51,832 nt of DNA from Lachnospiraceae bacterium (GTDB lineage Bacteria > Bacillota > Clostridia > Lachnospirales > Lachnospiraceae): NCBI GenBank assembly GCA_024698145.1, contig JAILRO010000042.1, positions 1 to 51,832 of the forward strand, written 5' to 3'. Below, one piece after another: positions 1 through 51,832 of the stretch; the first letter of the stretch is position 1, and each line of letters begins with the position of its first letter. Position numbers and translations under genes: made by a program. The notes under the pieces are model-generated. The model did not search any database. It was not told where the DNA came from and worked only from the letters and a program-made list of their open reading frames with translations.

Positions 1-71
1 CTGCAGAGTGTTTTGATATCGTACTGATTGCGCAGTTTATAAACAGCTTCTAATCGTTGTTTGAGTGTGGC
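1..71 (-). CDS. IS3-family transposase OrfB, first codons (partial)
   Basis: The minus-strand frame downstream of orfA reads ATLKQRLEAVYKLRNQYDIK, which looks like the start of an IS3/IS150-type OrfB (integrase-like DDE transposase). It lies in a different frame from orfA, as expected for an element that makes OrfAB by frameshifting. Only about 23 codons are inside the window. The start is not assigned because OrfB is usually made as a fusion. The matching 3' end of an OrfB is seen at 51537-51832. Confidence 0.45.
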
Positions 72-330
72 GTGAATATGGCAATCGCTTTTTTAATATT
101 TGGTTTTCTTCTTCGAGTTTAGCCATACGTTTTTGAAGTTCTTTGACTTGTTTGGCAGTAAGAACTTCTCCGTCATCAGTTTCAACAGTTGAATACTGCT
201 TAATCCATTTGGTAAGAGCAGTTTGAGATACGCCGTACTCTTTGATGAGTGAGGCTTGGGTTTTACCATTATGGTAAAGGTCAACGAGGGTTCGTTTGAA
301 ATCCTCATCATAACGTTTTCCAGTGGACAT
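37..330 (-). CDS. IS3-family transposase OrfA
   Basis: OrfA is the DNA-binding half of an IS3-family transposase. The N-terminus (MSTGKRYDEDFKRTLVDLY, then SQTALTKWIKQY) is a helix-turn-helix of the IS3/IS911 type. It is followed by a leucine-zipper-like coiled coil (KELQKRMAKLEEENQILKK) at about residues 63-81 that normally mediates multimerisation. A good RBS (AAAGGAGGT on the minus strand) precedes the start. After the A6G run the reading frame ends in KKRLPYSRHTQTT, whereas the -1 frame reads KKAIAIFTPHSNND and stops, which is the usual tail of such OrfA proteins. Either one A was lost from the run, or slippage at AAAAAAG is used to reach the proper tail and orfB. Confidence 0.85.
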   Translation of the reverse strand: MSTGKRYDEDFKRTLVDLYHNGKTQASLIKEYGVSQTALTKWIKQYSTVETDDGEVLTAKQVKELQKRMAKLEEENQILKKRLPYSRHTQTTIRSCL

Positions 331-370
331 AAATGATACCTCCTTTTGGTGCCTAGAATAATAATATATC

Positions 371-389
371 TATTTATCAAATGTGTCCA
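371..389 (-). repeat. IS terminal inverted repeat (left copy, 5' end)
   Basis: Minus-strand sequence TGGACACATTTGATAAATA upstream of orfA. It matches the other element end at 51498-51516 (TAGACACATTTTTAAAATA) at 15 of 19 positions by eye, as expected for the two ends of an IS3-family element. Confidence 0.65.
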
Positions 390-452
390 CTTTTATAAGT
401 ATAATGCGGGTGGGTCTCACATGCAAAATCGCGAAATAGAAGACGGGGAGTA

Positions 453-499
453 TTGACAATGGATAGAAACGGGAGTAAGATATAGGTATCAAATGATAC
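453..499 (+). promoter_or_regulatory. Toxin-antitoxin promoter with operator palindrome
   Basis: A -35 TTGACA (453-458), a 17-nt spacer and a -10 TAAGAT (476-481) form a good SigA-type promoter. Immediately downstream, at the predicted start site, is the palindrome GGTATC-AAAT-GATACC (484-499). This is the natural place for autorepression by the zinc-finger/HTH antitoxin encoded at 970. A Shine-Dalgarno GGAGGA (504-509) follows, pointing to a TTG start at 517. Confidence 0.55.
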
Positions 500-516
500 C
501 TGTGGAGGAAGTGGAT

Positions 517-957
517 TTGGCTGAAGAGACGAAAGCCCGTATAGAAACGGAATTAGAGGTCAAAGCTTATATACAGGATTTGAAGTATGCACTGAATAAT
601 GGTGCCCAAATAGATTTTCAGGTAAAAAGACGTGTCGATGAGGATAGAGATGAGCGGTTTACAAATCAGTATACGGTGAACAAACTCTTTCCGGATGAGA
701 ATCCGGTGGACGCTTTGAAAAGAGAACTACTTACTCTTACTGTAGAGGACTACATGCAGACGGTTAAAGATCTTCGATTTCCAAAGAGAAGTGAGATGAG
801 AGAGTTTGGAAAGGTATATAACGGGAATGAGGATGTCTACATTAAGATCCGCGTCGAGTTATTAGGATTATATGGTAACACCACAACATTTATAATGTCA
901 TTTCATTTTGCAGAAAAGGCATTTATACTTGATATGTTTCCATATCGGAAGAATTAA
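517..957 (+). CDS. Candidate MqsR/RelE-fold toxin of a toxin-antitoxin pair
   Basis: A protein of about 146 aa starting at TTG 517, seven bases after GGAGGA. An upstream ATG at 493 is in frame, but it lies inside the operator palindrome and lacks an RBS. The N-terminus is acidic and helical. The C-terminal part (DVYIKIRVELL, then TTFIMSFHFAEKAF) resembles the last strands of MqsR-like ribonuclease toxins of Firmicutes, which end in YIKI...SFH. Twelve bases separate it from the downstream MqsA/Panacea-like antitoxin gene, the expected toxin-first order of mqsRA. The fold and mRNA-cleaving role are inferred from this weak likeness and the partner; the gene could be another toxin paired with a Panacea antitoxin. 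Confidence 0.5.
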   Translation: MAEETKARIETELEVKAYIQDLKYALNNGAQIDFQVKRRVDEDRDERFTNQYTVNKLFPDENPVDALKRELLTLTVEDYMQTVKDLRFPKRSEMREFGKVYNGNEDVYIKIRVELLGLYGNTTTFIMSFHFAEKAFILDMFPYRKN

Positions 958-969
958 GGGGGTGTTTTC

Positions 970-1998
970 ATGGAAATGACAATACTGAAAAGCGAAAAGA
1001 GAGTTTGTCCATGTTGCATGGAAGAGCACGAAGTAAAAACAGTCAAGGTCAAGGAACAGGCGGTCTTCAAAGAGCGTCAGGTTAACTATGACGCTGTTTA
1101 TATGTATTGTGATGCTGCAGATGAACTCTATATGGACGAACGGCAGACTCAGGAAAATGATATAAGACTGAAGAATGCATATCGTAGAGAGGAAGGACTG
1201 CTCACATCGGATGATATTGAAAGTATTCGAGGCAAATATGGAATAACCCAGAGCGATCTGTGTGCTTTGTTGGGATGGGGCGGTAAGACAATTACAAGAT
1301 ATGAAAGTCACCAGGTTCAAGATAGAGCTCATGATACTATCCTTAAGAAAATAGATCGTGATCCGGAGTGGTTTTTATCGCTCTTGAGAGATGCAAGGGA
1401 TAATCTTACTGAGGAGGCTTACCATAAGTATTTTGGGGCTGCAACTACTTTATACGAAGCAGATCAGGATCAGTATTTTAGAAAAGCAATTCAGGCGAGC
1501 TATGCAAAATATCGCGGGAATAAGCTCTTTCATGGAAATACTGAATTATCGCTAGATAAAGTTGTTGATGTTATCAGATACTTCGCTTCTTCAAAAATGA
1601 TTACAAGCTTGTACAAGGTTAAATTGATGAAGCTAATGTGGTATGCAGATGCATTATCTTATAAGAAAAGAGGATGTGCGATAACCGGATTGGTATATTT
1701 AGCGCTTCCCATGGGTGCAGTCCCGGTTGGACATAACTCAATCATAGATCTTAGGTATGTGCCTTGCGAAGAAGTGGATATGGGTGAAACCAGTGCATAT
1801 CATTTTTCATTGAATGAAAAGACCGATTTTCCATCTTTATCAGCTGATGATAAAGCAATCCTGGATACGGTAATTGAAAAACTCGGAAAAAAGACAAAAG
1901 ATGAAATTGTATCCTTCATGCACAAGGAACGTGCATACATTGAAACTGCACCAAGGGATGTGATTCAATTCAAATATGCGGAAAGTCTGCAAATATAA
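970..1998 (+). CDS. Antitoxin: MqsA-like zinc finger, HTH and Panacea (SocA/DUF4065) domain
   Basis: 342 aa, start preceded by AAGGGGGTG. Residues 13-50 carry a CPCC zinc-finger motif with a further cysteine (YC), as in MqsA. Residues about 78-120 are an XRE-type helix-turn-helix (GITQSDLCALLGWGGKTITR). Residues about 195-335 are a Panacea/SocA (DUF4065) domain, recognised by KLMKLMWYADALSYKKRG and GLVYLALPMGAVP. In known systems the zinc finger/HTH part binds the operator and represses, while Panacea is a promiscuous antitoxin module that neutralises varied toxins. The palindrome at 484-499 is the likely operator. Hence a type II toxin-antitoxin antitoxin acting on the protein encoded just upstream. 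Confidence 0.8.
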   Translation: MEMTILKSEKRVCPCCMEEHEVKTVKVKEQAVFKERQVNYDAVYMYCDAADELYMDERQTQENDIRLKNAYRREEGLLTSDDIESIRGKYGITQSDLCALLGWGGKTITRYESHQVQDRAHDTILKKIDRDPEWFLSLLRDARDNLTEEAYHKYFGAATTLYEADQDQYFRKAIQASYAKYRGNKLFHGNTELSLDKVVDVIRYFASSKMITSLYKVKLMKLMWYADALSYKKRGCAITGLVYLALPMGAVPVGHNSIIDLRYVPCEEVDMGETSAYHFSLNEKTDFPSLSADDKAILDTVIEKLGKKTKDEIVSFMHKERAYIETAPRDVIQFKYAESLQI

Positions 1999-2048
1999 AG
2001 AGCAAACACGATAAGGTATGTTTGAAAAGTATTCATAATTAACAACTC

Positions 2049-2077
2049 TTTACAAAATAGAACGTATGTTCTATAAT
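2049..2077 (+). promoter_or_regulatory. SOS promoter with LexA box
   Basis: TTTACA (2049-2054), a 17-nt spacer and TATAAT (2072-2077) make a near-consensus promoter. The spacer ends in GAACGTATGTTC (2060-2071), a perfect GAAC-N4-GTTC LexA/DinR box of the Gram-positive type. LexA would therefore block RNA polymerase directly. The transcript carries only a short truncated reading frame (2103-2138) and then a terminator, so this looks like the surviving control region of a lost SOS operon. Confidence 0.65.
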
Positions 2078-2102
2078 AAGATACACGAAAGAGGTGTGTC
2101 TT

Positions 2103-2138
2103 ATGGGAAGATATGAAGACAATCAGATTATATTTTAA
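2103..2138 (+). pseudogene. Truncated start of a yolD-like SOS gene
   Basis: Eleven codons (MGRYEDNQIIF) with an RBS (AGAGGTG) follow the LexA-controlled promoter. The start resembles that of YolD-like proteins, which commonly precede umuC-type polymerases behind a LexA box in Firmicutes. The frame then stops and no polymerase gene follows. The reading as a deletion remnant is inference; it could also be a genuine tiny SOS-induced peptide. Confidence 0.35.
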
Positions 2139-2152
2139 CAGGAACAGAGTAG

Positions 2153-2196
2153 AATGGACGATTAAAGCGTGATTAGTTTAATCGTTCATTTGTTGT
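2153..2196 (+). terminator. Intrinsic terminator after the SOS stub
   Basis: Arms 2153-2166 and 2177-2190 (AATGGACGATTAAA / TTTAATCGTTCATT) form a 14-bp stem with one G-U pair and a 10-nt loop, followed by a T-rich stretch. It ends the short SOS transcript. No complete gene lies between 1999 and 2304. Confidence 0.55.
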
Positions 2197-2201
2197 TTAA
2201 C

Positions 2202-2230
2202 TTTTCAAAAACACGTATGTATGGTAAAAT
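2202..2230 (+). promoter_or_regulatory. Predicted queF promoter
   Basis: TTTTCA (2202-2207), a 17-nt spacer and TAAAAT (2225-2230) precede queF. The leader of about 70 nt can fold: CAGTAT (about 2233-2238) can pair with ATACTG (about 2276-2281) around an inner TGCTT/AAGCA hairpin. I see no convincing preQ1 riboswitch consensus in it. Confidence 0.4.
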
Positions 2231-2304
2231 AACCAGTATCATTTTGATTGTATAAATGCTTGAATGTAAGCAAAAATACTGTGTTTTGAGAAAGGAAAAT
2301 AACG

Positions 2305-2793
2305 ATGAGCGATAGAGAAAAAGAAGGACTTACCAAGTTAGGAAGTCAGGGAACTCAGTATAAGACAGATTATGATCCGACGTTGTTGGAATCATTTAGC
2401 AATAAGCATCCAGACAATGATTACTTCGTTAAGTTTAATTGTCTGGAGTTTACAAGCTTGTGACCGATTACAAGACAACCGGATTTTGCAACAATTTATA
2501 TTTCTTATGTTCCGGATAAACTCATGGTGGAAAGCAAATCCTTGAAGTTGTATTTGTTTTCTTTCAGAAATCATGGGGACTTCCATGAGGATTGCGTGAA
2601 CATTATTATGAAGGATCTGATTAAATTAATGAATCCGAAGTACATAGAAGTGACAGGAAAATTCCTGCCAAGAGGCGGACTCTCGATTGATCCGTATTGC
2701 AATTACGGAAAGCCTGGAACTAAATGGGAAAAAGTTGCATGGGACAGACTTGCCAATCGCGATATGTACCTTGAGAGGGTGGATAACAGGTAG
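2305..2793 (+). pseudogene. queF: NADPH-dependent 7-cyano-7-deazaguanine reductase QueF with TGA at the catalytic Cys
   Basis: Reading through one TGA (2461-2463, codon 53) gives a full-length 162-aa QueF of the short type that reduces preQ0 to preQ1 in queuosine synthesis. Before the stop: [13 protein letters not shown] and [10 protein letters not shown]. After it: [34 protein letters not shown] and GGLSIDP, the QueF family and substrate-binding motifs. In QueF the residue after FTSL is the active-site cysteine that forms the thioimide, so the stop falls exactly on the catalytic Cys codon. A second conserved position, the Gly of TGQPD, is Arg. No other lesion is present. The simplest view is a recent inactivating mutation; selenocysteine insertion or a sequencing error are alternatives. 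A downstream in-frame start at 2524 would give only an inactive C-terminal piece. Confidence 0.85.
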
Positions 2794-2841
2794 AATATAC
2801 AGGTATTTTCAGAGTCAAAATAAAAACTTAATAAAATAAGG

Positions 2842-2870
2842 TTGACTCTTGTATTATACTAGGGTATAAA
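2842..2870 (+). promoter_or_regulatory. Alcohol dehydrogenase promoter with MerR-type operator dyad
   Basis: TTGACT (2842-2847), a 17-nt spacer and TATAAA (2865-2870). Between them lies the dyad ACTCTTGTATTATACTAGGGT (2845-2865; arms ACTCT/AGGGT). Nearly the same dyad sits at 9989-10009 in the control region of the MerR gene. A dyad placed between -35 and -10 is how MerR-family activators work, though their usual spacer is 19-20 bp. Confidence 0.55.
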
Positions 2871-2895
2871 GTCTGATTCAAGATAAGTCGCAACG

Positions 2896-2930
2896 AGGTG
2901 CTTAGGGTGAAAACCCCAAGCACCTTTTTT
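2896..2930 (+). terminator. Leader terminator ahead of the alcohol dehydrogenase gene
   Basis: AGGTGCTTAGGGT and ACCCCAAGCACCT form a 13-bp stem with one mismatch and a GAAA-type loop, followed by T6. It lies between the promoter at 2842-2870 and the start codon at 2974, so transcripts from that promoter should stop about 55 nt after initiation unless readthrough occurs. This suggests attenuation. The less likely alternative is that it terminates queF transcription from upstream. Confidence 0.7.
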
Positions 2931-2973
2931 GATTTCCGATGACTTACAATAAAAAGAAAGAAGGCGATAGCAG

Positions 2974-4140
2974 ATGGAAAGTTTTGTATATAACATACCG
3001 ACCAAGATAGCATTTGGTAAAAACCAGATACAGATGCTTCCCGAACTGATTAAGGAGTATGGTAATAAAATATTGTTACTGTACGGTGGCGGAAGTATAA
3101 AAAAGATTGGTCTATATGATGAAGCTATTCGCTTATTAAAGGATAACGACATTAAGTACACGGAACTGGCAGGAGTTGAACCTAATCCTCAGGCAAACAC
3201 AGTACGAAGAGGTGTTGAGATTTGCAAGGCAGAAGGCATAGAAGTTTTGGTTCCTATCGGAGGAGGAAGTACAATTGACTGTGCAAAGGCAATAGCAGTT
3301 GGTGCTTACTATGACGGAGATCCTTGGGACATTGTTAAGAACAACAAATTGATAACAAAGGCTTTGCCGATTGTATCGGTTCTAACCGTTGCGGCAACAG
3401 GTTCAGAAATGGATGCCAGCGCAGTAATCAGTAACGATGAGGTTGGTGATAAGGCAGAGATTTATTCCGAGCTGGTATATCCGAAAGCTTCCATATTAGA
3501 TCCGACTTACACATACAGCGTACCAGCATATCACACGGCAGCAGGTGTTGCAGATATTATGTCTCATGTATTTGAATATTACTTCAATCAGGATAAGGTG
3601 CTTGATATTCAACGAGGCATGATGAATAACGTTTTGAAGGTTTGTGCCAAGTACGGACCGATAGCCGTTGAGCAACCCGATAATGAAGAGGCAAGGGCCA
3701 ATCTGATGTGGGCAGCCAGTTGGGCAATAAACGGATTTATAGCCGGAGGAACAATGAGCAGCTGGCCGTGTCACGCGATAGAGTATCAGCTGACTAATCA
3801 TTATAAAACAACTCATGGACACGGAATGGCGATAATCGAGATTGCATGGATGAAGCACATTTTAAATGAAAAAACATTACCGGCATTTCTCGAATATGGA
3901 AAAGAGGTCTTTGGAGTATGGGGCGAAGGGCTCGATACGGCAGGAGACATTATTGAAATGACCAAGCAACTGTATGAAAGAATGGGATTGTCTATGACGT
4001 TAAGGTCAATAGGCGCAACCGACAAAAATGATATTCCTGTTATGGCGAAACAAGCCGTAGAGGAGTTTGGATTGGATTACGGTGGCAGTCTTTCATTAAC
4101 AATTAAAGATGTGGAACAGATTTACGAATCTTGTTTCTAG
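2974..4140 (+). CDS. Iron-containing (group III) alcohol dehydrogenase
   Basis: 388 aa, the usual length of butanol dehydrogenase-like (BdhA/YqhD) enzymes, which interconvert aldehydes and alcohols with NAD(P)H. MESFVYNIPTKIAFGK is the typical N-terminus. The nucleotide-binding GGGS motifs are at about residues 38-41 and 97-101 (PIGGGSTIDCAKAI). The metal-binding histidines lie in the SWPCHAIEYQLT and HGHGMAIIEIAW segments. The promoter carries a MerR-type dyad shared with the regulator gene at 9142, so the enzyme probably handles an aldehyde or alcohol linked to the amine regulon downstream. It is preceded by a leader terminator and followed by its own terminator at 4148-4192. Confidence 0.85.
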   Translation: MESFVYNIPTKIAFGKNQIQMLPELIKEYGNKILLLYGGGSIKKIGLYDEAIRLLKDNDIKYTELAGVEPNPQANTVRRGVEICKAEGIEVLVPIGGGSTIDCAKAIAVGAYYDGDPWDIVKNNKLITKALPIVSVLTVAATGSEMDASAVISNDEVGDKAEIYSELVYPKASILDPTYTYSVPAYHTAAGVADIMSHVFEYYFNQDKVLDIQRGMMNNVLKVCAKYGPIAVEQPDNEEARANLMWAASWAINGFIAGGTMSSWPCHAIEYQLTNHYKTTHGHGMAIIEIAWMKHILNEKTLPAFLEYGKEVFGVWGEGLDTAGDIIEMTKQLYERMGLSMTLRSIGATDKNDIPVMAKQAVEEFGLDYGGSLSLTIKDVEQIYESCF

Positions 4141-4147
4141 AAAACAG

Positions 4148-4192
4148 TAGTCAATGGCGACACACAAAGCGTTTTGCCATTGGCTATTTTTT
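4148..4192 (+). terminator. Terminator after the alcohol dehydrogenase gene
   Basis: TAGTCAATGGC (4148-4158) and GCCATTGGCTA (4176-4186) form an 11-bp stem with one G-U pair, followed by T6. It separates the dehydrogenase from potD. I see no clear separate promoter before potD, so partial readthrough may feed the transporter genes. Confidence 0.75.
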
Positions 4193-4236
4193 ATATAAAT
4201 AATAAAAAAAGAAATTAACAAAAGGAGGAAAAGATT

Positions 4237-5331
4237 ATGAAAAATAGAATTAGAAAGATGGTGGCAGTTCTTACTGCAACAACATTAACAGCAGGACTTT
4301 TAACAGGATGCGGCGGAGCAAAAGGCGGCTCCTCAAAGGGCGATGAGAAGGAATTAAATATATGTATCTGGGATGGAATCTTCTCAGAAGAAGCCATTAA
4401 GAAGTTTGAGAAGGATAAAGGTTGTACCGTAAATATTACATACATTGAAAATACAGACACAATGCTTAGTAAGCTTGTGGAAGGTGGAAATGAGTATGAT
4501 CTTTGTGATATCGAGGCAGCATATGTTAAGTCGTTTGTTGACAACGGACTGCTTCAGGAAATCGATCATTCGGCAATTCCTAATGAACAGTATGAAGAGC
4601 CTTCATTATTAGAGAAGGGACCTATAGGCGATGAAGATTACAAGTACACCACAGCAGATTCCAATGCCGGTTATACAGCGATAGTTTACAACACAGAAAC
4701 CTGTCCGATTAAGATTGATTCTTTTGATGACCTTGCAGATCCAGCATTGGAGGGACAGGTTGCAATGGTGAACTCAACCATTTCGTTATACGGTGCAGCA
4801 CTTAGTGCTTTGGGTTACAGCCCGGCATCAACTAAGGAAGAAGAGATTGCAGAAGCAAATGAGTTATTAGTATCAATTAAGAAAAATGTTAAGGCTTTCG
4901 TTGGTGAAAGTGCAGTTTCCGCATTGGAAAATGGAGAATGTTCCGTAGCATTATGTTGGGACTATTCAGTACTTTGTTTTGATGATGAGGCTAACTGGGA
5001 TAAGTTCGCAATAGCTGATATTGATTCTGATTATGAGAAGTTTGTTCAGTACTGGGGCATCCCGGCAGGAAGCACGAAAAAGGAGTTAGCACAGGAGTTT
5101 ATCAACTATATGATAAGTCCGGAAGCAGTTGCAATGCATATAGATGATTGGGGACAGATTCCAATGGTACAGAGAGAATATATTGAAGAGTATCTTCCTG
5201 AAGGCTTCTACGACAATCCTTGTATTGTTAAGTATGAAGAATTGGCAGATAAGAGCTGGCTTATAGCAGTAGATGATGAGCAGATTAATATCATGGATAA
5301 ATATTACACCTTGTTAATGGGTGGTAAGTAA
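4237..5331 (+). CDS. potD: Spermidine/putrescine-type ABC transporter substrate-binding lipoprotein
   Basis: 364 aa. A signal peptide with lipobox LLTGC (lipidated Cys25) anchors it outside the membrane. The mature part (ELNICIWDGIFSEEAIKKFE, GNEYDLCDIEAAYV, YWGIPAGSTKKELAQEFINY) matches the PotD/SBP_bac class of polyamine and amine receptors. RBS AAAGGAGG. It heads a gene set with a PII-like protein, the PotA ATPase and the PotB and PotC permeases. Polyamine as ligand is the family default; the neighbouring amine/imino-acid oxidation genes suggest a related cationic amine or opine-like ligand. Confidence 0.85.
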   Translation: MKNRIRKMVAVLTATTLTAGLLTGCGGAKGGSSKGDEKELNICIWDGIFSEEAIKKFEKDKGCTVNITYIENTDTMLSKLVEGGNEYDLCDIEAAYVKSFVDNGLLQEIDHSAIPNEQYEEPSLLEKGPIGDEDYKYTTADSNAGYTAIVYNTETCPIKIDSFDDLADPALEGQVAMVNSTISLYGAALSALGYSPASTKEEEIAEANELLVSIKKNVKAFVGESAVSALENGECSVALCWDYSVLCFDDEANWDKFAIADIDSDYEKFVQYWGIPAGSTKKELAQEFINYMISPEAVAMHIDDWGQIPMVQREYIEEYLPEGFYDNPCIVKYEELADKSWLIAVDDEQINIMDKYYTLLMGGK

Positions 5332-5346
5332 AAGGGAGGAATTAGT

Positions 5347-5688
5347 ATGAAAAAGATAGATATTATTACCAGACCTGAGAAGTTGGTTGGAATAAAAGAA
5401 GTGTTGGCGTTTCATAATTGTCAGGGTATGACAGTATTTTCGGTAATGGGTTGTGGACGCCAGAAGGGATACTTGCCGGAGATGAATTTTACAGGTGATG
5501 ACATTAATTTGTTACCTAAGATAATGGCATTTGTTGTTGTAGAGGACGACATGGTTGAAGATATTTTGGCAGACCTTACAACTACAATTCACACAGGTAA
5601 GAACGGAGACGGAAAGATTTTTGTAACAGACGTAATTACAGCTGTTCGAATTCGTACAAATGAGCGTAATTCAGATGCTATCGGATAG
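5347..5688 (+). CDS. PII-family nitrogen regulatory protein within a Pot operon
   Basis: 113 aa, the standard PII length. MKKIDIITRPEKLVGIKEVL is the family start. The T-loop region begins GRQKG. The B-loop HTGKNGDGKIF and the C-loop RIRTNERNSDAI are clear GlnB/GlnK signatures for ATP/ADP and 2-oxoglutarate binding. The T-loop is of normal length, but the position of the uridylylated Tyr51 is occupied by a different residue (YLPEMN), so regulation would be by ligand binding alone. It lies between potD and potA with gaps of about 15 nt. PII proteins are known to gate transporters (AmtB, cyanobacterial nitrate ABC importer); here it probably gates the PotABC importer according to nitrogen status. 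Confidence 0.85.
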   Translation: MKKIDIITRPEKLVGIKEVLAFHNCQGMTVFSVMGCGRQKGYLPEMNFTGDDINLLPKIMAFVVVEDDMVEDILADLTTTIHTGKNGDGKIFVTDVITAVRIRTNERNSDAIG

Positions 5689-5702
5689 TTGGAGGTGAGA
5701 CT

Positions 5703-6839
5703 ATGAGCAAAGCAATTGTTTCTATGATGAACGTAGACAAAATATATGGAGAAAATCATGTTGTTAAGAACATGAATATGAACATTGCAGAGGGCGAGTT
5801 TCTTACCTTGTTAGGACCTTCAGGTTGTGGAAAGACTACAACCTTACGTATGATTTCGGGATTTGAACTTCCTTCATCGGGAACGATTAAGGTTCAGGGT
5901 GAGCGAGTAGAGAAAAAGGAACCATATCAAAGAGATGTAAACACGGTTTTTCAGAACTATGCTTTGTTCCCCAACATGAATGTGTATGACAACATCGCCT
6001 ATGGTTTGAAAGTAAAAAAAGTTCCTAAGGCTGAACTTCATGAACGTGTTATGGAGGCGTTGAAAATGGTCCAGCTTGAAGGTTTTGAAAAGAGACGAAT
6101 CACACAGATGTCAGGTGGTCAGAAGCAGCGTGTTGCTATTGCAAGAGCAATCATTAATCGCCCAAAGGTTTTGTTGTTGGACGAGCCACTTGGAGCCTTG
6201 GACTTGAAACTTCGTAAGCAGATGCAGATTGAGTTAAAGAGACTTCAGAAGAAACTTGGCATCACATTTGTATATGTAACTCATGACCAGGAGGAAGCAC
6301 TTACAATGTCGGACCGAATCGCAATTATTAATCAGGGACGCATTGAGCAGTTGGCAACTCCAAGAGAAATATATGAGAATCCTAAGACAAGATTCGTTGC
6401 AGGCTTTATCGGTGAGATTAATCTTTTGGAGTCGATGGTTTTGTCGGTGGACGGCGATACAGCAGTAGTCGGTACAGAGGTTGGTAAGGCCACGGTTAAG
6501 ATTGATCCCAAGAAAAAGATAAAAGCAACAGACGGTGTTGCGGTATCGATAAGACCTGAGAATATGAAGTTCTCAAAGAAGCCGGTAGAAGGCTTTTCCA
6601 TAAAAGGTGTTGTTAAGGAAAAGATATTTGTTGGTAACTTAATCAAAATGATGGTCGACTTAAATGATGGTACAGAAATTAAGATTAATCGTTTTGATAC
6701 GTCCGATTTAGCAGAGGACGGAGAACTCGTATATCTTTACTGGGATTTGGATAAGGGAGTTGTGATTAAGGAGAAGAACCTTGTGGATACGGATTCTGTC
6801 CGTGACATTGAGGGAGGTGATCCTGATGAAGAAGAGTAG
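5703..6839 (+). CDS. potA: Polyamine-type ABC transporter ATPase
   Basis: 378 aa. Walker A GPSGCGKTT at about residues 38-46, signature MSGGQKQRVAIARA at about 137-150, Walker B LLLDEPLGALD, switch His in THDQEEAL, then a C-terminal TOBE-like domain (about 240-360) ending in an acidic tail. This is the PotA/MalK class, which powers import. Preceded by GGAGGTGAG. The end overlaps the start of potB by 14 nt, implying translational coupling. It is the likeliest contact for the adjacent PII protein. Confidence 0.9.
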   Translation: MSKAIVSMMNVDKIYGENHVVKNMNMNIAEGEFLTLLGPSGCGKTTTLRMISGFELPSSGTIKVQGERVEKKEPYQRDVNTVFQNYALFPNMNVYDNIAYGLKVKKVPKAELHERVMEALKMVQLEGFEKRRITQMSGGQKQRVAIARAIINRPKVLLLDEPLGALDLKLRKQMQIELKRLQKKLGITFVYVTHDQEEALTMSDRIAIINQGRIEQLATPREIYENPKTRFVAGFIGEINLLESMVLSVDGDTAVVGTEVGKATVKIDPKKKIKATDGVAVSIRPENMKFSKKPVEGFSIKGVVKEKIFVGNLIKMMVDLNDGTEIKINRFDTSDLAEDGELVYLYWDLDKGVVIKEKNLVDTDSVRDIEGGDPDEEE

Positions 6840-7734
6840 TGAAGAATTAAAAGCACTTAAGAAAAAAGGCAGGATTATGAAATCCAAAAGAGAGCGTCTG
6901 ACAACCTTTGTTATGCAGGCACCGCTTACAATATGGACTGTCTTATTCGTATTAGCACCATTTTGTTTGCTGGCATTTATGAGCTTCATGACAAAAGGAC
7001 CGCTTGGAATTATTCAGTATACACCAACGCTTGCTAACTACAAAGAGATTTTCAATCCCGTGTATGCAGATGTAATTGAGCAGTCGCTCGTAATTGCAGG
7101 CTGGACTACAGCATTGACAATTCTTTTGGGATATCCGCTTGCAAACTTCATTGCAAAGGTAAAAAGCAAGACAGCTTCGTTACTTACAATTTTGTTGATG
7201 CTTCCTTTGTGGGTTAGCGGATTGGTTGTTTTATACAGTTTTGTAATCATTCTTAACAACAGCGGTTTGATTAACACATTTTTGCAAAACATAGGAGTTC
7301 TTAGCGAACCGTTGCAGTTGCTTTATAACAATTTTGCAATTATCGTCGGAATGATTTACATGTTCTTACCGTTTGCGGTTTTGCCGATGTACTCGTCAAT
7401 TGAGAAGTTGGATCGTGGGTTGATTGAGGCGTCAAAGGACTTGGGCGCAGGCCCGATTAAGACGTTCTTCAACGTTACCCTACCACTTACTTCACCGGGT
7501 ATTTTTGCAGCGATTATCCTTACATTTATACCTTGTATCGGTTACTACATGGTAACAGATATGTTGGGTGGAGGAACAAGCCTTATGATAGGTAACTTAA
7601 TCTATCGACAGTTTACAATCTCAAGAGACTGGCCGTTTGGCGCAGCACTTTCAATGGTACTTGCATTAATCATTTTCCTGATGGTTGTTATTTATACGAA
7701 ACTCGGTGGAGATTTAGATGATTTAGGAGCGTAG
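6826..7734 (+). CDS. potB: Polyamine-type ABC transporter permease
   Basis: About 302 aa when started at ATG 6826, which follows GGGAGGTGATCCTG; an in-frame TTG at 6781 has no such RBS. Six hydrophobic segments (for example TIWTVLFVLAPFCLLAFM and IIVGMIYMFLPFAVLP) surround the EAA loop IEASKDLGAGPIKTFFNVTLP that docks on the ATPase. This is the PotB class of inner-membrane permease. It overlaps potA by 14 nt and is three bases from potC. Confidence 0.85.
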   Translation: MKKSSEELKALKKKGRIMKSKRERLTTFVMQAPLTIWTVLFVLAPFCLLAFMSFMTKGPLGIIQYTPTLANYKEIFNPVYADVIEQSLVIAGWTTALTILLGYPLANFIAKVKSKTASLLTILLMLPLWVSGLVVLYSFVIILNNSGLINTFLQNIGVLSEPLQLLYNNFAIIVGMIYMFLPFAVLPMYSSIEKLDRGLIEASKDLGAGPIKTFFNVTLPLTSPGIFAAIILTFIPCIGYYMVTDMLGGGTSLMIGNLIYRQFTISRDWPFGAALSMVLALIIFLMVVIYTKLGGDLDDLGA

Positions 7735-7737
7735 CCT

Positions 7738-8550
7738 ATGAAAAGAAAAAGAGTATTAAGTATTATTCAAAAAATATACGTGGTGCTACTGTTTGTATTC
7801 TTCTATGCACCGGTAGCAGTCATGATAGTGTTCTCGTTTAACACCAGTAAGGCAAATGTTGTATGGCAGGGCTTTACAACAAGGTGGTACGGCGAGCTTA
7901 TGAGTGATAGCGAGCTGTGGGAAATATTTGGAATGACAATTCTGATTGCAATACTTACAACGATATTTGCCACACTGATTGGAACTATGGGAGCGATTGG
8001 ATTTAAGAAGGAGAAAAGAAAATGGGCAAAGCTCATTACCAACTCTGTGTATTTTCCGATCATCATTCCTGAAATTGTGTTGGCGGTTTCGCTTTTCATG
8101 ATTTTCAACACAACAGGAGTTGCACTTGGTGTACTTGCAATCGTAATCGGTAATACAACCATTTGTCTTCCGTATGTGTACATAACGGTTAAATCAAGAT
8201 TGGTTGGTATGGATCCTTCTATCGAGGAAGCTTCGTTAGATCTTGGCGCAGACCGTATTTACACACTGTTCCATATAACTATACCACAGATTTTACCCGG
8301 CATTTTGTCAGGTGCATTTATGGCATTTTCACTTGCACTTGACGAGTTGATTATAACCTCATTCCTGGCAGATGCGGGAACAACAACTTTGCCGATGAAG
8401 GTGTACTCATCTATGAAGAAAGGTATATCACCTGAGATTAATGCATTAACAACAATTATTTTCTCAGTAAGTGCAGCAGGGGTAATTATTTATCTGGTAG
8501 CAGATGTGATTAAGAGTCACAAGAAATTATTCAGACGACATCATAGTTAG
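7738..8550 (+). CDS. potC: Polyamine-type ABC transporter permease
   Basis: 270 aa, usual PotC length. Hydrophobic segments include VLLFVFFYAPVAVMIVFSF and VLAVSLFMIFNTTGVALG. The EAA loop is IEEASLDLGADRIYTLFHIT. PotC-type proteins end shortly after the last helix (IIYLVADVIKSHKK), as here. It pairs with PotB to form the membrane channel. Confidence 0.85.
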   Translation: MKRKRVLSIIQKIYVVLLFVFFYAPVAVMIVFSFNTSKANVVWQGFTTRWYGELMSDSELWEIFGMTILIAILTTIFATLIGTMGAIGFKKEKRKWAKLITNSVYFPIIIPEIVLAVSLFMIFNTTGVALGVLAIVIGNTTICLPYVYITVKSRLVGMDPSIEEASLDLGADRIYTLFHITIPQILPGILSGAFMAFSLALDELIITSFLADAGTTTLPMKVYSSMKKGISPEINALTTIIFSVSAAGVIIYLVADVIKSHKKLFRRHHS

Positions 8551-8570
8551 GGAGAAAGAGGGTGTTATAA

Positions 8571-9140
8571 ATGAAGAATTATATTGGAGCAAAACCTTTT
8601 ATCTTTCCGCAACCGGTATTGTTAATCGGAAGCTATGATGCAGAGGGAAAGCCTAATTTGATGAATGTTGCTTATGGCGGAATTGTTAATTCCAATCGAT
8701 TACAGATCAACATCGGCGTTAGGCACAAATCTTCGGATAACATCAAATTGACTAAGGAGTTCACGGTCGGAGTTGCTACAGAAGATATCTTGGTGGCAGC
8801 CGATTATGTGGGAATTGTATCCGGCAACGACGAACCTGACAAGGTTGAAAAATCCGGTCTTCATGTAATTAAATCGGAGCACATAAATGCCCCGATTATT
8901 GAAGAGTGCATGATAACAATGGAATGTGTTGTTGAAGAGATAAATCAATATGATCAAACCCTTCGAATCGTAGCAGAGATAAAAGATGTATTAGTAGATG
9001 ATGCCATTGCTTTGTTAGACGGTCATTTGGATATCGGTAGAGCAGGCATTATAAGCTACGATCCGGATCAACATTTATACTACAAACTCGGAAGAGAAGT
9101 TGGCAGAGCATTTGAAGATGGCAAACAACTTATTGGTTAG
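8571..9140 (+). CDS. Flavin reductase-like FMN-binding split-barrel protein
   Basis: 189 aa with the flavin-reductase-like pattern of anaerobes: a KPFIFPQPVLLIGSYDAEGK start, NLMNVAYGGIVNSNRLQINI and a central FTVGVATEDILVAADYVGI segment. Such proteins bind FMN and pass electrons from NAD(P)H or act as flavin-dependent reductases. Twenty bases after potC with GGGAGAAAGAGGG ahead, so it is the last gene of the transporter operon. It probably supplies reduced flavin or electron exchange for the flavoprotein dehydrogenase at 10.1-13.5 kb; that is inference from position. Its end is two bases from the convergent MerR gene. Confidence 0.75.
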   Translation: MKNYIGAKPFIFPQPVLLIGSYDAEGKPNLMNVAYGGIVNSNRLQINIGVRHKSSDNIKLTKEFTVGVATEDILVAADYVGIVSGNDEPDKVEKSGLHVIKSEHINAPIIEECMITMECVVEEINQYDQTLRIVAEIKDVLVDDAIALLDGHLDIGRAGIISYDPDQHLYYKLGREVGRAFEDGKQLIG

Positions 9141-9141
9141 T

Positions 9142-9963
9142 TTATTTGCTGACAGGGAGTTCTATTTCGATGATGTATTCGTTTTCATCATTCGTTTCGT
9201 ATTCGTCGATGTAGCAGAACTCGATAGGATCGCCGACAACTTCGTAATTGTGTTCTTTGGCATAATCAAACATGGTTGGAAGCAATTGTTTTGTTTTTGC
9301 CAAGGGACCCTTGTAGAGAATGGATAAATAAAGTCCTTCCGGGAGGAAGAAATTACATTCCTTTTTGGTAAACTTCTCGGAATAGAAAAATACATTTTTG
9401 GTTCTGTAGTACGGGGATTCCGGATTGCTGGCAGGTAAATCCAAAGTGTAGCAATCACAAGAGCACACGGTTCCAATGTAGTGGTTGTTGTTATTCATAT
9501 ATTGAATCAAATAATAATCAACCATGTTGTCGGGAATATGGCCGTCTTTAACCATTATTCCACCGCGTTTACCGTATTCGATTTCTTTGATTTCTTCGTT
9601 GGAATAACGTTCTTCCATTGTATAGATGGAATCCAATCTGTGCTGAAGATTTTTTCTACTGTACTCTAATGCTTTGATTTGTTCATCAATCGCATTAAGT
9701 TCTGTGACGAGGGAGGTTTTGGTTTTCTCAATACTTCGGTCGGTAACAAACTCTTTAATCTTATCGGTTGAAAATCCAAGACCTAGCATTTCACGAATAA
9801 GTGCTAATCTTCGGAAGTCTTCAATGGAATAGTATCGATAATTGTTCTCCTCATTACGAGTCGGATTAAGTATTCCAACCTTCTCGTAGTAGCGGATAGA
9901 ATCGACACAGATATTAAAGATTTTTGAGAGTTCACCAATTTTAAAGTTGTCTTTTGTGCTCAT
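9142..9963 (-). CDS. MerR-family regulator with GyrI-like effector domain
   Basis: 273 aa. An N-terminal winged helix (FKIGELSKIFNICVDSIRYY, then RYYSIEDFRRLALIREML) is the MerR DNA-binding domain. A coiled coil follows (about 85-115). The C-terminal domain (HYIGTVCSCDCYTLDLP to YIIEIELPV) resembles the BmrR/BltR GyrI-like pocket that binds small, often cationic, molecules. It is transcribed away from the flavoprotein operon. The dyad at 9989-10009 lies just upstream of its start and recurs at the alcohol dehydrogenase promoter, so it probably autoregulates and controls the whole 3-17 kb set in response to the imported amine or a product. Confidence 0.85.
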   Translation of the reverse strand: MSTKDNFKIGELSKIFNICVDSIRYYEKVGILNPTRNEENNYRYYSIEDFRRLALIREMLGLGFSTDKIKEFVTDRSIEKTKTSLVTELNAIDEQIKALEYSRKNLQHRLDSIYTMEERYSNEEIKEIEYGKRGGIMVKDGHIPDNMVDYYLIQYMNNNNHYIGTVCSCDCYTLDLPASNPESPYYRTKNVFFYSEKFTKKECNFFLPEGLYLSILYKGPLAKTKQLLPTMFDYAKEHNYEVVGDPIEFCYIDEYETNDENEYIIEIELPVSK

Positions 9964-9979
9964 GTTGCTCTCCTTTATT

Positions 9980-10014
9980 TTGACTAATACTCTTGTATAA
10001 TGCGAGAGTTTAAC
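9980..10014. promoter_or_regulatory. MerR operator in the divergent intergenic region
   Basis: The dyad ACTCTTGTATAATGCGAGAGT (9989-10009; perfect 5-bp arms ACTCT/AGAGT) lies between the MerR gene and the divergent flavoprotein operon. Read on the minus strand it aligns with the operator at 2845-2865: ACTCTCGCATTATACAAGAGT versus ACTCTTGTATTATACTAGGGT, followed by TAT in both. The shared dyad is direct sequence evidence for one regulator at both places. Confidence 0.65.
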
Positions 10015-10111
10015 ATATTTGCAAACAATTTACAATTCGCGTTTCAAACAAAATGCGAGTGCTAATTTGTATATATCATTAAATGTTCCATATTCAGGAA
10101 GGAGTGATTTT

Positions 10112-10438
10112 ATGGAAAGAATACAGACACACCCAATATTAGGAGACAGCCCCAAAGGGAAGCTGGTCAGCTTCACATATGACGGTCAGGTGTTGCAAGG
10201 AATTGAAGGCGAGCCGATATCGGCGGCACTTCGAGTGGCAGGAGTTATGACCCACAGATACACCAAGAAGCGTCACGAACCAAGAGGTGTCTTTTGTGCG
10301 ATTGGCAGATGTACCGATTGCGTAATGGTGGTGAATGGAATGCCCAATATTCGAACCTGCATCACACCGCTTGAAGAGGGAATGGATGTAAGAACACAAT
10401 ATGGCGCATCCGACAAAAGAGAGGAGGCCACACTATGA
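10112..10438 (+). CDS. (2Fe-2S)-binding small subunit of an HcnA/OoxA-like amine dehydrogenase
   Basis: 108 aa from ATG 10112, placed by the RBS GGAAGGAGTG; upstream in-frame codons lack one. The plant-type ferredoxin-like Fer2_4 motif is CAIGRCTDCVMVVNG...RTC. In HcnABC, sarcosine oxidase and D-hydroxyproline dehydrogenase complexes this domain carries a 2Fe-2S cluster between the flavin subunits. The C-terminal TQYGASDKREEA end is also typical. It overlaps the next gene by four bases (ATGA), so the two are translationally coupled. Confidence 0.8.
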   Translation: MERIQTHPILGDSPKGKLVSFTYDGQVLQGIEGEPISAALRVAGVMTHRYTKKRHEPRGVFCAIGRCTDCVMVVNGMPNIRTCITPLEEGMDVRTQYGASDKREEATL

Positions 10439-12009
10439 TAAAGAGATATGATTTGATAGTAGTAGGCGCAGGTCCTGCAGGTTTGTCTGCAGCAATCGAG
10501 GCAGCCAAGAATGGATTAAAGCCGATTGTTTTTGATGAAAATGCAAAGCCGGGTGGCCAGCTGTTTAAGCAGATACATAAGTTCTTTGGTTCTAAGGAAC
10601 ACAAAGCAAAGATTCGTGGATTTAATATCGGCGATGAGTTGTTAAGAGAAGCTTCTGAAAATGGAGTTGAGGTTGTTTTAAATGCTACCGTTATCGGTTT
10701 GTATGACGGCAAAGAAGTAACGGTAAAGATAGGTGAGGAAATACTTCACTACAAGGGCGACAGTGTTTTGATCGCAACCGGTGCAAGCGAGAATATGGTT
10801 ACATTTAAGGGCTGGACAACACCCGGTGTAATCGGAGCAGGCGCAGCACAGACCATGATGAATCTTCATCATATCAAACCCGGTAACAAAGTACTTATGT
10901 TAGGTTCGGGAAATGTTGGTCTGGTTGTAAGTTACCAGTTGATGCAGGCAGGATGTGAGGTTGTTGCACTTGTAGATGCGGCACCAAGAATCGGTGGTTA
11001 CGGAGTGCATGCCGCCAAAATTGCAAGATGCGGAGTACCGTTTTATCTGTCCCACACAATAGTGGAAGTTACAGGTGCTGAGGCGGTAAATGGAGTAACC
11101 ATTGCAAAACTTGATGAGAACTTCAAGTTCATTGAGGGAACGGAAAAGACGTTTGAGGTTGATACCGTTTGCGTTGCGGTTGGACTTTCGCCGATGTCGC
11201 AGTTGCTTAAGCAGGCAGGCTGCGAAATGAAGGATACACCGGGTGGTTTTGTTCCTGTATGTGATGACAGCGGTGCAACATCTATTCCGGGAATATATGC
11301 AGCGGGAGATGTTGCGGGAATAGAGGAAGCAAGCTCAGCAATGATAGAAGGTCGAATGAGCGGTGCAAGAATTGCCAATTACCTTGGGTACTTGGATGAA
11401 GATGCTTTGCAGGCACGACTTGCTGAACTTGAGCAGGCACTTAGCAGCTTGAGAAAAGGAATGTTTGCACCTGAAAACAGAGGCAAACTTGTGACAAAGA
11501 CAGAAGAAGGAATTGATACTTCGATGAGTCTTTTGGAAAAAGGATATGTTGCTGATGATGAGATTGAAAAGTATCCGGGTGTCACAAAGGGAAGCGGTGT
11601 TCATCCTGTAATTGAATGTACGCAGAATATTCCGTGTAATCCATGCCAGGATGCCTGTCCAAAGGGTTGTATAAGCATTGGAAGTAATATCACTTCGTTA
11701 CCTGTAGTTAAGGGTGATGTGGCATGTATCGGTTGTGGAATGTGCGTAGCCTCTTGTTCAGGACAGGCGATATTCTTAGTTGAAGATGATATCGGAGACG
11801 GATACGGAACAGTAACTCTTCCGTACGAGTTCTTACCATTACCTGAGGTTGGACAGAAAGGAATTGCACTTGGAAGAGACGGCAAAGAGGTATGCAAGGC
11901 AGAGGTTATAAATGTTCGTTCTTCGACAGCATTTGATCATACACACTTGTTAACAATGAAAGTATCGACAGACATGGTGATGAAAGCCAGATTCTTTAAG
12001 GCAGAGTAA
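10435..12009 (+). CDS. FAD/NAD(P)-binding subunit with two 4Fe-4S clusters (HcnB-like)
   Basis: 524 aa. The FAD-binding motif is at the start (YDLIVVGAGPAGLSAAIEAA). A second Rossmann motif lies at about residues 154-165 (VLMLGSGNVGLV), and IYAAGDVAG closes the FAD domain. This is the HcnB/OoxA/SoxA-type alpha subunit. Inserted in the C-terminal half is a bacterial ferredoxin segment, CNPCQDACPKGCISI and CIGCGMCVASCSGQAI, which would hold two 4Fe-4S clusters. Aerobic homologues often lack it, so electrons here probably leave to ferredoxin or NAD(P) in an anaerobe rather than to oxygen. The substrate is not visible from sequence. Confidence 0.8.
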   Translation: MIKRYDLIVVGAGPAGLSAAIEAAKNGLKPIVFDENAKPGGQLFKQIHKFFGSKEHKAKIRGFNIGDELLREASENGVEVVLNATVIGLYDGKEVTVKIGEEILHYKGDSVLIATGASENMVTFKGWTTPGVIGAGAAQTMMNLHHIKPGNKVLMLGSGNVGLVVSYQLMQAGCEVVALVDAAPRIGGYGVHAAKIARCGVPFYLSHTIVEVTGAEAVNGVTIAKLDENFKFIEGTEKTFEVDTVCVAVGLSPMSQLLKQAGCEMKDTPGGFVPVCDDSGATSIPGIYAAGDVAGIEEASSAMIEGRMSGARIANYLGYLDEDALQARLAELEQALSSLRKGMFAPENRGKLVTKTEEGIDTSMSLLEKGYVADDEIEKYPGVTKGSGVHPVIECTQNIPCNPCQDACPKGCISIGSNITSLPVVKGDVACIGCGMCVASCSGQAIFLVEDDIGDGYGTVTLPYEFLPLPEVGQKGIALGRDGKEVCKAEVINVRSSTAFDHTHLLTMKVSTDMVMKARFFKAE

Positions 12010-12021
12010 GGAGGGATTTCA

Positions 12022-12354
12022 ATGATAGATATTCAGGAAAAATTAAAAGAAATAGGACCTTATGTGGAAGCTGCCGATGATGACGTGTTGGTATGTCGAT
12101 GCGAGGAAGTGACCAAAGGTGAGATAAGACAGGCAGTACATGCAGGAATGTTTACCATGGAAGAGATTAGAAGATACTTGCGTTCAGGCATGGGCTTATG
12201 TCAGGGACAGACTTGTGGAAAACTGGTAAAAGGAATCGTGGCAAGAGAACTTAAGGTGTCGCCGCTAGAGATTGAACCGGCTACCTCAAGAGCTCCTATG
12301 AGACCAACAGAGATGCGAATCATGGCACAGGATGGAGGTGGAGCCAATGAGTAA
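12022..12354 (+). CDS. BFD-like (2Fe-2S)-binding protein
   Basis: 110 aa. VLVCRCEEVTKGEI and GLCQGQTCGKLVKGIVARE give the CxC...CxxxxC pattern of BFD-like 2Fe-2S domains. In one-piece HcnB or OoxA proteins this domain is fused to the C-terminus of the FAD subunit; here it is a separate gene, with the ferredoxin segment in its place in the large subunit. RBS AAGGAGGG. It overlaps the next gene by eight bases. Confidence 0.8.
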   Translation: MIDIQEKLKEIGPYVEAADDDVLVCRCEEVTKGEIRQAVHAGMFTMEEIRRYLRSGMGLCQGQTCGKLVKGIVARELKVSPLEIEPATSRAPMRPTEMRIMAQDGGGANE

Positions 12355-13486
12355 AATGACAGCAGATGTAATTATTATCGGTGGTGGTGTAAATGGTTGT
12401 GCCACAGCTTACTATTTGGCAAAACAGGGAATAACAGATGTGATTGTTCTTGAAGCAAACAAGAGTGTCGGACATGGCGGCTCATCACGTAACGGTGGTG
12501 GTGTCAGACAGTCCGGCCGTGATATGCGAGAACTTCCATACGCAATGTATGCGGTTAATAATATGTGGCCTACATTATCGGAAGAGTTGGGCGTGGATGT
12601 GGAGTATTATCAGCGAGGTAATTTAAGACTTGGAAAGACAGACGCACACATCGCAAAGCTTGAAGGAATGGCTTCAAAATCCAGAGAACTGGGACTTAAT
12701 ATGAACGTTGTAGATGCCAAAACAGTTAAGGAGATTTGCCCGTATCTTTCAGATGAGGTTATCGGCGCAAGCTGGTGTCCGACTGACGGACATGCCAATC
12801 CGATGCTGACCACACTTGCTTATTACAAAAGAGCATTGGAAATGGGCGTGAGATTTTTCACGGATGCCAAGGTGAAAAAACTTGAGAAAGTTAAAGGCAA
12901 ACTTCGCAAGGTTATCCTGGAGTCAGGGGAAGTATTTGAAGGCGAAACCATTATTGTGGCAGCAGGTTATGAGAGTAGATATATTGCCCGTACTGTTGGA
13001 GTCGATGTTCCGCTTTTTAAATACTTTGAAGAGGCACTCGTTACGGAAATGCAGCCTCACATGTTCGATATCATGTTGGGAACAGCCGATGCAGATTTCT
13101 ACGGACATCAGGCGCAGCACGGATCCTTTGTCTTTGGTTCAGACAGTGGTTTAGAGGATGGAATAGATATGGATATTGATGAGTTAAAGACTTCATCGCT
13201 TACAGTTTCAGCAGGCTGCAGAGCGATAATGGGATACATTCCGTTACTTGCCAACGCAAAAATTGTTCGTACCTGGGGCGGTTGGATTGATATGTGTCAT
13301 GACGGCGTTCCTGTGATAAGTAAGGTTGATGAAGTGCCGGGAATGATATTAGCCTGTGGATTTACAGGACATGGATTTGGTACAGCCCCTGCAGTTGGAT
13401 TGATGTTATCTCAGATGGTAATGGGCAAGGAAACAGTAGTTGATATTTCGGCTTTGTCCTATGACCGTTTTAAGTCAGTTAGATAA
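12347..13486 (+). CDS. FAD-dependent D-amino-acid/sarcosine oxidase-like catalytic subunit (HcnC/OoxB-like)
   Basis: 379 aa from ATG 12347 (RBS GGAGGTGGAG; an in-frame ATG at 12332 lies inside that RBS region). A DAO-family Rossmann start (ADVIIIGGGVNGCATAYYLA), SSRNGGGVRQSG for covalent or tight FAD contact, and CGFTGHGFGTAPAVG at the C-terminus are clear. These proteins oxidise the C-N bond of amino acids, N-alkyl amino acids or opines to an imine. With the three genes before it, it forms a four-polypeptide membrane-independent dehydrogenase. Which amine is oxidised is not determined. Confidence 0.8.
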   Translation: MSKMTADVIIIGGGVNGCATAYYLAKQGITDVIVLEANKSVGHGGSSRNGGGVRQSGRDMRELPYAMYAVNNMWPTLSEELGVDVEYYQRGNLRLGKTDAHIAKLEGMASKSRELGLNMNVVDAKTVKEICPYLSDEVIGASWCPTDGHANPMLTTLAYYKRALEMGVRFFTDAKVKKLEKVKGKLRKVILESGEVFEGETIIVAAGYESRYIARTVGVDVPLFKYFEEALVTEMQPHMFDIMLGTADADFYGHQAQHGSFVFGSDSGLEDGIDMDIDELKTSSLTVSAGCRAIMGYIPLLANAKIVRTWGGWIDMCHDGVPVISKVDEVPGMILACGFTGHGFGTAPAVGLMLSQMVMGKETVVDISALSYDRFKSVR

Positions 13487-13506
13487 AAAGAAAGGAAGCG
13501 ATTCTC

Positions 13507-14652
13507 ATGGAAACAAAGGTTGAGTTTTTATTTTTAAATGAAAAGGATATGTTGGAGGCAGGAGTGTTAGATGCAGGCAAATGTGTTGATACGGTCGGCG
13601 AGGTGATGAGCCTGCTTAGCGCGGGAGATTATCTTATGGGTGGTAAGGCTCATAACGATCACGGTATTCAGCTTATTTTCCCAAAGCAGTCGGACATCGT
13701 AGGATTTCCAAAGGAGGATTCACGAGACAGAAGATTCATGTCAATGCCTGCATATCTTGGCGGACGTTTTCATTTGGCAGGTGAGAAGTGGTACGGCTCT
13801 AACGGTCGTAACAGCGAGAAGGGATTACCCAGATCTATACTGATGGTTACGTTAAATGATATCGAAACAGGACAGCCACTTGCATACATGTCAGCAAATC
13901 TACTCAGTGCGATGCGTACAGGAGCCATGCCGGGACTTTCGGCGAAATACTTAGCACCAAAGGATGCAAAGGTATTAAGTTTGATCGGTGCAGGTGTTGT
14001 TAATAAAACCTCCTTAATGGCAATCATGTCTAAGGTAAAGACTATCGAAGTATTAAAGATTAAAGGTAGTTCACCAACTTCAAAGACAGCTGCAGAGCTT
14101 GCAGAATATGCAAGAGAAAATTATCAGCAGTTAAAAGAGATAGTTATCTGTAAGGATTTGAGCGAAGCGGTTATCGATGTGGATATCGTATGTGAGGGTG
14201 TTTCGGTGGAACCGAGAAAATGGCCTGTTATTGATCCTGCTTGGGTTAAGAAGGGAAGTCTTATCATTTCTTCAGGAACGCTTGGACTTGATTATGAGTT
14301 CACAAAGAACAACATTACAAAGGTTGTGGATAACCTTGGAATGTATGAAGAGTACATTAATGTTTATCAGGAATATGATGAGAACGGCAACAAGCGACCA
14401 ACGGGTGTACCTGGTATGGAGTACGCTAACATGATAATTGCGGGCGATATTAAGAAAGAGGATGTTCAGCATTTGGGTGCTATCGTTAGAGGTATTGAGC
14501 CGGGAAGAACATCAGATGATGAGATAATAATGATTAGCTTGGGCGGTATGCCAATACTTGACGTAGGCTGGGGCTATGAATGCTACATGAAAGCGTTAAA
14601 GGAGGGTATCGGTACTAAGTTGAAACTATGGGATACACCGTTTATGGCATAA
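13507..14652 (+). CDS. Ornithine cyclodeaminase/mu-crystallin family enzyme, copy 1
   Basis: 381 aa. FLNEKDMLEAGVLDAGKCVD and AYMSANLLSAMRTGAMPGLS mark the family. The NAD-binding glycine pattern is LIGAGVVNKTS at about residues 160-170. Members deaminate ornithine to proline or reduce cyclic imines with NAD(P)H. An insert with AYLGGRFHLAGEKWYGSNGR is shared with copy 2 at 15879. Some database entries label relatives as tyramine oxidase subunit B; I cannot verify that name. Following the DAO-like subunit, it could use the imine or amino-acid product. Confidence 0.75.
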   Translation: METKVEFLFLNEKDMLEAGVLDAGKCVDTVGEVMSLLSAGDYLMGGKAHNDHGIQLIFPKQSDIVGFPKEDSRDRRFMSMPAYLGGRFHLAGEKWYGSNGRNSEKGLPRSILMVTLNDIETGQPLAYMSANLLSAMRTGAMPGLSAKYLAPKDAKVLSLIGAGVVNKTSLMAIMSKVKTIEVLKIKGSSPTSKTAAELAEYARENYQQLKEIVICKDLSEAVIDVDIVCEGVSVEPRKWPVIDPAWVKKGSLIISSGTLGLDYEFTKNNITKVVDNLGMYEEYINVYQEYDENGNKRPTGVPGMEYANMIIAGDIKKEDVQHLGAIVRGIEPGRTSDDEIIMISLGGMPILDVGWGYECYMKALKEGIGTKLKLWDTPFMA

Positions 14653-14665
14653 AGGATGGATGCGT

Positions 14666-15907
14666 ATGAATCAAAAAATGAAGGTGCTGAACATAAAGTA
14701 CTTTTTGCTGCAGGTCTTATTCTGGGGCGCAGCGGTCGTGTCATATGCTTATATGACACAGATACTTGAACACAAAGGTTATACGGAAGTGGAAATCGGA
14801 ATACTCTATGCAGCAAAGATGTTGACGGGAGTAGTGTTTCAGATGTGGATAGGCGCGTTTGCAGATAAACATGTCTACACCTTTCCGTTGAAAAATGTTG
14901 TTGCAATACTTTCTGTTATCTCAGCAGCTTTAATGACGGGGCTGTTTGTGTTGGGACATAACTTCGTGCTGATGTTACTTATTTTCATTGGTTTTGGTAT
15001 TGCATTTATTACGATTTCTCCGTTAATCGATTCGATGGCTTTACTATATATTAAACATGGTCAAAATGTTAACTTCGCAAAGGGGCGTGCAGGAGGTTCC
15101 ATCTCATGGGCGTTCCTTTGTGTTTTTGCGGGAATGTACTGTGACAGATTTGGTCTTGAAAGTTTTCCTGTATTTGGCATTGTGCTTACTGTTGTAATGG
15201 CATTGTTTGCAATGTCTATGGATTGGGATGCAATTTCAAAAAAAGAAGAGTTAAAAGCAGTGGAAAGCAATGTCAAAAGTAAAGAGAAGAAACCTCACAG
15301 CGTAGGATATCTTTTTAAGCATTGTCCTGTGTTTGTAATGTTTTTGATAGGCTCAGCAGTAATGTTTATGGGCTATGATTTCGGCAATGTGTTTTTAATT
15401 GACATATTTACAAATCTTGGCGGTAACAACACTCATTTTGGAATTGCACAATTTGTGCTGGCGATATCCGAGGTGCCGTCAGCATTTATCGTGATAAAAG
15501 CAAAGAAGAAAATATCAATGGAAAAAATCATGGTGATCTGCGCTATCTCCATGACGTTTAAGAATCTAATACCGACCTATACGGGTCATATATGGGTCGT
15601 GATTTTGGCGCAAGCATTTGAAATGTTGGGATTTGGATTGTTTTATGCAGGTGGAATATATTTGGTGGATGAACTGATTCCTGAAGAAGACATCATTAAA
15701 GCGACAACGTTAATCAGTGTTGCAACGGTGGGCTTTGGTGAAGGAATAGCATCACTTTTTTGTGGAATGATACATAATCGTTTGGGGCTTTATGGGTTAA
15801 TGAAAGTCGGAACGGCAACAAACGCAGTTGCCATTTTGATAATGATTATAATGTGCTATATGAAAGGAAATGATTTTTATGACAGAAAACAGAGATGTAG
15901 AGTATGA
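14666..15907 (+). CDS. MFS transporter
   Basis: About 413 aa from ATG 14666 (RBS AAAGGATGG; an ATG six bases earlier is also in frame). Twelve hydrophobic helices are split by a charged loop at about residues 190-215 (KEELKAVESNVKSKEKK), as in major facilitator carriers. The first-half motif (IGAFADKHVYTFPLKN) suits the nucleoside- or phenylpropionate-permease-like MFS group. It sits between the two cyclodeaminase-like paralogues and overlaps the second, so it probably moves the substrate or product of this pathway. Confidence 0.75.
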   Translation: MNQKMKVLNIKYFLLQVLFWGAAVVSYAYMTQILEHKGYTEVEIGILYAAKMLTGVVFQMWIGAFADKHVYTFPLKNVVAILSVISAALMTGLFVLGHNFVLMLLIFIGFGIAFITISPLIDSMALLYIKHGQNVNFAKGRAGGSISWAFLCVFAGMYCDRFGLESFPVFGIVLTVVMALFAMSMDWDAISKKEELKAVESNVKSKEKKPHSVGYLFKHCPVFVMFLIGSAVMFMGYDFGNVFLIDIFTNLGGNNTHFGIAQFVLAISEVPSAFIVIKAKKKISMEKIMVICAISMTFKNLIPTYTGHIWVVILAQAFEMLGFGLFYAGGIYLVDELIPEEDIIKATTLISVATVGFGEGIASLFCGMIHNRLGLYGLMKVGTATNAVAILIMIIMCYMKGNDFYDRKQRCRV

Positions 15908-17084
15908 AGCGAAGGGAAGAAAGAGTAATGTCGAACCGGAAAATCAAGAAGTGAGTTTTCTGTATTTGAGTGAAGAAGATATGGTAGATGCGGGGGTGTT
16001 AAATGCTGCCAGATGTGTAGATGTTATGGAAGAGGCAATGGGTCTTTTGGAGGACGGAGATTTTATCATGGGTGGACCGTACAATGACTCTCATGGATTG
16101 ATGTTGTATTTCCCTAAGAAGTCGCCTATTGCAAACTTCCCGGTTAACAATTCAAGAGATAGAAGATTTATAGCAATGCCTGCATACCTTGGCGGAAGAT
16201 TTCATGTTGCAGGTGAGAAGTGGTACGGCTCAAACGGCAATAACAAAGAAAAGGGCTTGCCAAGATCCATTCTTATGGTGATGCTAAATGATGTAGAAAC
16301 GGGAAAGCCGTTAGCATATATGTCGGGTAACCTGTTAAGTTCAATGCGAACAGGTGCAATGCCGGGAGTTGCCGCAAAACTGTTGGCGGTAAAAGAAGCA
16401 AAGTCTCTTTGTCTTCTTGGTTGCGGTGTGGTTAATAAAGCGTGTCTTATGTCCATCATGACCGTGCGCCCTGGTATTGAGGAGATTAAGCTTAAGGGAA
16501 GTTCGTCTACTTCTGAAACAGTCAGACGAATGAAAGCATACATAGAAGAAAATTATCCACAGGTAAAAAGAATTGTTGTTTGTGATACCGTGGAGGAAGC
16601 AATTCGCGGTTCGGATATAGTAAGTGAGGCGATTTCCTGCATGTTCGGACAGTGGCCGGAAATCAAGCGTGAGTGGATGAAACCGGGACTTTTGTATATT
16701 TCTTCAAGTACCTTCAATATGGAGTATAAGAGTATGCTCGATCTTAAAAAGGTCATTGATAATTACGGAATGTATGAAAACTATGCGGAAGAAGATGAAA
16801 TGGGTTACGACGAAAACGGAGACCGTTTGCATACAGGCTGCATGGGTGAGGACTTCGTATATATGGTTGAGGACGGATTGATTGAAAAAGACTCCTTAAC
16901 TCATATCGGAGAGATAATAAGAAATAAGAAACCCGGTCGGGAAAGCGACGATGAAATTATTCTGGTGTCGATGGAAGGAATGCCTATTGAAGACGTGGCA
17001 TGGGCATACGAATGCTATACATACGCACTAATACACGATATTGGCACAAGATTAAAGGTTTGGGATACTCCAAGGGCGTTTTAG
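15879..17084 (+). CDS. Ornithine cyclodeaminase/mu-crystallin family enzyme, copy 2
   Basis: About 401 aa from ATG 15879 (RBS GAAAGGAAA; an ATG at 15870 lies inside it). It is a paralogue of the gene at 13507. Long blocks match, for example AYLGGRFHVAGEKWYGSNG, KGLPRSILMVMLNDVETGKP and SSMRTGAMPGVAAKLLAVKE. The NAD-binding loop reads LLGCGVVNKACL. It has an extra N-terminal tail of about 20 residues. Two paralogues kept in one operon suggest either a heteromeric enzyme or two substrates. It overlaps the MFS gene by 29 nt and is the last gene of the operon; a terminator begins within its final codons. Confidence 0.75.
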   Translation: MTENRDVEYEAKGRKSNVEPENQEVSFLYLSEEDMVDAGVLNAARCVDVMEEAMGLLEDGDFIMGGPYNDSHGLMLYFPKKSPIANFPVNNSRDRRFIAMPAYLGGRFHVAGEKWYGSNGNNKEKGLPRSILMVMLNDVETGKPLAYMSGNLLSSMRTGAMPGVAAKLLAVKEAKSLCLLGCGVVNKACLMSIMTVRPGIEEIKLKGSSSTSETVRRMKAYIEENYPQVKRIVVCDTVEEAIRGSDIVSEAISCMFGQWPEIKREWMKPGLLYISSSTFNMEYKSMLDLKKVIDNYGMYENYAEEDEMGYDENGDRLHTGCMGEDFVYMVEDGLIEKDSLTHIGEIIRNKKPGRESDDEIILVSMEGMPIEDVAWAYECYTYALIHDIGTRLKVWDTPRAF

Positions 17085-17097
17085 GACGTCCTTTTTT
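17072..17097 (+). terminator. Terminator of the amine-oxidation operon
   Basis: AAGGGCG (17072-17078) and CGTCCTT (17087-17093) form a 7-bp stem with a G-U pair, followed by T6. The stem includes the last codons and stop of the second cyclodeaminase-like gene. Confidence 0.65.
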
Positions 17098-17183
17098 CTT
17101 GAAAAATCCCCTTTTTTCATATAAATTATACTCCATAAGAATACAAAATCGACTAACCGACAAGAAGGCATTTAAGGAGAAAT

Positions 17184-17535
17184 ATGGAAGCTACAGATAA
17201 GTCGAAAGGAAAACTTTACAACATACATTGTCCGTCCTGCGGGGCGCCTGCAAATTATGACATCAAGTCAAGAACATATCGATGTCAATATTGTGGTGGC
17301 AGTGTCGGAGTGGGCGAAGCACTTGATAAGCACATGGGATTTCGTAGTATTTGTCGAGAGAAAATGAATGCTGCAATCAAGAACTACGAGCTTGAAAAAG
17401 CGTCATGTACAGGCTGCGGATATAACAAGTGATCAGTTAACGATGCGTATAGACAATGAGGTTGAGGAGAGTTATACTCCTGTAATTCAGAAGACACTTG
17501 AAGCTAAAGCTGTTGAAGTCAATGGGACTTGTTGA
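17184..17535 (+). pseudogene. Frameshifted zinc-ribbon protein
   Basis: The first frame gives 82 aa with zinc-ribbon cysteines (CPSCGAPANYD, CQYCGG, CTGCG) and stops at 17430-17432. Just before the stop, the +1 frame continues as ADITSDQLTMRIDNEVEES and runs to 17535. Joined, the two frames read as CTGCGADITSDQ, a natural zinc-ribbon continuation. I read this as one gene broken by an indel near 17420. It has an AAGGAG RBS. Such zinc-ribbon proteins are common in Lachnospiraceae; the function is unknown. The intact zinc-ribbon membrane protein at 20983 may be a relative. Confidence 0.45.
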
Positions 17536-17821
17536 AGTTACGGCAGGTTGCTTGGGACTGATTTTGTTTATCATTTTCATGGCCGCTTATAGCGATACCA
17601 TGCAAAAGGAACTAAAAGTTGAAAAGAGTCGCAAGATATTTACGTCAAAGGGTGGACCGTATGTCAGAAAAGACGGCAAACTTGAAAAGAGTGCAAAAGA
17701 ACTTACAAGACCGGAAACAAAACCGGTGTTTTTCATGGATATAAATGGCAAGCGCGAAGCGGTGGATATCCGTTTTACAACATTTTACAGAATGCTTCGT
17801 GCGTTTGGTTTTACGGAGTAG
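17498..17821 (+). CDS. Small single-pass membrane protein, hypothetical
   Basis: Up to 107 aa from TTG 17498, or 99 aa from ATG 17522; neither has a good RBS. One hydrophobic helix (VTAGCLGLILFIIFMAAYS) is followed by a basic, soluble tail containing GGPYVRKDGKLEKSAKE. It overlaps the end of the broken zinc-ribbon gene and may be its detached C-terminal half after a second frameshift. I do not recognise a family. Confidence 0.35.
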   Translation: MKLKLLKSMGLVEVTAGCLGLILFIIFMAAYSDTMQKELKVEKSRKIFTSKGGPYVRKDGKLEKSAKELTRPETKPVFFMDINGKREAVDIRFTTFYRMLRAFGFTE

Positions 17822-17847
17822 AGTTGTTAAATATGAAGGGATGATGC

Positions 17848-18018
17848 ATGAAGAAAAAGATTTTGTTTTATTTGATTACGGGTATCGTCGTGATAATAAG
17901 ACATTTCGCGAAGGAAAAACGCGAATCGGATGTATACTATATTGTATGTTCGATTATTCTAAATATCGCCTGCTGTGTAGGTCTTTTGGTGTATGGGATT
18001 TTTACGAGTGGAATGTAG
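17848..18018 (+). CDS. Small two-helix membrane protein, hypothetical
   Basis: 56 aa, MKKKILFYLITGIVVIIRHF then a second hydrophobic stretch YYIVCSIILNIACCVGLLVY. Preceded by GAAGGGATG. It is preferred over the overlapping out-of-frame reading that encodes a Cys/Tyr-rich non-membrane product. No family recognised. The 17.1-18.05 kb stretch looks like a graveyard of small membrane genes. Confidence 0.35.
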   Translation: MKKKILFYLITGIVVIIRHFAKEKRESDVYYIVCSIILNIACCVGLLVYGIFTSGM

Positions 18019-18051
18019 ATTATTGCTTCGCTTAATGCAGGATACATGTCA

Positions 18052-18525
18052 TCATAATATTTTTTCCATTCCAATTTTTTGTGGTACAAGCCCAAGCGTT
18101 TCATAAAACTTCATTGCTCCGGGGTTACATGACCAGACATTTAATGTGACATTGTAGAAGTTTTGTTGCCTTGCATATTCAATCACATGTTCATATAGTG
18201 CCTTGCCGACACCCATCTTTCTATAAGTTTCATCTACACATATATCATCAATGTAAAGTGTCTTTATATCGGTAAGTACCGAGTCATCAAGCACCTGTTT
18301 GTGAATACAAAATGCATGTCCCATGACGGTACCGGTATTATTTAAGCAAACAAATACAGGTGTGCTGTCATCCGCGATAATGGTTTCAAGTTCCTGCGCA
18401 TTGTACTTAGTCGCCGGGCCTTTGAATATATCCGGTCGTCCGTTGTGGTGAACCATATCTACTTGTATCAACAACTCCAATATTCTTGGTATATCTGATT
18501 TTGTTGCACGTCTGACTGTATTCAT
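18052..18525 (-). CDS. GNAT-family N-acetyltransferase
   Basis: 157 aa. The acetyl-CoA-binding motif A is DICVDETYRKMGVGKALYEH at about residues 93-112 (Q/RxxGxG/A type), and motif B is around NPGAMKFYETLGLVP. The N-terminus RRATKSDIPRILELL is typical. RBS AAGGAGG on the minus strand. The substrate is unknown. It is divergently arranged with the SDR gene at 18758. Confidence 0.85.
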   Translation of the reverse strand: MNTVRRATKSDIPRILELLIQVDMVHHNGRPDIFKGPATKYNAQELETIIADDSTPVFVCLNNTGTVMGHAFCIHKQVLDDSVLTDIKTLYIDDICVDETYRKMGVGKALYEHVIEYARQQNFYNVTLNVWSCNPGAMKFYETLGLVPQKIGMEKIL

Positions 18526-18723
18526 TATGTCCTCCTTGAAATGTCACGCTGCAAGAATAGATGCATAACCCATAATTCGCTTAGCAAATTCCTCTCATTA
18601 TAAATTAATATTGATTATATCACTTCGTTTGGGGATATGCTATTCATTTTTGGACTTTCCGTCCAATAATCCTATAAGAGTAAAATCTAATAAAAAAACA
18701 TAGTAAACCAATATTTCGCATGT

Positions 18724-18729
18724 TATAAT
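18724..18729 (+). promoter_or_regulatory. -10 element of the SDR gene
   Basis: TATAAT preceded by TGT, about 30 bases before the start codon at 18758. No strong -35 is seen, so it is a low-certainty promoter. Confidence 0.35.
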
Positions 18730-18757
18730 CAAAAAAAGATTTAATAAGGAGACCCTC

Positions 18758-19600
18758 ATGCAGAACTTGAAGGACAAAATTGCAATTGTAACCGGTGCCA
18801 ACTCAGGAATGGGAATGGCAACAGTAGAGGCGCTAAGCGACATGGGCGCAACCGTCATTATGCTCTGCAGGAGTAAGCAGCGTGGCGAAGAAGCGTTGGA
18901 AAAACTTGCGGCAAAGAAGGATAGGAAACTTGATCTTATCTTGTGTGACTTGGGTGATTTTGAATCTGTCAGGTCGTTTGCAAAGCAAGTCAAGGAACGT
19001 TATCCGCGCGTAGATATCCTTGTGAACAATGCGGGTTTTATATCGCTTGACAGGCAGGAAACAAAGGAAGGACTTGAGATGCAATTTGGCATCAACCATG
19101 TCGGTCACTTCCTGCTTACAACCAATCTTCTTCCAATCATGGGGGAAGGTGCACGTATTGTAAATGTTTCTTCGGGCGCTCACAAAACCGGCAAGATACA
19201 TTTTGACGACATTAATCTGCACAAGGGATTTAACGTAATAACAGCATATTCCCAGAGCAAACTTGCAAATGTGCTTTTTACAAGAGAACTTGCACGACGT
19301 GTCAAAGATCGCGGCATAACGGTTAACTGCTGTCATCCGGGTGCGGTTGCAACGAACATCGGAATCGACAGGAAAACAGGATTTGGCAAGACGATAACAG
19401 GACTTCTAAAACCATTTTTTCAGACGCCTGCTCAAGGGGCCAGGACCGCAATATTCCTTGCGTCAGACGATTCGGTAAAGGATATTTCCGGGGAATATTT
19501 CTACAAATGTAAGATAGCAAAATCTTCAAAACGCTCAAAAGATATGGAACTTGCAAAGAAACTGTACGAGTTCAGCGAGGAACTTGTGGCAGAAAAATAA
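18758..19600 (+). CDS. Short-chain dehydrogenase/reductase (SDR)
   Basis: 280 aa. The cofactor motif TGANSGMG is at about residues 11-18, NNAG lies further on, and the catalytic YSQSK supplies the Tyr and Lys with an upstream Ser in NVSSGAHKTG. The pattern resembles retinol dehydrogenase/WW-oxidoreductase-like SDRs, which reduce aldehydes or ketones with NADPH. RBS AAGGAG. The 18.7-22.4 kb genes look richer in G+C by eye than the island that follows, suggesting a different history. Confidence 0.85.
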   Translation: MQNLKDKIAIVTGANSGMGMATVEALSDMGATVIMLCRSKQRGEEALEKLAAKKDRKLDLILCDLGDFESVRSFAKQVKERYPRVDILVNNAGFISLDRQETKEGLEMQFGINHVGHFLLTTNLLPIMGEGARIVNVSSGAHKTGKIHFDDINLHKGFNVITAYSQSKLANVLFTRELARRVKDRGITVNCCHPGAVATNIGIDRKTGFGKTITGLLKPFFQTPAQGARTAIFLASDDSVKDISGEYFYKCKIAKSSKRSKDMELAKKLYEFSEELVAEK

Positions 19601-19623
19601 TAGCCTCGTTAAGGAGACACAAC

Positions 19624-20916
19624 ATGAGAAAACTATTTATTGCAGCATTTATTGTTATAGGTACCTTTGCACTGACTGCCTGTTCTTCAACCCAAAACAA
19701 CACAGCTACAAAAACCGAAGAGTCTTCCGAGACCAATGCAGAAACTTCCGATGAAGACAAAGACGAAGCAGCTAAGAAATCAAAGTTGAAGAAACCAAAC
19801 TACGTTCACGGCGAGGACGGATACTACTGCATTTATGACGAGATGCCGGAATTTAATCCTGTTATGCAGAAGTGGGGCACATGTTGGCTCTACGCCGGCT
19901 CCGCAAGCATGCGAACCGCGTACTTCAAGCAAACGGGTGAGTATATCACGATAGACCCGATTGAGCTGTTGGATATCATTTATGGCGGCGGCGCGGATAA
20001 GGAAGAAGGTTTCGTCATCAAAAGCGGTGCAGACGGCAGGGAAGTCGGCGGTTGGCAGTGGATAGTGACCGAAACGCTGTCACGAGGTTTTAACGGCCTT
20101 ACCCTTGACAGTTCAATGGACATTGATATAAATGATACCGATAAAATAAAAGAGGTTGTTCGCACGCGTGGTGCGGTAGTGGCAGAAATACCGGATACGG
20201 GTGACGGAAAAAAGGGCGTTCACGGCGGATGTTTCACTATGAACGACACGGAGACTAAGGAGTTTGATCATGACGTTACCATTGTCGGATACGATGATCA
20301 TTTTCCGAAGGAGTATTTCAACGAAGAGGCAGAACGGGACGGCGCGTGGCTTACATATAACAGCAATTACAAATCGGACAAGCCCTATTATATTTCCTAC
20401 TGCACGCCTATCGGATACGCCATAAGCCACACCGTGTCAGACCAATACACGGATGTGTTAAGCTATGATGCCGGCAACGAAATGGACAGAACCATATCAA
20501 CAGGCGATGCCACGAAAACGGCAAATGTTTTTCACAAAGCAGGCAAGCTTGCGGCGGTTGGAACCTACAACGTTGAAAAAGAGCAAGACATCAAGATTGA
20601 AATATATGACGCAGCATTTAACAACGTGATTTATTCACAGGATGCAGTCCTTGACTTTAAGGGCTACCATACGATTGTGCTTGATGAAGTGCTTGATGTT
20701 ACCGACTACGCGGTTGTGATTACATACTCGAAGGGTGCACCCGTTGAAGGGGAGACGCTTGAAAATGATAGTGGATATTACAGAACTATTTCCGAGAACG
20801 GCCAGTCGTATGTGTACATTGACGGCTGGAAGGATTTGACGGACGACGATATAAAGGACGTTTTAAAGATTGATTTTGAACCAAACAACTGCTGTATCAA
20901 GGCACTGTATAAGTAG
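19624..20916 (+). CDS. Papain-like (C1-type) cysteine protease lipoprotein
   Basis: 430 aa. A lipoprotein signal peptide (ALTAC, Cys20) is followed by a Ser/Thr/Glu-rich linker (about 21-58). The protease domain shows the catalytic Cys87 in QKWGTCWLYAGSASM, the His in FDHDVTIVGYDDHFP and the Asn in WLTYNSNY, as in C1-like Clostridial surface proteases. The C-terminal 150 residues (AGKLAAVGTYNV, IEIYDAAFNN) look like the lectin-like beta domain found after such proteases. It is anchored outside the membrane and may process surface proteins or substrates. RBS AAGGAG. Confidence 0.75.
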   Translation: MRKLFIAAFIVIGTFALTACSSTQNNTATKTEESSETNAETSDEDKDEAAKKSKLKKPNYVHGEDGYYCIYDEMPEFNPVMQKWGTCWLYAGSASMRTAYFKQTGEYITIDPIELLDIIYGGGADKEEGFVIKSGADGREVGGWQWIVTETLSRGFNGLTLDSSMDIDINDTDKIKEVVRTRGAVVAEIPDTGDGKKGVHGGCFTMNDTETKEFDHDVTIVGYDDHFPKEYFNEEAERDGAWLTYNSNYKSDKPYYISYCTPIGYAISHTVSDQYTDVLSYDAGNEMDRTISTGDATKTANVFHKAGKLAAVGTYNVEKEQDIKIEIYDAAFNNVIYSQDAVLDFKGYHTIVLDEVLDVTDYAVVITYSKGAPVEGETLENDSGYYRTISENGQSYVYIDGWKDLTDDDIKDVLKIDFEPNNCCIKALYK

Positions 20917-20982
20917 ATGCCGACATTTAAGAGTGGAACGATATAGATAATTATAAATAAATGGAGAAAGGATAAATGCTAT

Positions 20983-21915
20983 ATGAAGTTAATGAGTTTA
21001 CAATGTCCGAATTGTAACAGTTCGGTAAAACAAGTGGGAGAGGGTAAGTTTTATTGCGAAAACTGCGGCACAAGTTTCCTTGCGGATTACGACAAGGAAG
21101 ATGTCGAGGTTGAAAAAATCAAGACCGAGGGCAAACTGCGTAAGGAGCAGCTCAATGAACAGCTCGATAAGCAGAGAAGAGCTGATGCAATCGCAAAAAC
21201 CAATGAGGAGACGGCAAAAATAGTTAGGATAATTGTTATTGTCCTTGTGGTGGTATTTTTGGTAATCCCGGGCATTGTCGGAGTAATACTTTCTATTTTT
21301 ATGGTAAAATCAGAATACGAACAAAGCAAAATACGCGTTCAGCAGGAGCAGGCAAGCCGCGAGCAGGCAAAGATAGATGCGGAAGAAAAGGAAAAGAAAG
21401 AGAAAGAGGCAAGGGAAGTTCAGGAAGCAGTTGAGAAAAAGTTGCGTCTTGATTCTTTTAAAATTAAGCCAGAAGATATTATGGCAGACAGTTTCTTTGT
21501 GGACAATGCTACCAAGTCGATTGAAACTCAGTTAAAAGATAACTCAAACTTATTTTACACAAACTGGGAGTATGGTGAGCCTGAGTACATCACAAGTTAC
21601 ATTTTGCATGCGAAAAATGAGGATGAGAGAACCCAGAACATAGTGCTTAGCATTTACAAAGTGAACTGGGACAAGGTCTATGATGACCACACAGAGCATT
21701 ACGTTATGTATGATGGTGCATGCTTGGAAAATGTATCATATGACGAGAATGGTAAGCTCAAAACCGATTACGAGCCACACTCAATGTCTTACCACAGCGA
21801 GATAATCGCCAACCAGTTCCTTAGCGGATATTCAGACTACGATCAGCTCATTCGCCAGGAGATATACGGAAACAGCGATTACAATTATACGGAGTTTAAC
21901 ATGAAAGGCGAGTAA
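20983..21915 (+). CDS. Zinc-ribbon membrane protein, hypothetical
   Basis: 310 aa. An N-terminal zinc ribbon (QCPNCNSS, YCENCGTSF), a charged helix (about 38-72), one long transmembrane segment (IVIVLVVVFLVIPGIVGVIL, about 82-104), a second charged coiled coil rich in Glu, Lys and Gln (about 110-150), and a C-terminal domain. The zinc ribbon should be cytoplasmic and the tail outside. It has the look of a sensor or scaffold, but I recognise no named family. It may be related to the broken zinc-ribbon gene at 17184. Confidence 0.55.
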   Translation: MKLMSLQCPNCNSSVKQVGEGKFYCENCGTSFLADYDKEDVEVEKIKTEGKLRKEQLNEQLDKQRRADAIAKTNEETAKIVRIIVIVLVVVFLVIPGIVGVILSIFMVKSEYEQSKIRVQQEQASREQAKIDAEEKEKKEKEAREVQEAVEKKLRLDSFKIKPEDIMADSFFVDNATKSIETQLKDNSNLFYTNWEYGEPEYITSYILHAKNEDERTQNIVLSIYKVNWDKVYDDHTEHYVMYDGACLENVSYDENGKLKTDYEPHSMSYHSEIIANQFLSGYSDYDQLIRQEIYGNSDYNYTEFNMKGE

Positions 21916-22031
21916 GCAACACGCAAATCAAAATAGTCTGTCACAGCGTTGCTTCGAGGAATATAGAATAAGCACAAAGCTTTGCGGACGAGTGGGGCAT
22001 GAAATATCCGATGGAGTGAGGAGGAACGATT

Positions 22032-22478
22032 ATGCACAGGTTATACGAAACGGAAGATATAAGCGTGTTTTGGGATTCGGATAAATGCAGGCACGCCAAG
22101 AAATGTGTAACCGGATGCCCGGAAGCATTTGACATACAAAGAAAGCCGTGGATTCAGCTGGATAAAGCGGAGACTGCTAAGGTGTGGAAAGCAGTATCAA
22201 ATTGTCCTTCGGGGGCGCTCACTTGTGTATTTAACCATGGCATAATTGTTAAGTTGGAGGACAACAGAAGCGTGGCTTATGATGGCGATAGAATAATCGG
22301 CGAGTGCGATTTTGAAGTTACTGCGGATGGATGGAACATATATCATACGGAAGTTGATGACCACTATCGCGGCAAGAGTATTGCCAGGCGTCTTGTGTAT
22401 GCAGTGGTACAGGCCGCAGAGCACGACAAAGCAAATGTTATAATGACATGCTCGTATGCCGGGAAAGTGATGGAATGA
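22032..22478 (+). CDS. Fused 4Fe-4S mono-cluster protein (YjdI) and GNAT (YjdJ)
   Basis: 148 aa in two parts. Residues 1-68 hold CRHAKKCVTGCPEAFD and NCPSGALT, a divergent mono-cluster ferredoxin (Fer4_19, YjdI type). Residues 75-148 hold a short GNAT-like domain (YHTEVDDHYRGKSIARRLVY) as in YjdJ. In many bacteria these are separate adjacent genes. The biochemical role is unknown. RBS GAGGAGG. Confidence 0.75.
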   Translation: MHRLYETEDISVFWDSDKCRHAKKCVTGCPEAFDIQRKPWIQLDKAETAKVWKAVSNCPSGALTCVFNHGIIVKLEDNRSVAYDGDRIIGECDFEVTADGWNIYHTEVDDHYRGKSIARRLVYAVVQAAEHDKANVIMTCSYAGKVME

Positions 22479-22504
22479 TTTTGGAATAAATGTTACCCGA
22501 AAGG

Positions 22505-22528
22505 AAAGGTCTCACCCGAGACCTTTTT
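22505..22528 (+). terminator. Terminator before the NdpA-like module
   Basis: AAAGGTCTC-ACCC-GAGACCTTT with a T run. A 9-bp perfect stem, nearly the same as the hairpins at 25211 and 25682. Confidence 0.8.
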
Positions 22529-22582
22529 TCTTTGCGAAATACTGTATTTTTTGTCGAATGAGTGATATAATTATTAATATAG
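22505..22582. repeat. 78-bp direct repeat, copy 1 (terminator plus promoter)
   Basis: Aligns without gaps to 25213-25290, identical at about 65 of 78 positions by eye. The two copies bound the two-gene module at 22603-25166. Each carries the terminator hairpin, a shared CTTTGCGAAA block and a GTGATATAATTA segment with a -10 TATAAT. Confidence 0.75.
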
Positions 22583-22602
22583 TTTATGAGGAGGATGAAT
22601 AC

Positions 22603-23658
22603 ATGGATTATTTGTTTAAAGCAATTCATAAAATAGATTATGATGCTGAAAGATTCAGTGAGGTAGAAATACATTCTCATTTTGACGAATTTGTATCTGA
22701 CTTGTTAGAGAAAATTAATAGTGACGTAGTAAATAAAGCTTATGTACCAATATCTCAGTCTACGCAGGTGGTGAATGATATTAGAAGTATTTTTTCCCTA
22801 ATTGAAGTAGAACGTGTCGAGTCTGAAGAGTTGGAAAAGAGGGTAAAAGAATATTCAAGAGATATAGCTCAAAGGCTTTTCGAAAAGGAGAAATTGAAGC
22901 AAGAACAGATATATCGTATGGGACAGAATGTAAAAAAGGGGAGTTTAATACAGGCTGCAATTAAAAAAGAAGATAGTTATGCATATTTATTGGCGAAGGT
23001 TGAACATTCTTCGTTTGTTGATGACTCGGATTTTTCATTTAAATCAGGTTTTTCGAGTGAACAGAAGAAAATCTGGAAAACATGTATTTTTAATTGTTGT
23101 ATAGAAGATGAAAAAATAATAGTTAATGAGGCTAAGATATATGTGAGTAATAGTGGAAAGTATTGGGCAAATGATTTTTTGGAACTGAGGGAGCTCTCTA
23201 CGGATGCACAAAATACAAAAAATGCTTTTTCAGCTATTGAGAGGGTTCTTATAAAAGAAGTTAAGAAAAAATCACCGAGTGATTATACTGTAATAAGAAA
23301 TACATTTGTCGGTTACATGAAAAAAGAGCAACAAGTAGATTATAATGAAATGGTTTCATCTATTTTAGATGATTATCATGCAGACTACTTAACGCAAGAG
23401 AGTATCACCGAATTAAAAGGTAAACTCATGGAGTTACCAGAAAATGGAAAATTTGATAGATTATTTAAAGTTGTTCCGGCAGAGATAAGAACAAAGATAA
23501 AGCAGTTATACAGAGTTAATGAAGGAATTGAAATAAAAGTAAATGATTATGTACAAGATATAAAACAAAAAATATCTGCAGAAGAAGATTTGAGAACAGG
23601 TCAAAAATTTATTCGAATAATGACTAACAACGATGATGTATATAAGCAGTTTAAGTAG
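22603..23658 (+). CDS. NdpA/YejK-like nucleoid-associated protein candidate
   Basis: 351 aa from ATG 22603 (RBS GAGGAGGATG). An ATG at 22558 is in frame but lies inside the promoter repeat. The protein is cytosolic and charged. It shows a YAYLLAKVEHSSFVDDSDF block in the middle and a helical C-terminal half (GYMKKEQQVDYNEMVSSIL, KFDRLFKVVPAEIRTKIKQL). The arrangement resembles the 37-kDa nucleoid-associated proteins NdpA/YejK, a likeness seen by eye only. It is paired with a membrane-anchored protein 20 bases downstream. A DNA- or nucleoid-sensing subunit working with a membrane effector would fit an abortive-infection type defence, by analogy with Kiwa. Function unproven. Confidence 0.45.
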   Translation: MDYLFKAIHKIDYDAERFSEVEIHSHFDEFVSDLLEKINSDVVNKAYVPISQSTQVVNDIRSIFSLIEVERVESEELEKRVKEYSRDIAQRLFEKEKLKQEQIYRMGQNVKKGSLIQAAIKKEDSYAYLLAKVEHSSFVDDSDFSFKSGFSSEQKKIWKTCIFNCCIEDEKIIVNEAKIYVSNSGKYWANDFLELRELSTDAQNTKNAFSAIERVLIKEVKKKSPSDYTVIRNTFVGYMKKEQQVDYNEMVSSILDDYHADYLTQESITELKGKLMELPENGKFDRLFKVVPAEIRTKIKQLYRVNEGIEIKVNDYVQDIKQKISAEEDLRTGQKFIRIMTNNDDVYKQFK

Positions 23659-23678
23659 TAGAAAAGGTGGAAATTTAG

Positions 23679-25166
23679 ATGATAAATGTAATCGAATGCA
23701 TTAAAGAAAAAATGAATGCTTTATCATTAGAAGAATATTCTGAAGCAATACAAGTCGTAGATTTTACATTTGGAATGAAAGATTCTACATGTGTTAGTAA
23801 GGAGATTGTTCAAGATATATTCAATCTTTTCCCGTCACGTGATTTTGTAGAAATAACTATTAGCAATGAAGCGGATGCTGTTATTCAAATTTCAACAATT
23901 AGTGACCTAGACAAGTATGATTGGGAAATTTTTGATGGTGACCCAGTAAAAATGAAATATCATGTTAAAAAAAATATTTCAGAACAGGATGAAGTTACAA
24001 TCTACTGTTATGACAAGTTTTGTGAATATATTATAAATAAAGAATTACTAGAAATAATGGTTATTTTTTCAGAATTATTAAAAGATAGAGAGTTTATAAA
24101 CTTTGAAGTACTAGACAGCGATATTTATTTTTCAACGAAATCTATTTCGTTTATTGGTAGAGAAGATCATGGCACAATAGTGAGAGATGAAAGATTAGAA
24201 AAACTGAAATTAATAAGAGATAATTCCAACTTAAGGGGTGGATACTTATATTCATTAGTACCGGGTGATTTTTCTTTCCAAATAAGTGGAATTAAGAATA
24301 AATTATCAGATTGTTTTGCAAAGATAGAGACTCTTTTATCCGTTTGTTATATAGCAAATGATGCAGAGATTGAAGAATCAAAAACAATCAAAATAAGGAT
24401 TTCTGGACAACGTAATGTAAATATGGAAATGGAAATTCGGGATATTGTTTTCAATAAAGAAATTGTGAAGATTTATAATTGGATTTATGAAGGGGGAAAC
24501 TGTACAGATAAGGCTATTATTGCACGAAATATATTAAGTCTTCATTGTAGATATTCCAGCATAATTAATTTGGACGATAAAACATTTTCGTCAATCCAAT
24601 CGAATTTTAATCTATATCAAAAGGATAACGTAGATAGATATTTGGATTTAAAGAATCAAGTTGGTAAAAATGTAACAGAGATTATTGAGAAATCAAGTGA
24701 ATTGGCATTTAGTATTCTTCATGGAATGAAAAAAAACATAATAGCGGTATTTAGTTTCCTGTTTACAGTAATACTTGCCAATATAGTATCTGAGGTGCCG
24801 TTAGATAATATATTTACTAGAGATGTAACAGTTATATTTGAGATTATTATTGTTTTCTCCGTATTTTTTTTATCCGTTAATATCTATGAAACTAACTATA
24901 GAATTAACCAAATGGTGAAGGGGTTTGATAAGTTAAAAAATAATTACACAGACGTATTTGACAATGATGAATTGAAAGAACTCATGGGAGAGGAGAACTT
25001 TAAAAACGAGTTTGTTACGCAGATAAAAAAACAGCGCAATATGGCTATTTTATTCTGGGTAAGCCTGTTATTAATATCGTTTGTAGTTCTAGAATTGATT
25101 AGCAGCGATCCGACAGTAGGGCGGATATTTGATTTACTGATAAGACTTGGAGAAGAGATTATATGA
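23679..25166 (+). CDS. Membrane-anchored protein, putative partner/effector of the NdpA-like protein
   Basis: 495 aa. Residues 1-345 form a soluble domain without motifs I recognise. Residues about 353-372 (IIAVFSFLFTVILANIVS), 383-402 (TVIFEIIIVFSVFFLSV) and 455-473 (MAILFWVSLLLISFVVLEL) are hydrophobic helices, the first two forming a hairpin and the third after a charged stretch. The large soluble domain is most likely cytoplasmic. RBS AAAAGGTGG. Its 2.6-kb two-gene unit is bounded by direct repeats, so it can probably be exchanged as a cassette. A sensor-plus-membrane pair is the main reading; a transport or stress role cannot be excluded. Confidence 0.5.
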   Translation: MINVIECIKEKMNALSLEEYSEAIQVVDFTFGMKDSTCVSKEIVQDIFNLFPSRDFVEITISNEADAVIQISTISDLDKYDWEIFDGDPVKMKYHVKKNISEQDEVTIYCYDKFCEYIINKELLEIMVIFSELLKDREFINFEVLDSDIYFSTKSISFIGREDHGTIVRDERLEKLKLIRDNSNLRGGYLYSLVPGDFSFQISGIKNKLSDCFAKIETLLSVCYIANDAEIEESKTIKIRISGQRNVNMEMEIRDIVFNKEIVKIYNWIYEGGNCTDKAIIARNILSLHCRYSSIINLDDKTFSSIQSNFNLYQKDNVDRYLDLKNQVGKNVTEIIEKSSELAFSILHGMKKNIIAVFSFLFTVILANIVSEVPLDNIFTRDVTVIFEIIIVFSVFFLSVNIYETNYRINQMVKGFDKLKNNYTDVFDNDELKELMGEENFKNEFVTQIKKQRNMAILFWVSLLLISFVVLELISSDPTVGRIFDLLIRLGEEII

Positions 25167-25210
25167 TTGTGGTGTGACTTGGCTGGTTGCAAACAAAATG
25201 AAGAATCTGT

Positions 25211-25237
25211 AAAAAGGTCTCGGAAGAGACCTTTTTT
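25211..25237 (+). terminator. Terminator after the NdpA-like module
   Basis: AAAAAGGTCTC-GGAA-GAGACCTTTTTT, an 11-bp perfect stem with a T run. Same stem as 22505-22528 with a different loop. Confidence 0.85.
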
Positions 25238-25290
25238 CTTTGCGAAAAACTGGGATTTTTGTCGAGTAAGTGATATAATTACAAATGTAG
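25213..25290. repeat. 78-bp direct repeat, copy 2 (terminator plus promoter)
   Basis: Second copy of the repeat at 22505-22582. Its TATAAT lies at about 25273-25278. Differences cluster in the hairpin loop (GGAA versus ACCC) and near the -35 region. A further short element, GAGGACAATTTATGGGA (25323-25339), recurs at 25744-25760. Confidence 0.75.
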
Positions 25291-25398
25291 TTGTACAGGC
25301 TTTGGGATGCCCATAATAGTATGAGGACAATTTATGGGATATCTAATGTGATATTATCAAAGCATAAAATTAAATTATTTACAAGGAGGAACTATATT

Positions 25399-25668
25399 AT
25401 GGCAGGATTTGGATTTGATGCAGGAAAGGGACAGGCAGTAGGGAAGGCTGATGACATTTATGTTGTTATTCAGGTAGTACTTACGGAGAAGTTTATTGGA
25501 ACCGGATCTGGAGTTTCAAGTTTAACTAATCTTCAGAAGGTAATTAATGAACAGGCAGCAAAAGGTTACAGACTTCACACAATAACAACCACGTCTTCCG
25601 GCTCAAAAGGATTCATGGGTGGAGATAAGATTCAGGCGACTATGGTTTTTGAGAAGCTTAATCGTTAG
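25399..25668 (+). CDS. DUF4177-like small protein
   Basis: 89 aa from ATG 25399 (RBS AAGGAGG). The core DDIYVVIQVVLTEKF and LQKVINEQAAKGYRLHTITT, then KIQATMVFEKL, matches the small DUF4177 pattern. It sits alone between two terminators, in a cassette with its own promoter. Unknown function. Confidence 0.6.
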   Translation: MAGFGFDAGKGQAVGKADDIYVVIQVVLTEKFIGTGSGVSSLTNLQKVINEQAAKGYRLHTITTTSSGSKGFMGGDKIQATMVFEKLNR

Positions 25669-25681
25669 GAGAACGCATACT

Positions 25682-25710
25682 AAAAAAGGTCTCACCCGAG
25701 GCCTTTTTTT
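25682..25710 (+). terminator. Terminator after the DUF4177-like gene
   Basis: AAAAAAGGTCTC-ACCC-GAGGCCTTTTTTT, a 12-bp stem with one G-U pair. It has the same loop and nearly the same stem as 22505-22528, a third member of this terminator family. Confidence 0.85.
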
Positions 25711-25773
25711 GATGTCATAAAACTAATCTGTTCAGTATAATGCGAGGACAATTTAAGGGACAGGGGGTGTAGT

Positions 25774-25902
25774 ATGATTAGGGTATTAAAGAAAAGATTG
25801 GAGGGCTTCTTATGGGAACATATGCAATTGATAGGTTATATTATGTTATGGATTATAGCAGTAACTATTATAAAGTTGATGAGAAAGGTCAACTTGTGGT
25901 AG
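25774..25902 (+). CDS. Possible small basic membrane peptide overlapping the next gene
   Basis: 42 aa, MIRVLKKRLEGFLWEHMQLI followed by GYIMLWIIAVTIIK and a basic end. A strong RBS (CAGGGGGTG) precedes it, and a -10 TATAAT lies about 40 bases upstream. It overlaps the start of the 412-aa gene in another frame. A short helix with basic ends resembles small membrane toxins, but an out-of-frame coincidence is possible. Confidence 0.25.
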   Translation: MIRVLKKRLEGFLWEHMQLIGYIMLWIIAVTIIKLMRKVNLW

Positions 25903-27050
25903 CTGGGACAGATGAAGATGCAACAGTGTTTTCTTTTGCCGAAGCTAACAGAAGAATAGGCGCTGGACCTAAGAGCAGGTTTTATTTTATGACACCTGTA
26001 GATGAAGATGATATCGATGATCTATCGAATGATGAATCAGATGTAGTGTATGAATCGAGTGATGATGTAAGTGCTGTGACTAGAGAATTGATTGAGTCTG
26101 AGAATAATGAAACTATTGAAAAATCAATTTCAGAATACAAATTATCAAGTATTAATTGGAAAGAATACTTAACGCAGTTCACATGTATTGTTTCAGAATT
26201 AGGAGAATACAAAAAGACTCTTGTTAAGTCGTTATCCGAAGTTGATCAGAAAGTATGTGATATTCTTCATTACATTGAGTTATGTGAAACTAATAATGAA
26301 GACTCTTCTGATATTATTGAATTGCTTAGGGTTTGCAGAGAGAACCGTCGAGTTATTAAAGATGAGATTTTGCGGGTAGATACCTTTCAAAGGAACTTTG
26401 GAACGACAACGAATGTGACCAAGGCAGAAGAAGTATTGAAGGCTTTAAAAGGACTCGAAACAAGAAAATACAAACCAAGAAAGTTTTCTGAACTTTTTGA
26501 TGGAAATGTTATATGTGTTCAGCGTGATACTGAAAAAAGGACTAGGAAAATAGAATCATTTACAAATGCAGAGGATTCATTTTTTAATGATAAAGAGGAG
26601 GAAATGCAAATGGAATATGTTAGAAAAGAAACTATATTTGACGGAAAAGAGAATGACTGGATTGCCTTTGCTTCTATGCAGGCAGAGTTTTATAAGAATG
26701 CTAATCAATATATTGTGAATCTTCAGATTGATATTGATAATATAGATGAAGAAATAGCCAATTTGATGGAGGAAATGGAAGTTTCAAACTGTAACGTAAC
26801 ACAAGGATATAAACTATTTAAGAGAATGAAAGATTTGCGACTGGAACGCAGAGAAAAAGAGAATGAATTAGAAAGTCTCTATATTCTTACAGACCATTTT
26901 AATATGGGTAGAATGGCTGAGGAATGTGAAAGAAAGTATGAAGAGTTGGATACGTATTTGTTTGGCAGTCGCCAGGATGATCCGGATGAAGGATATGAGG
27001 ATGAGAACATAGATAATGGTGATAAAGCAATTATAGGATTAGCAGGTTGA
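25812..27050 (+). CDS. Hypothetical acidic coiled-coil protein
   Basis: 412 aa, start after TTGGAGGGC. The N-terminal 60 residues (AIDRLYYVMDYSSNYYKVDE) look like a compact beta-rich domain, followed by an acidic linker (DEDDIDDLSNDESD). Residues about 110-375 are mainly helical with coiled-coil character (NIDEEIANLMEEMEV, RLERREKENELESLY). The C-terminus is acidic (QDDPDEGYEDEN). No enzyme motif or family is recognised. It occupies the third terminator-bounded cassette. Its helical form would suit a structural or adaptor protein. Confidence 0.5.
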   Translation: MGTYAIDRLYYVMDYSSNYYKVDEKGQLVVAGTDEDATVFSFAEANRRIGAGPKSRFYFMTPVDEDDIDDLSNDESDVVYESSDDVSAVTRELIESENNETIEKSISEYKLSSINWKEYLTQFTCIVSELGEYKKTLVKSLSEVDQKVCDILHYIELCETNNEDSSDIIELLRVCRENRRVIKDEILRVDTFQRNFGTTTNVTKAEEVLKALKGLETRKYKPRKFSELFDGNVICVQRDTEKRTRKIESFTNAEDSFFNDKEEEMQMEYVRKETIFDGKENDWIAFASMQAEFYKNANQYIVNLQIDIDNIDEEIANLMEEMEVSNCNVTQGYKLFKRMKDLRLERREKENELESLYILTDHFNMGRMAEECERKYEELDTYLFGSRQDDPDEGYEDENIDNGDKAIIGLAG

Positions 27051-27078
27051 TTAACATATGGTAAAGGAGCATTTGACG

Positions 27079-27183
27079 ATGTGGAAAAGATTTTTATTAT
27101 GGATGAGACCTCATAAACGATGTAAGAAGTGTTGCATGACTTGTGAGTTTTATGAAATATGCAAGGGTGATTTTAATGAGTAG
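27079..27183 (+). CDS. 34-aa cysteine-rich peptide
   Basis: MWKRFLLWMRPHKRCKKC then CMTCEFYEICKG. RBS AAAGGAG nine bases before ATG. Five cysteines in a short basic peptide suggest metal binding, or a zinc-ribbon stub. It lies in the 344-base gap 27051-27394, which otherwise holds only promoter-like AT-rich sequence and the inverted repeat at 27277-27378. Confidence 0.4.
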   Translation: MWKRFLLWMRPHKRCKKCCMTCEFYEICKGDFNE

Positions 27184-27276
27184 AGAGGAAAAGAGATGTG
27201 TATATTTATTACAAGTGATATATATCGACAAATTATATTAATAATTTACTCTGTCCCTTTATTATAACTCTCAATT

Positions 27277-27378
27277 GTGATAAAATGTAAAAAGCGGCGT
27301 TGTTACTTGAAAGAGCATGATATTTTATAAAATAATTAACAACGAATATGATTGAAATTGACCTATGCATTTTATCAC
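27277..27378. promoter_or_regulatory. Paired 11-bp inverted sites around the WYL regulator promoter
   Basis: GTGATAAAATG (27277-27287) and its exact reverse complement CATTTTATCAC (27368-27378) lie 80 bases apart just upstream of the WYL gene at 27395. Two oppositely oriented 11-mers are a plausible pair of operator sites for the regulator, allowing looping. Confidence 0.4.
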
Positions 27379-27394
27379 TTTGGGAGTATGGTAA

Positions 27395-28378
27395 ATGAGA
27401 TCAAAAAATCAGAAATTAAAACTTTTGTATCTTGCGAAAATAATGCAGGAAAAAACAGATGATACGCATGCACTCAGCATGGCAGAGATTATAGAAGAAC
27501 TTAATAAATATGAAATCGAGGCTCACAGGAAAAGCATTTATACTGATATAGAGGCATTAAATGATTACGGAATTGAGATCCTGAAATATCAAAAGGGAAG
27601 CAATACATATTATCATTGTGGAACGAGAGATTTTGAACTGGCTGAACTTCACATCATCATTGATGCCATCGCTTCATCAAAGTTTATTACTGTGAAAAAG
27701 TCGCGTGACCTTATCAAGAAGATTGAGAATATGGCCAGCCTGTATGATAAGAAACTGCTCGATAGAGCAGTGTATGTATCGGGTCGTGTTAAAAATATGA
27801 ATGAAAGTATTTTCTATACGATTGATTCGATACAAAACGCTATTGCGAACAATCATAAAATTAAGTTTCAATATTTCGGATGGAATGTTGATAAGGAGAT
27901 GGAACTTCATCATGATGGTGATTATTATGAGATAAGCCCGTGGACTTTGGTGTGGGATAACGAGAATTATTATCTTGTTGGATTTGATAGTAAAGTAGAT
28001 GATTTCCGTCATTATAGAGTTGATAAAATGATTCATACAGAAGAGATAAAGGACAAGAGACAAGGCGCAGCTAAGTACAAGGCAAAAGATAAAGATATAT
28101 ACAGCCGAATGCGATTTAGAATGTTTGACGGAGAAGAGCAGATGGTGACACTCCGCTGTTCTGATGATATGGCAAATGTAATAATTGATCAGTTTGGCAG
28201 AGATATACAGATTCAGAAAATGAAGACCGGAGAATTCAAAGCAAGAGTTGAAGTGGCGGTCAGTGATCAGTTCCTTGGATGGATTCTTGCTCTTGGAGGC
28301 AAGGTTGTAATAGAAAGTCCAAAGGCTGTAAGAGACAGGTTTGTGGAATTGATTCAGGAGAATATGGGGAAGTATTAA
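27395..28378 (+). CDS. WYL-domain transcriptional regulator 1
   Basis: 327 aa. N-terminal winged helix (LSMAEIIEELNKYEIEAHRK, SIYTDIEALNDYGIEI), a linker, then a WYL domain at about residues 150-235 with SPWTLVWDNENYYLVGF and FRHYRVDKM, and a C-terminal WCX-like extension (VTLRCSDDMANVIIDQFG). This is the DeoR-type HTH-WYL-WCX layout of BrxR/CapW regulators, which repress defence genes and are released by a nucleotide or nucleic-acid ligand. It heads a module with a sigma factor and a nuclease-helicase. A second regulator of the same layout is at 40108. Confidence 0.85.
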   Translation: MRSKNQKLKLLYLAKIMQEKTDDTHALSMAEIIEELNKYEIEAHRKSIYTDIEALNDYGIEILKYQKGSNTYYHCGTRDFELAELHIIIDAIASSKFITVKKSRDLIKKIENMASLYDKKLLDRAVYVSGRVKNMNESIFYTIDSIQNAIANNHKIKFQYFGWNVDKEMELHHDGDYYEISPWTLVWDNENYYLVGFDSKVDDFRHYRVDKMIHTEEIKDKRQGAAKYKAKDKDIYSRMRFRMFDGEEQMVTLRCSDDMANVIIDQFGRDIQIQKMKTGEFKARVEVAVSDQFLGWILALGGKVVIESPKAVRDRFVELIQENMGKY

Positions 28379-28485
28379 AGCGAGAAGCTGAAGGAATAAA
28401 ATTAATAAATGAAATAATAGAAAAATGATAGGTCCTATTGGATAGATTTATTCAGAATGATAAGTGTTAGAGTGGGGATAAGAAT

Positions 28486-29592
28486 ATGAATGAAGACATT
28501 ATCTTGAAAATGGTCCAGCCATATTTAAAAGATAATACAATTACATATCGAGAGTTTGATAATATTTTTGAATTTTTATCTTTGAAAGAACAATATGTTG
28601 TTGTAGAGATTTTATTTTCAAAAGGTATCTTATTGGTAGAGGATGATACAAATTCTGAATTAGAGTCAGTGAATGTTGATGAGGAAGTAGTTATTAATGA
28701 TACTGAAATTGATGAATTAGATGATTTTGAAATTCTATATGATGAAGATATATTCAAAGATAAAAATAATAGTGATGATAATGTAGTGTATTATAAGGAT
28801 GTTAGGCAGTCTAATGATATGCTTTGTATGCTAATTCAAGAAGGAAATATGCAAGCAAGACAGGATATTTGTGTAAAAAACAAATTGCTTGTAGATAAAT
28901 ATGTTAATGCTTATTTACGATATTTTGGTAATCACTTGGATTTTGAGGACTTAGAACAGGTTGGTTTTATTGGCTTGCTTAAAGCTGCAGAAAAATATGA
29001 TATAAGAAGAGATTCGGCTTTTAGTACGTATGCAGTGTTTTGGATAAAGCAATCAATTGTTAGAGAAGTAATGGACAATGGTTTTGTTATTCGAGTACCA
29101 GTGCATGTCATGGAACAGATTGGAAAGATGACAAGGTTGGATAATGAATATAGCTTTAAAGGGTATGATTTTAATGAACGCATTGTATTGGTTGCGAGTG
29201 ATATGCAAATTCCAGAGGAAAAAGTACAATATTTGTTAGGAGTAAGGCAACATTATTTATCTTATTCGTCATTAAATACACCAGTTGGTGAGGAAGAAGA
29301 CACTGAATTAGAAGATTTGTATTATGACAAATCGCAGGAATTGATAGAGGATGTTGTTAGTAGTACGATGTTAAGAGAGCAGTTAGTAGAGGTATTTTCT
29401 ACACTTACAGAGAGAGAACAGAAGGTGTTAAGACTTAGATATGGTCTTGATGACGGAAGAAACAGAACTCTTGAGGAGGTTGGAAAGGAATTCAATGTCA
29501 CAAGAGAGAGAATTAGACAAGTTGAAGCAAAGGCTTTAAGAAAATTGAGACATCCAGCTCGTAGCAGGAAATTAAGAGATTATTTAGATTAG
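28486..29592 (+). CDS. SigA/RpoD-like accessory sigma-70 factor
   Basis: 368 aa. Residues 1-50 resemble region 1.1 (ITYREFDNIFEFLSLKEQ), then a very acidic segment (about 50-100). Region 2 is at about 120-210 with DLEQVGFIGLLKAAEKYD and FSTYAVFWIKQSI; residues of the -10 binding part are retained. The C-terminal region 4.2 (LTEREQKVLRLRYGLDDGRN, NVTRERIRQVEAKALRKLRH) is near the housekeeping consensus. The usual region 1.2 DPVRMYL motif is absent. It is not the genomic rpoD by context: it lies between a WYL regulator and a helicase in a defence island. It may direct RNA polymerase to the island genes or compete during infection. RBS GTGGGGA. Confidence 0.8.
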   Translation: MNEDIILKMVQPYLKDNTITYREFDNIFEFLSLKEQYVVVEILFSKGILLVEDDTNSELESVNVDEEVVINDTEIDELDDFEILYDEDIFKDKNNSDDNVVYYKDVRQSNDMLCMLIQEGNMQARQDICVKNKLLVDKYVNAYLRYFGNHLDFEDLEQVGFIGLLKAAEKYDIRRDSAFSTYAVFWIKQSIVREVMDNGFVIRVPVHVMEQIGKMTRLDNEYSFKGYDFNERIVLVASDMQIPEEKVQYLLGVRQHYLSYSSLNTPVGEEEDTELEDLYYDKSQELIEDVVSSTMLREQLVEVFSTLTEREQKVLRLRYGLDDGRNRTLEEVGKEFNVTRERIRQVEAKALRKLRHPARSRKLRDYLD

Positions 29593-29606
29593 TATGGAGT
29601 GATTAA

Positions 29607-31574
29607 ATGAGTGTACACGTGTCGATAATAGGGTCAAAACCAGATTCGGATGAATACCAGGGAGCGATAAAGTTAAAAAAAATAATAGAGAGAGATTTGC
29701 CAGCATCTGTAGTGGGTGAAATTGTGCTTCATGCAAATGTAACATTGTTCGGTCAGGTAGTAAAAGATGTTGATTTGATGATGATGGGGACATTGTCAAA
29801 TTATAATCCAAAACTTGAATTTGCAAATGATGGTAATGATGTTGTAGCTGATGTAAATGTTAGTAGTTTTTGTACGGTTATAGAAATTAAATCGCATGAT
29901 ATTTCAGGTGTATATCGAGAAGGTACAGAAGTATTTGTGAAATATGGGGCGGGAAGTCATTCTGTTACCACTCAATCAAATGAACAAAAAATATCCGCAA
30001 AGAGATTTTTTGAGAAATCTATTAGTTATTCGCCTTTTATAACAAACCTTATTTGGTTTACAAGTATTTCTCATGATGAGATAGATGATTTTATGAGTAT
30101 TGGAACCAAAAAGATGTTATCAAATGTTTTTGGTTCCGATTTTGGGTTTAAAGATATAATGCAATTGTTGGTATTGCAGCGACCACCAAAGTATTATCAT
30201 GGACACTATAACTTGGATTCTGGATATGCAGGTAAGTCAGTAGAAGATTTGCAAAAAGTATTTCGTTCTTTTACAAAAGCAAAAGAAGGAATGGGATTTT
30301 TAACAAGAAATCGAATAGAGCAAATTACAGCTGGAAATGTCCAAAGTAGTTTGAACATAAAGAAGAATGAAAATATGTCACTTCTTCGAGGTCGAGCTGG
30401 AACAGGAAAAACAGTTTGTATTATTAAGAACGCGATTCAGCTTGTAGATGAAGAGTCTGCAAGAGTTTTGATACTTACATATAATAGAGCTTTAGTATCA
30501 GATATAAGAAGGTTGTTTGCATTGGCAGAGCTGCCGGATATGTTTCAAGAGCAATGTGTATCAATTAGTACAATGCAATCGTTCTTTTATAAAATTATAA
30601 ATAAGAATTTATATGATGATAAAATGTCAGGAGAGGATTATCTTGCAAAATATGAGAACTATTTGTTAGAGCTTCTTGAATTTATGCATGATGATGAAGC
30701 ATATGAGTGTGTAAGAGAAATATGCATGAAAGATTGCTATTTAGATTGGGATTATTGCATGATAGATGAAGCACAGGATTGGACAGTGACGGAACGAGAC
30801 TTGATTCTGAGATTGTTTGATAGTTCACAGATTGTTGTTGCCGATGGTGGAAATCAGTTTGTGAGAAAGTTTATCCCATGTGATTGGAATATTGTAAGAG
30901 ATAAGACGAATATTAAATTAAAGTATTGTTTAAGACAAAAGAGTAATCTGATTTCATTTGTGAACCATTTTTCAAAAAAGCTTGGTAATACCAGTAATAG
31001 AATTATTCCATCTGAAAAAATGATAGGTGGAAAAGTTATTATAATGAGCAGTACAGATGATATTTATGATGTTTGCAAAAAAGAAATGAAAGATTTGAAA
31101 AAAGCTGGCAACATTTTATATGACATGATGATATTGGTTCCTCATCAAATGGTAGAAAAGAGTGGAAATGGAAGACGTTTTAAGTACACCAATGAATTTG
31201 AAAATAGGGATATTTTTTTATGGGATGGTACTTCTGATGATTTGAGAGGTTTATATTCACCGCTTGGGGATGAAGTAAGACTATATCAGTATGAGTCGGC
31301 TAGAGGTTTAGAGGCATGGACAGTAGTTTGCTTGGATTTTGACCAATATCTTGATAATAAAATGTCGGAATATAACGCTGATGATAATGCAAATGCGTTG
31401 TTGTTGGAAAGCGATGAAGATAAGAGGATGAAATACTTGCTTAATTGGGCATTGGTTCCGCTTACAAGAGCGATTGATACTATTGTTATTACGTTGAAGG
31501 ATAACGAGTCAAAATGGTCAAAGTTATTATATGAGTTACAAGAGTCGTGTGGGGATTACGTGATTAAGAACTAG
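29607..31574 (+). CDS. Nuclease-UvrD/Rep-like helicase fusion (NERD-type)
   Basis: 655 aa. Residues about 10-150 form a nuclease-related domain with KDVDLMMM and VIEIKSH, a D...ExK PD-(D/E)XK pattern as in NERD domains. The helicase part follows: Walker A GRAGTGKTV at about 261-269, motif II MIDEAQDWT at about 385-393, motif VI WALVPLTRAIDTIVI near 615-630. It is a superfamily 1 DNA helicase/translocase with an attached nuclease, a layout common in anti-phage islands. It starts 14 bases after the sigma factor gene, in the same operon. Confidence 0.75.
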   Translation: MSVHVSIIGSKPDSDEYQGAIKLKKIIERDLPASVVGEIVLHANVTLFGQVVKDVDLMMMGTLSNYNPKLEFANDGNDVVADVNVSSFCTVIEIKSHDISGVYREGTEVFVKYGAGSHSVTTQSNEQKISAKRFFEKSISYSPFITNLIWFTSISHDEIDDFMSIGTKKMLSNVFGSDFGFKDIMQLLVLQRPPKYYHGHYNLDSGYAGKSVEDLQKVFRSFTKAKEGMGFLTRNRIEQITAGNVQSSLNIKKNENMSLLRGRAGTGKTVCIIKNAIQLVDEESARVLILTYNRALVSDIRRLFALAELPDMFQEQCVSISTMQSFFYKIINKNLYDDKMSGEDYLAKYENYLLELLEFMHDDEAYECVREICMKDCYLDWDYCMIDEAQDWTVTERDLILRLFDSSQIVVADGGNQFVRKFIPCDWNIVRDKTNIKLKYCLRQKSNLISFVNHFSKKLGNTSNRIIPSEKMIGGKVIIMSSTDDIYDVCKKEMKDLKKAGNILYDMMILVPHQMVEKSGNGRRFKYTNEFENRDIFLWDGTSDDLRGLYSPLGDEVRLYQYESARGLEAWTVVCLDFDQYLDNKMSEYNADDNANALLLESDEDKRMKYLLNWALVPLTRAIDTIVITLKDNESKWSKLLYELQESCGDYVIKN

Positions 31575-31789
31575 GCGCTTGTGGATAAACAGAACGTAGG
31601 AATTTAGGACTCACAAAAGCTTGATGATTTGTTTTCTGGGCATATATCATCAGAAATGGGATTATAGAACCTGCTTTATATCTCAATAAGCGCTGCTATA
31701 AATATATAGAACTTAGTAATCATTTGACGAATCCGGTAAAACTAAGGATTTTTGTTAAATAGTGTCCAAAGAAGAATAGAGGGGATAAG

Positions 31790-34700
31790 ATGTCAAATAC
31801 AATTTTAAATTCTGCAATTAATTCAAAATTGAGTAACATTCAGGAAATGGGAAAGAGTATCGTGGTGTTAAAGGGAATACCCATGAGCGTTGTGGATGGG
31901 GCAAACTCTGTTACAATCAATCTTGCGGAGGCTATTAATGACAAGTTTGCATACTTTATGAAGATTAATGGCAATCGTAAGTACATTACATATGAAGAAT
32001 TTTTACTTTTGGCTGATTTTATCGTATTGCAATATGATCAGATTTATATATTAAATAACAATATTTATATGGAGCAGTATCCACTTGACTGTGTTTTTGA
32101 GGATGATGTAAGACAGGGATTGCTCAACCACTTTATGGATGTTGATGGGGATGAACAGGATGATATAGAATTAGGGAACATTGATACTTATATTTCTATG
32201 TATGTTGGTATAAAAGAATTTAATGGTTACTTGTTGGGAGCTTATTGTGATGATAATTTGCCTTACAGTAATAAGATTATCAATATAAATCTGTTTGATG
32301 AAACAAACCGGACGTTAGAAAGTGTAGAGAATTCAGATGACTTTATTGATTTGATTGAGGAATCTGATTATATCGATTTGGTTAAGAAGGTTTTTGATGA
32401 GCCTGATGAGTTATATATAAGGACATCAAACTATACAGGAGACATCTATAAGTTGAATGCCCATCTGCAGATATTAGCAGAGAATTGGTGTGATTGGATT
32501 GATTTTTTTCATGTTCAAGCGCAAACTATTGATAGTAATTTTGAACATAGAGACGAATATAATGAGCTGCTTAAAAAATATTGGGGTTACTCCGATTTTA
32601 GAAAACTTCCAGTCTACGATATGGCAAAATTGGATGATGGAAAGAAAGAAGTAATTCAGGTGTCACAAGAGAATATTATCTCTGACTTGGTTCAACAAGT
32701 AGAAAATTGTGAATCTGATTCGGGAGATTTTAGAGATATATTTGTTACTGCGCCTACTGGTGCAGGTAAGTCTGCAATGTTCCAGATTCCAGCTATTTAT
32801 TTAGCTGAAAAATATAATTTGCTAACTATTGTTATTTCGCCATTGATTGGTTTGATGAATGATCAGGTTAAAAACTTGGAATTAAAAAACTATCCATATG
32901 CAAAGACAATCAATTCAGATATTTCGCCGATCATTAAGCAGGATATCATAGAGAAAGTTGCAAATGGTGAATACCATATTTTGTATATCTCGCCAGAGAC
33001 ACTTTTAAGTCGTAGTGATGTGGAACAACTCATTGGGGACAGGACTATCGGTATGATTGTAATTGATGAGGCACATATTGTAACTACTTGGGGAAAACAG
33101 TTTAGACCTGATTATTGGTACCTTGGTGACCATATTCGTAAATTAAGAAAGAAGCAGTTAGAAAAGAAGAATCGTGCATTTGTTACAGCAACATTTACTG
33201 CAACTGCAATTTATCATGGTGTTGAGGATATGTATAATGAAACTGTAAACAGCTTACACATGTTAAACCCAATAACGTATCTTGGATATGTAAAACGTAG
33301 TGATATAGATATTGTTATTGATAAAACGCAAAAAGAAAAAGGTGCAAGAAGAGAATATGAAAATGATAAGCACGTAGAAATAGAAAAACTATTAAAGCGT
33401 GCACTTATAACCAATAAGAAAACATTGATTTATTTTCCTACGGTTGCATTAATTGATCGTTGTTATGAATTTTTGCGTGCAAGACATGAAATAGAGCAGG
33501 TTGCAATATATCATGGCTCACTTTCCAAGGAAGATAAGCAAGAGAATTATGAAAAATTTATGAATGGTGAAAAACTTGTTATGCTTGCGACAAAAGCGTT
33601 CGGTATGGGCATCGACATTGACAATATCGAAATTGTTGTTCACTTTGCTCCTACAGGAAATGTCTGTGATTATGTGCAGGAGATTGGTCGTGCTGCAAGA
33701 AGAACGGATTTGGTTGGAGAGGCATTCTATCACTATGATTCGAGAGATTTCAAGCACATAAATAGATTGCATGGGCTTTCTATGATTCAAAGATACCAGT
33801 TGATTGAGGTTATTAAAAAGATAGATGAAGTGTATTCAAATAATCTTAATCGTGGTGGAAGGAATAATTTTACTAGAAGAAGAAATGCAATGCTTTTAGA
33901 TGCTGAAAACTTTACATATATTTTTGGATCACCAATTAGTGATGAAGATAACAGTATCAACAAAGTAAAGACGGCTCTTTTGATTATCCAAAAAGATTTT
34001 GAAAATAAAATCGGATTTTCTCCAATTACGATTAGACCGATTCCTATGTTTTCAATTGGATTTTTTGAGATTGATCCAAGAGTACAGACCAGAATGTTAA
34101 AAAAATATACGGATTGTTTGGAAGAGATTGAGCCTGAAAGACATATCTGTAGAGTGAACCTTAGTAAGATTTGGAATAAAGACTATTCAAATTTATCATT
34201 TCCTAAATTTAAGTATATGTTGTATAACAATGATGAGGATTTGAATTTTAATAGTCAGTACACATTACACCCGGCTCTATGTGTTTCTGTGGATTTCGCT
34301 GATGATTATAACAGTCAGTTTGAAAAGTTGTGGAGATCATTACAGGGATTCGTTAAGAAGAAAGTCATTTCGAGTGAGCATACTGCAATGATTGAAATCG
34401 CAGAACATATCGCATCAGAGTGTAGTATTTCTAAGTATAAAGCACAGGCAATATGTGAGGTCGTTTTGGCTTCTATGGACTCGTACCGCAGAAACTTTAG
34501 TAAAGGTACAACACCAATTGCCCAAGAGAAAACAACTGTCAGTGGACAGACGAAGTATCAGTTTAACACAGCTGTAAATTCATACTTCTCATGGGTAGAA
34601 AAGAAATATAGAAAAATTGTTTCAGAGACAAATGATGGCAAGTTGTATTTGATTAATGACAATGGGAACAGTACAAAAGAGATTAGTGTTGTTCTTGGTA

Positions 34701-35011
34701 TTTTAGAGTCGTTAAATGTTCTTGCGTTTGAAATGATTGGTGGTGCTAATAGCCAGTTGTATATTTATATCAACCAGATTCAGAGCTTAAAAAATATTTT
34801 GAAGGCTCCGTATTTATATCATAACAGACTATTAGAGGCGGTTAGTGAGAGACACCTTATTTCTGTTAAGATGTTAACTCATATTTATGAAGGAGACTTT
34901 AAGAATGAAGAAATCTGGAACATGTTAGAAGATTATTTCCTTGGAAATATTCCGGAAAAGGTTAAGCGTGAATGTATAAAGGAGAATCCTGATATGAAGT
35001 TTGATGATTAG
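31790..35011 (+). CDS. RecQ-like SF2 helicase with large flanking domains
   Basis: 1073 aa. Residues 1-290 are an unassigned acidic domain. The helicase core has Walker A APTGAGKSAMFQIP at about 322-330, motif II VIDEAHIVTTWGKQFR at about 424 (the DEAH-xxxx-W form of RecQ), FTATA as motif III and QEIGRAARR as motif VI at about 629. The C-terminal 400 residues have no zinc-binding or HRDC motif I can see. RBS AGAGGGG. An 11-base gap to the AspBHI-like nuclease gene suggests the helicase unwinds or translocates DNA for that nuclease. The 214 bases before it contain no gene or clear hairpin. Confidence 0.75.
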   Translation: MSNTILNSAINSKLSNIQEMGKSIVVLKGIPMSVVDGANSVTINLAEAINDKFAYFMKINGNRKYITYEEFLLLADFIVLQYDQIYILNNNIYMEQYPLDCVFEDDVRQGLLNHFMDVDGDEQDDIELGNIDTYISMYVGIKEFNGYLLGAYCDDNLPYSNKIININLFDETNRTLESVENSDDFIDLIEESDYIDLVKKVFDEPDELYIRTSNYTGDIYKLNAHLQILAENWCDWIDFFHVQAQTIDSNFEHRDEYNELLKKYWGYSDFRKLPVYDMAKLDDGKKEVIQVSQENIISDLVQQVENCESDSGDFRDIFVTAPTGAGKSAMFQIPAIYLAEKYNLLTIVISPLIGLMNDQVKNLELKNYPYAKTINSDISPIIKQDIIEKVANGEYHILYISPETLLSRSDVEQLIGDRTIGMIVIDEAHIVTTWGKQFRPDYWYLGDHIRKLRKKQLEKKNRAFVTATFTATAIYHGVEDMYNETVNSLHMLNPITYLGYVKRSDIDIVIDKTQKEKGARREYENDKHVEIEKLLKRALITNKKTLIYFPTVALIDRCYEFLRARHEIEQVAIYHGSLSKEDKQENYEKFMNGEKLVMLATKAFGMGIDIDNIEIVVHFAPTGNVCDYVQEIGRAARRTDLVGEAFYHYDSRDFKHINRLHGLSMIQRYQLIEVIKKIDEVYSNNLNRGGRNNFTRRRNAMLLDAENFTYIFGSPISDEDNSINKVKTALLIIQKDFENKIGFSPITIRPIPMFSIGFFEIDPRVQTRMLKKYTDCLEEIEPERHICRVNLSKIWNKDYSNLSFPKFKYMLYNNDEDLNFNSQYTLHPALCVSVDFADDYNSQFEKLWRSLQGFVKKKVISSEHTAMIEIAEHIASECSISKYKAQAICEVVLASMDSYRRNFSKGTTPIAQEKTTVSGQTKYQFNTAVNSYFSWVEKKYRKIVSETNDGKLYLINDNGNSTKEISVVLGILESLNVLAFEMIGGANSQLYIYINQIQSLKNILKAPYLYHNRLLEAVSERHLISVKMLTHIYEGDFKNEEIWNMLEDYFLGNIPEKVKRECIKENPDMKFDD

Positions 35012-35022
35012 GGAGACTGATT

Positions 35023-36270
35023 ATGGAAGTTAGTTTTGAAGATTTAGAAAAAGCTGATTTGATTGTAGATTGTATTTATAAGGGTGGGACTGCACCTGAT
35101 ATGTCTGCAGAACCATTTCATAAATTAATTCCTAGATGTGAAAATGCAGGTGGTTTTAGAAAAAAGCTTCGTGAAGATGGATCCGGGAAATACGCATATG
35201 TAGTCTTATATACATCCATGGAAGAACTTGAGTGGCCAGATTATCTTGATGAAGAAACAGGCATTTTTCGATATTACGGGGATAATAGAGAGCCTGGTCG
35301 TGAATTAAATGATACCAAAAAGAAAGGTAACCAGATATTAGAAACTACTTTTGCGTTGTTGAATGAGGGCGTGCATTTAGATGATATTCCTCCTTTTTTA
35401 ATTTTTAAAAAGACAGGTAATGCAAGAGATGTACAATTTCTGGGGCTAGCTGCTCCTGGTAATCCCAAGATATCACCAGATAAAGATTTAGTAGCTTTTT
35501 GGAGAACAGTAAAAGAAAAAAGATTTCAAAATTATGAAGCGTATTTTACTGTGTTAAATACAGGACAGGAAGTTATTTCTAGAAAGTGGTTAGAAAGTTT
35601 AATCTATAATCATGAAGAGAATTTGAGATATGCACCATCTGCTTGGATAAAATTTGTTAAACAAGGACGAAATGGTATTGACGCTCTTAAAGCACCAAAA
35701 CTTTTTAAAATTCCAGGGAAATATGAACAGTTACAAAGTGACGTAGAAGGCAATAAGTGTTTAGAATATATAAGAAGTTACTATCGTGATAACCCATATG
35801 GTTTTGAGGCTTGTGCGACGAATATCATTTCGAAAATGGATACTAATTTTGTTGATTTTTCGCTGACTAGACCATGGCGAGATGGTGGCAGAGATGCAAT
35901 GGGATTTTATACGATATCCACTGGGGGAAAAGCAAATCATCCCTTAAAGATTGATTGTGCATTGGAAGCAAAATGTTATGGAGCTGACACTGCTGTTAGA
36001 GTTCGGCAGATGTCGCGTCTTATATCTAGAATTAGATACAGACAGTTTGGCATAATGATTACCACAAGTTATGTCGATGGACAGGCATATAAAGAGGTTG
36101 TGGAGGATGGACATCCAATTCTTATTGTTACGGCAAGTGATATTGCAAGCATATTAAGGAAGAATTCTATCGATTCAAGTAATATTGACATGTGGCTGGA
36201 ATCGGTAGATGAAACTGTTTCACGTTTGGAATCATACTACACACGTGAAAGAGGATACGATTGTAGATAA
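35023..36270 (+). CDS. AspBHI/MspJI-like modification-dependent restriction endonuclease (Mrr fold)
   Basis: 415 aa. The N-terminal half (ADLIVDCIYKGGTAPDMSAE, FHKLIPRCENAGGFRK) matches the AspBHI N-terminal SRA-like reader that recognises 5-methylcytosine. The C-terminal half has an Mrr-type catalytic core, PWRDGGRDAMGFY and IDCALEAKCYG, giving D...ExK at about residues 290-320. Family members cut DNA near modified cytosines (type IV restriction). Here it lies next to a C5 methyltransferase unit, so its specificity must avoid the host mark. Preceded by the RecQ-like helicase and followed 22 bases later by the Sau3AI-like gene. Confidence 0.7.
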   Translation: MEVSFEDLEKADLIVDCIYKGGTAPDMSAEPFHKLIPRCENAGGFRKKLREDGSGKYAYVVLYTSMEELEWPDYLDEETGIFRYYGDNREPGRELNDTKKKGNQILETTFALLNEGVHLDDIPPFLIFKKTGNARDVQFLGLAAPGNPKISPDKDLVAFWRTVKEKRFQNYEAYFTVLNTGQEVISRKWLESLIYNHEENLRYAPSAWIKFVKQGRNGIDALKAPKLFKIPGKYEQLQSDVEGNKCLEYIRSYYRDNPYGFEACATNIISKMDTNFVDFSLTRPWRDGGRDAMGFYTISTGGKANHPLKIDCALEAKCYGADTAVRVRQMSRLISRIRYRQFGIMITTSYVDGQAYKEVVEDGHPILIVTASDIASILRKNSIDSSNIDMWLESVDETVSRLESYYTRERGYDCR

Positions 36271-36292
36271 ATCATTTTAAGGAGAGAAGATT

Positions 36293-37723
36293 ATGGATTT
36301 TGAAATTGAATATGACAAATCAAATCCATTATCAATTGAAGCTTATGCTCAAAAACTAATTGGAAAGACATTTAGACAAATTTGGGATGAAGATGATGCT
36401 AGACAAAATGTTGTTCATGAAGATTTAAAATATGGAACTGCCGAAGTGATTGAGACAAAACGTAATAAGGGAAATCTTGGGCAGATTGTAGAAGAGAAGT
36501 TTTTTCATTATGAATGTAACAGTGATTCTAGAGCGGATTTTCATGAGGCAGGAGTTGAACTGAAAGTTACACCATATAAAATAAATAAGAATGGAAGTAT
36601 ATCAGCAAAAGAGAGATTAATACTTACAATGATTGATTATTTTGCTGTTGTGAATGAAGATTTCGAAAGTAGTCATTTATGGAATAAGTCAAAATTGATC
36701 TTGTTAGTTTATTATTTGTATCAAAAGGAAATTCAATTCAATTTGGACTATAAAATTGGTTATTCAAGTCTGTTTACTCCGCCTATGCAGGATGTAATGA
36801 TTATTCGACATGATTATGAAGTTATTGTTGAAAAAATTAGAGCCGGTAGAGCTCACGAGTTGTCAGAAGGCGATACATTATATCTTGGAGCTGCTCCCAA
36901 GGCAGCTACTTCAAAAGATCGTAGAAAACAACCATTTAGTGAAGAACTTGCTAAACCAAGAGCATTTGCATTTAAAAATTCTTATATGACATATGTGCTG
37001 AACAATTATATTGTTCCGGGAAAAGATACATACGAAGCAATTATGCAAGATGGAATCGAATGTAATTTTGAAGATTATGTTATATCAAAGATTAATTCAT
37101 ATAAGGATTATACTGTCGAAGCTCTTTGTAGTGAATTTCAAATCGAATGTGATAAAAAACCTAAAAATCTTGAAGCAATGCTCGCGTATCGTATACTTGG
37201 CATTAAGGGAAATCATGCAGAAGAATTTGAAAAGGCTAATATTGTTGTAAAAACTATTCGAATTGGCAAAAACAACAAGATTAAAGAGAGTATGTCATTT
37301 CCGACATTCAAATTCAAAGAATTGATAGAAGAAGAGTGGGAAACATCAGTGTTTGGTACATATTTGAGTGAGACTAGATTCTTTTTTGTGGTGTATAAGT
37401 TTGATGAAAATGACGTGCTTCGCTTAAAAGGTTGCCAGTTTTGGAATATTCCATACGCAGATTTGGAAAATGAAGTTAAGAAAGTTTGGAACAAGACAAA
37501 GCAGGTAATCATAGATGGATTACAGATAGAACAACGAAATGGTAAGAATTATAATAACTTTCCTAATGCTTCAGAAAATCCAGTCTGCCACGTGAGGCCG
37601 CATGCCAAAAATGCTCAGGATACATATGAATTGCCGGATGGTAGACAGTATCCAAAACAGTGTTTCTGGTTGAATAATCATTATATTTTGTCACAATTAA
37701 AAGGTGATTTTAAGGAGGGGTAG
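36293..37723 (+). CDS. Sau3AI/MutH-family type II restriction endonuclease
   Basis: 476 aa, the usual two-lobed Sau3AI length. The MutH-like catalytic residues are in RADFHEAGVELKVTPYK (D at about residue 81, E-x-K at about 88-90), with RNKGNLGQIVEEKFF upstream. A second MutH-like lobe (FPTFKFKELIEEEWETS, SETRFFFVVYK) corresponds to the allosteric domain. Sau3AI cleaves GATC, and its partner methylates the C. A C5 methyltransferase lies 0.9 kb downstream in convergent orientation. The GATC specificity is inferred from the family. Confidence 0.8.
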   Translation: MDFEIEYDKSNPLSIEAYAQKLIGKTFRQIWDEDDARQNVVHEDLKYGTAEVIETKRNKGNLGQIVEEKFFHYECNSDSRADFHEAGVELKVTPYKINKNGSISAKERLILTMIDYFAVVNEDFESSHLWNKSKLILLVYYLYQKEIQFNLDYKIGYSSLFTPPMQDVMIIRHDYEVIVEKIRAGRAHELSEGDTLYLGAAPKAATSKDRRKQPFSEELAKPRAFAFKNSYMTYVLNNYIVPGKDTYEAIMQDGIECNFEDYVISKINSYKDYTVEALCSEFQIECDKKPKNLEAMLAYRILGIKGNHAEEFEKANIVVKTIRIGKNNKIKESMSFPTFKFKELIEEEWETSVFGTYLSETRFFFVVYKFDENDVLRLKGCQFWNIPYADLENEVKKVWNKTKQVIIDGLQIEQRNGKNYNNFPNASENPVCHVRPHAKNAQDTYELPDGRQYPKQCFWLNNHYILSQLKGDFKEG

Positions 37724-37728
37724 TTTAT

Positions 37729-38604
37729 ATGGCAAAAATATTGTCGAATGAAGAACTGATAGCTGTTTTAAAGGCAGACTATAGTGCAAAAACAATTAAC
37801 AAAGAGTCATTATTAAGAAGACAGTGGAATATTGATACATTTAATGCCTTAGAGAGAAAACAGTTGAAGTATGATAAGCTAGAAAAAAGAATAATGTTGT
37901 ATAAAACAATGGAGGGAGAAGAAGTATATATTCAGTATCCGGGTAAGGAATCAACTGAAAATCCTAAGATGCCATTAGATTTTAGACCAAAAGTTAAACT
38001 GAAGACAGGAGAGTATGCAATTGATTTATCCTTTGGTGCTATATGGGACATATTAGATGACATTTCTAGAAATCATAATGCTTATTTGAAGTACGTAGCT
38101 GCTTTATTTTTTAGAATGGGTTATATGCATGAATATAAAAAAATAAAGATGAGTTATGATTGTGAAATAGTAAAAATCAGCAAAGTTGGAGAAAAGATTG
38201 AAAAAAATGAGAAAATTCAGCTAGAGTGGTATGCTATGCAATTGGAAGAAGATGTTTGGTATACACTCAATGATAAGATGGGATGGATAAATCTTGGGAA
38301 CAATCAAGTAATTTCATTTGAAGGTTTTATTAAATTGGTGGATTTATTGTTTCAGAATGAAGATTGTAAGTATTATTATAAAAATATTGTTATAAAAAAG
38401 AAAGATAAATACAAGTTATCTAGTGGTAGAACAAATTCAAGTGCGGCAAATCTATTTATACTTAATTATTTAGAAGGAAATGTTAAGTTGTCAAAATTAC
38501 TTGATGCATTCCAAAAGAGTAGGGGAGTTCCTATGATAAAAAAGAGTGATTACTCTGTGGTGACCGATAAAATAGTGATTAATGTCGATATAGAATCAAG
38601 ATAA
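37729..38604 (+). CDS. Hypothetical protein of the Sau3AI-like restriction locus
   Basis: 291 aa, beginning five bases after the endonuclease gene (RBS AAGGAGGGG), so it is part of the same operon. Lys- and Ile-rich, with a middle segment DILDDISRNHNAYLKYVAAL and an end GVPMIKKSDYSVVTDKI. No catalytic motif or family is recognised. Its place between REase and MTase suggests an accessory role in the restriction system, such as stabilising the nuclease or recognising DNA. Confidence 0.5.
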   Translation: MAKILSNEELIAVLKADYSAKTINKESLLRRQWNIDTFNALERKQLKYDKLEKRIMLYKTMEGEEVYIQYPGKESTENPKMPLDFRPKVKLKTGEYAIDLSFGAIWDILDDISRNHNAYLKYVAALFFRMGYMHEYKKIKMSYDCEIVKISKVGEKIEKNEKIQLEWYAMQLEEDVWYTLNDKMGWINLGNNQVISFEGFIKLVDLLFQNEDCKYYYKNIVIKKKDKYKLSSGRTNSSAANLFILNYLEGNVKLSKLLDAFQKSRGVPMIKKSDYSVVTDKIVINVDIESR

Positions 38605-38606
38605 TA

Positions 38607-38640
38607 ATAACCCGAGAGACTACATTGCCTCTCGGGTTAT
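38607..38640. terminator. Bidirectional terminator
   Basis: ATAACCCGAGAG and CTCTCGGGTTAT form a perfect 12-bp stem with a 10-nt loop between the convergent genes. The methyltransferase stop codon lies within it. T-rich sequence is weak on the plus side. Confidence 0.7.
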
Positions 38641-39867
38641 GTCTTCTTCAACTACATAAGTAGTTTCCTTATCAAATATGGTGTTGAGATATGTTCCCAT
38701 GCGAGTGATGAGTCCAACAACTAAAGCATTACCCATGCAGAAGTAGCGGAATTTTTCAGGCATTCCTGTATTGGTCCAATCGTCATCGAATCCTTGTATA
38801 CGCTCGGCTTCTATTGGAGTAAGAAGTCGGAGGCGTTTGGTTTGAGGATCTTCGATGACATGGGTGCTTCTGTTTAGGCTAGATTCGCTTGTTAGCATTG
38901 TACGAGCAGGCTTATCTATTGGGTCAGGAAACGCAATAGGACCTTCAGAAAAAGTATAGGTATGACCAGTTTTACTGGTACGTTCTATTTTCTTTGCGCC
39001 CTTTAAATATTTCCATTTATCAAGGTTGTTGCCAAGGTAAAAGCGTTCTTCAACATCTTTATTAAGTAGAGTACGAAGCATTGTAGATTCTTCGTAAACA
39101 GGTGTTGTATCACATGTGTAAATTGTACCGTTATACATAAAGCCAGCATTGCCAAAAGCGTATGAAAAATGTTCAGTCACATCGGCTAAGTCAGATTCAG
39201 TTAATACGGTACTTCTGATATCATCATTAGATACACCAACAATCTTAAATGTATGAGCAAAGAAACCAATATTGTTGAAAATACAGTCTGGTCTAGCAAC
39301 TGACTTGCTGATATGAGTTGAATAATTGGTTTCATTTTTGTATGCAAAAATGAAAGTCCGTCGTCTTCTCTGTGCAAAACCATATTCAGCAGCATTAATT
39401 ACGCGCCATTCTACATTATATCCTAATTCGTTGAAACAAGTAAGAATAATACCAAAGTCTCTTCCACGCTGATTTGCTGGTGATTTTAGTAATCGGTCTA
39501 CATTCTCAAGAATAACAAAACTAGGGGATTTTGTTTCAAGAATATCTCTTATATCCCACCATAAGACACCTTTCTTCCCGTTAATTCCAGTTGCACCAGT
39601 TCGCGCAACAGAGTAATCCTGACATGGAAAGCCACCAACTAACAGGTTATGGTCAGGAATTGAAGATTTTTCAATTTCTGAAATGTTTTTGTTAACATGA
39701 TTAATTGATTTGCCAAAGTGTGCACAATAACAGTCAAATGCATGTTGTGTTTTTTTCCCAGGTTCCCACTGATTGGCCCATACAGTGGCCCATTCTTTGC
39801 TAGCACGTTCCATTCCCAAACGAAAACCACCAACGCCTGCAAATAATTCACATATAGTTTTTTCCAT
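38620..39867 (-). CDS. DNA (cytosine-5-)methyltransferase, likely GATC-specific
   Basis: 415 aa with all main C5-MTase motifs: I ELFAGVGGFRLGME (about residue 7), IV GGFPCQDYSVA with the catalytic Cys (about 80), VI LENVDRLL, VIII QRRRRTFIFA, and IX-X from RLRLLTPIEAERIQGF to CMGNALVVGL. It probably protects host GATC sites from the Sau3AI-like enzyme, since M.Sau3AI is a C5-MTase. A good RBS (AAGGAGGTGCC) precedes the start. Its promoter carries a GAAC-GATC-GTTC palindrome. Transcribed toward the restriction genes and divergently from the second WYL regulator. Confidence 0.85.
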   Translation of the reverse strand: MEKTICELFAGVGGFRLGMERASKEWATVWANQWEPGKKTQHAFDCYCAHFGKSINHVNKNISEIEKSSIPDHNLLVGGFPCQDYSVARTGATGINGKKGVLWWDIRDILETKSPSFVILENVDRLLKSPANQRGRDFGIILTCFNELGYNVEWRVINAAEYGFAQRRRRTFIFAYKNETNYSTHISKSVARPDCIFNNIGFFAHTFKIVGVSNDDIRSTVLTESDLADVTEHFSYAFGNAGFMYNGTIYTCDTTPVYEESTMLRTLLNKDVEERFYLGNNLDKWKYLKGAKKIERTSKTGHTYTFSEGPIAFPDPIDKPARTMLTSESSLNRSTHVIEDPQTKRLRLLTPIEAERIQGFDDDWTNTGMPEKFRYFCMGNALVVGLITRMGTYLNTIFDKETTYVVEEDITREAM

Positions 39868-39891
39868 CTGTAAGGCACCTCCTTATTTGGT

Positions 39892-39905
39892 CGAACGATC
39901 GTTCG
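39892..39905. promoter_or_regulatory. Perfect 14-bp palindrome CGAACGATCGTTCG in the MTase leader (LexA-type box containing GATC)
   Basis: CGAAC-GATC-GTTCG matches the Gram-positive LexA core GAAC-N4-GTTC, like the SOS box at 2060-2071. It also contains the GATC site that the methyltransferase is expected to modify. It lies between the predicted MTase start site and its RBS. A longer imperfect inverted repeat (TTATGGTA at 39913-39920, TACCATAA at 39970-39977) flanks the promoter region. So either LexA represses the MTase, or methylation of this site feeds back on its own expression. Confidence 0.55.
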
Positions 39906-40107
39906 CTTTAACTTATGGTACTATATAATTATTGAAATGTAAAGAGTAAATTTTGGACTTTGTCAATAATACCATAAAAGGAATTTAGAATCAAGATCAA
40001 AAGTGAGGTTTTTAAATGAAAATCATTAGAAGATGTGTTAGAATCGATAGAGAGATTTGTACATTTTATAATACAAATTATTATATGTAAAAAGCAGGAG
40101 TTGGCGC

Positions 40108-41106
40108 ATGAATGATTTCAGTAAAAACAGAGTACTGGCATTATATAAAATTCTCACAACATATACGGACGAGCAGCATCAGATTTCTATGCAGGATATA
40201 TTGTTATATATGGAATCTGAAGGCTATTCCTGCAGTGAAGACAGTATTCTACGCTATATAAAGCAATTAAGAAATGAATTGGGTGTAGATGTGATTTCTA
40301 GTCGTGGAAGGAATGCTCGCTACTTTATCGGAACCAGACTTTTGGAAAAGGAAGAGATGAAGCTTATCATTGACTCTGTCAATGCATCTAATTTTATTGA
40401 GAAAAGTATTGCAACCAAAATGATTGATAAACTAAAGAGTACCATGAGTACTTATGATGCTGAGGACTTAGACAGAAGTGTGTTAGGTATTAACATTGCA
40501 AAAGCGGAGAATAAGAAAATTCTCTACAATGTAAATATTATTCAGGAAGCTTTGGTAAAAGGCGTCCGGATTAGTTTTGATTATATGGGTTGGGATAAAA
40601 ATAAAAAGCTGGTGAAAAAGTCTGAACGAAGATATAACATGAATCCCTGGGCATTAATATGGGCGAATGACCGATATTATTTGTACGGTTATGATATAAA
40701 AGAAATGGATGGTGTATTGAGCGAAAGAAACTATAGAGTAGATAAGCTTGATAATATTCAGCTATCTGACATTCCACGAGAAGGGAAAAGCCAGTTCAGA
40801 AGTTTTAATGCAAATACATATGTATCAAGGCGAATGGGAATGTTTTCGGGGAAAGAGCAAGCAATAACTGTAAGGATTCCGGAAACTTTGGTTGGAACAT
40901 TTATAGACCAATTTGGTAAACAAATTACAATTTCTGAAGATTCAGAAGACAAGTTGTTGGTAACTTTTATTGCAGTGCCTTCGGTTATCCTGCTTGGATG
41001 GTTGTTGGGGTTGAAATCTGTAGAAGTTGTGGAACCACAGAATGTAAGAGAAGATATAATTAACTTGTTGCAACATAATATGAATTTCTATGATGAAAAG
41101 AATTGA
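40108..41106 (+). CDS. WYL-domain transcriptional regulator 2
   Basis: 332 aa with the same HTH-WYL-WCX layout as the gene at 27395. HTH: HQISMQDILLYMESEGYSCS, SILRYIKQLRNELG. WYL: NPWALIWANDRYYLYGYD and RNYRVDKLDN. WCX-like end: VTVRIPETLVGTFIDQFG. RBS CAGGAG. It stands just before the helicase-nuclease operon and is the probable repressor of that module, perhaps at the palindrome 41142-41161. Confidence 0.85.
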   Translation: MNDFSKNRVLALYKILTTYTDEQHQISMQDILLYMESEGYSCSEDSILRYIKQLRNELGVDVISSRGRNARYFIGTRLLEKEEMKLIIDSVNASNFIEKSIATKMIDKLKSTMSTYDAEDLDRSVLGINIAKAENKKILYNVNIIQEALVKGVRISFDYMGWDKNKKLVKKSERRYNMNPWALIWANDRYYLYGYDIKEMDGVLSERNYRVDKLDNIQLSDIPREGKSQFRSFNANTYVSRRMGMFSGKEQAITVRIPETLVGTFIDQFGKQITISEDSEDKLLVTFIAVPSVILLGWLLGLKSVEVVEPQNVREDIINLLQHNMNFYDEKN

Positions 41107-41141
41107 CGCAAATATGCGGCAATTCTTTTTGCGTTTCGTGG

Positions 41142-41161
41142 TAAAATTATACATAATTTTA
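41142..41161. promoter_or_regulatory. 20-bp perfect palindrome ahead of the helicase-nuclease operon
   Basis: TAAAATTAT-AC-ATAATTTTA, 9-bp perfect arms, located 36 bases after the WYL gene stop and 52 bases before the helicase start. TTGCGT (41130-41135) lies just upstream and could act as a -35. The natural reading is the operator of the WYL regulator encoded next to it. Confidence 0.45.
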
Positions 41162-41212
41162 CTAATAACATTCATATGGGACACGTGCAAACAAACAGAG
41201 GAGGTTTGGATT

Positions 41213-44200
41213 TTGAAAGATTATTTATTAGATGTTATGCAACAACAAGAGCATGGTTTATATCTGTGCGAATTACCGACTGGTAACGGTAAGACTTTTG
41301 ATTCGGCACAGGCAATGAAAGAGTATGCAGATTCAATTTGTGATGAGATTAAAATCATTTACCTGACAACTTTAAATAAGAATTTACCGGAAGATGCATT
41401 GAGGGCAGCGTATGGAAGTGAGGAGCTCTATAAGCGTAATGTATTGAGATTACGCTCTAATTTTGATGAGGTTGTAGAAAAAATTCTTGAGATTGAAGTG
41501 CCGGAAGAAATGAAAACAGATGCGTATCTTAAATTATGCAAGGATGTTTCCCTTTACCGTAATGCTGTGGATAAAAGATATGCCGATAAAGAATATATAA
41601 AAGAATTGGCTGACAGAATAACAGAAGGGGACAGGCATCTTCGATACGAAATTACTAAACGATTAAAGAATAGATTTCAAACAAAGACTCAGCGTAAAAA
41701 GGCTATTCGAACTGATGTGAAATATAAATGGATTGGAAAATTATATCCTGCAGTATTTACAGACGATTACAAAATAATATTAATGAGTGTCAGTAAGTTT
41801 ATGAAGAGAAATTCTATTCTTATTGATTCCAGTTATGAGTTTTTGAATTCTGATTTGATAGAAAACGCAGTAATTGTTATTGATGAATTTGACGCAACGA
41901 AGGATACTATACAAAGTGAGCTGATAGAAAAGTCGTTGGCAATGCAGGAAGACTATATACAGTTGTTTCGTCAGATATATCGTACTTTGAATCCAAATGA
42001 TTTTTCTTCCAATATGAGACAGGCTATGGATGAGGTTGAAAAATCAGAAAATAGAAATACATTTACTACATTAATGGACGAAGCAAGTAAAATTGCTGAG
42101 AATTATCATGTAAGGTTAAGCATAAAGACAAAAGAAGATTTGGTGGATCAGAGACAGATTTTCCTATTTAATGATGGTTCATTCCATACGGTTTTAAAAG
42201 AAGGTGCACAGTATATCCGCTCATCCCTAAATGAAGAAGACAATCGTATTGATGTTTTCTTTGAGGGAAAAGGTGATTTTTTCAAGAACAGAAACAAAGA
42301 GAAAGATATTGTATTATATAGCCTGTTGCGTGAGATTAATATATTTCTTTTGCATTTTAGGTTATTTTCTATAGAATGGGCAAGAAATTATATGGATATT
42401 ATTAATAATTCCAGAAGTGGTACCACGGATGCAATGAATTTAGAGAATGCAATTAGTACAATCCTAAAAAGATTAGAATTAACTAATAAGCAAAGAGATT
42501 TGTTGATGGGTGAAACATGCCAAATGATTAGAAATAATCGTGAATTAATATTGGAGGATAGAAGCTTCTATCAGGTTGGTATGGAGTATTATGAATTTGA
42601 AGATAATGATTCTCATCATGACAATACAAATCTTAAATTTGTTAAGGTATATGATACTCCTGAAAAAATCATGTTATACCTTGCAGGAAAAGCAACTGTG
42701 TTTGGAATATCGGCAACTGCTGAAGTTGATACAGTTGTTGGAAATTATGATTTGAGATATTTGAAAGAACAGTTAAAAGAAAGGTTTCATAAGACGCCAG
42801 GTTATTTAAAGGACAAAACAAGAGCTGCATTAGAAAAAAGATGGAGCGCTTATGCAGATGGCGAGATAAATGTTCGTGGGGAAGTAATCAGCAGTAATAT
42901 ACAGGGATTCAATGCAGAAGATTATTGCAAAACATTTATGGATGCAGAATTTGCACGCTATGCTTCAAACGTTATCACCAATGTAACAGATAACGAATAT
43001 CAGATAATAAGGTACTGCAATGTACTTAAAGCAATGTGTATTTTTAATAGGAATGAAGATATTCAATCAATGTTGTACTTGGGAATGGCATTACCGAAGA
43101 AAAATAATCCAGGAATGGATGAAAGCGTTTTACAGCAGTTGTTTGAATATTCTCAGATGGAGACGCAGCAGAGCAATAGTAGTGTTTGCTTCTTGAAAGG
43201 CGACAATTTTGAACAGGATAAGGAAGAATTGCAGCAAAGATTGTCATGTGGAGAAAAGATATTTGTTATGTCATCTTATCAGACTATTGGTGCAGGGCAG
43301 AACTTGCAATATAAAATTCCGGAAGGTAGAAAAGTTGTACAGCTAGGAGCATTTACTGAAGGCGACAAGAGATTTTTATATAAGGATTTCGATGCTTTGT
43401 ATCTGGGAAATATAACTAATATGACAGTAAATACATATCAGGATGAGAAAATAACGTCTCATGATTTGTTGCAGATGTTGTTTCAAATAGAGGAATTGTA
43501 CGAAAACGGTGAAATGAATTATTCTGAAAAGGACCAAATGTTAAAACTTGCGTTTCGTTCTTATACAGGAAGTGACCAATTCACTTTAAACAAATTGTAT
43601 AAGTTAAAGAGTGTAGTTGTGCAAGCTAGCCGAATGGTTTTACAAGCAGTGGGTCGTATGTGTAGAACTTTTGTTAAGAGTCCGGATATATATTTATTTG
43701 TTGAATCTGAGTTATTAGAGAAATTATATGTTGGTGAATTAAAGAAACGCATCTTACCGCCGGAAATGAAAGCAATTGTGGATATGTGTGAGTCACTTGG
43801 AAAGGATTATCTGCCGGAAGAAAACTTTATGCTTAATAAGGCAGAAAAGATATCCTCGGTTGGTCTTTGGACGATTAGAAGAATGTTGGCAAAGGATTGG
43901 AGTGCTGAAAGTATGCAGTTGTGGGAACAGTTAAGGATGTTGGTATTACAGTATCCGACAGCAAGTACATATGACTGGCAGAATAATGAATATCTACAAA
44001 AACTTTACATTACAAGTGGAGAAAAGAGGAATCAATATATTTACTCACAGTATTCGGATTTCAATGATGTTACTATAGACTTTGGAAATGATAAAGTGGC
44101 ATTCAAAAACAGTAAAAGAGCCAAAATAAAGGGGGATTCTGATGAAGTTGCTATTTATGAAATGAGTGAAAAGGAATCCGGTTTGCCGGCGATACTTAGA

Positions 44201-44680
44201 TATCCTGGAATGAAAGCTTATTTTGAAGAAATGGGATATGCATTGAAATTTGAAATGAATGAATATCTTCTTAGCCCAGTGTTGTTTCATAATATTTATA
44301 AAGGTGCATTGGGCGAAGCGGCTGGTATGTTTATATTGAACAGAGAATTGGGGATTGAATTATCACCAATAACAGAGCCGGAATATTTTGAATTCTTCGA
44401 TTATAAGCTATCTGATGATGTGTATGTTGATTTTAAGAATTGGAAGTTTACATATGTGCAGGAAAGAGACGAAATCAGAAAAGATATATTGAGAAAGCTG
44501 GAGGCTATAGGGGCTAAACGAGTTTATATCATAAATGTTGTATCAGATAAAAATTACAAGCCGAGTGCCATAGTGGATCTGCGTTTGGTGGAGATTCCGA
44601 TGCTTATAAGAGAAGATGGTACAGTGTGTTATGAGAATTTACATATGATACGTAAGGAGGATTTTGAAAATGTTAACTAA
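41213..44680 (+). CDS. SF2 (DinG/DEAD-like) helicase fused to a C-terminal PD-(D/E)XK nuclease
   Basis: 1155 aa from TTG 41213, placed by RBS AGAGGAGGT; a longer in-frame reading from 41090 would overlap the WYL gene and the palindrome. Walker A ELPTGNGKTFDS is at residues 20-31. Motif II is VIVIDEFDATKD near 222. FGISATAEVD corresponds to motif III and VLQAVGRMCRTF near 812 to motif VI. Between II and III lies a long helical insert, as in DinG-like enzymes. The end (YKGALGEAAG, then DDVYVDFKNWKFT near 1071) has the E...D-x-K pattern of PD-(D/E)XK nucleases. The next gene overlaps by 11 nt. A helicase-nuclease of a WYL-controlled, apparently unnamed defence module. Confidence 0.65.
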   Translation: MKDYLLDVMQQQEHGLYLCELPTGNGKTFDSAQAMKEYADSICDEIKIIYLTTLNKNLPEDALRAAYGSEELYKRNVLRLRSNFDEVVEKILEIEVPEEMKTDAYLKLCKDVSLYRNAVDKRYADKEYIKELADRITEGDRHLRYEITKRLKNRFQTKTQRKKAIRTDVKYKWIGKLYPAVFTDDYKIILMSVSKFMKRNSILIDSSYEFLNSDLIENAVIVIDEFDATKDTIQSELIEKSLAMQEDYIQLFRQIYRTLNPNDFSSNMRQAMDEVEKSENRNTFTTLMDEASKIAENYHVRLSIKTKEDLVDQRQIFLFNDGSFHTVLKEGAQYIRSSLNEEDNRIDVFFEGKGDFFKNRNKEKDIVLYSLLREINIFLLHFRLFSIEWARNYMDIINNSRSGTTDAMNLENAISTILKRLELTNKQRDLLMGETCQMIRNNRELILEDRSFYQVGMEYYEFEDNDSHHDNTNLKFVKVYDTPEKIMLYLAGKATVFGISATAEVDTVVGNYDLRYLKEQLKERFHKTPGYLKDKTRAALEKRWSAYADGEINVRGEVISSNIQGFNAEDYCKTFMDAEFARYASNVITNVTDNEYQIIRYCNVLKAMCIFNRNEDIQSMLYLGMALPKKNNPGMDESVLQQLFEYSQMETQQSNSSVCFLKGDNFEQDKEELQQRLSCGEKIFVMSSYQTIGAGQNLQYKIPEGRKVVQLGAFTEGDKRFLYKDFDALYLGNITNMTVNTYQDEKITSHDLLQMLFQIEELYENGEMNYSEKDQMLKLAFRSYTGSDQFTLNKLYKLKSVVVQASRMVLQAVGRMCRTFVKSPDIYLFVESELLEKLYVGELKKRILPPEMKAIVDMCESLGKDYLPEENFMLNKAEKISSVGLWTIRRMLAKDWSAESMQLWEQLRMLVLQYPTASTYDWQNNEYLQKLYITSGEKRNQYIYSQYSDFNDVTIDFGNDKVAFKNSKRAKIKGDSDEVAIYEMSEKESGLPAILRYPGMKAYFEEMGYALKFEMNEYLLSPVLFHNIYKGALGEAAGMFILNRELGIELSPITEPEYFEFFDYKLSDDVYVDFKNWKFTYVQERDEIRKDILRKLEAIGAKRVYIINVVSDKNYKPSAIVDLRLVEIPMLIREDGTVCYENLHMIRKEDFENVN

Positions 44681-46766
44681 CAGAATTAATGTTGCCTACA
44701 ATATGGAAAATATTGATGCTGACTTTGATATTTTTAGAGTCGAGAAGGCTAACAAGGATTATTATAAATATAATATATTGGATTCGGCTGTATATGAATT
44801 TAAGGCGGCAGCAGTTCAGTGGACCTTTGGTGCAACTGCATTGGTGCTGTTCCGGAAGGGTGAGGTAACAGAAAAGCAATTTAAAGAAAGTATTATGAAA
44901 GAGTATGAAGATGTAAAAATCCAAAAGATTGATTTGTTTGATAGTGAGCAGTGCAATAAATGTTTTTATTATGAAAACAGATTACTTGCACAACTCCTGA
45001 TAAATTCAATGAGAACGCCTAAGCATGAGGCTTTTATGTATAATAATCTCACAGGTAAGCTTTTCTATCATGACCCATCATGGAGACATAAAGATAAATT
45101 AACAGGTAAGGTGAGTTTTATCAGATTCTTGGAGATTGTTATTAATCCGGGGATGTATCTCAATTTGGAACATAAAACATTCAAGAGATATGATCGAGAA
45201 AGTAACGGATTATATGTAATAGATTCAAAGACGGGTGAGTTTAGAAAAAAATTAAAAACGGATACCAATGTAATCACATACAAGGAAGGTTCCTTACCAC
45301 ATAACCACTTTAGAGTAGATAATTTTGATATTACAGATTATGCACATTTTAGAAAAAGTAAGATGGGCGTAATGGAACAGTTTTTAAGAGATGTGAACGA
45401 CAACCTTTCGAAATACATAACCATAGACATTGTCGAGAGGGAAGATGCGCAAGAATTTGATATTTCCAATCTGGAAAAGAAAGGAATATCAGAGCTTGAA
45501 TATGGTGAAATGCTGCAGAAAAAAGGTGTTGTAATTGTAGATGAGAATGACACAGAAATATCAAAAGATATCGTTGCAAAACTGCAAGAGGAGTTGGAGA
45601 AGTATTATCATGTAAAGGCAGCAGTAGGAAATCTTTCGGAAGATGCATATAATATCAGAATCATTCATGATGGTGAATATTATGCTGAAAATGATATGCA
45701 TGATCCACATAGTGATAATTTGAAAGGATATATTGTACAGCATATAACAGAAGAGGCTGAGCATTTTACAAATATAAAGGGCAGTTCTCCGGATATTAAG
45801 AAGATTGTTCAGGAACTTATAATAAAAGGTGATGTAAGAGAACGCATGATTTCAATTTTTGATTGGGAAAGACTTGATTCCGGAAAAGATTGGACCTTTG
45901 TTCTCAGAAAGAAGATAAAAACAAAATTCGGTGAAAATGCAGAGCATATAAATCATGTTAATAAAAAGGCGCTTAATTATTTCAACTATTATTGTTTGAA
46001 AATTGATAGCAATGGCAAAATGGAATTCGATACATTTTGTGATGATAATCAGGATGAAACAGAAGAGTGGAGCAAGATTTGTTATGCATATGATTATGTA
46101 GAAGATAAACATCGTGGTGTACAGAATCAAGTAGAAGGATTAATGTACTCGGATATTGATAATATTCATGCCATATTGTTAACACGCGAAAAGACTTTGC
46201 CTAATATATCGGCATTAATGGATACGCTAATGGAAACAGATGTAAAAGAGAGAGTCTCAAAAGAATTATTGTTGAAAGCAATAGATGATTTTGAAACTGA
46301 AAATATTGATTCAAGGGACTGTATTTCTGAATGGAAGAATAAGGTGTCAGCAGAAACAGAAATGATTACTAAGAAGGCAGTAAAAAAAATTTTAAATATG
46401 CGTACAGGAATTGCTTCAGGATTTAATAGATTTTTGCATGAAAAATATGGCGTTTGGATTGATGGTGAGTTGAGAAAAGGAGAATTTGAGGCGACTTACC
46501 AAATAGGAAATCTCTTAAACATCAAGTACGAATATAATGAGAAAGACTATTTAGATGGACGTACATTTGTATATTACGTGGGGGCTAAGAGTAAGAGATT
46601 AGCATATCCAAATGCTTGTTGTATGCGTAAGGTGATTTCTTTGGGAGAAGAACTTGAATATGAGGAGGCTCTTCCGTTGATGGCAGTAGAATTTGTGCGT
46701 AATAGTCAATATACTGTTCTTCCATTTCCATTCAAGTATTTGAGAGAATATATTGAACAGTGCTAA
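44670..46766 (+). CDS. Large protein of unknown family coupled to the helicase-nuclease
   Basis: 698 aa from ATG 44670 (RBS AAGGAGG). It overlaps the helicase gene by 11 nt, so the two are made together. I recognise no domain. The N-terminus (INVAYNMENIDADFDIFRVE) and first 150 residues are mixed alpha/beta. The middle has GVVIVDENDTEISKD and AYNIRIIHDGEYYAEND, then GYIVQHITEEAEHF. The C-terminus ends RTFVYYVGAKSKRL and LPFPFKYLREYIEQ. The order of beta-strand-like segments and the C-terminal hydrophobic tail made me consider a divergent PIWI/pPIWI-RE-type protein, which also travels with DinG-like helicases and REase domains, but no diagnostic residues could be confirmed. Confidence 0.5.
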   Translation: MLTNRINVAYNMENIDADFDIFRVEKANKDYYKYNILDSAVYEFKAAAVQWTFGATALVLFRKGEVTEKQFKESIMKEYEDVKIQKIDLFDSEQCNKCFYYENRLLAQLLINSMRTPKHEAFMYNNLTGKLFYHDPSWRHKDKLTGKVSFIRFLEIVINPGMYLNLEHKTFKRYDRESNGLYVIDSKTGEFRKKLKTDTNVITYKEGSLPHNHFRVDNFDITDYAHFRKSKMGVMEQFLRDVNDNLSKYITIDIVEREDAQEFDISNLEKKGISELEYGEMLQKKGVVIVDENDTEISKDIVAKLQEELEKYYHVKAAVGNLSEDAYNIRIIHDGEYYAENDMHDPHSDNLKGYIVQHITEEAEHFTNIKGSSPDIKKIVQELIIKGDVRERMISIFDWERLDSGKDWTFVLRKKIKTKFGENAEHINHVNKKALNYFNYYCLKIDSNGKMEFDTFCDDNQDETEEWSKICYAYDYVEDKHRGVQNQVEGLMYSDIDNIHAILLTREKTLPNISALMDTLMETDVKERVSKELLLKAIDDFETENIDSRDCISEWKNKVSAETEMITKKAVKKILNMRTGIASGFNRFLHEKYGVWIDGELRKGEFEATYQIGNLLNIKYEYNEKDYLDGRTFVYYVGAKSKRLAYPNACCMRKVISLGEELEYEEALPLMAVEFVRNSQYTVLPFPFKYLREYIEQC

Positions 46767-46912
46767 TTTATTTGATGGGTATTTGATAGGAATGCCGGTA
46801 CAAAATTTAGTTGATGGATAGTTGATAGACGGAAAGCTATTTAAACAAGAGTATCTGTAACACCTCTACCAATTACTGGTGCAAATCCATCAAAATACAC
46901 CAGCCCTGTCCA

Positions 46913-46941
46913 TTTTCAGTCCTGGCAAAACATGATATGAT
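46913..46941 (+). promoter_or_regulatory. Promoter of the candidate structured RNA
   Basis: TTTTCA (46913-46918), 17-nt spacer, TATGAT (46936-46941). It is the best promoter in the gene-free stretch 46767-47656 and would start a transcript near 46948. Upstream, an imperfect 18-bp direct repeat (46772-46789, 46811-46828; TTGATGG...TTGATAG) is present. Confidence 0.35.
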
Positions 46942-46947
46942 AATCCC

Positions 46948-47620
46948 GCAAAGAGAAATTCATACAACAAAGAATACTAAACTGACAAAATTGGTCTTTT
47001 CAGGATATGTACAATCATGCTGAAAGCATGTATGATATACATGAGCAGAGTAAAAAGTCACAAAATGACCTGTTTTTATGAAAAATACACCAGAATAGTG
47101 TCTTTACAATTTGTAAATTATGGATTATGCTTTGTGTATGGTTTGAAAAGCCAATGGATTTTAACAACTGAATAGCAGTTACAGATTTGAGTAAAATTAC
47201 GGTTCATATACCCGTAGGATGAAAATCACAGTTATCATATTAGTAGGCTGATGGATTGAGAGATGAAGGCCGAGAGGCTGGATGGAAGTCCGGAAAAATG
47301 CGGAAGTAGGTATGTGGCGTAAGGATAATAATCCGTGAAGGGCGAGAGGTTCGTCCTGGTCCCCGCAAGGCAGATAGGGGAGATAGTGCTTCTCTTATGA
47401 GAAGGGCGTCGTGAACACAGTTTAAGTGGCTCGTCTGTAGCTCCCGGAGGTGAGTACACCTTTACGTATACGGGGCGGTGAGGGGTTGAAAAGGCCGGCG
47501 TATACCTTAATAGGAACTACAGGAAGAGTGGTTCGAATTACAATAAATAGATTGCAGTAGATAACAAAATCGTTATCCATAGTTTTGCGTTTATGTGAGC
47601 TGTGGGTAACGATTTTTTTT
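46948..47620 (+). ncRNA. Candidate large structured non-coding RNA
   Basis: A gene-free stretch of about 670 bases with a promoter at 46913 and an intrinsic terminator at 47567-47620. The part 47245-47530 is clearly richer in G and C than the island around it and lacks long reading frames. Small hairpins can be drawn throughout: GTCA-caaaa-TGAC (about 47057), GGAT-aata-ATCC (about 47332), GGGCGA/TCGTCC (about 47340-47355), CCCC/GGGG (about 47361-47380), CTTCTC-ttat-GAGAAG (about 47390-47405) and GGTG-agta-CACC (about 47449-47460). Size, order and setting recall ornate large RNAs (ROOL, GOLLD) or an omega-RNA/HEARO remnant, but I cannot identify the class. Confidence 0.45.
47567..47620 (+). 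terminator. Terminator of the candidate RNA
   Basis: AAATCGTTATCCA (47567-47579) and TGGGTAACGATTT (47603-47615) form a 13-bp stem with one G-U pair, followed by an uninterrupted T8. The loop is about 23 nt. Confidence 0.8.
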
Positions 47621-47656
47621 ATGGCGATGAGGAGAATGGACGTTGTTCTTGCATAA

Positions 47657-48238
47657 ACGGAAATTCGACGACCGCTGTTCAGATACTCCGGTCGCCCTAA
47701 GTATTATTGTGCCAAACATTATCTGGATAAAGCAGATGGAAAATGTAATATCAGTGTTCTTGATGCGACCATGGAAGAGGTTGTGATGAAGTCCCTGCAA
47801 CTGTTCATTGATATGTGGGTGGATTCCAGAAAGATTGTGGACGTGCAACGCAAGAAGCAGGCACAGCGTATGGCAGTGGCAGAAAAACATCTGGTAGATA
47901 TGGAGAACAGCAACGAGCGTCTTAACAAGGATTTGCGTGATGCGTACGAAAGCTACAAGCTTGGCATGACCGATAAAGAAACTTATCTGGAACAGAAAAA
48001 GACCTACGAGAATTTACTTATGCGTATGCAGGAAAACATAGAAAAGCAGAAAGTAGCAGTCGGTAAGTTGGCAACGGTGGACTTGCCTGAAGTAGCTGGT
48101 TTTGAAATGCTGGAAGGACAGATGAAACTACAGAAACTGAATAAGGAAATTGTGGATGCTTTCGTGGAAGAGATTGTTGTGTATGCCAAGGATAGGGTGG
48201 AGATAAAGTGGAAGTTTCGGGATGAATACACACGATAA
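47657..48238 (+). pseudogene. Large serine recombinase, C-terminal remnant
   Basis: An open frame with KYYCAKHYLDKADGKCNISV (zinc-ribbon-like segment) followed by a long coiled coil (RMAVAEKHLVDMENSNERLN, KLGMTDKETYLEQKKTYENL) and a C-terminal end VDAFVEEIVVYAKDRVEIKW. This is the zinc-ribbon, coiled-coil and tail part of large serine recombinases of ICEs and transposons. The N-terminal catalytic and recombinase domains are missing, and the frame has no proper start, so it is dead. It indicates that the island was carried or captured by an integrative element. Confidence 0.75.
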
Positions 48239-48267
48239 GCTGCATGAATTTGAAAAACATGCAGCTT
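48237..48267. repeat. Perfect 10-bp inverted repeat after the recombinase remnant
   Basis: AAGCTGCATG and CATGCAGCTT with an 11-nt spacer, overlapping the recombinase stop. Without a T tail it is a poor terminator for this strand. It could mark the end of the former mobile element or a hairpin stabilising the mRNA end. Confidence 0.45.
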
Positions 48268-48272
48268 AATGA

Positions 48273-48301
48273 TTGACAAAGGGACTACTACGGTGTAAAA
48301 T
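48273..48301 (+). promoter_or_regulatory. fic promoter
   Basis: TTGACA (48273-48278), 17-nt spacer, TAAAAT (48296-48301), a near-consensus SigA promoter 32 bases before the fic start. The gene therefore has its own strong promoter, independent of the recombinase remnant. Confidence 0.65.
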
Positions 48302-48333
48302 GTGCCTAGAAAGCTGGAAAAGGAGGTTGTGCT

Positions 48334-49407
48334 ATGTTGAAATTTATAAAAGAACGAATAGATGATTATAATGCTAATTCCTTTATTAATGAATTATTCG
48401 ATGCATCAAAGGGATTAGGGGTTCTTGAAGCAAAAATAGATAATTACCATTTTAATAGCATTTTGGTTCCGATGTTGCACAAGAAAGAAGCTATATCTTC
48501 AATGTATATTGAAGGAACTCAAACGACAATAAGTGATGTTTTTGAATACGAGGTTAGCACCAAAAAAGGTGATGAAAAAATAATGCAAGAAGTAGGTAAT
48601 CATTCTAAATGTTTATTTTATGGTGCAGATTATTTACGTATGGAAAATTTTACAAATAGTTTTATAAAAAAAATTCATGAAATATTGATGTATGGGATTA
48701 TTGATAAAAAGAAGGAACATACTCTGGGAAAATACAAGGAAAAAGATAATTTTATTGTAAATAGTGTGGGTACTGTGGTGTATACTCCGCCAAGCCGTAA
48801 GGAAACTAAAAAGTATATGGATGAGCTACTGGATTTTATGAATGATATGCATGATGGAATTAACCCTTTGATTAAAGCAGCTATTATTCATTCACAGTTT
48901 GAGTCTATTCATCCGTTTGACGATGGAAATGGACGCGTGGGCCGTTTGCTAGTAAGCCTGTATTTGTTTAAAGCAAAAGTTATTAATTTTCCTTTTTTCT
49001 ATATTAGTGAAGCAATAAGTCAGGATAAAGCTGTTTACTATAGCAAACTTACGGATACACGGTCTAATAATTATGATGAGTGGATAAAATTCTTTTTGCA
49101 GAAAATTATTGTTCAAACAAAAAAGCATATTAAATATATTGATTCACTAAATGAGTTATATGAAAAAACTAAACGTACCGTGCAAGAATGTATTAATAGC
49201 CCTAAATATGACAATATTATTGAATGTTTATTTACGCATCCTATTTTGACATCTTCGTATTTGGCAGAAAAACTCAATGTGAGTGTTGGACAAGCAAAGA
49301 GGTATTTAAATGTTTTGGAAGAGAAAAGAATTTTATTAGGTAATGATAGGCAAAGAAATCGAGGGTTTTACTTTGTGGAATTATTAGATATGGTACGAAA
49401 TTATTAG
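48334..49407 (+). CDS. Fic-domain protein (AMPylase type, N-terminal autoinhibition)
   Basis: 357 aa. The catalytic motif is HPFDDGNGRVGR at 193-204, complete with His193 and Arg204. The autoinhibitory helix SMYIEG at 56-61 fits the (S/T)xxxE(G/N) rule, placing it in class II, where inhibition is within the same chain. VVYTPPSRKET forms the usual beta-hairpin flap. A winged-helix C-terminus (ILTSSYLAEKLNVSVGQAKR) is typical of the Fic-HTH type. It would transfer AMP to a protein target; the target is unknown. RBS AAAAGGAGG. Fic proteins are frequent cargo of mobile islands, with toxin-antitoxin-like behaviour. Confidence 0.85.
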   Translation: MLKFIKERIDDYNANSFINELFDASKGLGVLEAKIDNYHFNSILVPMLHKKEAISSMYIEGTQTTISDVFEYEVSTKKGDEKIMQEVGNHSKCLFYGADYLRMENFTNSFIKKIHEILMYGIIDKKKEHTLGKYKEKDNFIVNSVGTVVYTPPSRKETKKYMDELLDFMNDMHDGINPLIKAAIIHSQFESIHPFDDGNGRVGRLLVSLYLFKAKVINFPFFYISEAISQDKAVYYSKLTDTRSNNYDEWIKFFLQKIIVQTKKHIKYIDSLNELYEKTKRTVQECINSPKYDNIIECLFTHPILTSSYLAEKLNVSVGQAKRYLNVLEEKRILLGNDRQRNRGFYFVELLDMVRNY

Positions 49408-49678
49408 TATCAACTGCAGTGTAGCGAGGGTGATTGTAAAGCAGGAGTCATAACCTGCCACTGCATTATCTTCCGATTTGGGAGAATTTATTATATTAAG
49501 AAGGGAAGTGGTTAAATTGAGAGAATTAAAAAACGCTTTTTGATTGTTGGCGCAACCATAAAGCGTTGGTATCGGATGTGGATCCGATTGATTTGAATAT
49601 ATCTATTATGCCACATCCGATGACCGAAATCAAGAAAAATAGTAACTTTTTAGATTTAAGTCAAGGAGGAAAATTATT
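49408..49678 (+). other. Structured intergenic region before the DUF3892-like operon
   Basis: No gene beyond a possible 8-codon TTG leader (about 49517; LRELKNAF then stop) after a GAAGGGAAG RBS. Three dyads: nested TGCAGTG/CACTGCA with inner GCAGG/CCTGC (about 49416-49466); CGCTTT/AAAGCG (about 49534-49565); and TCGGATGTGG/CCACATCCGA, a perfect 10-bp pair about 30 bases apart (about 49571-49621). This could be an attenuator-like leader for the downstream operon or recombination-site remnants. Confidence 0.35.
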
Positions 49679-49891
49679 ATGTTATTAAAAGCTACAGAAC
49701 AAACAAGTACGGGCTTGAATACCAAGTTTGTAAATGTTGAAAGTGGAAGAAGTGTCACACTTGAACATGCAATCAAGCAGATTGATAATGGAAATAAGAA
49801 CTACAGTGATTATCAAACTGTGAGAAACCCAAATGGAACGGTGTATATTCGTTCAAAGGCAGATGGTAAAAGAAATAATAATATTGAATAA
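49679..49891 (+). CDS. DUF3892-like small protein
   Basis: 70 aa. LNTKFVNVESGRSVTLEHAI and YSDYQTVRNPNGTVYIRSKA resemble the small DUF3892 pattern (a beta-rich protein often seen near defence genes). Strong RBS AAGGAGG. First gene of a tight operon running to the IS-cut nuclease at 51322. Confidence 0.55.
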   Translation: MLLKATEQTSTGLNTKFVNVESGRSVTLEHAIKQIDNGNKNYSDYQTVRNPNGTVYIRSKADGKRNNNIE

Positions 49892-49905
49892 TGGAGGTAT
49901 AGTAG

Positions 49906-50787
49906 ATGGTTATTAAAAAGAGTAGAATTACTTCTACAGACAAGTATTTTGAAAATATTGAAGAAGATCAAGAGGTATATGTATCTGTTCCGGCGGATGA
50001 GAATAACATTGCTTTGGTTGTGATGGATAGATTTCCTGATGAAATATGTGTGGTTCCTCAGCCGATAGGTCCGGTAACAAGATTTAATCTATACGGAAAA
50101 GAACTTGTTCATAAAGAAATGGAAAAGGAACCAAGAGAAATAGAAAGGTACTATCATATCATTGATTGGCATGGGACAGATCATTATGGAACATGTTTTC
50201 AAAGCAGGATGTGTTATCCAAAAGAGTACATCTTCCCGCCTTTGTCTAGAATTGTTCTTGATGACGGAAAACTGCGCTCGGAGTTGCTGACAAAAGCAGA
50301 CGCTGAATTGTTAAAGCATACGATTAATATGTTTTTGGAAGTGTTCGGGTATTGTGAAATCGTTGACAAGGATGAAAATCCAATTGGACAAAAGACTAAG
50401 ATAACGGAAGTATCATGGAGGATTTTACCACCAGGGAAATATCCGTGGGAGCGCGCAGAAAAGGCGCTTGATGATTATTTCGAAAAAGCTCCGGGTAAAA
50501 ATAAAGGAGTACTGAGAAATAATCATAAGACTTTTGCGGAATATGAGCCGGATTTCCTTGCAATTGGTGAGAATAGCTTTAACGGTTATGTGGTTTATGG
50601 TTATACAAATAGAAATCTGTATGTGTTTGAATCTAATCAACCGGGAAATGCTACATACGTGTTTAAGGGTGAGTGGGAAAACGCGTCACAACTAACTAAA
50701 CACGATATTATTAAAGGGAATTTGTGCCATAAAAGAATAGTCCATGCAAAGACATGGGAAGAAACTGTTAAACAACTGTTTATTTAA
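49906..50787 (+). CDS. Hypothetical protein of the IS-interrupted operon
   Basis: 293 aa, 14 bases after the DUF3892-like gene with RBS AATGGAGGT. Charged and soluble, with IIDWHGTDHYGTCFQSRMCY in the middle, KYPWERAEKALDDYFEKAPG, and a C-terminal FLAIGENSFNGYVVYGYTN strand-rich end. No transmembrane helix and no recognised family. The His/Cys/Asp-rich middle could bind a metal, but that is speculation. Confidence 0.5.
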   Translation: MVIKKSRITSTDKYFENIEEDQEVYVSVPADENNIALVVMDRFPDEICVVPQPIGPVTRFNLYGKELVHKEMEKEPREIERYYHIIDWHGTDHYGTCFQSRMCYPKEYIFPPLSRIVLDDGKLRSELLTKADAELLKHTINMFLEVFGYCEIVDKDENPIGQKTKITEVSWRILPPGKYPWERAEKALDDYFEKAPGKNKGVLRNNHKTFAEYEPDFLAIGENSFNGYVVYGYTNRNLYVFESNQPGNATYVFKGEWENASQLTKHDIIKGNLCHKRIVHAKTWEETVKQLFI

Positions 50788-50804
50788 TTATTTGGTGACT
50801 GTGT

Positions 50805-50844
50805 AGGACATCCAATTTGTAAGGGTGTCCTGCAGGACAAATTG
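50805..50844 (+). promoter_or_regulatory. Overlapping, mutually exclusive dyads upstream of the 147-aa gene
   Basis: Within 40 bases: AGGACATCC (50805-50813) pairs with GGGTGTCCT (50823-50831); CAATTTGT (50813-50820) pairs with ACAAATTG (50837-50844); and TGTCCTGCAGGACA (50826-50839) is a perfect 14-bp palindrome. The first two stems compete, so the stretch could act as an RNA switch or, as DNA, as an operator. It lies 17 bases before the start at 50862. Confidence 0.4.
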
Positions 50845-50861
50845 AAAGTGAGAATGTTCAA

Positions 50862-51305
50862 ATGATATATGCAAAATGTATTAGGGAAACGCAAATTGCT
50901 AAAAACAGAGAAGAATTTATAAGACGACAAAATGAAGAGAATCCGGTTTATTGCATTGGTGAAATTACAAGATCAAAAGTAGGAATGGATACACTGTATA
51001 GTGTTCCGTTAAATTTCATATTGGATTGTCTAAAGTATGGAATGTATATCGCTATAATTGAAAATGCAGAAAAGGCAAGTGTGACTGGTTACCCATATGC
51101 TGGTAGTTATTTGGACTATCAATGTTGTAGTACAGAACAACGTGTATTAGATATTATGAAAGTCGATGATATTACTACAATTGATTATATTCTTGAAGAG
51201 GTAAAAGATCCGAAGCTTATTCATGATGGTTATTGGCATTGGTTGTCTGATGATGTTGGTAGATATTTGAGAAATAAGTTGAACAAGGAAATATACGGAA
51301 AGTAA
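50862..51305 (+). CDS. Hypothetical protein
   Basis: 147 aa, preceded by a weak RBS (AAGTGAGAATG). It contains QNEENPVYCIGEITRSKVGM, then FILDCLKYGMYIAIIENAEK, and ends in a helical WHWLSDDVGRYLRNKLNKE. No motif is recognised. It is 16 bases ahead of the broken nuclease gene, so it probably belongs to the same defence operon. Confidence 0.45.
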   Translation: MIYAKCIRETQIAKNREEFIRRQNEENPVYCIGEITRSKVGMDTLYSVPLNFILDCLKYGMYIAIIENAEKASVTGYPYAGSYLDYQCCSTEQRVLDIMKVDDITTIDYILEEVKDPKLIHDGYWHWLSDDVGRYLRNKLNKEIYGK

Positions 51306-51321
51306 TAGCATAGGAGTAGAT

Positions 51322-51497
51322 ATGGGTGGACAAGAAGGTTCTAGAGGATATATTTATCAGGGGATTTCTGCGATTTTTAGTTCATTTATAGAAAATGATT
51401 GGTCTAATATATCTGTAGAGTACAAAACCAAGAACGATAAGGTGGATATTGCTTTGTTGTCAGACGATGAAAGTGTTATGCAGCATGGTCAAGTAAA
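51322..51497 (+). pseudogene. Cap4/DUF4297-like PD-(D/E)XK nuclease, cut by the IS after about 58 codons
   Basis: The 58-codon start MGGQEGSRGYIYQGISAIFS, then WSNISVEYKTKNDKVDIALL and a QV(K) end, is the usual N-terminus of Cap4/DUF4297-type dsDNA nuclease domains: a GxxYQ helix, the D of KVDI and the (E/Q)VK catalytic motif. The IS terminus begins at 51498, inside the codon that would complete the Lys of QVK. Read on into the IS, the frame gives nonsense and stops at 51558. The rest of the gene, if kept, lies beyond the right edge. Such nuclease domains usually sit in front of a sensor domain in anti-phage proteins. Confidence 0.6.
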
Positions 51498-51516
51498 TAG
51501 ACACATTTTTAAAATA
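51498..51516 (-). repeat. IS terminal inverted repeat (right copy, 3' end)
   Basis: TAGACACATTTTTAAAATA on the plus strand, the outer end of the IS. It corresponds to the other end of the element at 371-389, sharing GACACATTT and an AT-rich inner part. Confidence 0.65.
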
Positions 51517-51536
51517 TTTTTTTCGGAAAGACAGAA

Positions 51537-51832
51537 TTATGTCTGCCTTTCCATGTAAAAGGTCTCTACTTCATCCGGAGTGTAATCTCCCAATGGTGAG
51601 TGAGGACGTTTAGTGTTGTATCTGTTTATATATTCAAAGCAACAGAGGCGTAGTTCCTCTTGGTTACGGAACGATTTTCGGTCAATACATTCACGCTTCA
51701 TATGGCGGAAGAAACTTTCACAACATGCATTATCGTAGGGATAGCCTTTCTTTGAAAAGGACTGAACGGCATTACATTTTTCTAATGTTTGCCTAAATGT
51801 AAAGGCTGTGTATTCAGAGCCCTGATCCGAAT
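51537..51832 (-). CDS. IS3-family transposase OrfB, C-terminal part (partial)
   Basis: About 98 codons at the C-terminal end of the DDE transposase. SDQGSEYTAFTFRQTLEKCN holds the second catalytic Asp. YPYDNACCESFFRHMKREC holds the catalytic Glu. RYNTKRPHSPLGDYTPDEVE is the family tail. Stop at 51537-51539. It catalyses IS excision and insertion by the IS3 copy-out route when fused to OrfA. Confidence 0.9.
   Translation of the reverse strand, partial: SDQGSEYTAFTFRQTLEKCNAVQSFSKKGYPYDNACCESFFRHMKRECIDRKSFRNQEELRLCCFEYINRYNTKRPHSPLGDYTPDEVETFYMERQT

Follow-up and report, generated by a model that had tools for sequence, protein, structure and literature searches.

At positions 40108-46766 of the window (the whole stretch of 51,832 nucleotides from a Lachnospiraceae bacterium analysed in this study) we have identified what is, judging from its sequence, very probably a plasmid-eliminating DdmDE operon from a member of the Bacillota, placed behind a WYL regulator gene of its own. 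All elements of this region, from the WYL gene to the gene for a 698-aa protein, are located on the + strand (Table 1). The preliminary description, whose four elements were all confirmed in place, had read the region as a nucleic-acid-targeting defence operon, and homology points the same way: a predicted helicase-nuclease fusion is accompanied by an Argonaute-like partner and a WYL gene. It had also presented the system as undescribed, a claim which has to be withdrawn, since both proteins match the named and characterised DdmDE, the very outcome that the description had named as speaking against it.

Table 1. Coordinates of the ddmDE operon, its regulator gene and the motifs discussed in the text
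Feature	Position	Strand	Details
WYL-domain transcriptional regulator	40108..41106	+	332 aa; Pfam WYL 4.7e-8
Hairpin over the WYL stop codon	41096..41129	+	15-nt arms, 93% complementary
Palindrome GTAAAATTAT-AC-ATAATTTTAC, putative WYL operator	41141..41162	.	perfect arms; AT-rich
ddmD, SF2 helicase with C-terminal PD-(D/E)XK nuclease	41213..44680	+	1155 aa, TTG start; PADLOC, PDB
Walker A PTGNGKT, residues 22-28 of the 1155-aa form	41276..41296	+	K27 in 57/57 rows
Walker B IDEFD, residues 223-227	41879..41893	+	D224, E225 and D227 in 57/57 rows
Helicase motif VI QAVGRMCR, residues 811-818	43643..43666	+	Q811, A812, G814, R815 and R818 in 57/57 rows
Nuclease core GALGE (E1035), D1063, D1073-x-K1075	44303..44437	+	all four residues in 57/57 rows
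ddmE, Argonaute-like guide protein	44670..46766	+	698 aa; phmmer, profile, model vs 9iw3

The ddmD and ddmE genes and their products

We place the start of ddmD at TTG 41213, with the strong ribosome-binding site AGAGGAGG just ahead of it. The list of open reading frames contains a longer form of 1196 aa beginning with ATG 41090. We consider this start less likely, since the N-termini of four aligned homologues fall within a few residues of TTG 41213 and the palindrome discussed below lies inside the extension. The ddmE gene begins with ATG 44670, preceded by AAGGAGG, and its 11-nt overlap with the end of ddmD (stop codon at 44680) is as previously described. By virtue of this overlap the two genes have the adjacent, single-operon arrangement of DdmDE. 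Both frames are intact in the window and retain their motifs.

The 1155-aa product has the architecture of DdmD, an SF2 helicase with a C-terminal PD-(D/E)XK nuclease, in agreement with what had been recognised from its motifs. It is matched by the PADLOC DdmD model (3.8e-36) and, with the 1196-aa form as the query, by solved DdmD chains (2e-79 for PDB 9ix4 and 1.5e-36 for Vibrio cholerae DdmD). The conservation of the helicase and nuclease motifs was assessed in an alignment of 57 rows, each a single frame of at least 1050 aa (Table 1); the Walker A motif of locus L016 is without PTG. Among the matches listed, the nearest DdmD is that of Butyrivibrio sp. VCD2006 (Lachnospiraceae).

The 698-aa protein, in which no motif could previously be named, was recognised as DdmE by both profile and fold. 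Taken as a single sequence, it matched the PADLOC DdmE model weakly (1.5e-5), and 20 of 47 family members matched this model at 0.01. A phmmer comparison with the solved DdmE 9iw3 gave 2.3e-13, and a profile of the 47 family members reached 9.1e-73 with Lactobacillus casei DdmE and 1.3e-46 with V. cholerae DdmE. The predicted structure (mean pLDDT 87) was matched by Foldseek to L. casei DdmE 9iw3 with E 8e-40, TM 0.77 and 18% identity. The six best matches of the model were all DdmE chains, followed by PIWI and Argonaute proteins, which bears out the comparison with MID-PIWI folds that had been suggested. Profile and predicted model thus agree on an Argonaute-like fold homologous to solved DdmE; Pfam and NCBIfam searches with this protein gave nothing useful. 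Within residues 395-698 (approximately the PIWI half) E693 is the only acidic position present in at least 90% of the 47 rows, the next column reaching 74%, in an alignment that is divergent and in which the tetrad positions are not superposed. This pattern speaks against a conserved PIWI tetrad and would fit an inactive Argonaute.

The WYL gene and the region upstream of ddmD

The WYL regulator claimed in the preliminary description was confirmed, its Pfam WYL match being above the cutoff; the matches to WCX (1.5e-4) and HTH_11 (0.01) are each below it. A profile of seven WYL proteins was closest to DriD chains (7.1e-9 to 3.2e-8), with PafBC at 4.4e-5, and gave no match to BrxR/CapW up to E 1. 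The predicted WYL model is of moderate confidence (pLDDT 74, pTM 0.50); DriD was its nearest Foldseek match (E 1.9e-12), yet with a whole-model TM of only 0.30, and the fold match of BrxR/CapW was weaker (about 1e-5). DriD and PafBC are described as WYL activators that bind ssDNA, and BrxR and CapW, like the putative regulator in the window, as WYL regulators over defence operons. The genome of the strain contains four matches to the window WYL protein, itself included. A WYL gene (VC1772) is also reported upstream of V. cholerae ddmDE (PMC12409362), whereas the available sections of PMC12259885 do not link WYL and DdmDE.

The 106-nt gap between the WYL gene and ddmD contains the putative operator. 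It had been described as a perfect 20-bp palindrome, which is correct for the two 10-nt arms but overlooks a 2-nt spacer, so that the footprint is 22 nt. The palindrome exceeds chance: among 5000 dinucleotide shuffles of the gap, arms of at least 10 nt occurred in 2 when the spacer was limited to 2 nt, and in 13 when it could extend to 12 nt. The hairpin over the WYL stop codon, absent from the output of a scan for consensus terminators, is the same at 34 of 35 positions in locus L012, and might serve to keep the transcripts of WYL and ddmD apart.

L012 is the nearest relative of the window among the matches listed, with a DdmD identity of 86-89% across the regions compared. The palindrome arms of the two loci are identical at 20 of 20 positions, versus 22 identities in the 35 nt that follow downstream. 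The ddmDE operon of L012 is broken, and the conservation of the arms may therefore partly reflect a short divergence and carries less weight than conservation in an intact relative would. With up to 2 mismatches allowed, the palindrome has a single occurrence in the 2.89-Mb draft genome, and with up to 3 the window holds no second site, which rules out a recurring regulon site within these limits. In this respect the window WYL protein would differ from DriD, which is reported to act at multiple promoters.

An inverted repeat upstream of ddmD, scored when no more than 5% of the shuffles equalled it, was present in 7 of 8 WYL-linked loci (the window included) versus 3 of 51 others (Fisher p 2.7e-6; 1.4e-5 without the near-identical L028). 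The test covered the 59 of 65 rows with a recognisable Walker A motif, a start codon and 120 nt of upstream sequence free of N; under these rules the script left out L016, L026, L056, L059, L062 and L065. One of these, L016, is WYL-linked and has a GC-rich, terminator-like repeat. L014 and L017 were placed among the 51 others. L017, with its WYL gene 2.4 kb away, has no repeat; L014, one of the three with a repeat, is truncated on the upstream side and closely related to the WYL-linked L019. In the linked, near-identical pair L019 and L028 the scored repeat is GC-rich and terminator-like, and is followed by an AT-rich repeat with equal arms, while the WYL-linked L015 has no upstream repeat (p 0.56). 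The upstream repeats vary between WYL lineages, and the WYL-linked loci are related, so that the linkage counts are not independent. Taken together, the linkage of the repeat, the conserved arms and the unique site support, but do not prove, the putative assignment of the palindrome as a dedicated WYL operator.

Distribution of related loci and the genetic neighbourhood

At least 64 related DdmD loci were retrieved by a genome scan with two conserved DdmD motifs. The preliminary description had proposed a search for a conserved trio of WYL, helicase and 698-aa genes; this holds for the DdmD-DdmE pair, found side by side in 49 of the 64 loci listed (six of the remainder are cut off), but not for the WYL gene: only nine of the 64, all from Clostridia, have one at a distance of up to 3.5 kb from ddmD (adjacent in eight). 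A tenth WYL match, that of L032, is situated some 7 kb beyond ddmD, and most of the DdmD loci among the matches listed lack a WYL gene in their vicinity. A Pfam scan of 113 of 119 upstream ORFs (three in L028 and one each in L040, L050 and L064 were dropped) gave, among the best 25 of 192 families, seven WYL matches, the number which the profile had found among them.

In a DdmD tree built by a quick method from 61 of the 64 loci listed and the window, the nine WYL loci and the window fall inside one well-supported clade of 16 rows; its other members are L011, L018, L035 and L036, without WYL, and the cut loci L009 and L014. The six linked WYL proteins occupy three places in the WYL tree. As a tree with all of them in a single clade could not be rejected (p-AU 0.105), we do not claim that DdmDE loci recruited their WYL genes independently. 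In the latter tree L093 is represented by a badly chosen frame of 1324 aa, L097 yielded no frame, and L028 and L032 are not included.

Nine loci with at least 2 kb of downstream sequence have DdmD without DdmE (L043, L046, L049, L052, L053, L054, L058, L061 and L071), and their helicase and nuclease motif residues are retained. DdmE was found in none of 10 genomes (those of the nine loci and of L050, all records titled MAG), and the same query recovered it in 8 of 8 controls. These loci are possible candidates for DdmE-independent DdmD systems. DdmD together with DdmE is also present in methanogenic archaea (L030, L040 and L070). Five of 72,556 plasmid records match DdmD, one of them (from Nostoc) over most of its length. 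No copy was found in the 25 other genomes of the genus, and among 397 genomes sampled from the family there were six matches, one of them partial; the genome of the window itself is one of the six.

Insertions carrying two ORFs were observed within ddmD of L012 (L012:9338-11694) and within ddmE of L038 (L038:11997-14298); we take both to resemble IS21-type elements. The part of the L012 DdmD past residue 706 is apparently lost.

Several further features of the window deserve mention. The cluster of defence genes at 31790-39867 encodes a RecQ/DpdF-like helicase (PADLOC C3a193), an AspBHI-like modification-dependent restriction enzyme, a Sau3AI family enzyme, a C5 DNA methyltransferase (on the - strand) and a 291-aa protein without a convincing match. 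The neighbouring island contains a sigma-70-type factor with regions 2, 3 and 4 (28486-29592), flanked by a Schlafen/UvrD-like helicase gene and by a further WYL gene, the second of the window (27395-28378). Apart from itself, the best match of the sigma factor within the genome is 53% identical over residues 118-368. About 475 nt 3' of ddmE an Rfam Clostridiales-3 RNA was detected (47241-47510; 238.8 bits, gathering 103.4). It is followed at 47771-48238 by a 155-aa ORF with a DUF4368 match below the cutoff, which resembles the C-terminus of a large serine recombinase.

Proposed mechanism, alternative explanations and implications

According to PMC12409362, DdmE is a catalytically inactive pAgo, which finds plasmid DNA by means of DNA guides and recruits DdmD; the autoinhibited DdmD dimer comes apart, and DdmD loads on the non-target strand and travels along ssDNA 5' to 3', with nuclease-dependent cleavage of the plasmid. 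DdmDE is likewise presented as a guided anti-plasmid or pAgo system in PMC12904381 and PMC12205087. By homology with V. cholerae DdmDE, the DdmE protein of the window would be loaded with short DNA guides, mark the DNA of plasmids and recruit DdmD for loading on the non-target strand, translocation and cleavage. The WYL protein would most likely bind to the intergenic palindrome upstream of ddmD and set ddmDE transcription, perhaps with ssDNA as the signal, as with DriD and PafBC. The L. casei system (PDB 9ix4, 9iw3 and 9ixm) has a DdmD and a DdmE that are homologous to those of the window along most of the sequence, and it shares the fusion of helicase and PD-(D/E)XK nuclease and the DdmE fold, but differs by low identity, as the structural alignment of DdmE illustrates. 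The V. cholerae system resembles it in the upstream WYL gene, but host and sequence are distant.

Helicase, nuclease and Argonaute-like components are common to pPIWI-RE and DdmDE, and this likeness of parts was the ground for comparing the operon with pPIWI-RE. The libraries searched should contain pPIWI-RE models, and the comparison led nowhere: no such family appeared among the matches listed, and the nearest solved structures were DdmD and DdmE, over most of the length of both proteins. We therefore reject a pPIWI-RE-like system as extremely improbable. It is also very unlikely that the DdmDE operon is a decayed, non-functional copy; such decay does occur in relatives (the ddmD of L012, split by an insertion, matches residues 1-706 only, and the ddmE of L038 is split), but the intact frames and preserved motifs of the window argue against it. 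A question compatible with the DdmDE identity is whether the same machine might in nature be directed mainly against conjugative or phage DNA and less against small plasmids. The adjoining restriction enzymes, DNA methyltransferase and further helicases form a general defence neighbourhood, which would suit such a target; the characterised DdmDE acts on plasmids (PMC12409362), and we regard the other target as rather improbable.

With respect to regulation only, the WYL gene might be an unrelated neighbour and the palindrome might serve another protein or termination. The genomes searched often carry WYL paralogues, and the L017 WYL protein groups with a general paralogue; the seven WYL matches among the scanned upstream ORFs and the distant match in L032 point the same way. 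Against this stand the co-occurrence of repeat and WYL linkage, the preservation of the arms in a changed flank and the WYL gene upstream of ddmDE in V. cholerae (PMC12409362), which together make a chance neighbour unlikely. We consider it possible, albeit doubtful, that the DdmDE operons of these Clostridia are inducible, with an ssDNA-sensing WYL protein that raises or releases ddmDE expression via the palindrome and so forms a self-tuning circuit for this DNA-guided defence.

To conclude, a system that appeared undescribed is now a known and structurally solved one, and there is therefore no need to search for a new mechanism. The analysis also provides a defined, testable putative regulator-operator pair for DdmDE, the regulation of which by WYL proteins was described as still under investigation in 2025 (PMC12409362), and the survey points out the groups of Clostridia in which a WYL gene beside ddmDE is common. 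If these operons are indeed inducible, the ssDNA would come from rolling-circle or conjugating plasmids, or from DdmD itself, and V. cholerae, where a WYL gene is likewise placed ahead of ddmDE, may follow the same logic.
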